The position numbers and the translations under genes are program-made. The notes beneath the pieces were generated by a model. It made no database searches, had not been told where the DNA came from, and saw only the letters and a program-made list of their open reading frames with translations. Source: Pseudomonadota bacterium (GTDB lineage: Bacteria; Pseudomonadota; Alphaproteobacteria; Acetobacterales; Acetobacteraceae). Taken from it: a stretch of DNA of 39,117 nucleotides. Positions 1 through 39,117 of the stretch are shown piece after piece; positions within the stretch are counted from its first letter, which is position 1; the number at the start of each line of letters is the position of its first letter. Location of the stretch: assembly GCA_021846225.1 (NCBI GenBank), contig JAJZCG010000016.1, forward strand, positions 1 through 39,117. Direction: 5' to 3'.

Positions 1-1
1 C

Positions 2-1429
2 GGCGTGGTGCTCGCCAGTAGCGGAATAATCGGCAACGCGGCGAGCGGCACGATCGCGGGCGCGGGCGGGGTGGGGATTCTGGGCGCCAACGGCACGCTC
101 ATAAACGCCGGGTTGATTGAAGGCAGCGCGGGCACGGCGGTTTTGCTCGCCGGTGCCAGTGACCGGCTGATCCTCGATGCCGGCGCGCGGTTTAGCGGGG
201 CAATCTACGATAGCGGGAGTTACGGCGTGCTGGAGCTGGCCGCGGGCAGCTCCGCCGGGTCGTTTGACATGGGTGGCACGGTCAGCGGCTTCGGCGGCAT
301 CACCTTTGACAATGGCGCCGCCTGGACACTGGAGGGCAATTACGCGGAGCTTGGTAATCCAAATGGCGTGGCGATCAATGGTTTCGCGCCGGGCGATACG
401 CTGGTTCTGGACGGTTTCACCGCCACCTCCGATACATTCGCAGCCGGGATGCTCACGCTCTCAAACGGGATTGCCACCGAGACGTTGTCTCTGCCGGGCG
501 TGACCGCCGGCACCAGCTTCAGCATCGTGGATTTGGCGGCGGGTACGCAGATTACCGAGGTGACCTGCTACGCACGCGGCACGCGCATCGCCACCGCGCG
601 CGGCGAGGTGGCGGTCGAGGAGCTGCAAATCGGCAACGAGGTGCAAACCCTCCACGCCGGAATGCAGAAGATTAAATGGATCGGCATGCGCGGCTACGCC
701 GCTCCCTTCGCCAACCACGCGAAGGTGTTGCCCATTTGCTTGCGGGCCGGGGCGCTGGGTGAGGGGGTGCCCTCGCGTGATCTGTATGTGTCACCGGGAC
801 ATGCCATCTGCATCGACGGCGCGCTGGTGCATGCTGCGCGGCTGGTCAATGGCGTGAGCATTATCCAGGTGCCGCATGTGGATGAGGTGATATATTACCA
901 TATCGAACTGGAAAATCACGAGGTCATCTTCGCTGAGAACTGCCCGGCGGAGAGTTTCATGGGCGAATATTTCCGGCCGCAGTTCCATAACGCGGCGAGC
1001 TTCAAGGCGCTGTATCCGCAGGGCTGCGCTCCGGAGCATATGTGCCTGCCGCGTTTGGACAGCGGCTTCCTGTTTGACGCCATCTGGCGCCGGATTGCGG
1101 CGCGGGCGGGGATAAACGCGCCGGCGGCCGAGGGGGCGTTGCGCGGTTATGTGGATATCGCCGGGCCGGTGGTTTGCGCGGGCTGGGCGTAGGATGTTGC
1201 TGCGCCGGAAAGGCCGGTCTGCCTGGATATACTCAGCCAAGGCCGGCGCATTGGCAGGGTGTTGGCGAATTTGTACCGCGAGGATGTGCGCGACGCTGGT
1301 TTTGGCAGCGGCTGCCACGCCTTCGAGTTCACCTTGCCGGAGGGGGTGGCGCTGCCGGTCGAGGTGCGCCGCAGCACCGATGGCAGCCAGCTCGTGCAGA
1401 CGGATGCGGCCGCCGCCCGCGCGGCGTGA
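2..1429 (+). pseudogene. Hint-domain surface protein, 5'-partial, interrupted by in-frame TAG
   Basis: The frame is open from the left edge, so the N-terminus lies outside the window. Counting from the GTG at 5, residues 1-180 are Gly/Ala/Ser-rich repeats of the kind seen in passenger-like beta-helical surface proteins. Residues 187-330 form a Hint (Hedgehog/intein, Hint_2) domain, with its first Cys at 188 in the CYARGTRIAT stretch and an SPGHAIC block around residue 265. The frame stops at TAG 1190-1192, just after GYVDIAGPVVCAGWA. The same frame then continues for 78 more codons to TGA 1427-1429 and encodes the rest of the small domain that usually closes these proteins (PVCLDILSQGRRIGRVLANL, then a GSGCHAFEF segment). 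The family normally has Gln or Trp after GWA, so CAG to TAG is the simplest explanation. A sequencing error, a recent nonsense mutation or suppression are all possible. It converges on glmU with a 4-base gap. Confidence 0.8.
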
Positions 1430-1433
1430 GCCG

Positions 1434-2717
1434 TTACGGCCGCTTCGGCTTGTTGACCTGCCTGGCGCGGCCCAGCGCCAGGGTGTTGGGGGCGACATCC
1501 TCTGTCAGCGTGGAACCGGCCGCGACCAGCGCGCCATCGCCCACGGTGATGGGGGCGACTAGCGCGGTGTTGGAGCCGATGAAGGCCCGCGCGCCGATTT
1601 TGGTTTTATGCTTGGCCGTACCATCATAGTTGCAGGTGATGGTGCCGGCGCCGATGTTGGTGCCGGGGCCGATTTCGGCATCGCCGATGTAGGTGAGATG
1701 GTTGGCCTTGGCGCCCGCGCCCAGCGTGGCGGCCTTAATTTCGACGAAGTTGCCGACATGCGCGCCGGGGCCGATGTCAGCGCCGGGGCGCAGGCGCGCG
1801 TAGGGGCCGATGAGCGCGCCGCTATGCACCACGCAGCCTTCCAGATGCGAGAACGCCTTGATCTCGGCGCCCGATTCCACGGTGACCCCGGGGCCGAAGA
1901 CGACATACGGGCCCAGGATGACATCAGCGGCGAGCAAGGTATCGGCTGAGAGAAAGACGGTTTCCGGGGCGAGCATGGAGACGCCGGATTCCAGCGCCGC
2001 TTCGCGCAGCCGGGTTTGCAGGGCGGCCTCGGCGGCGGCGAGTTCGGCGCGGGAGTTGATGCCCATGCACTCGGCGTAAGGCGCCTCGAAGGCGGCGACC
2101 TTGACGCCCTCGGCCTGGGCGATGGCGGCGATGTCGGTGAGGTAGTATTCGCCCTTGGCGTTTTCCGCTTTCACGGCGGCCAGCCAGCGGCGCATGTCCG
2201 CGGCTTTGCCCGCCAGCCCACCGGCATTGCACAGGGTGAGGCGGCGCTCCTCGGGTGTGGCGTCGGCATATTCGACAATGCGGGCGACGTAGCCATCACG
2301 CATGACCAGGCGGCCGTATTTGCCGGGATCGGGCGGGGTCATGGCCAGGAGCACCAGCCCGGCGTCATCCGCCTGGGCGCGGGCGAGCAGGGCCTGCATG
2401 GTGGCGGACGAGACCAAGGGATTGTCGGCATAGAAGACCGCGACCAGCCCCTCGCCGAACTGGGCCTCCGCCTGCCGGGCGGCGTGCGCGGTGCCCAGGC
2501 GCTCGGCCTGGACCACCACGCCATGCGGCGCGGCCAGGGCTTGCAGGCCCGGCATGTCCGGCCCCACCACGACCACGACACGGGTGAACACGGATTGCGC
2601 CGCCATGGTGAGGTGGCGCAGCATTTCGCGCCCGGCGAGCTTGTGCGCGGCTTTGGGCAGCGTGGACTTCATGCGCGTGCCGAGCCCGGCGGCGATGATG
2701 ACGGCGGTATTTTCCAT
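1434..2717 (-). CDS. glmU: Bifunctional UDP-N-acetylglucosamine pyrophosphorylase / glucosamine-1-phosphate N-acetyltransferase
   Basis: GlmU acetylates glucosamine-1-phosphate and then uridylylates it to UDP-GlcNAc, the cytoplasmic precursor of peptidoglycan and lipid A. The protein has 427 residues, slightly shorter than the roughly 450 usual for the family. The N-terminal uridyltransferase half shows the nucleotide loop IIAAGLGTRMKS (7-18), a YADNPL metal-site segment with Asp98 (most relatives have GDVPL or GDTPL) and GINSRAELA (219-227). From about residue 250 there are left-handed beta-helix hexapeptide repeats carrying RLRPGA (308-313), the catalytic-His block KANHLTYIGD (His340) and CNYDGTAKHKT (362-372). 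It is the last gene of a minus-strand operon and starts 5 bases after the tyrC stop, so it is probably co-transcribed with aromatic amino acid genes. Confidence 0.96.
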   Translation of the reverse strand: MENTAVIIAAGLGTRMKSTLPKAAHKLAGREMLRHLTMAAQSVFTRVVVVVGPDMPGLQALAAPHGVVVQAERLGTAHAARQAEAQFGEGLVAVFYADNPLVSSATMQALLARAQADDAGLVLLAMTPPDPGKYGRLVMRDGYVARIVEYADATPEERRLTLCNAGGLAGKAADMRRWLAAVKAENAKGEYYLTDIAAIAQAEGVKVAAFEAPYAECMGINSRAELAAAEAALQTRLREAALESGVSMLAPETVFLSADTLLAADVILGPYVVFGPGVTVESGAEIKAFSHLEGCVVHSGALIGPYARLRPGADIGPGAHVGNFVEIKAATLGAGAKANHLTYIGDAEIGPGTNIGAGTITCNYDGTAKHKTKIGARAFIGSNTALVAPITVGDGALVAAGSTLTEDVAPNTLALGRARQVNKPKRP

Positions 2718-2722
2718 GGTGG

Positions 2723-3616
2723 CTATGCCTGCTTGATGTCGATGAGGCTTTTGCGGATTTTGCGGCTGCGGTTGATTTTGTCCTCGATATAATCAGCATC
2801 GCCCCAGCGGACGGCGCGCGCCATCGCCTGCGCGTCCTCGGAGAAGCGGGAGAACATTTCCAGCAGCGCATCCTTGTTGTTGAGGAAGATGTCGCGCCAC
2901 ATCACGGGGTCGGAGGCGGCGATGCGGGTGAAGTCTCGAAAGCCGGAGGCGGCGAATTGCAGCACCTCGCCACGGGTCTCGTCGGCCAGATCGTCCGCCG
3001 TGCCGCAGATGGTGAAGGCGATGAGATGCGGCAGATGGCTGACGATGGCGATTACGCGGTCATGATGGGCGGCGTCCATGCGGGCGGTTTGCGCGCCGAG
3101 GATTTTCCACATGGTCTCGATTTTGACGACGGCGGCTTCGGCGGTGCCGGCGGGCGGGGTGAGCAGCGACCAGCGGCCCTTGAAGAGATCCGCCAGCCCG
3201 GCATCGGGGCCGGAGAATTCAGTCCCCGCGATGGGGTGGGCGGGGACGAAGACGGCGTTGGCCGGGACCAGTGGTTCGACATCGCGCAGGACCGATTGCT
3301 TGGTCGAGCCGACATCGGAGAGCACGCAGCCTGGCGCCAGATGCGGCGCGATGGTTTGTGCGAGGGCGGCATAGGTGCCGACCGGGGTGCAGAGGATCAC
3401 GCCATCGGCCCCGGCGACGGCCTGTGCGGCGCTGGCCTCGTAGGCGTCACCCAGGCCGAGTTCGGCGGCGCGGGCCAGGGCGGCGGGGTTGGAATCGCAG
3501 ATGACGAGCGTGCCGGCGATGCCGCCGAAGGCTTTGGCGCCGCGCGCGATGGAGCTGCCGATGAGCCCGATGCCGATGATGACCAGGCGCTTGAAGAGAG
3601 GCTCAACCATGGACAA
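2723..3616 (-). CDS. tyrC: Prephenate / cyclohexadienyl dehydrogenase
   Basis: This enzyme oxidatively decarboxylates prephenate (or arogenate) for tyrosine synthesis, using NAD(P)+. It has 297 residues, as expected for the alphaproteobacterial TyrC/TyrA dehydrogenase without a fused mutase. A Rossmann motif IGIGLIG lies at residues 14-20. Further family blocks are VGSTKQSV, the active-site region [25 protein letters not shown] and [16 protein letters not shown]. Its start lies inside the end of hisC (14-base overlap), so translation is probably coupled. A second Met two codons downstream is an alternative start. Whether prephenate or arogenate is preferred cannot be told from sequence. Confidence 0.93.
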
Positions 3617-4688
3617 AGGCGTTCAGCGCGGCGGCGATCAGGTTGCACTCATCATCGGTGCCGATGGTGATGCGCAGGCAGGACGGCAGGCCGTAGGATT
3701 TGACGTTACGCACGATAAGCCCGCGTGCGCGCAGGAACTGGTCGGCCGCGGCGGCACGCGCGGGGCTGCCAAAGTCCACCAGGGTGAAGTTGGCTTCCGA
3801 GGGGTAGATTTTTAGGCCCACCTGCGCGAGGCGCGCTTCCAGCCGGGTGCGGGCCTGGGTGTTGTGCGCGCGCCCGGCCTCCAGCCAGCCGGGCTCGGCC
3901 AGGGCGGCGATGCCGGCGGCGGCGGCGGTGACGCTGACGTTGAAAGGAGCACGCATGCGGTTCAGCACGTCAATAACCGGCGGGGGAGCATAGGCCCAGC
4001 CGAGCCGCGCGCCGCCCAGGCCGAAGATTTTGGAGAAGGTGCGGGTCATCACCGTGTTTTCACCCGCGTCCACCAGGGCGATGCCGGGGTCGTAATCGGG
4101 GCGGTCCACGTATTCGCTGTAGGCGGCGTCGATCACCAGCAGCACGTCCTCGGGCAGCCCGGCGCGCAGGCGCAGCATCTCAGACTGCGGGAGGAGCGTG
4201 CCGGTCGGGTTGTTGGGGTTGGCGAGGAAGAGCATTTTGGTTTGCGGGGTCACCAGGGCCAGCATGGCGTCGACATCGGTGGTCAGATTCTGCTCCGCCG
4301 CCTTCACAACCGTGCAACCGGCCAGCTTGCCGGCGATCTCGTAGATCGAGAAGCCGTGTATGCTCATGATCAGCTCCGTGCCGGGGCCGCCGTAGGCCTG
4401 GATCAGCAGGCTGAGCAGTTCATCCGAGCCGTTGCCGCAGACGATTTTCGCGGCATCGAGGCCGAATTTCTCGCCGATGGCGGCGCGCAGTTTCGCGGAG
4501 CTGCCGTCCGGGTAGCGGTGCAGTTTTTCCCCCGTGGCGGCAAGGGCTGCCAGCGCGCCGGGCGGCGGGCCGAAGGCGCCCTCGTTGGAGGAGAGCTTGA
4601 TGGGGTTGGCAAAGCCCGGCAGCACGGATTCGCCGCCGACATAGGAGGCGACGGAGAAAACCTCCGGGCGGGGTTGCGGGGCGCTCAT
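3603..4688 (-). CDS. hisC: Histidinol-phosphate / aromatic aminotransferase
   Basis: A class I/II PLP-dependent aminotransferase of the HisC family, 361 residues. Visible blocks are [12 protein letters not shown] (31-42), GNGSDELL (85-92), ANPNNPTGT (156-164) and the PLP-lysine segment [15 protein letters not shown] with Lys220. It sits between a chorismate mutase-like gene and tyrC, overlapping the first by 4 bases (ATGA) and the second by 14. That context suggests that, besides or instead of histidinol phosphate, it transaminates phenylpyruvate, hydroxyphenylpyruvate or prephenate; this role is inferred from position. The start is the ATG inside the stop of the upstream gene, the usual translational-coupling arrangement. 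Confidence 0.93.
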
Positions 4689-5545
4689 GGTGCATCGCCC
4701 AGTGGCACGGCGAAGGCGCCAATAACGACGGGCGGCGCGTTCAGCCCGGCAATGGCGTTAAGGCGCGGGTCGGTATCCTCGATGAAGCCCTCGACCTCCA
4801 CCAGGGCGAGGATCGAGGTGTCGCCGGGGATGCGTTTGACCCAGATCTGGCCTGGGGTGAAGCCGCTGTCCTTGAGGAGCGAGCTGACGCGCGCGCGCGA
4901 GGTGCTGGCGCTGAGTTCCAGCACGAGCAGGCTGCGGTCCTGGCCGGAGGGGTCTGGCCTGACGGCGGCGGCGACGAATGCCTCGCCGAGCGGCAAACCT
5001 TCGGCGCGTTTGGTCCAGAAGGGGATTTTGGCGATGACGAAGAGGCGGTGCGGCGCGCTGGCGGTGAGCATCTGCCACCAGCCGCCCTGCCCGTCGTCAT
5101 CCTCGGCCGGTGGCGGCAGGATGGCGAGCTGTGCCGCGTCACGCGCCAGATCAGCCAGGGTTTGCGCCGGGTTGTGGTGGCGGCGCACCGGGGTGAGGGG
5201 GCCGAAATGTTCGCGGGCCAGGGCAAGGCGCTCGGCGCCGCCCTCGCCGTCGCAAACCGCCATGGTTTGCCCGCCTTCGATGATGAGGGCGGCGCCGAAA
5301 ATCTCCCGCCAGATGCGCACGATCGCCTGGGCGGGCCATGCGCCTTTGTGACAGGCCAGAAGGCGGCGCAAAATCGCGGCCTCGCGCCCGGGGCGGATTT
5401 TGGTGCCGGTCTTGCCGCCGTCACGCGCGACGCTCTCAACCACCGCGGCGCGCGCCATCAGCAAGGCGTGAATCTGGTCGTCGATGGTGTCGAGCTGGGC
5501 GCGCAGCTGCGCCAGCGCATTGGGAGGGGGGGCGAAATCGTTCAT
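4685..5545 (-). CDS. pheA: Chorismate mutase with degenerate prephenate dehydratase/ACT-like C-terminus
   Basis: First gene of the pheA-hisC-tyrC-glmU operon, 286 residues. Residues 8-90 read as an AroQ chorismate mutase helix bundle: [20 protein letters not shown] with Arg15 and Arg32, then Lys49 and a [10 protein letters not shown] block (Arg54, Glu55) and IWREIFGAA. The remaining 190 residues keep the layout of a prephenate dehydratase plus ACT domain. However, where active dehydratases have a T-R-F motif there is H-R-L (in the segment [10 protein letters not shown]), so the catalytic Thr is absent. The end ([14 protein letters not shown], then [14 protein letters not shown]) is ACT-like. 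I infer an active mutase with a C-terminal regulatory remnant; a true prephenate dehydratase would then lie elsewhere in the genome. The gene symbol is by context and similarity only. Confidence 0.8.
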
Positions 5546-5640
5546 CGTCTGGTTGATACCCTAATTGTCTTGCCGCCGCCAAGCGGGCCGGGGCGGGGAT
5601 TGCACCATACGGCCCGGCAGCGCATATCCGGGGATGAGAA

Positions 5641-6783
5641 ATGGACCAGACGACCGCCCGATCCGAGACCCAGCACCAGAGCGTGACCTTTGCCGAAGGT
5701 CTGACGCTTGATTGCGGCCGCCATTTGGGCAGCCTGACCATTGCGTACCGGACCTATGGCAAGCTGAACGCGGCCAAGAGCAATGCGATTCTCATCTGCC
5801 ACGCGCTCACGGGCGACCAATATGTGGCGGAGACCAACCCGGAGACCGGCAAGCCCGGCTGGTGGGAGCAGGTGGTGGGCCCCGGCCGCCCGGTGGATAC
5901 GGAAAAATTCTTTGTCATCTGCACCAATGTGCTGGGCGGCTGCATGGGCACCACGGGGCCGCGCAGCCAGCATGATGAGCATGCCGGGCAGCCCTGGGGC
6001 ACTGATTTTCCGCCGGTGACGATTAACGACATGGTGCGCGCGCAGAAGCGCTTTATCGACCATCTGGAGATCGGCCGGTTGTTCGCCGTGGTGGGTGGCT
6101 CCATGGGCGGCATGCAGGTGCTGGCCTGGGCGGCGCTGTATCCGGGGCAGGTGTTCGCCGCCGTGCCGGTGGCGGCGGCGGCGTATCATTCGGCGCAGAA
6201 CATCGCCTTTCATGAGATCGGCCGGCAGGCGATTGCCGCGGACCCGGATTTCTGGGCCGGGCGCTACTGGGAACATGGGGTAACGCCCGCGCGCGGCCTG
6301 GCGGTGGCGCGGATGACGGCGCACATAACCTATGTCTCCGAGGCGGCGCTGACGCGCAAATTCGGCCGCAAATTGCAGGATACGGCGCGGATCTCGGCGC
6401 TTGGCGACCGTTTCGAGGTGGAGAGCTACCTGCAATACCAGGGCTCCAGCTTCGTGCGCCGCTTCGATGCGAATTCATATCTCACGATTACGCGCGCGAT
6501 GGATCTGTTCGACCTCTCGGCGGATTACGGCGGGGTGCTGCCCTCGGCTTTTGCGGGGACGAAAACGCGGTTTCTGCTGGTTTCCTTCGATTCCGACTGG
6601 CTGTTTCCCACCGAGCAGTCACGCGCCATCGCGCGGGCGCTCAACCATGTGGCGGCGAACGTTTCGTTCGTGGAGATAAAATCCGACAAGGGGCATGATG
6701 CGTTCCTGCTCGACGAGCCGGATTTTCATCGCACGCTGCGCGGGTTTCTGGCGGGATGCGCCGAGCATGCGGGGCTGAGTTGA
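5641..6783 (+). CDS. metX: Homoserine O-acetyltransferase
   Basis: MetX acylates homoserine (acetyl-CoA in most members) as the first committed step of methionine synthesis. It is an alpha/beta-hydrolase-fold protein of 380 residues. The nucleophile elbow is GGSMGGMQ with Ser154, and the triad is completed by Asp319 ([11 protein letters not shown]) and His352 (DKGHDAF). The substrate-binding blocks [11 protein letters not shown] (51-61) and [13 protein letters not shown] (97-109) are intact. The ATG at 5641 follows a GGGG-containing ribosome site. The gene is divergent from pheA with about 95 bases between them, and metW follows directly. Some MetX proteins use succinyl-CoA; I cannot exclude this. 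Confidence 0.95.
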
Positions 6784-7397
6784 GCGGCCCCAAAAAGATG
6801 CGCGTTGATCTGGCGCTGATCGCGGGGATGGTGGCGCCCAAGACGCGGGTTCTGGATATCGGCTGTTCCGACGGCGCGCTGATTGACCATTTGTTCCGCA
6901 ACCTGGGCTGCGATGCGCGGGGGCTGGAGATCGACATGGCGACGGTGACCCTGGCGGTGGCGCACGGGCTGCCGGTGATGCAGGGCGATGCCGATAGCGA
7001 CCTTGCCAGCTACCCTGACGGGGCGTTTGATTATGTGGTGCTCTCGCGCACCCTGCAGGCGGTGGAAAAACCGCGTGAGGTGTTGCGCCAGATGCTGCGG
7101 ATCGGCACGCATGCGATTGTGAGTTTTCCGAATTTTGGCCATTGGACGTTGCGGTTGCAGATGCTGTTCACCGGGCGGATGCCGATGACCAAAAACTGGA
7201 GCCGGATGTGGTACGAGACGCCCAACATCCACCCCTGCACGATCCGCGATTTCTTCGACCTCTGCGCGGCCGATGGGTATATCGTGGAGGAATGGCTGGC
7301 GGCCGATGAGGAGGGCGCGCGCGCGCCCTGGCGGCGCTGGCCGGCGCTGGCGAATTTGTTTGGTGAACAGGGGCTGTTTCTGCTGCGCAAGGCTTGA
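6756..7397 (+). CDS. metW: Methionine biosynthesis protein MetW
   Basis: A class I SAM-methyltransferase-fold protein that partners MetX in most Proteobacteria and is needed for, or modulates, homoserine acylation. The glycine-rich motif [16 protein letters not shown] is near the N-terminus, followed by the typical blocks [49 protein letters not shown] and [15 protein letters not shown]. The longest frame starts at ATG 6756 inside metX (28-base overlap). TTG 6780 and ATG 6798 ([11 protein letters not shown]) are equally credible starts, the latter matching where many homologues begin. Co-transcribed with metX. Confidence 0.93.
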
Positions 7398-7438
7398 AAC
7401 AGGAGCGAAAGCAGGCTGGCTCCGTATAGAGGCATGAG

Positions 7439-8371
7439 ATGGCTGGCACGCCGAACCCTTATTATGACCCGGACTGGGAGCAAAAATACCGCAAGCGTGC
7501 CGCGATAAGCGAAAAATGGCGGGTTGTGTGCGCGCAGATCGCCGCGCGGGAGGGTTTTGGCGCGCCGCGTCATCTGGCGGCGCTGGCGCGGCACGAGGGG
7601 GTGAAGGCGCGCGAGGATGCGGCGCGGCGCGGCCGGTTTGAGACCGTGGCGGATTATGCCGCCTGGCGATTTGCTGCCTTGCCGCCCGCCCGTGAGGGGG
7701 TGGCGGTGTTGCCGGATTTTGCGGCTTTCCCAAGCATCGAGGCGGTGGATGCGGCGTTTTGGCGCGTTCTGCATCAGGAGGCGGAAAACCCGCTGGTGCA
7801 TGCGATGTCGCTGCCGGTGCGCCAGCCCGCCGGGCTGGCCGCGTTTGCGCCGTTGCGCGATGTGCTCTCCTCATGGCGGCGGTTCGCACCGGACGAGCTA
7901 AGCCGTTATCCGGCGGACACGGGGGCGGAGCCGGTGGACTGCCTGGTGAGTTTTCATCAGCTGGGCGGTGTGTTTCATATTTGCATCGCGCATCGCTGGG
8001 GCAGGCTCTCGCCGCGCTCGCGTGACCAGTTCCGCAATATCGCGACGCTGCTGGCCCGCCAGACGATGGAGGTGCTGCACCCCGGCGTGGGGCTGATTTT
8101 TACGCAAGACAGGCATGTGGCGCCGCAACACAGGGAGGTGCTCCGGCAGGCGAACGCGGCGGCGCAAAGGTTCCGGTTCTATCGGCATTTGCTGCCGCGG
8201 CGAGACCTGCGGGAGCAGTTCTGCCAGGTCGCCATGGGCTGGGACGGCGCGCGCTTCATTGATCCGGATTTTGAGGCGGCGCTGTATGAGGCGTTGCCGG
8301 AGGCGCTGCGCGCGGCGGCGGAGAGAGCCGCCGCAAGCGGGCTGCAACTGCCGCCAGGCACGGGCGCGTAG
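7439..8371 (+). CDS. Conserved-looking hypothetical protein, unrecognised
   Basis: A 310-residue reading frame with codon usage like its neighbours, lying between metW and the cyd cluster on the same strand, 41 bases after metW. I recognise no domain. It begins with a Tyr/Lys/Arg-rich segment (NPYYDPDWEQKYRKRAA). It has no signal peptide or membrane helix and contains several Trp and His residues, including VSFHQLGGVFHICIAHRWG near residue 175 and QDRHVAPQHREVL near 225. It ends in an Ala/Arg/Glu-rich helix. It is probably cytoplasmic. No metabolic context points to a role: the metXW genes are methionine genes and the cyd genes downstream appear to start their own unit. Confidence 0.75.
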   Translation: MAGTPNPYYDPDWEQKYRKRAAISEKWRVVCAQIAAREGFGAPRHLAALARHEGVKAREDAARRGRFETVADYAAWRFAALPPAREGVAVLPDFAAFPSIEAVDAAFWRVLHQEAENPLVHAMSLPVRQPAGLAAFAPLRDVLSSWRRFAPDELSRYPADTGAEPVDCLVSFHQLGGVFHICIAHRWGRLSPRSRDQFRNIATLLARQTMEVLHPGVGLIFTQDRHVAPQHREVLRQANAAAQRFRFYRHLLPRRDLREQFCQVAMGWDGARFIDPDFEAALYEALPEALRAAAERAAASGLQLPPGTGA

Positions 8372-8407
8372 CGTGGCCTTGGTGGTTTTTCCGGGTTAAG
8401 AGGGGGC

Positions 8408-8452
8408 ATGAGAACGATGATCGCCGCCTGCATGTGCCGGTTTTCTGTATGA
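8408..8452 (+). CDS. Candidate 14-residue leader peptide upstream of cydD
   Basis: ATG 8408 follows a strong ribosome-binding site (GAGGGGG). It opens a 14-codon frame, MRTMIAACMCRFSV, whose TGA (8450-8452) overlaps the probable cydD ATG (8449-8451) as ATGA. The cydD start has no ribosome site of its own, so cydD translation may depend on ribosomes finishing this peptide. Two Cys codons (TGC) lie close together near its end. Since CydDC exports cysteine/glutathione, sensing of charged tRNA-Cys is an attractive but unproven idea. No expression evidence is available from sequence. Confidence 0.45.
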   Translation: MRTMIAACMCRFSV

Positions 8453-10203
8453 GCGGGCGGATCGATCCCCGCTTGATGGCCGAGGGGCGGCGCACGCGGG
8501 GCGCGCTTTATGCCAGCATCGGCCTGGGCGTGGCGGCGGCGCTACTGGTGATCGCGCAGGCGGTGTTGCTGGCGCGGGTGATTAGTGGTGTCGCGTTCGG
8601 GCACCAGACGCTGGGCATGGTGGCGCCGTTGCTTTGGGGGCTGGCGGGGTTGTTTGTGCTGCGCGCGGGGCTTGCCTATGCGAGCGAGGTGAGCGCCTTC
8701 AAGGCTGCCGGGGCGATCAAGACATATCTGCGCCAGGAGCTGCTGGGCCATATTCTGCGGCGCGGCCCGGTGGCGGCGGCGGGTGAGAACAGCGCCGATC
8801 TGGCCGGCACGATGATCGAGGGCGTGGAGGCGCTGGAACCGTATTTCTCGCGCTATGTGCCGCAGATGGCGCTGGTGGTGGCGGTGCCGCTGGCGATTCT
8901 GGCGCTGGTGTTTCCGGTGGACTGGATCAGTGGTTTGATCCTGCTGGTCACCGGGCCGCTGATCCCGGTGTTCATGGTGTTCATCGGCTACCGGGCGGAG
9001 GCGATCAACCAGCGGCAATGGCAGAAACTGCTGCTGATGAGTTCGCATTTTCTGGACATGCTGCAAGGCATCACGACGCTGAAACTGTTTGGCCGGGCGC
9101 GCGATGAGATAGAGATTGTGGCGCGGATCTCCGATGATTACCGCAAAACCACAATGGCGGGGGTGCGCATTGCGTTCCTTACCTCGGCGGCGCTGGAGTT
9201 TTTCGCCAGCCTGGCGATTGCGCTGGTGGCGGTGATTTTTGGCGTGCGGCTGCTGCACGGGCGGATTGATTTCTATCCGGCGTTTCTCGTGCTGTTGCTG
9301 GCGCCGGAATATTTTGTGCCGTTGCGCGGGCTCTCCACGCATTACCACGCACGCATGAGCGCGCTGGCGGCGGCGCGGCGGATTTTTGAGGTGTTGGATG
9401 CGCCCGTGCGCGCGCCAGCGGCGGCGCCGCTGCCGCCGCTGCCGGGGGGGGTTGCGATTTCATGCGAAAATCTTGAATTTTCCTATGATGGTAGGGAGAA
9501 GGTGCTCGACGGGCTGAGCTGCCTGTTTCCGGCGGGGCGGATGACCGCGGTGGTAGGGCCGAGCGGGGCAGGCAAGACCACGCTGGCGCGCGTGCTGCTG
9601 GGGTTCATTCAGCCGCAGGGGGGACATGTGCGCATTAACGGCGCGGCGGAGCTGGGTGCGGTGGCGGTGGAGGGCTGGTGGGAGAATTTGGCCTGGGTGC
9701 CGCAGAATCCACGGTTGTTTCATGGCAGTATCGCCGCCAATTTGCGCCTGGGGCGGGCGGATGCCGATGCGGATGCGCTGCGCGATGCCGCGCGCAAGGC
9801 CCGGGCGCTGGAATTCATAGAGGCGTTGCCGCAGGGGTTTGAGACTGTGATCGGCGATCTGGGGCAGGGGCTTTCCGGCGGGCAGATACAGCGTATCGCG
9901 CTGGCGCGGGCGTTTTTGAAAGATCCGAAGCTGCTGATCCTGGACGAGGCCACGGCGAATCTCGACCTGGAGAGCGAGGCGCTGGTGATGGATGCGATCA
10001 TGGATCTCGCGGTGGGGCGCACGGTGATCATGATCGCGCATCGGCTGGCCATGGCCGAGCGCGCGGACAGCGTGATGGTGTTGCAGGCCGGGCGCGTGGC
10101 CGAGTGCGGCACGCCGGCGCAGTTGCGGGCGAGCGGCGGGCTATATGCTGCGATGCGCAATGCGGGGCGCGAAGGGGTGGAGGAAATCTCATGCGCGATC
10201 TGA
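8449..10203 (+). CDS. cydD: Thiol reductant ABC exporter subunit CydD
   Basis: One half of the heterodimeric CydDC exporter, which moves cysteine/glutathione to the periplasm and is required for cytochrome bd assembly. The preferred start is ATG 8449 (584 residues, beginning MSGRIDPRLMAEG), which overlaps the leader-peptide stop; the GTG at 8434 is an in-frame alternative. An N-terminal six-helix ABC exporter domain occupies about residues 15-310. The C-terminal ATPase shows Walker A GPSGAGKTT, Q-loop VPQNPRLF, signature LSGGQIQR, Walker B LLILDEATANLD and the switch His in IMIAHRLA. The stop overlaps the start of cydC by 13 bases. The location directly upstream of cydAB supports CydD over other exporters of this class. 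Confidence 0.93.
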   Translation: MSGRIDPRLMAEGRRTRGALYASIGLGVAAALLVIAQAVLLARVISGVAFGHQTLGMVAPLLWGLAGLFVLRAGLAYASEVSAFKAAGAIKTYLRQELLGHILRRGPVAAAGENSADLAGTMIEGVEALEPYFSRYVPQMALVVAVPLAILALVFPVDWISGLILLVTGPLIPVFMVFIGYRAEAINQRQWQKLLLMSSHFLDMLQGITTLKLFGRARDEIEIVARISDDYRKTTMAGVRIAFLTSAALEFFASLAIALVAVIFGVRLLHGRIDFYPAFLVLLLAPEYFVPLRGLSTHYHARMSALAAARRIFEVLDAPVRAPAAAPLPPLPGGVAISCENLEFSYDGREKVLDGLSCLFPAGRMTAVVGPSGAGKTTLARVLLGFIQPQGGHVRINGAAELGAVAVEGWWENLAWVPQNPRLFHGSIAANLRLGRADADADALRDAARKARALEFIEALPQGFETVIGDLGQGLSGGQIQRIALARAFLKDPKLLILDEATANLDLESEALVMDAIMDLAVGRTVIMIAHRLAMAERADSVMVLQAGRVAECGTPAQLRASGGLYAAMRNAGREGVEEISCAI

Positions 10204-11876
10204 TCCGGCTGCTGCGCTTGTTTGATGGCTACCGGGGCTGGATGCTGGGCGGCGTTGCGCTGGCCTGCCTCACCGTGCTGGCGAATTTTGGCCTGATGGT
10301 GCTCTCCGGCTGGTTTCTGGCCGCCGCCGCGCTCACCGGGCTGGCAGGCTTTGCCGCGCAGAATGCGTTCAATTTTTTCAGCCCGGCCGCGGGGGTGCGG
10401 TTTTTCGCGACCGTGCGCGTGGCCTCGCGCTATGTGGAACGGCTGGTGACGCATGATGCGACCTTCCGGCTGCTCGCGCAGCTGCGTGTGTGGTTCTACA
10501 CAAAGCTGGAGCCGCTGGCCCCGGCGGTGTTGCAGGGCTACCGGGCGAGCGATCTGCTCTCGCGCATTGTCGCCGATATCGACACGCTGAACATGTTCTA
10601 CCTGCGGGTGTTTGTGCCCTTTGCCGTGGCCTGCGGGGCTGGGCTGGCGATGGTGGTATTCTTTGGCGTGTTCTCCTGGCCGGCGGCGCTGGTGCTGTTG
10701 GCGGGGCTGGCGCTGACCGGCGGCGCGCTGCCGTGGCTGACGCAAAAGCGGGGGGCGGCGGCCGGCGGTGAAATAACGTGGTTGAACGCGGATTTGCGCG
10801 CGGAAATGGTCGATGCCGTGCAGGGCATGGGTGAATTGCTGAGCTATAATGCCGCCCCTGCCTTGCAGGGCCGCGTGGCGGGGCTGAATGCGCGGTTGGC
10901 CGGGCGGCAGGCGGAGATGGCGCGCATCACCGGGCTGGGCAGCGCGGCCGCCGGGTTGCTGACGAATTTCACGCTGTTGCTGGTGGTGGCCGCGGTGATT
11001 CCGGCAGTGAGCGCCGGGCAGCTTGCCGCGCCGGAACTACCGATGCTCGCTCTGGGCACCATGGCGGCGTTCGAGGCGGTGGCGCCGTTGCCGGTGGCGT
11101 TCCAGTTTCTCGGGCAGATCCGCGCGGCGGCGGCGCGGATCTTCCAAATCGCGGATCAAAAGCCCGTGATCGTCCCGCCCGCGCATCCTTCGCCCCGGCC
11201 GGAGGGGTTTGACCTCGACCTGCGCGGGGTTTGTCTGCGCTATGCCGGGGATGCGCCTTGGGCGCTGAAGGGGCTGGATTTGCACATCAGCCAGGGCAGC
11301 CATGTCGCGATCATGGGCGCCACCGGGGCGGGCAAGACCAGCCTGATCAATCTTTTGTTGCGATTCCATGAATATCAGGCCGGGAGCGCGAAATTTGGCG
11401 GGGTGGAGCTGCGGGACTTCCACGCGGAGGATCTGGCGGGGTATTTCAGCGTGGTCTCCCAGCGCAGCTATTTGTTCCACACCACGATCCGCGACAATCT
11501 GTTGATCGCCAAGGGCGAGGCGGTGGAGAATGAGCTGTGGCGGGCGCTGGAAGTGGCGCAACTGGCCGGTTTCGTGCGGGGGCTGCCGCTGGGGCTGGAT
11601 ACCATCGTGGGTGAGGCGGGGGTTCGGCTTTCCGGCGGGCAGGCGCGCCGCGTGGCGATTGCGCGCGCCGTGCTGAAGGACACGCCCTGGCTGATTCTCG
11701 ACGAGCCGACCGAAGGGCTGGACACCCTGACCGAGCAGGCCTTGCTGCGCGACCTGGGGCCGGTGATGGCGGGAAAAACGGTGCTGTATATCACCCATCG
11801 CCGGGCCGGGCTGGCGGTTATGGATGCGGTTTACACACTTACGGGTGGTGGAGTTTTGCTGAGGCAGGCCGATTAG
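10191..11876 (+). CDS. cydC: Thiol reductant ABC exporter subunit CydC
   Basis: The second half of CydDC. The frame is open from 10104, but the expected start is ATG 10191 (MRDLIRLLRLFDGYRG), preceded by an AGGAAA ribosome site and overlapping the cydD end by 13 bases; this gives 561 residues. The membrane domain includes the CydC-like stretch LSGWFLAAAAL and FNFFSPAAGVRFFATVRVASRYVERL. The nucleotide-binding domain has GATGAGKTSLINLLLRF, the Q-loop VSQRSYLFHTT, signature LSGGQARRVAIARA, Walker B LILDEPTEGLD and ITHRRAGL. A 209-base gap then separates it from cydA. Confidence 0.93.
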   Translation: MRDLIRLLRLFDGYRGWMLGGVALACLTVLANFGLMVLSGWFLAAAALTGLAGFAAQNAFNFFSPAAGVRFFATVRVASRYVERLVTHDATFRLLAQLRVWFYTKLEPLAPAVLQGYRASDLLSRIVADIDTLNMFYLRVFVPFAVACGAGLAMVVFFGVFSWPAALVLLAGLALTGGALPWLTQKRGAAAGGEITWLNADLRAEMVDAVQGMGELLSYNAAPALQGRVAGLNARLAGRQAEMARITGLGSAAAGLLTNFTLLLVVAAVIPAVSAGQLAAPELPMLALGTMAAFEAVAPLPVAFQFLGQIRAAAARIFQIADQKPVIVPPAHPSPRPEGFDLDLRGVCLRYAGDAPWALKGLDLHISQGSHVAIMGATGAGKTSLINLLLRFHEYQAGSAKFGGVELRDFHAEDLAGYFSVVSQRSYLFHTTIRDNLLIAKGEAVENELWRALEVAQLAGFVRGLPLGLDTIVGEAGVRLSGGQARRVAIARAVLKDTPWLILDEPTEGLDTLTEQALLRDLGPVMAGKTVLYITHRRAGLAVMDAVYTLTGGGVLLRQAD

Positions 11877-11887
11877 CGGTATATGAG

Positions 11888-11905
11888 TTTTGCACTATTT
11901 TGCAC
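11888..11905. repeat. Phased direct repeat TTTTGCAC x2 in the cydA leader region
   Basis: Two perfect copies of TTTTGCAC (11888-11895 and 11898-11905) are separated by TA, so they repeat with a 10-base period and face the same side of the helix. They lie about 90 bases upstream of the FNR-type box. They could be a regulator site; no known motif is claimed. Confidence 0.4.
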
Positions 11906-11985
11906 ACGGTGTGGCGGGGCGGCCAAGAGAGTGGAATTATACTGCAATTGGCCGGATTACACGGATTTTATTATCTGAACAGGCT

Positions 11986-11999
11986 TTGATATAGATCAA
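11986..11999 (+). promoter_or_regulatory. FNR/FixK-type box upstream of cydA
   Basis: TTGATATAGATCAA is a perfect match to the TTGAT-N4-ATCAA anaerobox bound by FNR, FnrL and FixK proteins. Its centre (11992.5) lies 41.5 bases before position 12034, and a TATGGT -10-like hexamer sits at 12022-12027. This fits class II activation. It predicts induction of cydAB at low oxygen. Confidence 0.85.
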
Positions 12000-12021
12000 C
12001 TCACTCCAAACGGGCCACGGG

Positions 12022-12027
12022 TATGGT
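12022..12027 (+). promoter_or_regulatory. Putative -10 element for cydA
   Basis: TATGGT matches TATAAT at four of six positions and lies exactly where a promoter activated from the box at 11986-11999 would need it, giving a start near 12034. No convincing -35 is present, as expected for an activator-dependent promoter. Confidence 0.45.
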
Positions 12028-12085
12028 GCCCTGGTATGTTTGTTAAAATCGGAACGAATCACCAATCGTAGCAGGAGCATTTGTA

Positions 12086-13708
12086 ATGCCGCTCATAGAC
12101 CCGACGGTTGTAGACCTCTCTCGTCTGCAATTTGCCTTGACTGCCCTTTACCACTTTATTTTCGTGCCTTTGACGCTCGGCATGACCATTATCCTCGCCG
12201 CGATGGAGACCACCTACGTCATCACCGGTAAGCAGGTTTATAAGGACATGACCCAGTTCTGGGGCAAGCTGTTTGGCATCAACTTTGCCATCGGCGTTGC
12301 CACCGGCCTGACCATGGAATTTGAATTCGGCACCAATTGGTCGATGTTTTCGCATTTCGTAGGCGACGTGTTCGGCACGCCGCTGGCCATTGAAGGGCTG
12401 ATGGCCTTTTTCATGGAGTCGACCTTCATCGGGCTGATGTTCTTCGGCTGGGACCGGTTGAGCCGGCCCGCGCATCTGGCCGTGACATATCTGGTGGCGC
12501 TTGCCTCCAATCTCTCGGCATTATGGATTCTCATCGCGAACGGCTTCATGCAGGACCCGAAAGGGGCCAGCTTCAATCCGGATACGATGCGCATGCAGTT
12601 CAACAGCTTTGTGCAGCTCGTGTTCAGCCCGGATGCGCAGGCGAAATTCGTGCATACCTCGATTGCCGGTTTCGTTGCCGGGGCGATGTTCATCATGGGT
12701 ATCAGCGCTTATTATCTGCTCACCAACCGGCATAAGGAATTCGCGGCGCGCTCAATCCGCATGGCCGCGGTGTTCGGCCTGATCTCGACGCTGGCCGTGG
12801 TGACGCTGGGCGATGCGCTCGGGCGGCTGGATGATTTGCTGCAACCGACCAAGATCGCGGCGATCGAGGGGCTGTGGCATACCACGACCTCGCCTTCCGC
12901 GCCCTGGCTGGTGGCGGCGCTGCCGGATGATAAAACGCAGAGCAATGTGTTTGAAATCGGCGTTCCCTATGTGCTGACCCCGCTCATTACGCATACGTTC
13001 GACGAGTCGATTCCAGGGTTGATCGATCTCGAAGCCGCCGCGGGGCCGAAGATCCTCAACGGCATCAAGGCGATCGACGCGCTGCAGCAATACAGCACGA
13101 CGCATGACGCGGCCTCGCTTGCCACGTTCAAGCAGTATGAAAACGACATGGGCTACGGCTTTCTGGCGCAGCAGAACGCGCCCAACCAGGACCTGAATGC
13201 GATTACCCCGGCCGAGATGCCGGCGGTGGTGCAGCAGACGGAACTGGAGACGATTCCCAATGTGTTCGTCACCTTCTGGGCCTTCCGGATCATGATGTTC
13301 CTGGGCTTCTACTTCATCGCGCTGTTTGCCTTCGTGGCCTATTTCAGCCTGAAGAACCAATTGGAAAACAAACGGTTTCTGCTGAAACTTTGCATGTTCT
13401 CCATCCCGGCGCCGATTCTGGCTTCCGAATTCGGCTGGATCACGGCCGAGGCCGGGCGCCAGCCGTGGTCGGTGTATGGCTGGCTGCCGACGTTCCAGGC
13501 CGCCTCCAGTCATAATGTGGGCTACATGATCTTCTCGCTCATCGGCTTTGCGCTGCTCTACAGCCTCTTCATCGCCGCCGAGCTTTATCTGATGTTCAAA
13601 TACGCCCGCCTTGGCCCTCAATCCCATGACCATGCAGCCCCGGTTTCCGGCACGGGTGCATTGCCGATGTTCGCCAAACCCGGCTTTGCCGCCAAGTCCT
13701 GGGAATAG
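12086..13708 (+). CDS. cydA: Cytochrome bd ubiquinol oxidase subunit I
   Basis: The heme-bearing, quinol-oxidising subunit of cytochrome bd in the inner membrane. It has 540 residues and starts at ATG 12086, eight bases after AGGAG. The ligand and channel residues known from E. coli CydA are recognisable: His23 (LYHFIF), Glu103 and Glu111 in PLAIEGLMAFFMESTF, His190 (AKFVHTSIAG) and Met403 (AFRIMMF). Quinol-loop residues Lys256 and Glu261 (PTKIAAIEGLW) and the GRQPWSVYG block also match. The periplasmic Q-loop region is of the longer, E. coli-like type. Probably transcribed from the FNR-controlled promoter upstream, together with cydB and the two small genes that follow. Confidence 0.97.
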   Translation: MPLIDPTVVDLSRLQFALTALYHFIFVPLTLGMTIILAAMETTYVITGKQVYKDMTQFWGKLFGINFAIGVATGLTMEFEFGTNWSMFSHFVGDVFGTPLAIEGLMAFFMESTFIGLMFFGWDRLSRPAHLAVTYLVALASNLSALWILIANGFMQDPKGASFNPDTMRMQFNSFVQLVFSPDAQAKFVHTSIAGFVAGAMFIMGISAYYLLTNRHKEFAARSIRMAAVFGLISTLAVVTLGDALGRLDDLLQPTKIAAIEGLWHTTTSPSAPWLVAALPDDKTQSNVFEIGVPYVLTPLITHTFDESIPGLIDLEAAAGPKILNGIKAIDALQQYSTTHDAASLATFKQYENDMGYGFLAQQNAPNQDLNAITPAEMPAVVQQTELETIPNVFVTFWAFRIMMFLGFYFIALFAFVAYFSLKNQLENKRFLLKLCMFSIPAPILASEFGWITAEAGRQPWSVYGWLPTFQAASSHNVGYMIFSLIGFALLYSLFIAAELYLMFKYARLGPQSHDHAAPVSGTGALPMFAKPGFAAKSWE

Positions 13709-13723
13709 GAAGGAGACTGACAA

Positions 13724-14863
13724 ATGGAAATCTATGTTGCTCTGAAAATTATCTGGGCCGTTCTCCTGGGTGTTCTGCTGACCGGCCTGGCCGTGATGGT
13801 GGGCATGGATATGGGGGTTGGCACGCTGCTGCGCTTTGTCGGCAAAAACGATGCCGAGCGCCGCACCGCGCTCAACATCATCGGCCCGCACTGGGATGGG
13901 AATCAGGTGTGGTTCATCCTGGGTGGCGGCGCCATTTTCGCCGCCTTCCCCACGCTCTACGCCACCTCGTTCTCGGTGTTTTATGTGGTGATGATCCTGC
14001 TGCTGTTCAGCATGATCATGCGCCCCGTGGCATTTGAGTACCGCTCCAAGGTGGATGCCAAATCCTGGCGCGCCACATGGGACTGGGCCTTCCTGATCTC
14101 CGGCGCGCTGCCCATGATCATCTACGGCGCGGCTTTCGGTAATGTGCTTGAAGGTGTTGGCTTCCATTATGGCTGGACCGGCCAGTACTACCAGGACGAA
14201 TCCTTCCTCAGCTACCTGCTCAACCCTTTCGCGGTGATGTGCGGTGTGATGTCGCTCTCCTTGAGCATCTACCAGGGCGGCACCTTTTTGATGTTGCGCG
14301 GTGTTGAGCCGATCTACAGCCGGGCGCGCCTGTTCGCGAGCTGCGGCGGCCTGCTGGCGGCGGTGATTTTCGCGGTGGGCGGGGTTTGGGTCTCGCATCT
14401 CAACGGGTATGTGTTCACCGGCGTGGTGAATCCGGGCATGGAGGCGACGCCGCTTGGCGGGCCGGCTGTTGCGGTGCAGGCGGGTGCCTGGTTGAACAAC
14501 TACAACAACCACCCCATCCTCTGGCTGGCGCCGGTGCTTGGGTTCGTGGGCATGCTGGCTGGCACGCTGGCGCTGCGGCTGCACCTTAAGGTGCTGGCCT
14601 GGTGGCTTGGCGCGGTTGCCTGGGCGGGGACCATCAGCACGGTCGGGTTCGCGATGTTCCCGTTCCTGATGCCCTCTTCCACCAATCCGAGCCAGAGCCT
14701 GACAGTCTGGAATGCCACCGGCAGCGCCTATAATCTTGGCTGGATGCTGTTTTTTGCCGCGGTCTTCGTGCCGATTATTCTGTCCTACACATCATGGGCG
14801 TTTTATGTAATGCGCGGCAAGGTGAAGACCGAGACCGTCGTCAACGATCCGCATAGCTACTAG
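13724..14863 (+). CDS. cydB: Cytochrome bd ubiquinol oxidase subunit II
   Basis: The second large membrane subunit of cytochrome bd, 379 residues with about eight to nine hydrophobic helices. Family blocks are GMDMGVGTLL (near 30), IGPHWDGNQVWFILGGGAIFAAFP, MRPVAFEYRSK and, near the C-terminus, LTVWNATGSAYNLGWMLFFA. The ATG follows an AAGGAGA ribosome site and lies 15 bases after the cydA stop, so the two are co-transcribed. CydB stabilises CydA and forms part of the proton and oxygen pathways. Confidence 0.97.
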   Translation: MEIYVALKIIWAVLLGVLLTGLAVMVGMDMGVGTLLRFVGKNDAERRTALNIIGPHWDGNQVWFILGGGAIFAAFPTLYATSFSVFYVVMILLLFSMIMRPVAFEYRSKVDAKSWRATWDWAFLISGALPMIIYGAAFGNVLEGVGFHYGWTGQYYQDESFLSYLLNPFAVMCGVMSLSLSIYQGGTFLMLRGVEPIYSRARLFASCGGLLAAVIFAVGGVWVSHLNGYVFTGVVNPGMEATPLGGPAVAVQAGAWLNNYNNHPILWLAPVLGFVGMLAGTLALRLHLKVLAWWLGAVAWAGTISTVGFAMFPFLMPSSTNPSQSLTVWNATGSAYNLGWMLFFAAVFVPIILSYTSWAFYVMRGKVKTETVVNDPHSY

Positions 14864-14873
14864 GAGTTTTGAG

Positions 14874-15065
14874 ATGAAAACTTTTGCAAAATTTCTGGGC
14901 CTGGCGGTGGTGCTGCTTATCGCCATCGTGCTGGCGGTTCTCTGCGGCGACTATGGCCCCTGGTATTTCGCCTGGCTGGTCGGCACGACCATGATTATTC
15001 TCATCGCGGTGGCGGGAGGGGTTCTCTTCGAGACCCAGCTCGAAATCCAGAAGAAAGGAAGCTGA
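14874..15065 (+). CDS. cydX: CydX-family small subunit with an extra N-terminal membrane helix
   Basis: A 63-residue protein ten bases after cydB, with a TAGGAG site before its ATG. Residues 30-55 carry WYFAWLVGT followed by a hydrophobic helix and an acidic FETQLE end. This is the signature of CydX (the E. coli protein begins MWYFAWILGT), the single-helix subunit required for stable, active cytochrome bd. Here it is preceded by a separate hydrophobic helix (residues about 8-24) and a short GDYGP turn. No in-frame start exists just before the CydX part, so the protein should be a two-helix form, longer than the typical 30-40 residues. Assignment rests on motif and gene order. Confidence 0.75.
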   Translation: MKTFAKFLGLAVVLLIAIVLAVLCGDYGPWYFAWLVGTTMIILIAVAGGVLFETQLEIQKKGS

Positions 15066-15067
15066 CC

Positions 15068-15166
15068 ATGCTTGGCGATCTTGAAGGGTTGATCATTTTC
15101 ATCCCGTTTCTCTATCTGGGATTATATGGCCTCGCCTATCTCTATACGCGGAAGAAATTTCCATAG
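15068..15166 (+). CDS. 32-residue membrane peptide at the end of the cyd operon
   Basis: ATG 15068 is two bases after the cydX-like stop, preceded by the ribosome site AAAGGAAG, and the frame ends at TAG 15164-15166. The peptide begins MLGDLEGLIIFIPFLYLGL, has one hydrophobic helix (about residues 8-26) and a basic tail (TRKKFP), predicting a cytoplasmic C-terminus. The terminator follows 33 bases later, so it is the last cistron. I recognise no family. Position suggests another accessory subunit of the bd oxidase, analogous to CydX/CydY/CydH, but this is inference. Confidence 0.6.
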   Translation: MLGDLEGLIIFIPFLYLGLYGLAYLYTRKKFP

Positions 15167-15199
15167 GATAGAGTTGTTCCTTCCGCGCTGAAGGCAATG

Positions 15200-15236
15200 A
15201 CCGGCCATCCCGAGAGGGGTGGCCGGTTTTTCTTTT
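15200..15236 (+). terminator. Rho-independent terminator of the cydAB operon
   Basis: A 12-base stem (ACCGGCCATCCC pairing with GGGGTGGCCGGT, one G-T pair) with a GAGA loop is followed by TTTTTCTTTT. It is a textbook intrinsic terminator placed right after the 32-residue ORF. Confidence 0.93.
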
Positions 15237-15302
15237 GGCCTATGTTCTGGCGCGCTTGGCCGCGCGTTCCCATCTATCCTGCATAATGTGGGAGTGGCGG
15301 GC

Positions 15303-17318
15303 ATGAGGAACAGGCTGGGCGAGGCGACATCGCCCTATTTGCGGCAGCACAAGGACAACCCGGTGCATTGGCACGTCTGGGGCGCCGAGGCGCTGGAGGA
15401 GGCGCGGGCGCGCAATGTGCCGATCCTGCTCTCCGTCGGCTATGCCGCCTGCCACTGGTGCCATGTGATGGCGCATGAGAGCTTTGAGGATGAACGCGTC
15501 GCGGCGCTGATGAACGCGCATTATGTGAATATCAAGGTTGACCGCGAGGAGCGGCCGGATATCGACCAGATTTACATGAGCGCCCTGCATGCCATGGGTG
15601 AACAGGGCGGCTGGCCGCTGACCATGGTGCTCACCCCGGCCGGGGAGCCGTTCTGGGGCGGCACTTATTTCCCACCGGAGCCGCGTTTCGGCCGCCCAAG
15701 TTTCACCCAGGTGCTGGGCGCGCTGGCCAAAGCATGGGAGACGGATCGCGCGCGCATCAGCGAGACCGTCGTCGCGATGAACCGGGCGCTGGCGGCCAGC
15801 GCGGCGGCGCGCCCCGGCGCGCTTCCCGGCCCGCAAGCGCTGGATAATGTGCGCGGCTGGTTCCTGCGCGGCATGGATTGGCGGCATGGCGGCAGCGGTA
15901 GCGCGCCGAAATTCCCCAACGTGCCGATTTTCAGGTTTTTATGGCAGGAGGCTTTTCGCGCTGGGGATGCGCGGGCGGGCGAGGCGGTGACACTGCTGCT
16001 GAACGCCATCTGCCAGGGTGGAATTTATGACCATGTTGGCGGCGGCTTCGCCCGCTATGCCACGGACCAGGCCTGGCTGATCCCGCATTTCGAGAAGATG
16101 CTCTACGATAACGCGCTGATATTGGACTTATTGGCGCTGGCGCATGCGCAAACCGGCGCGGCGCTTTACGCGGCGCGCGCGCGCGAAACCGTGGCCTGGC
16201 TGCGGCGCGACATGCGCGAGGGAGGCGCGTTCGCCGCCTCGGAAGATGCCGACAGCGAGGGGGTGGAAGGCAAATTCTATGTGTGGGAGGCAGAGGAGAT
16301 AAGCGCGGTTCTGGGCGCGCAGACCGAGTTTTTCGGCGCGCATTATCCGCTGCCCGCGCATGGCAACTGGGAGGAGCGGATCATCCTGGAACGCAAGACC
16401 CCGCTGGGCGATGCCGCCACCGAGCTGGCGCTGGCCGAATGCCGGGAGAAGCTGCTGGCGCGGCGGAGCACGCGCATCCGCCCCGGCCGGGATGACAAAA
16501 TTCTGGCTGATTGGAACGCGCTGACCATCGCGGCGCTGGCGCGTGCGAGCTTCGTGTTTGGCGAGCCGGGCTGGCTGGATGAAGCGGCGCGGGTGTTTGA
16601 CTTCATCCTGGAGAAAATGGGCGGGCCGGATGGCCGCATCGCCCATGCCTACCGGGGTGGGATCATCTCCGCCGCCGGGCTGCTGGAGGACCAGGCAGCG
16701 ATGCTGCGCGCCGCGCTGGCACTGTACCAGGCCACCGGTGAGGCCGCGCGCCTGGCCCAGGGCTTGCGCATTTTGCGTGCGGCGGAGGAAAACTTCAGCG
16801 ATGGGGCAGGGGCTTTCTACATGGCGGCGCATGACGCGGCGGATGTGCCAGGGCCGCGTGGGCGCAATGTCATCGATGGTCCCACGCCTTCCGGCATCGG
16901 GCTGATGGCGGAGAATTACGCGGTTATGTTTCATCTCACGGGTGATGCAACATACCGCGCCAGGGCCGAGGCGGTGCTGGCGGCCTACGGCGGGCGGGTG
17001 GAGGCGCTGGCGGCCTCGCCGGTGCTGCTCGCGGCGCTGGATATGTTGGAGAACGCCAGCTGCGCGGTGGTGACCGGCGGCGCCGGGGAGCTGGCCAGCG
17101 CCGCCCTGGCCGCGCCCGGCCCCGCCGTGGTGGTGTTGCAGGTCGCGGCGGATGCCGTGCCGGCGCCCGATCATCCGGCATACGGCAAAACTTCGGCAGT
17201 GCCCGCCGCCTTCGTCTGCCGGGGCGGCACCTGCGCCCTGCCGGTGGCAACCCCAGGCGCGCTGATGGCATTGCTGCATCCGTTCCCGAAAACAGGAGTA
17301 TCTCATGAACCGGCGTAA
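15303..17318 (+). CDS. DUF255 thioredoxin-fold protein (YyaL/SPATA20 family)
   Basis: A protein of 671 residues from ATG 15303; the frame is open from 15219, but homologues begin at about NRLGEATSPYLRQHKDNPV, as here. The N-terminal thioredoxin-like DUF255 domain (about 1-160) has a C-H-W-C pair (Cys50, Cys53 in GYAACHWCHVMAHESF) and VDREERPDIDQIYM. The rest is an alpha/alpha-barrel-like region (GIYDHVGGGFARYATD, HFEKMLYDNA, DDKILADWN) resembling six-hairpin glycosidases/epimerases. The biochemical role of the family is not established. Its end overlaps the exported msrB gene by 14 bases, hinting at a link to thiol or methionine redox repair. No signal peptide is seen, so it is probably cytoplasmic. 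Confidence 0.9.
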   Translation: MRNRLGEATSPYLRQHKDNPVHWHVWGAEALEEARARNVPILLSVGYAACHWCHVMAHESFEDERVAALMNAHYVNIKVDREERPDIDQIYMSALHAMGEQGGWPLTMVLTPAGEPFWGGTYFPPEPRFGRPSFTQVLGALAKAWETDRARISETVVAMNRALAASAAARPGALPGPQALDNVRGWFLRGMDWRHGGSGSAPKFPNVPIFRFLWQEAFRAGDARAGEAVTLLLNAICQGGIYDHVGGGFARYATDQAWLIPHFEKMLYDNALILDLLALAHAQTGAALYAARARETVAWLRRDMREGGAFAASEDADSEGVEGKFYVWEAEEISAVLGAQTEFFGAHYPLPAHGNWEERIILERKTPLGDAATELALAECREKLLARRSTRIRPGRDDKILADWNALTIAALARASFVFGEPGWLDEAARVFDFILEKMGGPDGRIAHAYRGGIISAAGLLEDQAAMLRAALALYQATGEAARLAQGLRILRAAEENFSDGAGAFYMAAHDAADVPGPRGRNVIDGPTPSGIGLMAENYAVMFHLTGDATYRARAEAVLAAYGGRVEALAASPVLLAALDMLENASCAVVTGGAGELASAALAAPGPAVVVLQVAADAVPAPDHPAYGKTSAVPAAFVCRGGTCALPVATPGALMALLHPFPKTGVSHEPA

Positions 17319-17796
17319 TCTTTGTCTCTCCGGCATTGCCGCCACATTGTTTGGCGGCACCGCCGGGGTATTGTTTGGCGGCTCCGCCGCCGGGGCCGCG
17401 CAAACCTATGAGGTGACGCATAGCGACGCGCAGTGGCGAAAATTGCTCTCCCCCGCGGCGTATGACGTGCTGCGCCAACAGGGCACCGAGGCGCCGTTTT
17501 CCAGCCCGCTGCTGAACGAGCACCGCGCGGGCATTTTTGGCTGCGCCGGGTGCGCGCTGCCGCTGTTTTCCTCCAAAACCAAATATGACAGCGGCACCGG
17601 CTGGCCGAGCTTCTGGGCGCCGCTGCCAAATGCCGTGCTCACCGCCCGCGACAACTCGCTCTTCATGGAGCGCACCGAGGTGCATTGCCGGCGCTGCGGC
17701 GGGCATCTGGGGCATGTGTTCACCGACGGGCCGCCGCCCACGGGTTTGCGCTACTGCATGAACGGCGTGGCGCTGCGTTTCACACCCGCGGCGTGA
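17305..17796 (+). CDS. msrB: Peptide-methionine (R)-S-oxide reductase, Tat-exported
   Basis: MsrB reduces methionine-R-sulfoxide in proteins. The 163-residue protein begins with a twin-arginine-like signal (RRNLCLSG, then a hydrophobic Gly/Ala stretch, cleavage near AGA-AQ at 30-33), so it should act in the periplasm. Zinc ligands are Cys80/Cys83 (CAGC) and Cys128/Cys131 (CRRC). The substrate block SGTGWPSFW lies at 96-104, and the catalytic Cys151 is in RYCMNGVAL. Its start overlaps the DUF255 gene end; an AGGAG site lies before the ATG. Twin-arginine export rather than Sec is inferred from the RR pair and should be treated as likely, not certain. Confidence 0.93.
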   Translation: MNRRNLCLSGIAATLFGGTAGVLFGGSAAGAAQTYEVTHSDAQWRKLLSPAAYDVLRQQGTEAPFSSPLLNEHRAGIFGCAGCALPLFSSKTKYDSGTGWPSFWAPLPNAVLTARDNSLFMERTEVHCRRCGGHLGHVFTDGPPPTGLRYCMNGVALRFTPAA

Positions 17797-17873
17797 TGAC
17801 GGTTTGGCGTGCAATTGTTGCTGATTTGCAGTAATCTTGCGCTCGGAGAGGCCCTGTACACAGCGAGGGAAAA

Positions 17874-18284
17874 ATGGCTGAAGAACCGAACCTGTCGATT
17901 GCTCTCGAAACAATCTGTTTCATCATCGCCAAGGCGCGGCAGTTTGATGCCAAGGACGAGGTGACCGACCCGGACCCCGGTTCCAACGCGAGTGACGATG
18001 ACATGCGCGCCGTGCTGGAGGACCATTCGGACGATCCGGTGCGCACGGAGCTTTCCAGCGTGATCTGGGCCTTGAACGAGGATGCGCAGGTGGATCTGGT
18101 GGCGATGACTTGGCTTGGCCGCGGCGATGGCGATATCAGCGATTGGAACGCGCTGCGGGGCGAGGCGGCGCGCGACCATAATGCCCGCACGGCGGATTAT
18201 CTGCTCGGCATTCCGCTGCTGGCCGATTATTTAGAGGAAGCGCTCGCGCAGTTTGGCCTCTCCTGCGCGAGCGTTCAGGATTAG
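17874..18284 (+). CDS. DUF3775 domain protein
   Basis: A small acidic cytoplasmic protein of 136 residues, starting at an ATG preceded by GAGGGAAA. It matches the alphaproteobacterial DUF3775 pattern: an N-terminal CFIIAKARQFDAKDEVTDP, then DPGSNASDDDMRAVLEDH, and DLVAMTWLGRGDGDISDWN near residue 80. The function of the family is unknown. It converges with the cytochrome b561 gene and their stop codons overlap by 4 bases. Confidence 0.88.
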   Translation: MAEEPNLSIALETICFIIAKARQFDAKDEVTDPDPGSNASDDDMRAVLEDHSDDPVRTELSSVIWALNEDAQVDLVAMTWLGRGDGDISDWNALRGEAARDHNARTADYLLGIPLLADYLEEALAQFGLSCASVQD

Positions 18285-18826
18285 CGCGCCTGCCGCGGCA
18301 GCATCCGGCGCAGGGTATCGTCGCGCAGGAGGTAATGGTGGTACAGCGCCGCCAGGGCGTGGCCGGCAACCAGGATCATGATCAGCCAGGCGTTGAGATC
18401 ATGAATTTCATCGACAAAGCCGCCGGCCGCCTTGGAGAAGGTGCCGAAGGGCGAGGCGATGAGCAGGCCAAAGAAGCTCAGCGCGTGATTATCGGTCCAG
18501 CGCGTGAAAAAGCCCAGGGGGATTTCCGCGGCGATCAGCGTATACAGCGTGTGGTGCATCGCTTTCGCGGCGCGGTCCATGAGTTGCGTACCAGCGGCGG
18601 GTGCGCTGTAGCCTGGGGTCAGGCGCCATAAAATACGCAGCACGATGACCGCGGTGAGAATCACGCCGAAGGACATATGGCCGGTGATCATGATATGCCG
18701 CACGGCCTTGGGGAAAAAATCCCAGGTCTCGGCCGAGCCGAATTGCAGCAACACCAGCGCCGCGGTGGCCCAGTGCAGGATGATGGAGACGCCGTCGTAA
18801 CGGGCCGGGGCAGTTGCGTTATTCAT
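18281..18826 (-). CDS. Cytochrome b561
   Basis: A four-helix diheme membrane cytochrome of 181 residues from ATG 18826 (the frame is open 36 bases further upstream). Candidate heme ligands are His18 (SIILHWATA), His50 (ITGHMSFG), His142 (EIHDLNAW) and His156 (VAGHALAALYHH). Proteins of this family move electrons between the quinone pool and periplasmic acceptors such as superoxide. Its start lies 19 bases after the stop of the VIT gene, so the two form a unit. The C-terminus converges on the DUF3775 gene. The physiological partner is unknown. Confidence 0.9.
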   Translation of the reverse strand: MNNATAPARYDGVSIILHWATAALVLLQFGSAETWDFFPKAVRHIMITGHMSFGVILTAVIVLRILWRLTPGYSAPAAGTQLMDRAAKAMHHTLYTLIAAEIPLGFFTRWTDNHALSFFGLLIASPFGTFSKAAGGFVDEIHDLNAWLIMILVAGHALAALYHHYLLRDDTLRRMLPRQAR

Positions 18827-18845
18827 GTGCGTGGGGTGCTCCGGT

Positions 18846-19544
18846 TCAGGCCACGGTGCCAAACAGCCGGCCGATGCCGGTTGTCGCCGCCATGGCCAGC
18901 GCGCCCCAGAAGAGCACGCGCAGGGCTGGCCTGAGCGGTGCGGCGCCGCCCGCCTTGGCGCCCACGGCGCCGAGCACGGCCAGGAAGAGCATGGCGCCGA
19001 TGCCGATGGCGGGCATCACCAATGTCAGCGGTGAGACCACGGCGATGATCAGCGGCGCCGCGGCGCCCGCGGAGAATGTCAGCGCCGAGGCGAGCGCGGC
19101 TTCAATGGGGTTGGCGCCCGTTGTGTGTGAAATACCCAGCTCATCGCGGGCATGGGCTGCCAGCGCGTCCTTGACCATGAGCTGGCGCGAGACTTCGCGC
19201 GCAAGCTCGGGCTCGACGCCGCGGCTGACATAAATCTGCGCCAGCTCTTCGGCCTCGTGGGCGGGGGCAGTCATCAGCTCGTGCCGTTCCTTGTCCAGCG
19301 CGGCGTTCTCGGTGTCGCTCTGTGAACTTACCGAGACATATTCGCCAGCGGCCATCGCCATCGCGCCCGCGACCAGCCCGGCGACGCCGGCAACCAACGC
19401 ATCGTGCTGTGTTCCCCCGGCGGAGACCACGCCGAGGATAAGGCTGGCGGTTGAGATAATGCCGTCATTGGCGCCCAGAACGGCGGCGCGCAGCCAGCCG
19501 GTCCGCTCAATCAGATGGTTTTCCTTGTGGATATGTACGATCAT
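18846..19544 (-). CDS. VIT1/CCC1-family metal transporter
   Basis: A protein of 232 residues from ATG 19544, chosen because AAAGGAA lies nine bases upstream; the frame is open further. It begins with a His/Glu-rich segment (IVHIHKENHL). The VIT-family first helix GANDGIISTASLILGV and MAAGEYVSVSSQSDTENAAL follow, then a charged cytoplasmic stretch (about 90-150) and three more helices. Family members move Fe2+ or Mn2+ out of the cytoplasm. It is transcribed with cytochrome b561 and divergently from a P-type ATPase, which together look like a metal-handling locus. The metal cannot be decided from sequence. Confidence 0.9.
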   Translation of the reverse strand: MIVHIHKENHLIERTGWLRAAVLGANDGIISTASLILGVVSAGGTQHDALVAGVAGLVAGAMAMAAGEYVSVSSQSDTENAALDKERHELMTAPAHEAEELAQIYVSRGVEPELAREVSRQLMVKDALAAHARDELGISHTTGANPIEAALASALTFSAGAAAPLIIAVVSPLTLVMPAIGIGAMLFLAVLGAVGAKAGGAAPLRPALRVLFWGALAMAATTGIGRLFGTVA

Positions 19545-19624
19545 ATGCGTCAAATTCCTTTTCCGCCGTTGGTATAGCATCGCCCCGGCCGCAGGCATAT
19601 TCTGCCCGGTCATCGCGCGAAACA

Positions 19625-19654
19625 TTGCACGGCAGTTTCGATTGGCCCTAGGCT
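19625..19654 (+). promoter_or_regulatory. Possible promoter of the P-type ATPase gene (leaderless)
   Basis: TTGCAC (19625-19630) and TAGGCT (19649-19654) are spaced by 18 bases. Transcription would begin about seven bases later, at the ATG 19661 itself, and there is no ribosome-binding site, so the mRNA may be leaderless. Confidence 0.35.
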
Positions 19655-19660
19655 CGCGGC

Positions 19661-22225
19661 ATGGCGAAACCGATTGACCCAGCCATGCCGGGTAGCGGAC
19701 CTGGGCTGTCTTCGGCCGAGGCGCGGGAACGGCTGCGCCTGGATGGGCCGAATGAACTGCCGCAGGACCAGCGCCGCCATCTGCCGCGCATCGCCTGGGA
19801 TGCGGTGCGCGAGCCGATGCTGCAACTGCTGCTGGGTGCTGGCGTCATCTATCTGCTGCTGGGCAATCTGGCGGAGGCGCTGATCCTGCTGGGTTTTGCC
19901 CTGCTCAACGTGGGCATGGTGGTGGTGCAGGAAACCCGCACGGAAAACGCCCTTGCCGCGCTGCGTAGCCTTGCCAGCCCGCAGGCGCGCGTCTGGCGCG
20001 ATGGGCAGCGCCTGCGCCTGCCCGCCCGCGAACTGGTGCGGGGCGATGTGATCAGCCTGAATGAAGGCGAGCGGGTTCCGGCGGACGCCCTGCTGCGCGA
20101 GGCAAGCGCCATGCAGGTGGACGAGGCATTGTTGACCGGCGAGTCCGTGCCGGTGCGTAAACGCGCCGGAGCGGCCAGTGAACCGGATGCCGTGCCCGGG
20201 GGCGATGACAGCCCCCATGTCTGGGCTGGCAGCCTGGTTGTTGGTGGCAGCGGCACCGCGCTGGTAACCGCCACGGGGCCGCGTAGCGCCATCGGCCGGA
20301 TCGGCAAATCGCTGGGGACGGTGGAAGCGGCACCGGCGCCACTACAGGTGCAGATGCGCCGCCTCGTCTGGGTTTTTGCCACGGTGGGCATCGCGGCTTC
20401 GGTTATCATGGCCGTTGTTTACGGGCTGCTGCATGGCCAGTGGCTGCAGGCGATTCTCGCGGGCATCACCCTTGCCATGGCCGCGCTGCCCGAGGAATTT
20501 CCTCTGGTCCTCACGATCTTCCTCGCGCTGGGCGCCTGGCGTCTGTCGCAGCGGTATGTGCTGGTCCGCCGTTCGGCGGCGATCGAGGCGCTGGGCACCG
20601 CGACGCTGCTTTGCGCCGACAAGACCGGCACCATGACGCAAAACCGCATGTCAGTGGCGGTGCTCAAGGCCGGAGGGCAGAGCCTTGCCGTGGGGGAGAC
20701 GGCCCCGGCCTTGCCCGAGGCGTTTCATGAGCTGGTGGAATTCGCCATTCTGGCGAGCCGGGCGGACCCGTTCGACCCGATGGAGCAGGCGTTTCATCGC
20801 ATGGGGCAGAGGTTCCTGGCTGATACGGAGCATCTGCATGCGGGCTGGGAGCTGGTGCGGGACTATTCCCTCCAGGCGGGGCTGCTGGCGATGTCTCAGG
20901 CGTGGCGGGCTGGCACGGGCGGGCCTTATGTCATCGCGGCGAAGGGCGCGCCGGAGGCGGTGGCGGAGCTTTGCCATATGGACGCGCCCGCGCTGGAGGC
21001 GCTCCGCCAGGATGTGGCGCGGATGGCAGATGAGGGCCTGCGGGTTCTGGCCGTGGCCAAGGGGGTGCATGCCGGGCCGGTCTGGCCGGAATCGCAGCAT
21101 GATTTCGGATTTACATTTCTGGGACTGACCGGGTTGGCCGACCCGCTGCGCCCTGGCGTGAGCGAGGCGGTGGCGGCGTGCCATGGCGCGGGCATTGATG
21201 TTGCCATGATCACGGGAGACCACCCGGCGACGGCGCTGGCCATCGCGCGGCAGGCGGGCATCGCCACCGGCGGCGTGCTGACCGGCCAGGAAATCGCCAC
21301 GCTGGATGAGCCGGTGCTGCGGCGGCTTGTGGCGGATGTGCGGGTGTTCGCACGTATTATGCCGGAACAGAAACTACGGCTGGTGCAGGCGTTCGCCGCT
21401 AATGGCGAGGTCGTGGCGATGACGGGCGATGGCGTCAACGACGCGCCATCGCTGAAGGCCGCGCATATCGGCGTGGCGATGGGCGGGCGCGGCACGGATG
21501 TGGCGCGGGAGGCGGCTTCGCTGGTGCTGCTGGATGATGATTTCACCAGCCTGGTTGCGGCCATTCGCCTGGGGCGGCGGATTGACGGCAATTTACGCAA
21601 GGCCTTCGCCTATATCCTCGCCGTGCATGTGCCCATTGTTGGCATGTCGCTCATTCCGGTGCTGCTGGGCTGGCCCACGCTGCTCGGGCCGATCCATGTG
21701 GTGTTCCTGGAACTGATCATCGACCCGGCTTCCTCCATCGTGTTCGAGGCCGAGCCCGAAGATGCGGATGTGATGTCGCGCCAGCCCCGGCAGCCTGGCG
21801 CATCCTTGTTCAATCTGCCGTTGCTGGCGCGCGGGCTTGGCCAGGGCGTTGTGGTGCTGGCCAGTGCGCTAATGGTGTTTCTGGCCAGCATGGGCGGGCC
21901 GGGCGGCGAGGCGGCAGCGCGGGCCATGGCGTTTGTTGCGCTGGTGCTGGGCAATTTCGGACTGGTGCTGACCAGCAAGGGGCTGGATTCCAGTGCACTG
22001 CGGGCGCTGCGCACGCCAAACCGGGCCTTGGCGATTGTTGCCGCCATCGCGCTACCGGCGCTGGTATTGGCGCTGGCGGTGCCGGGGCTGCGCCATCTCT
22101 TCGGCTTCGCGGCGGTGAGCGCGGGGCAGATTGCCTTTGCCGCCGCCGCCGCCGCTGGCAGCTTTGCGGTGAATGAGGCGCTGGCATGGGCCATGCGGCG
22201 CCTGCGCCAGCGCGGCGCGCTTTAA
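19661..22225 (+). CDS. P-type ATPase, P2-like, unknown cation
   Basis: A cation-translocating ATPase of 854 residues. In order: a cation-ATPase N-domain (about 10-60), actuator TGES (159-162), M4 motif PEEFP (277-281), the phosphorylated Asp320 in DKTGTMTQ, TGDHPATA in the hinge, GDGVNDAPSLK, and six C-terminal helices. Ca2+ pumps of this class have PEGLP in M4 and an N-x-x-x-D site in M6; here M4 is PEEFP and M6 reads LELIIDPASSIVFEAEP (about 682-698), with extra acidic residues. It therefore belongs to a less studied subgroup with unknown substrate. The divergent VIT transporter makes Mn2+ or Fe2+ an attractive candidate, by inference only. Confidence 0.92.
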   Translation: MAKPIDPAMPGSGPGLSSAEARERLRLDGPNELPQDQRRHLPRIAWDAVREPMLQLLLGAGVIYLLLGNLAEALILLGFALLNVGMVVVQETRTENALAALRSLASPQARVWRDGQRLRLPARELVRGDVISLNEGERVPADALLREASAMQVDEALLTGESVPVRKRAGAASEPDAVPGGDDSPHVWAGSLVVGGSGTALVTATGPRSAIGRIGKSLGTVEAAPAPLQVQMRRLVWVFATVGIAASVIMAVVYGLLHGQWLQAILAGITLAMAALPEEFPLVLTIFLALGAWRLSQRYVLVRRSAAIEALGTATLLCADKTGTMTQNRMSVAVLKAGGQSLAVGETAPALPEAFHELVEFAILASRADPFDPMEQAFHRMGQRFLADTEHLHAGWELVRDYSLQAGLLAMSQAWRAGTGGPYVIAAKGAPEAVAELCHMDAPALEALRQDVARMADEGLRVLAVAKGVHAGPVWPESQHDFGFTFLGLTGLADPLRPGVSEAVAACHGAGIDVAMITGDHPATALAIARQAGIATGGVLTGQEIATLDEPVLRRLVADVRVFARIMPEQKLRLVQAFAANGEVVAMTGDGVNDAPSLKAAHIGVAMGGRGTDVAREAASLVLLDDDFTSLVAAIRLGRRIDGNLRKAFAYILAVHVPIVGMSLIPVLLGWPTLLGPIHVVFLELIIDPASSIVFEAEPEDADVMSRQPRQPGASLFNLPLLARGLGQGVVVLASALMVFLASMGGPGGEAAARAMAFVALVLGNFGLVLTSKGLDSSALRALRTPNRALAIVAAIALPALVLALAVPGLRHLFGFAAVSAGQIAFAAAAAAGSFAVNEALAWAMRRLRQRGAL

Positions 22226-22255
22226 ATAAGCAGGCTCGACAGACCAGTCAGCGCT

Positions 22256-22690
22256 TCAAGCCGGTCCGGCTGTTGCTTCTTCTTTACCGGCCCCGGCACT
22301 ATGGTACTGCGCGTCTGAAACCTGTTCCAGCCAGTCAACGGCCTTGCCGTCGAGCTGTTCCTGGATGGCGATATGCGTCATCGCGGTGGTGGCCGTGGCG
22401 CCGTGCCAATGGCGCTCGCCTGGGGCGATCCAGACCACGTCGCCAGGGCGGATGCTTTGTGCCGCCGCGCCCTCAAGCTGCACCCAGCCACAACCGGCGA
22501 TGACGATGAGCGTCTGTCCCAGCGGGTGCGTGTGCCAAGCGGTGCGCGCACCAGGCTCGAAGGTAACGGCGGCGCCAAAGGCGCGGGCCGGGGCGGGTGG
22601 GTTGAACAGCGGGTCCAGCCGCACCGTGCCGGTGAAATATTCAGCAGGGCCCTTGCCGGAGGGTCGCGTGCCGGCTCTGAAAACGTCCAT
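22256..22690 (-). CDS. Single-domain cupin, Mn-dependent hydroxynitrile-lyase-like
   Basis: A cupin of 144 residues with an excellent ribosome site (GAGGAGG, eight bases before the ATG). It follows the pattern [38 protein letters not shown] and [20 protein letters not shown]. The metal ligands fall at His53, His55, Gln59 and His94, and Gln110 is also present. These are the positions I recall for the Mn2+ site and active-site Gln of the Granulicella tundricola hydroxynitrile lyase. Most genomic homologues are simply annotated as cupins, and the natural substrate is unsettled; the cyanohydrin activity may be incidental. Transcribed alone, converging on the P-type ATPase. Confidence 0.87.
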
Positions 22691-22789
22691 GATACCGCCT
22701 CCTCGCGGGTTGCCGTTGGTAGAGTACCTAACCTTTACCGCCGCTCGCGATTAGATGCTATAAAACGCATGAACTTATAAGGTGGATTT

Positions 22790-22924
22790 ATGAATGGCGC
22801 GCGAACGCGGCTTCAGCAAAGCCGCGGCGAAACCGGGGGGCAGTTTGCGCCGGGCCATACCATTTCCGGCCGGGAGGAACGGCCGGGCGGCGCTGGGTAT
22901 AAAAGGATAAGCCGGAGCAGGTGA
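22790..22924 (+). CDS. Possible small Arg-rich ORF (44 residues)
   Basis: ATG 22790 is preceded by AAGGTGG and, further up, by TATAAA. The frame runs 44 codons to TGA 22922-22924, within the terminator hairpin of the opposing fdhA gene. The product is basic and Gly/Arg-rich (begins MNGARTRLQQSRGETGG) with no recognised domain. The same 257-base gap contains inverted repeats at 22806-22826 (8-base stem) and 22866-22886 (7-base stem), so a structured RNA is an alternative. Composition in a GC-rich genome makes a chance ORF quite possible. Confidence 0.25.
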   Translation: MNGARTRLQQSRGETGGQFAPGHTISGREERPGGAGYKRISRSR

Positions 22925-22936
22925 ATGCTCCGGCTT
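22909..22936 (-). terminator. Intrinsic terminator of glyA-fdhA
   Basis: The inverted repeat AAGCCGGAGCA / TGCTCCGGCTT (11-base stem, 6-base loop) lies just past the fdhA stop. On the minus strand it is followed by ATCCTTTTAT, T-rich enough for termination in that direction only. Confidence 0.75.
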
Positions 22937-22947
22937 CGGTATCTCGC

Positions 22948-24147
22948 TCAGGCGGCCGAGAGCATGTTGTGCGGATCGATCACGAATTTCTTCGGCGCCC
23001 CGGCATCGAACTCGGCATAGCCCTTGGGGGCGTCGTCAAGCGAAATGATCTCCACGCCGACGATATCGGCGATTTTGATGCGGTCCCACAATATCGCCTG
23101 CATCAGCGCGCGATTATACTTAAGCACCGGGGTCTGGCCGGTGTAGAAGCTGTGCGACTTGGCCCAGCCGAGGCCAAAGCGGATGCTCAGCGCCCCCTGC
23201 TTGGCGGCTTTGTCGACGGCGCCGGGGTCGTCGGTGACGTAGAGGCCGGGAAAGCTGATCTTGCCGGCCGGGCGCGTCACGTTCATCAGCGAATTCAGCA
23301 CGGTCGCCGGGGCCTCATGCTGGGCGCCGTCATGGCCGTGGCCGCGTGCCTCGAAGCCGACCGCATCGATGGCGCAATCCACTTCGTCAGTGCCTAATAT
23401 CTGCGCGATCTGCTCCGAGAGCGAGGCGTCCTTGGAGAGGTCCACCGTCTGGAAGCCCACCTTGGCGGCATGGACCAGGCGCACCGGATTGACATCGCCA
23501 ACGATGACCACCGCCGCGCCGAGCAACTGCGCCGAGGCCGCCGCCGCCAAGCCGACCGGGCCAGCGCCCGCGACATAGACCGTGCTGCCGGGGCCGGCAC
23601 CGGCCGTCACCGCGCCGTGGAAGCCGGTGGGCAGAATATCGGAGAGGCAGGTCAGATCGCGGATTTTGGCCATGGCCTGCGCCCGGTCGGGGAATTTCAG
23701 CAGGTTGAAGTCGGCATAGGGCACCATGACATATTCAGCCTGCCCGCCGATCCAGTCTCCCATGTCGACATAGCCGTATGCGCCTCCGGCGCGCGCCGGG
23801 TTGACCGTGAGGCAGACATTGCTGTGCTGCTCCTTGCAGGAGCGGCAACGCCCGCAGGCGACGTTGAAGGGAACCGACACGAGATCGCCCTTTTGCAGGG
23901 TCTCCACATCGCGGCCCGCCTCGATCACCTCGCCGGTGATCTCGTGGCCGAGGATCAGCCCCGCCTGCGCCGTGGTGCGCCCGCGCACCATGTGCTGATC
24001 GGAGCCGCAGATATTGGTGGAAACGACCTTGAGAATGACGCCATGTTCCGCCCGGCGCCCGCGCGGGTCTTCCAGCTTGGGGAAGGGGATTTTCTGGACT
24101 TCGACTTTTCCTTGAGAGATGTAAGCAACGCCTCTGTTACCTGTCAT
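22948..24147 (-). CDS. fdhA: Glutathione-independent formaldehyde dehydrogenase
   Basis: A zinc-dependent medium-chain dehydrogenase of 399 residues that oxidises formaldehyde to formate with NAD+ without needing glutathione, like the Pseudomonas putida enzyme. Catalytic zinc ligands are Cys47 (STNICGSDQH), His68 (LGHEITGEV) and Asp170. Structural zinc ligands are Cys98, 101, 104 and 112 (CGRCRSCKEQHSNVC). The cofactor motif is VAGAGPVGLAAAASA. The ATG follows a near-perfect AGGAGGT. It lies 49 bases after glyA and is probably its operon partner. In this locus it should detoxify the formaldehyde released when sarcosine oxidase demethylates sarcosine. Confidence 0.95.
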   Translation of the reverse strand: MTGNRGVAYISQGKVEVQKIPFPKLEDPRGRRAEHGVILKVVSTNICGSDQHMVRGRTTAQAGLILGHEITGEVIEAGRDVETLQKGDLVSVPFNVACGRCRSCKEQHSNVCLTVNPARAGGAYGYVDMGDWIGGQAEYVMVPYADFNLLKFPDRAQAMAKIRDLTCLSDILPTGFHGAVTAGAGPGSTVYVAGAGPVGLAAAASAQLLGAAVVIVGDVNPVRLVHAAKVGFQTVDLSKDASLSEQIAQILGTDEVDCAIDAVGFEARGHGHDGAQHEAPATVLNSLMNVTRPAGKISFPGLYVTDDPGAVDKAAKQGALSIRFGLGWAKSHSFYTGQTPVLKYNRALMQAILWDRIKIADIVGVEIISLDDAPKGYAEFDAGAPKKFVIDPHNMLSAA

Positions 24148-24196
24148 GTGACCTCCTGATTATGGTTCTGGATAACGGGGCGGATGCCCCGGCCGG

Positions 24197-25498
24197 TTAA
24201 CGCGGGTAGATGGGAAAGCGGGCGCACAGCGCGTGGACCTGCGCGGCGACCGCGGCTTCAACGGCGGCGTTGGTGCCATCGTTGGCGTGGGCGAGACCCT
24301 CGACCACCTGGTTGATCAGCCGTCCGACCTCGCGGAACTCCGCGACGCCGAAGCCGCGCGAGGTGGCGGCCGGGGTGCCCAGGCGGATGCCGGAGGTAAT
24401 GAACGGCTTCTCCGGGTCAAACGGGATCGCATTTTTATTCGCTGTGATATGCGCACGCTCCAGGCTGGCTTCGGTGTTCTTGCCGGTCACGCGCTTGGGC
24501 CGCAGGTCGACGAGCATCAGGTGGCTGTCAGTGCCGCCTGAGAAAATGTCGAGACCTTCGCCCGCCAGGGTTGCCGCCAGCGCTTTCGCGTTTTCAACAA
24601 CTGCCTGCTGATAAACGCGAAACGATGGTTGCAGCGCTTCACCGAAGGCGACCGCCTTGGCGGCGATCACATGCATCAGCGGTCCACCCTGCAGGCCGGG
24701 GAAAATCGCGGAATTGATCTTTTTGGCGATTTCCTCATGGTTGGTGAGCACCATGCCGCCGCGTGGGCCGCGCAAGGTTTTATGCGTGGTGGTGGTCACC
24801 ACATGCGCATGCGCCATCGGCGATGGATAAATGCCCGCCGCGACCAGCCCCGCGAAATGCGCCATGTCGACCATGAAATACGCACCGATTTCATCGGCCA
24901 CGGCGCGGATGCGCGCAAAATCGATAAAACGCGGATACGCAGAGCCGCCCGCGATGATCAGCTTGGGCTTGTGTGTGCGCGCGAGGGATTCCAATTCGTC
25001 ATAGTCGAGCAGGCCATCTTCGCGGCGCACGCCATATTGTACGGCGTTGAACCACTTGCCCGACATGTTGGGCGCCGCGCCATGTGTGAGATGCCCACCG
25101 GCGGCGAGGCTCATGCCCAGAATGGTGTCGCCCGGCTTGATGAGGGCAAGAAACACCGACTGGTTGGCCTGGCTGCCGGAGTTGGCCTGCACATTGGCGA
25201 AGTTGCAGGCAAAGAGTTTTTTGGCCCGCTCGATGGCCAGGGTCTCGGCGAGGTCGGCCGGGCCGCAACCGCCGTAATAGCGCTTGCCGGGGTAACCCTC
25301 GGCGTATTTGTTGGTGAGTACCGAGCCTTGAGCCTGCATCACGGCGGCGGAGACGATATTCTCCGAGGCGATGAGCTCCACGCCATCCTGCTCACGGCGC
25401 AGCTCAGCGTTGAGGATGCTGGCAATTTCAGAATCAGCTTGCACCAGCGGGGCCGAAAAAAATCGCTCCAGCTCTTGGGTGGGGTAGGGTGTCGTCAT
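24197..25498 (-). CDS. glyA: Serine hydroxymethyltransferase
   Basis: A PLP enzyme of 433 residues interconverting glycine plus 5,10-methylene-THF with serine plus THF. Conserved blocks are [10 protein letters not shown] (41-50), [18 protein letters not shown] (61-78), the PLP-lysine segment [14 protein letters not shown] with Lys240, and [10 protein letters not shown] near the C-terminus. In the present context it would take the glycine and methylene-THF produced by heterotetrameric sarcosine oxidase to serine, which SdaA deaminates. It could also be the general housekeeping copy. It leads the glyA-fdhA unit; no clear promoter is visible in the 200-base gap before it. Confidence 0.96.
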
Positions 25499-25700
25499 GA
25501 CGAGAGGTTCAACTCCAGGTTAAGGGCAAAATTCAGACATACCGGCGGCGCTTGGCACCGCGGGGGGATTTGCGAGGGGACGATGACTTTGGATTGACGG
25601 GTTAATTTACCGTCTGAAGCGCCCTCGATCATTGTAATTCAGAGGCGGGTTTATATATGAGATGCAATCGTACGGAGATTTTATCTCACGTCATCGGGCG

Positions 25701-26930
25701 CTATACAGCGGCTGCGACAGTGGGTGTTCTTCTGTTTTTTCCTGATATGGCCTGTAAAATATCCTTGATCCGGCAGATGCCGGCGATTTTTCCATTGTCA
25801 TGGATGAGCGCCGGACGGTCAGATATTTGCTGGGCGTTCACAACATGCTTCAGCGGCATTTCAAGCGGCACACAGGCGATGAAATCAGCCGGAGCGCCGG
25901 GAAAATTCTCCCCCTCGGCATAGGCAAAGGCAATGTTCCGCCCGCCACAGGTAACATTTTTCAGCCTGTCCCCGGCGTCGAGTTCCAGGGTGTAGTCCGC
26001 GCCGCAGTGGAATGCGATGCTGTTTCCCTGGCGGGCGAAATCGCCAAGCGGGAGCATGACGGAAGCAGCCGTGAGCGCATTGAGCGGGTTCATGTGCTGC
26101 ACGAACTCGGCCACATAATCATTTTTCGGCCGCAGGATAATATCCTCCGGGCGGCCCGTCTGCACAATGCGTCCGCCTTCGAGAATGGAGATATGGTTGC
26201 CGATTTTGAGTGCTTCATCCAGATCGTGGCTGACAAAGAGGATGGTTTTCTTCAAGCGCTTTTGCAGCGAGAGCAACTCATCCTGCAGTTTGGTGCGGAT
26301 CAGCGGGTCAAGCGCGGAGAAGGGTTCGTCCATCAGCAGAATATCGGCGTCGGTCGCCAGCGCGCGGGCCAGGCCGACACGTTGCTGCATGCCGCCCGAG
26401 AGTTCGCTGACATAGCGATCCGCCCATTGTGTCAGCCCGACCAGTTCGAGCTTTTCATCGACGGCAGCTTTGTAGTCGCGTGGTTTGAGCCTGCGCAGTT
26501 CCAGGCCGAAGCCTACATTTTCGCGCACGGTCTTCCAGGGCAGCAGCGCGAATTGTTGAAACACCATCGCCACGCTCTCGGTGCGCAGCTTGCGCAGCAT
26601 CGCGGGGCTGGGTTGGGCGGCATCGAGCATCCCATCCTTGTGCTGCACGAGAATCTGCCCGCTGGTCACCTGGTTCAACCCGTTCACGGCACGCAGAAGT
26701 GTGGTTTTGCCAGAGCCGGAGAGGCCCATGAGCACGGCGATTTCGCCTTTTTCAACCGTGAGGTTGGCGTTGCCGACACCCAGAACCGCCTTGGTTGAGG
26801 CGATGATCTCGGCCCGGCTTTTACCCTGGCGGATTTCCTCGATAACCCTGGCCGCCTTGATACGATCCGATTTTTTGTTGCTGACACCGAAGACGATATT
26901 AACGTCGATGAACTGGATGGCGATGCTCAT
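25701..26930 (-). CDS. choV: Choline ABC transporter, ATP-binding subunit
   Basis: A protein of 409 residues in the ProV/ChoV class. An N-terminal extension typical of betaine/choline ATPases is followed by Walker A GLSGSGKTTLL, Q-loop VFQQFALLPWKTV, signature ELSGGMQQRVGLARAL, Walker B ILLMDEPFSALDPL and the switch His in VSHDLDEA. The block EFVQHMNPLNALTA is characteristic of ChoV. The C-terminus (GKIAGICRIKDIL) resembles a degenerate CBS regulatory region. It overlaps choW by 4 bases (ATGA). It energises choline uptake through ChoW. Confidence 0.92.
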   Translation of the reverse strand: MSIAIQFIDVNIVFGVSNKKSDRIKAARVIEEIRQGKSRAEIIASTKAVLGVGNANLTVEKGEIAVLMGLSGSGKTTLLRAVNGLNQVTSGQILVQHKDGMLDAAQPSPAMLRKLRTESVAMVFQQFALLPWKTVRENVGFGLELRRLKPRDYKAAVDEKLELVGLTQWADRYVSELSGGMQQRVGLARALATDADILLMDEPFSALDPLIRTKLQDELLSLQKRLKKTILFVSHDLDEALKIGNHISILEGGRIVQTGRPEDIILRPKNDYVAEFVQHMNPLNALTAASVMLPLGDFARQGNSIAFHCGADYTLELDAGDRLKNVTCGGRNIAFAYAEGENFPGAPADFIACVPLEMPLKHVVNAQQISDRPALIHDNGKIAGICRIKDILQAISGKNRRTPTVAAAV

Positions 26931-27811
26931 GATTGACTCGTCTTATCTTCAGAGGGACGGAATACGCGGTCGAGGATGATGGCGAGAATGACGATGGCAA
27001 GGCCGGATGTGAAACCCTCACCGATCTGGACGGTTTCCATGGCATCGACCACCGGCTCGCCCAATCCGCCCGCGCCAACCAGTGCGGTGATCACCACCAT
27101 CGAGAGGCTGAGCATGATAACCTGGGTAAGGCCGGCCAGGATCATCGGGCGGGCGGCGCGCAGTTCAACTTTCAGCAGGAGCTGGGTCTTGGTCGCGCCA
27201 AATGCCTGTCCTGCCTCGATGAGCGGGCGGGGCACGGAGGAAATGCCCAGATAAGTCAGACGTATTGGTGTGGGCAACACGAAGACGATGGTGGAGATGA
27301 GGCCGGGCACGGTGCCCAGGCCGAAGAGCACCAGGGTGGGGATGAGATAGACGAAGGTCGGCAGCGTCTGCATGAGGTCAAGCGCCGGATGCAAGATGCG
27401 ATACAGCCAGGGGCGGTGCGCGGCGGCAATGCCGATGGGCACGCCGATGAGCATGCAGAAGAATGTGGCGTAGAGGATCAGTGCCAATGTCAATACGGTA
27501 TCGGACCAATATCCCTGATTCATCACAAACACCAGTGACAGGCCGACAAACAAGGCAAGCTTCCAGGATTTGCGTGTAAACCACACTGCGGCGACGAAAA
27601 TGCCGATCAGCAGCGGGCCTGGTATATCGAGCATGAGGTTCGCTGTATTGTCCAGCAGAAAGCCGAGGCCGTCGGAAATGACGTTGAAAAAACCGGCGGC
27701 GTTTGTTTTGATGAAGTTGATGTACCAGATTGCCCACGGGCCGACGGGTATCTGATTTGCCGTGATCCATGTTTCCAACGCGTTCAAGGTATCGGCCTCC
27801 ATAGCTTCCAT
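26927..27811 (-). CDS. choW: Choline ABC transporter, permease subunit
   Basis: A permease of 294 residues with about seven hydrophobic helices. The binding-protein-dependent transport signature GQAFGATKTQLLLKVELRAA is in the second half, and LMQTLPTFVYLIPTLVLFGLG is characteristic of ProW/ChoW proteins. An alternative start three codons in (ATG at 27802) has a GGAAG site. It lies between choX (88-base gap holding a hairpin) and choV (4-base overlap). Its partners identify choline as the main substrate. Confidence 0.93.
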   Translation of the reverse strand: MEAMEADTLNALETWITANQIPVGPWAIWYINFIKTNAAGFFNVISDGLGFLLDNTANLMLDIPGPLLIGIFVAAVWFTRKSWKLALFVGLSLVFVMNQGYWSDTVLTLALILYATFFCMLIGVPIGIAAAHRPWLYRILHPALDLMQTLPTFVYLIPTLVLFGLGTVPGLISTIVFVLPTPIRLTYLGISSVPRPLIEAGQAFGATKTQLLLKVELRAARPMILAGLTQVIMLSLSMVVITALVGAGGLGEPVVDAMETVQIGEGFTSGLAIVILAIILDRVFRPSEDKTSQS

Positions 27812-27868
27812 AAACCCCAGGCGCTGCGTGCAACCAGGGCGGATTAAGTTGATAGCACTGCGAGGTCA

Positions 27869-27884
27869 GCGCCGGGGGCGGCGC
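27869..27884 (-). other. Intercistronic GC hairpin between choX and choW
   Basis: GCGCCG pairs with CGGCGC around a four-base loop, immediately after the choX stop, with no T tract. Such hairpins commonly protect the upstream message or attenuate, giving more binding protein than permease. Here that is inference. Confidence 0.4.
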
Positions 27885-27899
27885 CAACCTCTGCCGCGT

Positions 27900-28865
27900 T
27901 TAGTTAGCCAGAGCGCTGGTCACCGCGGCAAGCCCCGGCTGGCCGGTTGTCGTCACGACATTGGCAAGCTCGGTCTGCACCCATGCCGGGTTGGCTTTCA
28001 ACCAGGTCTTGGCGACGGCATCAGCCTTCTCGCCCTTGATCTGGATCGAATACATCATCGCGTTTTCAGCCTCGATCGGCAAGTTGAAATTCTTCAGCAT
28101 GGTGCCGACATTCGGGCACTGCGCCGCATAGCCATGCCGGGTGTTGATGTAGATTTTGGCAGCCCCTTCATTCGGGCCGAAGAATTCATGGCCGCCGCTC
28201 AGATACTGCAGGCTGTAGGTCACGTTCATCGGCTCAGGCTCCCAGCCGAGGAAGACGATCGCCTTCTTCTGCGGATACAGCCGCGCAACCTCGGAGAGCA
28301 TGCCGGCCTCGCTCGATTGCACGAGGTGGAATTTGCCCAGGCCGAACTTGTTCTCCTGGATCATCTTCAGGATATGCTCGTTGCCGTCGTTGCCCGGCTC
28401 GATGCCGTAGATGTTGTAGTTGAGCTGCGCGCCGAATTTCTGGATGTCGGCGAAGGATTTCAGGCCTTCGTTATAGAGATAGGTTGGCACCACGAGGGTA
28501 TATTTGGCGCCGGTCAGGTCGGGGCCGATCACATCGATTGTGCCGGCTTTCTGATAGGGGGCGGTGATGGAATCCATCGAAGGCGTCCAGTCATCCAGGA
28601 AAATATCGAGCTGGTTGTTCTGTAGCCCGGCGTAGGCGACCTCTTCGGCGAAGAGTGTGCTCTTGGGGGTGTAGCCCAGCGCGGTCAGAATATTCGAGAA
28701 CACGGCGTTCTGCACTTCATTGTCAGTCCAGCCGATATCGGCCATGCGGACGGTCTGGCAGGATTGCGGATCAGGGGCGGCGTGCGCGGCGGTGGCGGGG
28801 GCTGTGGTCAGGCCCAGGCAAAGAAAACCTGCGGCGAGCATTGGGGCGAGGGATGTTTTTTTCAT
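27900..28865 (-). CDS. choX: Choline-binding periplasmic protein
   Basis: A protein of 321 residues from ATG 28865, chosen because AAAGGA lies just upstream (a TTG 15 bases earlier is in frame). The signal peptide is residues 1 to about 29 (cleavage near AAHA-AP). The aromatic choline box of Sinorhizobium meliloti ChoX (Trp43, Trp90, Tyr119, Trp205, plus Asp45 and Asn156) is matched with a constant offset of three: Trp46 and Asp48 in IGWTD, Trp93 in LDDWTPS, Tyr122, Asn159 and Trp208 in FLGWEPEPMN. This strongly supports choline (or acetylcholine) rather than betaine or proline as ligand. It is the first gene of choXWV, divergent from the bet genes. Confidence 0.95.
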   Translation of the reverse strand: MKKTSLAPMLAAGFLCLGLTTAPATAAHAAPDPQSCQTVRMADIGWTDNEVQNAVFSNILTALGYTPKSTLFAEEVAYAGLQNNQLDIFLDDWTPSMDSITAPYQKAGTIDVIGPDLTGAKYTLVVPTYLYNEGLKSFADIQKFGAQLNYNIYGIEPGNDGNEHILKMIQENKFGLGKFHLVQSSEAGMLSEVARLYPQKKAIVFLGWEPEPMNVTYSLQYLSGGHEFFGPNEGAAKIYINTRHGYAAQCPNVGTMLKNFNLPIEAENAMMYSIQIKGEKADAVAKTWLKANPAWVQTELANVVTTTGQPGLAAVTSALAN

Positions 28866-28959
28866 GAAGCGTCCTTTCAAGCGGAGTGGGAAATAAGCAG
28901 TTTTGGCCGCGGTTCTGGTGCCGCGCGTTTAGCCGGAAGTTGCAGATCACATGAGACTA

Positions 28960-28973
28960 AATGGCCGTTCAAG
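28960..28973. promoter_or_regulatory. Weaker BetI-like site on the choX side
   Basis: AATGGCCGTTCAAG agrees with ATTGAACGTTCAAT at 10 of 14 positions, with one half-site (CGTTCAA) intact. It lies about 95 bases upstream of the choX start. Suggestive only. Confidence 0.35.
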
Positions 28974-29162
28974 TGAGATTCGTGTCCTTAAAGCGAGAAT
29001 ACCGATAGTCCGGCTTTTTGTTTTTCACGGCTATTTTTAGCCTTGCAAGCCCCTATCATCGGCATTGGGGCGATACTTACTTGTGTGATTCCGACGCATG
29101 ACTTGAATGAAATAGAGAAATGCGACGAAAAAGGGGCGGATAAATATTTTTGATTTTTTCTG

Positions 29163-29181
29163 TTGATTGGTTGTTCAATTA
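29163..29181. promoter_or_regulatory. Putative BetI operator upstream of betI::betB
   Basis: TTGATTGGTTGTTCAATTA contains the dyad ATTG-N6-CAAT (29166-29179) and closely resembles the BetI operator as I recall it from E. coli (TTGATTGGACGTTCAAT). It lies 57 bases upstream of the likely start, where a repressor would block the promoter. Confidence 0.6.
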
Positions 29182-29237
29182 CGTGTTTTCTGTGGGAAAG
29201 CAAACAAGCAAAAACTTCGCGGCTGCCGCGTGAAATC

Positions 29238-31346
29238 ATGATAGGGGTTATCATCATTACTACATTAGTCCAGCAAAACAACGGCTCAACTGAAGATTCG
29301 CGGCGCGGACAGATCATTGATGCGGCAATAGATACCATCGCCGATCTTGGTTATGTGGGGGCTACGCTGGCGCAGATCGCAACGCGCGGCGGTGTCTCGG
29401 CGGCGCTGATCTCGCATTATTTTCAGGACAAAAACGGCCTGATGGAGGCTGTGTTCCGCAAGCTGGTGCAGCGCGTGTCGCGTGGCGTGGTGGTGCGCCA
29501 GGGGCGGGCGCAAACGCCGCGCGCGCGGATTCAGGCGGTGATCGACGCGAATTTGGCGCCGCAAGAGTTTGATAGCCGCACCGCCATTGCCTGGCTGGCC
29601 TTCTGGGGGCAGGTGATACATATACCGCAGTTTCGCCGGATTCAGGTGGTGTATCAGAGCCGGATTCTCAGCAATCTGCGTCATGCGCTGCGGCCGCTCG
29701 TGCCGGCGCATGAGGTTCCCGAAACAGCGGCGATGATCGCGGCGATGATCGACGGGGTCTGGCTGCGGGCGACCTTATCGGACTGGAGTGAGACGAACAG
29801 CGATTCGGCGCGGTTGATGGTGAGCCATCTGGTGGATATGACGCTCGCCGCCGCGCAGGGCAAAATGCAGATTTTGCAGCGCGCCACGGGGCAGGTGCAA
29901 AAGAACTTCATCAACGGCGGGTTCATTAACGCAGCCGGTGGGGAGACTTTCGAGACGCGCAACCCGGCAACCGGGGCGGTGCTGAGCACGGTGGAAATTG
30001 CCGGCGCGCCTGAGATTGAGCAGGCGGTGGCAGCGGCGCGCGCGGGCCAGCGCATTTGGGCGCGCATGACCGGGGCGCAGCGCGGGCGCGTGCTGAACGA
30101 GGCGGCGCGGCTGCTGCGGGCGAAAAACAGCGAACTCGCCCTGCTCGAGACACTCGACACCGGCAAGCCGATTCAGGAGACCAGCGTTGTCGATGTTGCC
30201 TCCGGCGCTGATTGTCTGGAATATTTCGCAGGCATCGCCAGCGGCCTTGCCGGTGAGCAGGTGGATCTCGGCCCCGCCGCTTTTGGCTATACAAGGCGTG
30301 AGCCGCTGGGGATTGTGGCCGGCATCGGCGCGTGGAACTACCCGCTGCAGATCGCCTGCTGGAAGGCCGCTCCCGCGTTGGCGTGCGGCAATGCGATGAT
30401 CTTCAAGCCCGCCGAGATGACGCCGCTCACCGCGTTGCGGTTGGCGGAAATCTTCAAGGAGGCAGGTCTGCCCGATGGGGTTTTCAACGTGGTGCAGGGG
30501 TTTGCGGCCACCGGGCGGATGCTGACGCAGCACCCCGGCATTCATAAAATCTCCCTCACCGGCGAGGTTGGCACTGGCCGCGCGGTGATGGCTGATGCCG
30601 CCGCGTCGCTCAAGCATGTGACCTTGGAGCTGGGCGGTAAATCGCCGCTGTTGGTGTTTGAGGACGCCGATCTCGACAATGCCGTCTCCGGTGCGCTGCT
30701 GGCGAATTTTTATTCAGCCGGCGAAGTCTGCTCCAACGGCACGCGCGTGTTCGTGCATGAGCAGGTGCGCGACGAATTCCTGCGGCGATTGAAGCTGCGC
30801 ACCGAGGCGATGCGCGTGGGCGATCCGCTGGACCCGGCGACGCAGGTGGGCGCGCTGATCTCACCGGCGCATATGAACAAGGTGCTCTCCTATATCGAGG
30901 CCGGAAAAGCCGAAGGTGCCGCACTGGTGACCGGCGGCGCGCGCGCCCTCGCCGGGGCGCTGGCGCAAGGCTGCTTCGTGCAGCCCACGATCTTCGCTGA
31001 TTGCCACGACGAGATGAAGATCGTGCGCGAGGAGATTTTCGGCCCCGTGATGTGCGTGCTGAGCTTCAGTGATGAGGACGAGGTGGTGGCACGGGCGAAT
31101 GCCACGCGTTTTGGCCTCTCGGCCGGGGTGTTCACGCAGGATCTGACGCGCGCGCACCGGGTGATTGCGAATCTCGAGGCAGGCACCTGCTGGATCAATC
31201 ATTTCAACGTCACGCCGATCGAGCTTCCCTTCGGCGGCGTCAAGCAGTCCGGCCTGGGCCGCGAGAACGGCAAGGCCGCGATCGAGCATTATACGCAGAT
31301 CAAGAGCGTCTATGTGGCGCTCGAAAAAATCGACGCCCCTTACTGA
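29238..31346 (+). CDS. BetI::BetB fusion: TetR-type choline repressor joined to betaine aldehyde dehydrogenase
   Basis: One uninterrupted frame of 702 residues from ATG 29238. Residues about 22-205 are a full BetI: HTH region [32 protein letters not shown], then the BetI ligand-domain blocks [23 protein letters not shown] and [14 protein letters not shown]. Residues about 220-702 are a full BetB, which oxidises betaine aldehyde to glycine betaine with NAD(P)+: [33 protein letters not shown], catalytic Glu464 (LELGGKS) and Cys498 ([10 protein letters not shown]), [14 protein letters not shown]. The linker is only about 10-15 residues and no stop separates the parts. Met210 (ATG 29865, weak AGGG site) could give a separate BetB of 493 residues. 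The frame opens upstream with TTG 29163, but that codon lies in the putative operator, so ATG 29238 is preferred although its ribosome site is weak. betA follows after 18 bases. Confidence 0.88.
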
Positions 31347-31364
31347 GTTTTTTGGGATCTTGTG

Positions 31365-33026
31365 ATGGCTTCTGAACAATTTGACTATATCATCGTCGGC
31401 GCGGGTTCCGCCGGTTGCGTGCTGGCCAATCGCCTCTCGGCGGAGGCGGGGGTTTCGGTCCTGCTGCTGGAATACGGCGGGTCAGACCGCTCGATCTTCA
31501 TTCAGATGCCGAGCGCCTTGTCGATTCCGATGAACATGCCGAAATATAACTGGTTCTACGAAACCGAACCGGAGCCGCACCTCAACAACCGGCGGATGCA
31601 CACGCCGCGCGGCAAGGTCATCGGCGGGTCGTCCTCGATCAACGGCCTGGTCTACATCCGCGGCAACCCGCTCGATTTCGACGGCTGGGAGGAACTGGGC
31701 GCGAAAGGCTGGGCCTATCGCGACGTGCTGCCCTATTTCAAACGCGCCGAGGCGCGTGCCGAAGGCGGCGATGCGTATCGCGGCGGCGATGGCCCGCTGC
31801 ACACGCAATATGGTCCGCTGAAGAATCCCCTTCATAAAGCCTGGCTCGATGCCAGCGCCCAGGCGGGTTATCCACTCACCAGCGATGTCAACGGCTTCCA
31901 GCAGGAAGGCATGGGGCGCATGGACATGACCGTGTATAAAGGCACGCGCTGGAGTGCTGCGAATGCCTATCTGCGGCCGGTCCGCCATCGCAAAAATCTG
32001 GAGATACGCGCCCAGGCGCTGGCCACGCGCGTGCTGTTCACCGGCGGGCGCGCGAGCGGGGTTGCCTACCGGCAGGGTGATTTGGACAAAACCGCCACGG
32101 CCCGGCGTGAGGTGATCCTGGCGGGCGGGCCGATCAACTCGCCGCAGCTGCTTAAACTCTCCGGCATTGGCCCGGCGGCGGAGTTGCGCGCGCATGGGAT
32201 CGATGTGCTGGCAGACCGCCCCGGCGTGGGCGAGAACCTGCAGGACCATCTGGAGTTTTACTTTCAGGTGGCGTGCAAACAACCGGTGACGCTGTATTCC
32301 TCGATGAATCCGCTGGCCAAGGCGATGATCGGCCTGCGCTGGCTGCTGCGCCGCGACGGCCTCGGCGCCACAAATCATTTTGAGAGTTGCGGCTTCATTC
32401 GCTCGCGCAGCGGGATTCGCTACCCCAACATCCAGTATCATTTTCTGCCGCTGGCCGTGACATACGATGGCAAATCCCTCGCCACCTGCCACGGGTTCCA
32501 ACTGCATGTGGGGCCGATGCGCTCGAAAAGCCGTGGCCATGTCAGGTTAAAATCAAACAACCCGCTGGAGAAGCCGGAGATTTTGTTCAACTATATGAGC
32601 CACCCAGAGGATTGGGAGGAAATGCGCGCCTGCGTGCGGCTGACGCGCGAGATCGTGGCGCAGAAGGCATTCGATGCGTATCGCGGCGAGGAGATGCAGC
32701 CAGGTGCCGGCGTGGTCAGCGATGCGGCGATCGACGATTTCATCCGCGCCAAGGTGGAGAGCGCCTACCATCCCTCCTGCACTTGCAAGATGGGCAGTCC
32801 CGAAGACCCGATGGCGGTCGTGGACCCGCAGACCAGGGTGATCGGGGTCGAGGGGCTGCGGATCGTCGATTCCTCGATCATGCCGCGCGTGACAACGGGA
32901 AATCTCAACGCGCCAACGATCATGATCGGCGAGAAGGGCGCGGATTTCATTCTTGGCAAGCCGCAGCTCGCGGCTTCCAACGCACCCTATTTCGTGGCGC
33001 CAGACTGGGAGCACACGCAACGCTGA
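31365..33026 (+). CDS. betA: Choline dehydrogenase
   Basis: A GMC-family flavoprotein of 553 residues, membrane-associated in most bacteria, that oxidises choline to betaine aldehyde. The FAD motif IIVGAGSAGCVLANRL is at residues 9-24. GMC signatures are GKVIGGSSSINGLVYIRG and GGPINSPQLLKLSGIGP. The catalytic His469 sits in YHPSCTCKMG, followed by RIVDSSIMPRVTTGNLNAPT. ATG 31365 is preferred to the GTG one codon earlier. It is transcribed with the betI::betB fusion and closed by a terminator. A short basic/aromatic tail follows the GMC core, as in other BetA proteins. Confidence 0.95.
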   Translation: MASEQFDYIIVGAGSAGCVLANRLSAEAGVSVLLLEYGGSDRSIFIQMPSALSIPMNMPKYNWFYETEPEPHLNNRRMHTPRGKVIGGSSSINGLVYIRGNPLDFDGWEELGAKGWAYRDVLPYFKRAEARAEGGDAYRGGDGPLHTQYGPLKNPLHKAWLDASAQAGYPLTSDVNGFQQEGMGRMDMTVYKGTRWSAANAYLRPVRHRKNLEIRAQALATRVLFTGGRASGVAYRQGDLDKTATARREVILAGGPINSPQLLKLSGIGPAAELRAHGIDVLADRPGVGENLQDHLEFYFQVACKQPVTLYSSMNPLAKAMIGLRWLLRRDGLGATNHFESCGFIRSRSGIRYPNIQYHFLPLAVTYDGKSLATCHGFQLHVGPMRSKSRGHVRLKSNNPLEKPEILFNYMSHPEDWEEMRACVRLTREIVAQKAFDAYRGEEMQPGAGVVSDAAIDDFIRAKVESAYHPSCTCKMGSPEDPMAVVDPQTRVIGVEGLRIVDSSIMPRVTTGNLNAPTIMIGEKGADFILGKPQLAASNAPYFVAPDWEHTQR

Positions 33027-33057
33027 AATCCCGGATAAATCCGCCAGACCGTCAAAG

Positions 33058-33087
33058 CCGCCCGGCTTGCCGACCGGGCGGTTTTTT
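33058..33087 (+). terminator. Intrinsic terminator after betA
   Basis: CCGCCCGG and CCGGGCGG form an 8-base stem around an 8-base loop, followed by TTTTTTA. It separates the bet operon from the sarcosine oxidase operon. Confidence 0.9.
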
Positions 33088-33209
33088 ATGCCCGCGCCAT
33101 GCCGCGCGGCGGGGTGGATGTCGCATTTATTCAACCCTCGCGCCGAGTTTGTGCGCGCTGGGGGGCGGGCTTGCGGGCAGGCTTCAACTCCAACAAGAGG
33201 CAATTATAA

Positions 33210-34463
33210 ATGCAGCGTTTTTCCGCCTTCGCTTTGGTCAAACACGCGCTCTCCGGGCATCAGCGCTGGCAGCCGCAATGGCGCGATGCGACGCCGAAAC
33301 CGGCCTATGACGCGGTGATTGTCGGCGGCGGCGGGCATGGCCTGGGTGCGGCCTATTACCTGGCCAAGGAGCATGGGCTGCGCAACATCGCGGTGCTGGA
33401 AAAAGGTTGGATCGGCGGCGGCAACACCGGGCGCAACACCACCATCATCCGCTCCAATTATCTCTTTGATGAAAGTGCGGCATTGTATGACCACGCGCTG
33501 AAGCTCTGGGAGGGGTTGTCGCAGGATATCAACTACAACGTGATGTTCTCGCAGCGCGGCGTGCTGATGCTGGCGCATAACGTGCACGATGAGCAGTCGT
33601 TCAAGCGCCATATCCATGCCAACCGGCTGAACGGCGTGGACAATGAATGGCTGACCCCCGCGCAGGCCAAGGAGTTCTGCCCGCCTTTGAATATTTCCAG
33701 CAATATGCGTCATCCGGTTCTGGGGGCCGCGTTGCAGCGGCGCGCGGGCACCGCGCGGCACGACGCCGTGGCCTGGGGCTATGCGCGCGCGGCGGATGCG
33801 CTGGGTGTCGACATTATCCAGAACTGCGAGGTCACCGCCATCCACCGCGATGCGTTCGGCCATGTCAGCGGCGTTGCCACCAGCCGCGGCGAGATCGCGA
33901 CCCGCAAGATCGGCGTCTCAGCGGCCGGCAACAGCTCGGTGATGATGGGCATGGCCGGGCTGCGCATGCCGCTGGAGAGTTTTCCGTTGCAGGCGCTGGT
34001 CTCCGAGCCGATCAAACCGATTTTCCCTTGCGTGGTGATGTCCAACACCATCCATGCCTACATGAGCCAGTCCGACAAGGGCGAATTGGTGATCGGCGCG
34101 GGAACGGATGCCTATACCTCCTACACCCAGCGCGGCGCGCTGCATATTTCCGCGCATACGCTGGAGGCGATCTGCGAATTATTCCCCGATTTCCGGCGCA
34201 TGCGGATGCTGCGCAACTGGGGCGGTATCGTCGATGTCACGCCTGACCGCTCCCCGATCATCGCCAAAACCCCGGTGCCGGGCCTGTATGTGAATTGCGG
34301 CTGGGGCACGGGCGGCTTCAAGGCGACGCCAGGGGCCGCGCATCTGTTCGCCTGGACCATCGCCCGCGACGAGCCGCACGCGATCAACGCGCCCTTCAAC
34401 CTCGAACGCTTCGCGCGCGGCATGCTGATCGACGAAGCCGCCGCCGCCGCCGTGGCGCATTAG
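33210..34463 (+). CDS. soxB: Sarcosine oxidase subunit beta
   Basis: The flavin subunit of heterotetrameric sarcosine oxidase, which demethylates sarcosine to glycine with THF and O2; 417 residues. A DAO-type FAD motif [17 protein letters not shown] is at 37-53, followed by [20 protein letters not shown]. The segment [19 protein letters not shown] carries His184, which aligns with the His that covalently holds FMN in known beta subunits. [16 protein letters not shown] and [15 protein letters not shown] complete the pattern. The ATG follows AAGAGG. It is the first gene of soxBDAG-sdaA. Confidence 0.95.
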
Positions 34464-34492
34464 TTTCAAATTTTTCCGTAAAGGCCGTAAAT

Positions 34493-34786
34493 ATGCTGCT
34501 GATTACTTGCCCTTTCTGCGGACCGCGCCCCGAGCTGGAATTCGGCTATGCCGGTGAGGCGCATGTGGTGCGCGCGCAGGACCCGCGTGAAGTTTCTGAT
34601 TTGCAATGGACCGAATATCTCTACCAGCGCAGCAATGTGCGCGGGGTGCATGCCGAGCGCTGGCGCCACGCGCATGGCTGCGCGCAGTTCTTCAACGCCC
34701 TGCGTGACACCACGACCGATCATTTTGTCGCGACCTACCGGATCGGCGAGCCCAGACCGGATGCGGCGGTGGAGGCGGGCCGATGA
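34493..34786 (+). CDS. soxD: Sarcosine oxidase subunit delta
   Basis: A small zinc-binding structural subunit of 97 residues from ATG 34493. The zinc ligands of known delta subunits fall at identical positions: Cys6 and Cys9 (ITCPFCG), His59 and Cys63 (RHAHGCAQFF). The blocks LQWTEYLYQRSNVRGVHAERW and DTTTDHFVATYRIGE are typical. Its stop overlaps the soxA start by 4 bases. The frame is open upstream from 34295, but that part overlaps soxB and is not coding. Confidence 0.95.
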   Translation: MLLITCPFCGPRPELEFGYAGEAHVVRAQDPREVSDLQWTEYLYQRSNVRGVHAERWRHAHGCAQFFNALRDTTTDHFVATYRIGEPRPDAAVEAGR

Positions 34787-37700
34787 GCCAGAATTTCCGT
34801 CTCCCAACCGGCGGGCGCGTCAACCGTGCCAAAACAATCAACTTCACGTTTGACGGCAGGCGCATGAGCGGGCTGGAGGGCGATACGCTGGCCTCGGCGC
34901 TGCTGGCCAATGGCGAGCATCTTGCCGGGCGCTCGTTCAAATATCATCGTCCGCGCGGGATTTTATCGGCGGGCGCCGAGGAGCCGAATGCGCTGGTGGG
35001 CGTGGGCGCCGATGAGGGGCATTACAGCCCGAACCTGCGCGCCACGCAGGTAGAGCTGTTCGAGGGGCTGGTGGCGGAAAGCCAGAACCGCTCGCCCTCG
35101 CTGCGGTATGACTGGGCGGGTGTGAACAATCTGATCTGGCGTTTCATTCCCGCGGGTTTCTACTACAAAACCTTCATGTGGCCGCGCGGTGCGTGGACCA
35201 AATTTTTCGAGCCCCGCATCCGCGCGATGGCCGGGCTGGGCCGCGCGCCGCGGGCGCCTGATGCCACGACCTATGCGCAGCGCTACGCGCATTGCGATGT
35301 GCTGGTCGTCGGCGCTGGCCCGGCCGGGCTGGCGGCGGCGCTGGCGGCGGTGCAGGGCGGGCAACGGGTGATCCTCTGTGATGAACAGAATGAACTCGGC
35401 GGCTCCCTGCTCAGCGAGACGGACGCCGCGATTGACGGCATCCCGGCGGTGCGCTGGCTGAGCGAGACCATCGCGCAGCTGCGGTCGGCGGGCTCGGTGC
35501 AAATCCTGACCCGCACCACCGCCTTCGGCTATTTCCCGCATAACATGCTGGGCCTGGTGGAGCGCCTCACCGACCATCTGCCCGGCGCCGCCAGCGGGCC
35601 GCGCGAGCGGCTCTGGCAGGTGCGCGCCAAGCAGGTGGTGCTGGCGGCAGGCGAGATCGAGCGTCCGCTCGTGTTCCCCGATAACGACCGCCCCGGCATC
35701 ATGCTGGCCGGCGCGGCGCGGATATATGCCAGCCGCTACGGCGTGAAACCCGGCCAGCGGGCCGTCATCGTCACCGCGCATGACAGCGCCTACCGCGCCG
35801 CGCTGGCACTCTACCAGGCTGGGGTCGGCATTGCCGCCATTGCCGATGTGCGGGCCAATCCGCAGGGCGGCTGGGTGGATCTGGCGCGCAAGGCCGGTCT
35901 GCCAGTGCGCGCGGGCTGCACCATCACCGGCACCAGCGGGCGGTTGCGCGTAACCGGGGCAGACCTCGCGCCGCTCGCGGCGGATGGTACGGTTGGCGCG
36001 TCCGAGCGGGTGAGCTGCGACCTGCTGTTGATGTCGGGCGGGTTCACCCCCAGTGTGCATCTGTTCTCGCAGAGCCGGGGCAAGCTGGTTTACGATGAAG
36101 CCCTGGGCGCCTTCGTGCCCGGCGCCCCGGCGGAGGATTGCTGGGTGGCCGGTGCGTGCCGTGGCGTGTCGCTGCTCAGCGAGGTTCTGGCCGATGGTTT
36201 CGCCAAGGGCGCCAGCGCGGCGCGGGCGGCGGGCGGCGGGCCGGTGCCCGCGCGCAGCTTTGCCACCACTCAAGCCCCCGCCACCGGCGGCGGCTTTGCG
36301 GGTGCGCTGCCGCACGGCAAAAATCCCGCATCGGTGCGCGCCTTCGTCGATTTCCAGAACGATTCGACCGCCAAGGACATCAAGCTCGCCATCAGCGAGG
36401 GGCTGCGCTCGATCGAGCACATCAAGCGCTACACCACCACCGGCATGGCGACCGACCAGGGCAAGATCTCGAACATGAACGCGCTTGGCATCGCGACCGA
36501 TGTTCTGGCCCGCCCGATCGCGCAGATCGGCACCACCACCTTCCGCATGCCCTACACCCCAACAACCTTCGGCGTGTTTGCGGGCTATGCGCGCGGCGAT
36601 TTGTTCGACACCGTGCGCCGCACCCCCGTGCATCATTGGGCGCAGGCGCAGGGCGCGGTGTTTGAGGATGTGAGCCTGTGGAAGCGCGCCCGCTACTTCC
36701 CGCTGCCGGGTGAGGACATGCACCAGGCCGTGGCGCGCGAGTGCCGCGCGGTGCGCGCCGCCGCCGGGATTTTCGATGCCTCGACGCTGGGCAAAATCGA
36801 AGTGGTGGGCCCCGATGCGGCGGAGTTTCTCAACCGCATGTATGTGAACGCCTGGAGCAAGCTCAAGCCCGGGCGCCTGCGCTATGGCCTGCTGTTGCGT
36901 GAGGATGGCTTCATCCTCGACGACGGGGTGATCGGCCGGATGAGCGATGAGTGCTTCCATGTCACCACCACGACCGGCGGCGCCGCGCGGGTGCTCACCA
37001 TGATGGAGGATTACCGCCAGACCGAATTCCCCGAGCTGAAGGTATGGCTGACCTCGACCACCGAGCAATGGGCGGTGATCGCGTTGCAAGGGCCCAAGGC
37101 GCGCGAAATTCTCGCCCCCTTCGTGGAGGGCGCGGATATTTCGCACGCGGCGATGCCGCATATGAGCGTGGTGGAATGCCGCGTCGCCGGGGTGCCCGCG
37201 CGGTTGTTCCGTGTCAGCTTCACCGGCGAGCTGGGTTTTGAGATCAACGTCCCCGCTGATTACGGCCGCGCCGTCTGGGAGGCGATCTTCGCCGCCGGCC
37301 AACCGGCCGGGCTGGTGGCCTACGGCACGGAGACCATGCATGTGCTACGCGCCGAGAAGGGCTACATCATCGTCGGCCAGGAGACCGACGGCACCGTAAC
37401 CCCTGACGATGCCGGGTTGAGCTGGGCCATTGGCAAGGCAAAGCCTGATTTCGTCGGCAAGCGCGCCCTGGCCCGCGCGGGCATGGGCGAGGGCGTGCAG
37501 CGCAAGCAACTGGTCGGCCTGCTCACGGACGACCCGCAGGTTGTGTTGGAGGAAGGCGCGCAGCTGGTCGCCGATCCGGCGCAGCCGCCGCCGATGACGA
37601 TGCTGGGCCATGTCACCTCCTCCTATTGGAGCGCCACGCTCAATCGTTCCATGGCGCTCGCCCTGGTTAAAAACGGCCGCGCCCGCATTGGCGAAACGCT

Positions 37701-37788
37701 CCATGTGCCAATGCCGGGCCGGGTCATCCGTGTGACCATCACCGGACCGGTTTTCTACGATGCTGAAGGGATCAAGCTAGATGGCTGA
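34783..37788 (+). CDS. soxA: Sarcosine oxidase subunit alpha
   Basis: The large subunit, 1001 residues. An N-terminal ferredoxin-like fold region (about 10-95, FDGRRMSGLEGDTLASALLA, KYHRPRGI) has no iron-sulfur cysteines, as in known SoxA. A NAD-binding FAD/NAD domain begins at about 173 (VLVVGAGPAGLAAALAAV) and includes AAGEIERPLVFPDNDRPG. The C-terminal half (about 600-1000) is a GcvT/aminomethyltransferase-like folate domain (RNSAGIFDASTLGK-type block, VNAWSKLKPGRLRYGLLL, SFTGELGFEINVP, LRAEKGYIIVGQETDGTVTP) that channels the methyl carbon to THF. Overlaps soxD by 4 and soxG by 8 bases. Confidence 0.96.
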   Translation: MSQNFRLPTGGRVNRAKTINFTFDGRRMSGLEGDTLASALLANGEHLAGRSFKYHRPRGILSAGAEEPNALVGVGADEGHYSPNLRATQVELFEGLVAESQNRSPSLRYDWAGVNNLIWRFIPAGFYYKTFMWPRGAWTKFFEPRIRAMAGLGRAPRAPDATTYAQRYAHCDVLVVGAGPAGLAAALAAVQGGQRVILCDEQNELGGSLLSETDAAIDGIPAVRWLSETIAQLRSAGSVQILTRTTAFGYFPHNMLGLVERLTDHLPGAASGPRERLWQVRAKQVVLAAGEIERPLVFPDNDRPGIMLAGAARIYASRYGVKPGQRAVIVTAHDSAYRAALALYQAGVGIAAIADVRANPQGGWVDLARKAGLPVRAGCTITGTSGRLRVTGADLAPLAADGTVGASERVSCDLLLMSGGFTPSVHLFSQSRGKLVYDEALGAFVPGAPAEDCWVAGACRGVSLLSEVLADGFAKGASAARAAGGGPVPARSFATTQAPATGGGFAGALPHGKNPASVRAFVDFQNDSTAKDIKLAISEGLRSIEHIKRYTTTGMATDQGKISNMNALGIATDVLARPIAQIGTTTFRMPYTPTTFGVFAGYARGDLFDTVRRTPVHHWAQAQGAVFEDVSLWKRARYFPLPGEDMHQAVARECRAVRAAAGIFDASTLGKIEVVGPDAAEFLNRMYVNAWSKLKPGRLRYGLLLREDGFILDDGVIGRMSDECFHVTTTTGGAARVLTMMEDYRQTEFPELKVWLTSTTEQWAVIALQGPKAREILAPFVEGADISHAAMPHMSVVECRVAGVPARLFRVSFTGELGFEINVPADYGRAVWEAIFAAGQPAGLVAYGTETMHVLRAEKGYIIVGQETDGTVTPDDAGLSWAIGKAKPDFVGKRALARAGMGEGVQRKQLVGLLTDDPQVVLEEGAQLVADPAQPPPMTMLGHVTSSYWSATLNRSMALALVKNGRARIGETLHVPMPGRVIRVTITGPVFYDAEGIKLDG

Positions 37789-38335
37789 AACAATGGCGCG
37801 CCTGCACCCGCTGGCCGCGGTTAAAACCGTGGCGGACGCGCATTTGCTGGCGCAGGGGCCGATGGGCCGGTTCTCCTTGCGTCTGGCGGCCAACGCCGCG
37901 CCTGCGCCGCTCGGCGCGCTGGGGCTGAGCCTGCCGCTGGCGCCCTGCCGGGCTGCCCAGTCGGAAACCGCCGCCGCTCTCTGGCTGGGGCCGGGCGAGT
38001 GGCTGCTGCTCACCGCGCCGGAACGCGCATCGGCGGTTGAAGCCGCGTTGCGCGCGGAGCTTGCGGGGCAGGCGTTCTCTCTGGTCGAGATCAGCCATCG
38101 CCAGACCGGCCTCAGCCTCTCCGGTCCGCGCGCGGCGCAACGCCTCAACGCCGGTTGCCCGCTGGACCTTGATCTCGCGAGCTTCCCGGTTGGCATGTGC
38201 ACCCGCACCGTGTTCGCCAAGGCCGAGATCGTGCTCTGGCGCACCGGGGTTGAGGCCTTCCACATCGAGGTCTGGCGTTCCTTCGTGCCGTATCTGTGGG
38301 AGCTGCTCGTGATCGTGGGAGCCGAAACCTCATGA
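37781..38335 (+). CDS. soxG: Sarcosine oxidase subunit gamma
   Basis: A protein of 184 residues starting within the end of soxA. It has the folate-enzyme-like gamma fold: WLGPGEWLLLTAP near residue 70, EISHRQTGLSLSGPRAAQRLNAGCPLDLDLASFPVG near 105-140 and a C-terminal FHIEVWRSFVPYLWELL. It completes the heterotetramer. Its stop overlaps the sdaA start (ATGA). Confidence 0.93.
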   Translation: MAETMARLHPLAAVKTVADAHLLAQGPMGRFSLRLAANAAPAPLGALGLSLPLAPCRAAQSETAAALWLGPGEWLLLTAPERASAVEAALRAELAGQAFSLVEISHRQTGLSLSGPRAAQRLNAGCPLDLDLASFPVGMCTRTVFAKAEIVLWRTGVEAFHIEVWRSFVPYLWELLVIVGAETS

Positions 38336-39117
38336 TCAGCGTTTTCGAGCTTTTCAAGGTCGGCATTGGCCCGTCCTCGTCGCACACGATGGGACCGATG
38401 CGCGCGGCGCGCAATTTCACCGAGGCATTGCGCGAGGGCGGCCTGCTCGCGGCCACGGCGCGTGTGCGCACCGAGCTGCTCGGCTCCCTGGCCTGGACCG
38501 GCGAAGGTCACGGCAGCGGCAAGGCGGTTATTTTGGGTCTGGCGGGTGAAATTCCCGAGGAGATCGACCCGTCGCACGGCGAGGCGCTGATCCTCTCGGC
38601 CACGGCCGCTGGCCGGCTGCGCCTGGGCGGGACACATGAGCTTGCCTTTGTTCCTGAACAAGACATCATTTTTGACCGCCACTCCCCCACGCCGCGCCAC
38701 CCCAACACACTCAGCTTCAGCGCCTATGCCGCGGATGGCGCGTTGTTGCTGGCGCAGCGCTGGTGCTCCGTGGGGGGCGGTTTCGTGCTGCCCGAGGATG
38801 CGCCGGATGCCCCCGCGCAAGGGATGCAGGCGGTGCCTTATCCTTTCAACTCCGGTGCGGCGCTGCTGCGGCTGGGAAAATCGAGCGGCCTGCCGATTGC
38901 AGATATGGTTCTCGCCAATGAAACCGCCCTGCGCCCGCATGCGGAGGTGATAAATTATCTTGATCGCATCATTGATGTGATGATGGAGACGATTGACCGC
39001 GGCATGCACGGGCAGGGGATATTGCCCGGCTCGCTCAAAGTGCACCGCCGCGCCGCCGGTCTGCGGGAAAAGCTGGAGGCCGATGTGGGGCTGAACAACC
39101 TGGCGCCGCATGCGATC
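38332..39117 (+). CDS. sdaA: L-serine ammonia-lyase, 3'-truncated by the window edge
   Basis: A frame of 262 codons open to the right edge, starting at ATG 38332 inside the soxG stop. The N-terminal block SVFELFKVGIGPSSSHTMGPMRAA is the signature of the iron-sulfur L-serine dehydratase beta domain. GEGHGSGKAVILGL, PHPNTLSFSA-like RHPNTLSFSA, SVGGGFV, PYPFNSGAALL and GSLKVHRRAAGL follow. The alpha domain with its cluster cysteines lies beyond the window. It converts serine to pyruvate and ammonia, the last step of the sarcosine-glycine-serine route encoded here. Confidence 0.94.
   Translation, partial: MISVFELFKVGIGPSSSHTMGPMRAARNFTEALREGGLLAATARVRTELLGSLAWTGEGHGSGKAVILGLAGEIPEEIDPSHGEALILSATAAGRLRLGGTHELAFVPEQDIIFDRHSPTPRHPNTLSFSAYAADGALLLAQRWCSVGGGFVLPEDAPDAPAQGMQAVPYPFNSGAALLRLGKSSGLPIADMVLANETALRPHAEVINYLDRIIDVMMETIDRGMHGQGILPGSLKVHRRAAGLREKLEADVGLNNLAPHAI

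Follow-up and report, generated by a model that had tools for sequence, protein, structure and literature searches.

The window analyzed here, a 39,117-nucleotide stretch of DNA from a member of the Acetobacteraceae, carries a gene in which betI and betB are joined in a single frame (Table 1). Our frame reading of the plus strand runs uninterrupted from a TTG at 29163 to the stop at 31346, and the ATG at 29238 is more plausibly the start codon than this TTG, giving a product of 702 residues. The gene is followed immediately by betA and then by the sarcosine oxidase subunit genes soxB, soxA and soxD, and on its other side lie the choline transporter genes, with a serine hydroxymethyltransferase gene past choV (all assigned by NCBIfam). 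Taken together, the window looks like a region for the catabolism of choline to glycine. No sigma-70-like promoter was found in 28850–29300. A hairpin with perfect arms (CGCGGC and GCCGCG, 1 nt apart) lies at 29218–29230, between the operator and the start codon. Elsewhere in the window, a 699-residue protein with an N-terminal DUF255/Thioredox_DsbH domain is encoded at 15219–17318 (plus strand), and a frame of 444 residues at 37777–39111 (minus strand) had no match in Pfam (E ≤0.001) or NCBIfam (E ≤1e-10).Table 1. Features of the betI-betB locus, with positions numbered along the window.
Feature	Position	Strand	Remark
choV, choline ABC transporter ATPase	25701–26930	−	NCBIfam
choW, choline ABC transporter permease	26927–27811	−	NCBIfam
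choX, choline ABC transporter substrate-binding protein, divergent neighbor	27900–28880	−	NCBIfam
Weak second operator-like site	28957–28972		2 mismatches; upstream of divergent choX
BetI-type operator TTGATTGGTTGTTCAA (predicted)	29163–29178	+	exact match to TTGATTGNNNGTTCAA
betI-betB fusion gene	29238–31346	+	702 codons plus stop
TetR_N helix-turn-helix domain, residues 26–72	29313–29453	+	Pfam 41 bits, cut-off 24
TetR_C_6, BetI-type effector/dimerization domain, residues 94–203	29517–29846	+	Pfam 86.6, cut-off 27
Linker, residues 204–222	29847–29903	+	between the domains; 19 residues
In-frame internal ATG, residue 210	29865–29867	+	present in all four Acidocella-type copies
Aldedh domain (betaine-aldehyde dehydrogenase), residues 231–691	29928–31310	+	Pfam 582.8, cut-off 23
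Glu464	30627–30629	+	invariant in 32 aligned fused proteins, window's included
Cys498	30729–30731	+	invariant in 32 aligned fused proteins, window's included
betA, choline dehydrogenase, immediately 3' of the fusion	31362–33026	+	NCBIfam

Three Pfam families matched the 702-residue product, all above their cut-offs, and no others did. TetR_N together with the BetI-type TetR_C_6, both above curated cut-offs, places the N-terminal half in the BetI family. The second half exceeded the cut-offs of two NCBIfam equivalog models for betaine-aldehyde dehydrogenase, NF009725/PRK13252 (808.7, cut-off 593) and TIGR01804 (700.5, cut-off 668.6), as is typical of BetB; 57 NCBIfam families matched the fusion, and the best 25 of these 57 are aldehyde dehydrogenase models. 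From their common offset of 212 to E252 and C286 of the betaine aldehyde dehydrogenase (BADH) of P. aeruginosa, we infer that Glu464 and Cys498 are the catalytic residues, and the Cys and Glu pair conserved in BetB is thus retained. The sequence-only reading had described one frame with a complete BetI and a complete BADH with both residues kept, which Pfam, NCBIfam and the alignment confirm. It had also proposed a linker of 10–15 residues, and a linker is indeed present between the domains, although slightly longer than claimed. The AlphaFold2 model of the protein (32 sequences, pLDDT 82.3, pTM 0.68), with low confidence at residues 1–16, 338–353 and 650–688, has the last TetR helix at 188–216 and the enzyme from 223, where the first aldehyde dehydrogenase (ALDH) strand spans 223–225. 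The 50 PDB matches listed in a fold search with this model were all aldehyde dehydrogenases, so that the TetR fold is assigned from Pfam and from the model, in which this half is all-helical.

The fusion is conserved in related genomes. After four duplicates were dropped, 42 distinct complete fused proteins were obtained, the window's included. A search of the family gave matches at E ≤1e-150 in 29 of 299 genomes; 16 of these, including the window's own and representing 7 genera by group code, match from residue 1–19 to 702 in one frame and without a stop, and the remainder comprise one genome with a truncated TetR half (G092) and 12 that match over the enzyme only. The order search gave 28 of 395 genomes at E ≤1e-235, 27 of them fused throughout, besides G092; many of these had already appeared in the family search. 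At E ≤1e-190, 25 of 385 genomes of the class and 38 of 398 genomes of the phylum were retrieved (the window's genome counted in each), which added fused members from other families (G680, G681, G936, G1116 and G1132) and also split pairs with at least one in-frame stop. A scan of named genomes (best 80 of 512 relatives) contributed four Novosphingobium loci and others. The fused clade is mostly alphaproteobacterial, and named isolates within it include Acidocella aquatica, whose copy is 97% identical to the window's, and Novosphingobium. This identity places the window's genome in Acidocella or near it. The fusion is also present in Komagataeibacter saccharivorans, where a plasmid copy (L197, outside the 42) is annotated only as a betB of 676 residues, and the match in a second plasmid record of this species is likewise annotated as betB alone.

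That a sequencing or assembly artefact deleted a stop codon is practically inconceivable. The same frame recurs in 42 distinct proteins, some of them from isolates and on contigs of 2.6–4.75 Mb (L015, L016, L023, L169, L171, L172 and L191), which excludes an assembly or base-call error; a missed stop or indel was accordingly rejected. Within the clade, all members with a recognizable full TetR half in the fetched flanks are fused, and the split arrangement was found in more distant relatives outside it; separate genes are thus not the rule in all close relatives, a pattern that the sequence-only reading had said would count against the fusion.

The TetR tree unites the 42 fused rows in one clade, with an SH-aLRT of 98 in the quick version and support of 100/98 plus 100% of 200 bootstrap trees in the careful one, which was built without L183 and L034. 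In the ALDH tree, made from loci scoring at least 560 bits, all 42 fall in one 55-row clade (98), whose other members are one truncated row and 12 for which no TetR half was found; in both trees the Pseudomonas-type rows were thinned to 1 in 9. The fused rows need 7–8 label changes on the ALDH tree because the rows without a TetR half sit inside the clade, where they seemingly represent secondary losses. Independent fusions in separate families were considered and found unsupported, as the TetR tree gives a single clade.

The closest split relatives point to how the fusion may have arisen. In L139, which the ALDH tree places next outside the 55-row clade and the TetR tree keeps in the same group, betI ends in TGA and, after a short spacer, the betB ATG follows a few codons on in the same frame. 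L148, which shares the family code of L139, has betI and betB in different frames. The two trees differ on the immediate sister of the fused clade, which is L148 in the careful TetR tree (95/73) and L139 in the ALDH tree, and this leaves the precise ancestral arrangement uncertain. More widely, betB is in the frame of betI in 76 of 93 adjacent same-strand split pairs, or 22 of 39 when Pseudomonas-type loci are left aside. As an in-frame pair like L139 is separated by a single TGA, one stop loss is the likeliest origin. Most likely, therefore, the fusion has a single origin, in which betI lost its stop codon while the ancestral betB lay in frame a few codons downstream, and the old intergenic spacer would have become the linker.

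A tblastn search of 15 loci, with the TetR half as query, detected it in L139 (split) and, as a remnant, in L026 and L052, but in no other. In these two (L026:1504–3144 and L052:3001–4641, on the same contig), decay has left about the last 60 residues of the TetR half beside an intact frame for the dehydrogenase, and no operator-like site was found upstream. No TetR half was detectable in the fetched flanks of L027, L028, L030–L033, L057, L068, L145, L154 and L175, all of which belong to the fused clade of the ALDH tree. Among these, L027 has about 180 bp upstream, so that its loss is shown only by an in-frame stop, and L154 is a long branch of unsure placement; the contig that carries L029 starts within the enzyme, so that loss of its TetR half cannot be judged. 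In the four Acidocella-type copies, dN/dS is 0.10–0.17 for the TetR half and 0.03–0.065 for the ALDH half. Neither half is thus decaying among these copies, and both are under purifying selection in the window's close kin. Mean entropy over the helix-turn-helix core is slightly lower in the 42 fused rows (1.03 bits) than in the 46 split ones (1.24 bits), but the split set is more diverse and the helix preceding the core is more variable in the fused rows (1.44 versus 1.18 bits), so this comparison says little.

Upstream of the bet genes a BetI-type operator is predicted by sequence match. In the window's 2.69-Mb genome (97.8% complete), TTGATTGNNNGTTCAA occurs exactly only once, at this site. 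One further match, with 1 mismatch, is found in the genome (G000:C14:169–184, L200). The motif TTGAA-N6-TTCAA is present with at most 1 mismatch in all 42 fused upstream regions (250 bp), 30 of them exact. At the same tolerance it occurs in 3 of 294 coding windows, one of them exact, and in 9 of 840 mononucleotide shuffles, none of them exact. These counts are not independent, since the 16-bp motif was chosen after seeing these same, related loci and refined on them, and "upstream" starts at the position that matches window residue 17 in the alignment and so includes a few N-terminal codons. A 14-bp form of the operator fitted more poorly (30 of 42 at up to 2 mismatches versus 7 of 294 coding windows) and was set aside. 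The site in the window belongs to the asymmetric, ancestral type and differs from the symmetric motif by 1 mismatch. The asymmetric TTGATTGNNNGTTCAA is exact in 76 of 94 split loci (55 of 55 Pseudomonas-type and 21 of 39 others) versus 10 of 42 fused loci, among them the window, while the symmetric TTGAAY-N4-RTTCAA is exact in 22 of 42 fused and 0 of 94 split loci. A study on Ruegeria pomeroyi gives a palindromic betI box, ATTGACG-CGTCAAT, which has the TTGA/TCAA half-sites in common with our motif (PMC12442346).

Clade loci that lack the TetR half, or keep a remnant of it, have almost no operator left, with a site in 1 of 14 such loci, or 1 of 11 without the duplicate L052 and without L027 and L029, which have little or no upstream DNA. 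This near-absence is the best evidence that the fused TetR half still acts on DNA. Among 25 genomes from the fused clade, 12 have no TetR_C_6 copy besides the fused one, and in 10 the fused copy leads by at least 10 bits; in G130 and G1132 it scores within 4 bits of a second copy. No TetR_C_6 was found in G092, the genome with the truncated TetR half.

Operators are also frequently paired in front of the fusion. Two or more sites within 450 bp (at most 1 mismatch) occur in 28 of 42 loci with the fusion versus 6 of 94 with split genes (6 of 39 once Pseudomonas-type loci are set aside), and two or more exact sites in 10 of 42 versus 0 of 94. The contrast holds whether a divergent cho gene is present (24 of 34 fused versus 2 of 20 split loci) or absent (4 of 7 versus 4 of 71), a comparison that excludes one fused and three split loci with less than 800 bp upstream; as the fusion arose once, the contrast amounts in effect to a single comparison. 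The window itself has one strong site and the weak one, whose equivalent in A. aquatica has 1 mismatch. In L014, L015 and L017–L019, two exact operator-like sites lie 153–156 bp apart upstream of the fusion, one of the ancestral asymmetric type and one TTGAACATACTTTCAA.

BADHs are known as tetramers, and a tetrameric enzyme would bring together two TetR dimers, making the bridging of operators possible. The sequence-only reading had suggested that the oligomeric state of the dehydrogenase is imposed on the TetR dimer. The doubled operators lend this idea weak support and are compatible with a tetramer carrying two DNA-binding dimers, but do not prove it, and helical phasing of the operator spacings was unsupported, as random spacings reached the observed value in 15.5% of draws for 14 hand-picked lineage spacings and in 16.5% without three odd ones. 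One operator for each divergent promoter is the ordinary alternative and covers most cases without looping. We regard it as unlikely that two such dimers bridge operators across the divergent cho and bet promoters in a manner that the state of the enzyme could influence. If true, a metabolic enzyme would be a bivalent, possibly looping, repressor.

At the level of sequence, an intact BetI and an intact BADH lie in one chain, in a frame kept throughout one clade and behind a predicted BetI-type operator. The fusion is probably a single-chain, autogenous and choline-sensing repressor of choline catabolism joined to a functional-looking, intact BADH. Without choline, the BetI half would dimerize, bind the operator that separates the choXWV unit from the divergent betIB-betA unit, and repress its own gene. 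Binding of choline to the BetI half, a property assumed from its family, would release or weaken repression, and the same fusion molecules would then oxidize betaine aldehyde. The number of repressors would climb with that of enzymes, which should result in steep negative autoregulation and a fast shut-off once choline is gone. Weighing against this reading, the gene is present in only 4 of 38 genomes of the window's genus, where other matches are at most 46% identical, and several members have an internal ATG, so that free BetB may also be made.

The latter point leads to a rather unlikely alternative, in which each gene yields both the fusion and free BetB from an internal start, giving mixed oligomers with fewer DNA-binding arms. 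The internal ATG of the window could be the start of a free BetB in this organism, and an internal ATG with a Shine-Dalgarno-like stretch is present in L011–L014, L017–L019 and L044. The window's ATG, on the other hand, is preceded only by a partial AGGG and matched none of the Shine-Dalgarno patterns tried. Moreover, 14 of the 42 members lack an ATG in the stretch that begins 12 residues short of the TetR half's end and extends to the NPAT motif of the enzyme, and 8, from about four lineages (L021, L022, L024, L140, L168, L170, L172 and L176), lack ATG, GTG and TTG, the codons covered by the scan, with rare start codons outside it; in these 8 the enzyme is seemingly made only as a fusion. In the alignment, the first dehydrogenase strands are lost in Novosphingobium, L191 and L176. 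The loss of internal starts in about four lineages also speaks against a near-neutral stop loss, after which both halves would work as before and the joining would have brought no gain. This is somewhat unlikely in our view, although a single stop loss would have been enough given how often betB lies in the betI frame in split relatives, linkers are poorly conserved, and possible starts for free BetB survive in several members; within the fetched flanks, no member of the fused clade was seen to have separated its two halves again, and the operators are doubled across most of this clade.

A switch in which substrate, product or NAD(H) occupancy of the dehydrogenase alters DNA binding by the BetI half, as the sequence-only reading had envisaged, appears improbable. 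The covalent coupling and the operator before the fusion's own gene resemble trifunctional PutA (PMC5293562), and in the AlphaFold2 model the last TetR helix almost reaches the first ALDH strand. However, the Pro/Ala-rich, poorly conserved linkers of many other members argue against rigid allostery, Pfam gives three domains only with no membrane-switching part seen, and the BetI effector domain is intact, which makes choline sensing by the BetI half the simpler reading. Crosstalk from enzyme to repressor is possible but unsupported, and nothing in the sequence demands it.

Under the preferred reading of a choline-sensing, autogenous repressor, one molecule is apparently both gene switch and catalyst. 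A repressor-enzyme fusion with a TetR-family sensor, from a likely single stop loss, exists in cultivated bacteria (Acidocella, Komagataeibacter and Novosphingobium), and its fused members, beside split relatives and loci that lost the TetR half, form a natural series on covalent regulator-enzyme coupling in gene control. The fusion is easily overlooked, as both public plasmid records of K. saccharivorans give betB as the sole name at the match. In agreement with the sequence-only reading, which knew of no described example, no description of a BetI-BetB or TetR-ALDH fusion was found among the matches listed in the open-licence PubMed Central literature. The main text of PMC12442346 lacks the word "fused" and has "fusion" twice, both times for a cloning method, and in PMC7824335 "fused" is used of methyltransferase genes and of a solute molecule, while its Acidiphilium rows read proXWVbetBA, with betI missing.

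The separate BetI and BetB of bet operons belong to the same two families, with betI directly before betB in most split loci and a related operator, but are two proteins, whereas the fusion is one chain. The R. pomeroyi system (PMC12442346) is likewise an alphaproteobacterial, BetI-controlled choline catabolism with a palindromic box, but has two separate regulator genes, unlike the fusion. According to PMC5293562, trifunctional PutA carries an N-terminal DNA-binding domain on a catabolic enzyme and is an autogenous repressor of its own regulon; the fusion is like it in layout and in presumed autogenous control, with which the operator-like site before its own gene is consistent. The DNA-binding domain of PutA is a ribbon-helix-helix, in contrast to the TetR_N domain assigned by Pfam here, and its enzymes are a proline dehydrogenase domain and P5C dehydrogenase, whereas the fusion, with its three Pfam families only, has no proline dehydrogenase. 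P5C dehydrogenase is itself a member of the aldehyde dehydrogenase superfamily, PutA is the standard case of a repressor-enzyme fusion, and to our knowledge cases of a repressor fused to an enzyme of its own operon are few. No membrane switching is known for the fusion, which, unlike PutA, has an effector domain of its own.
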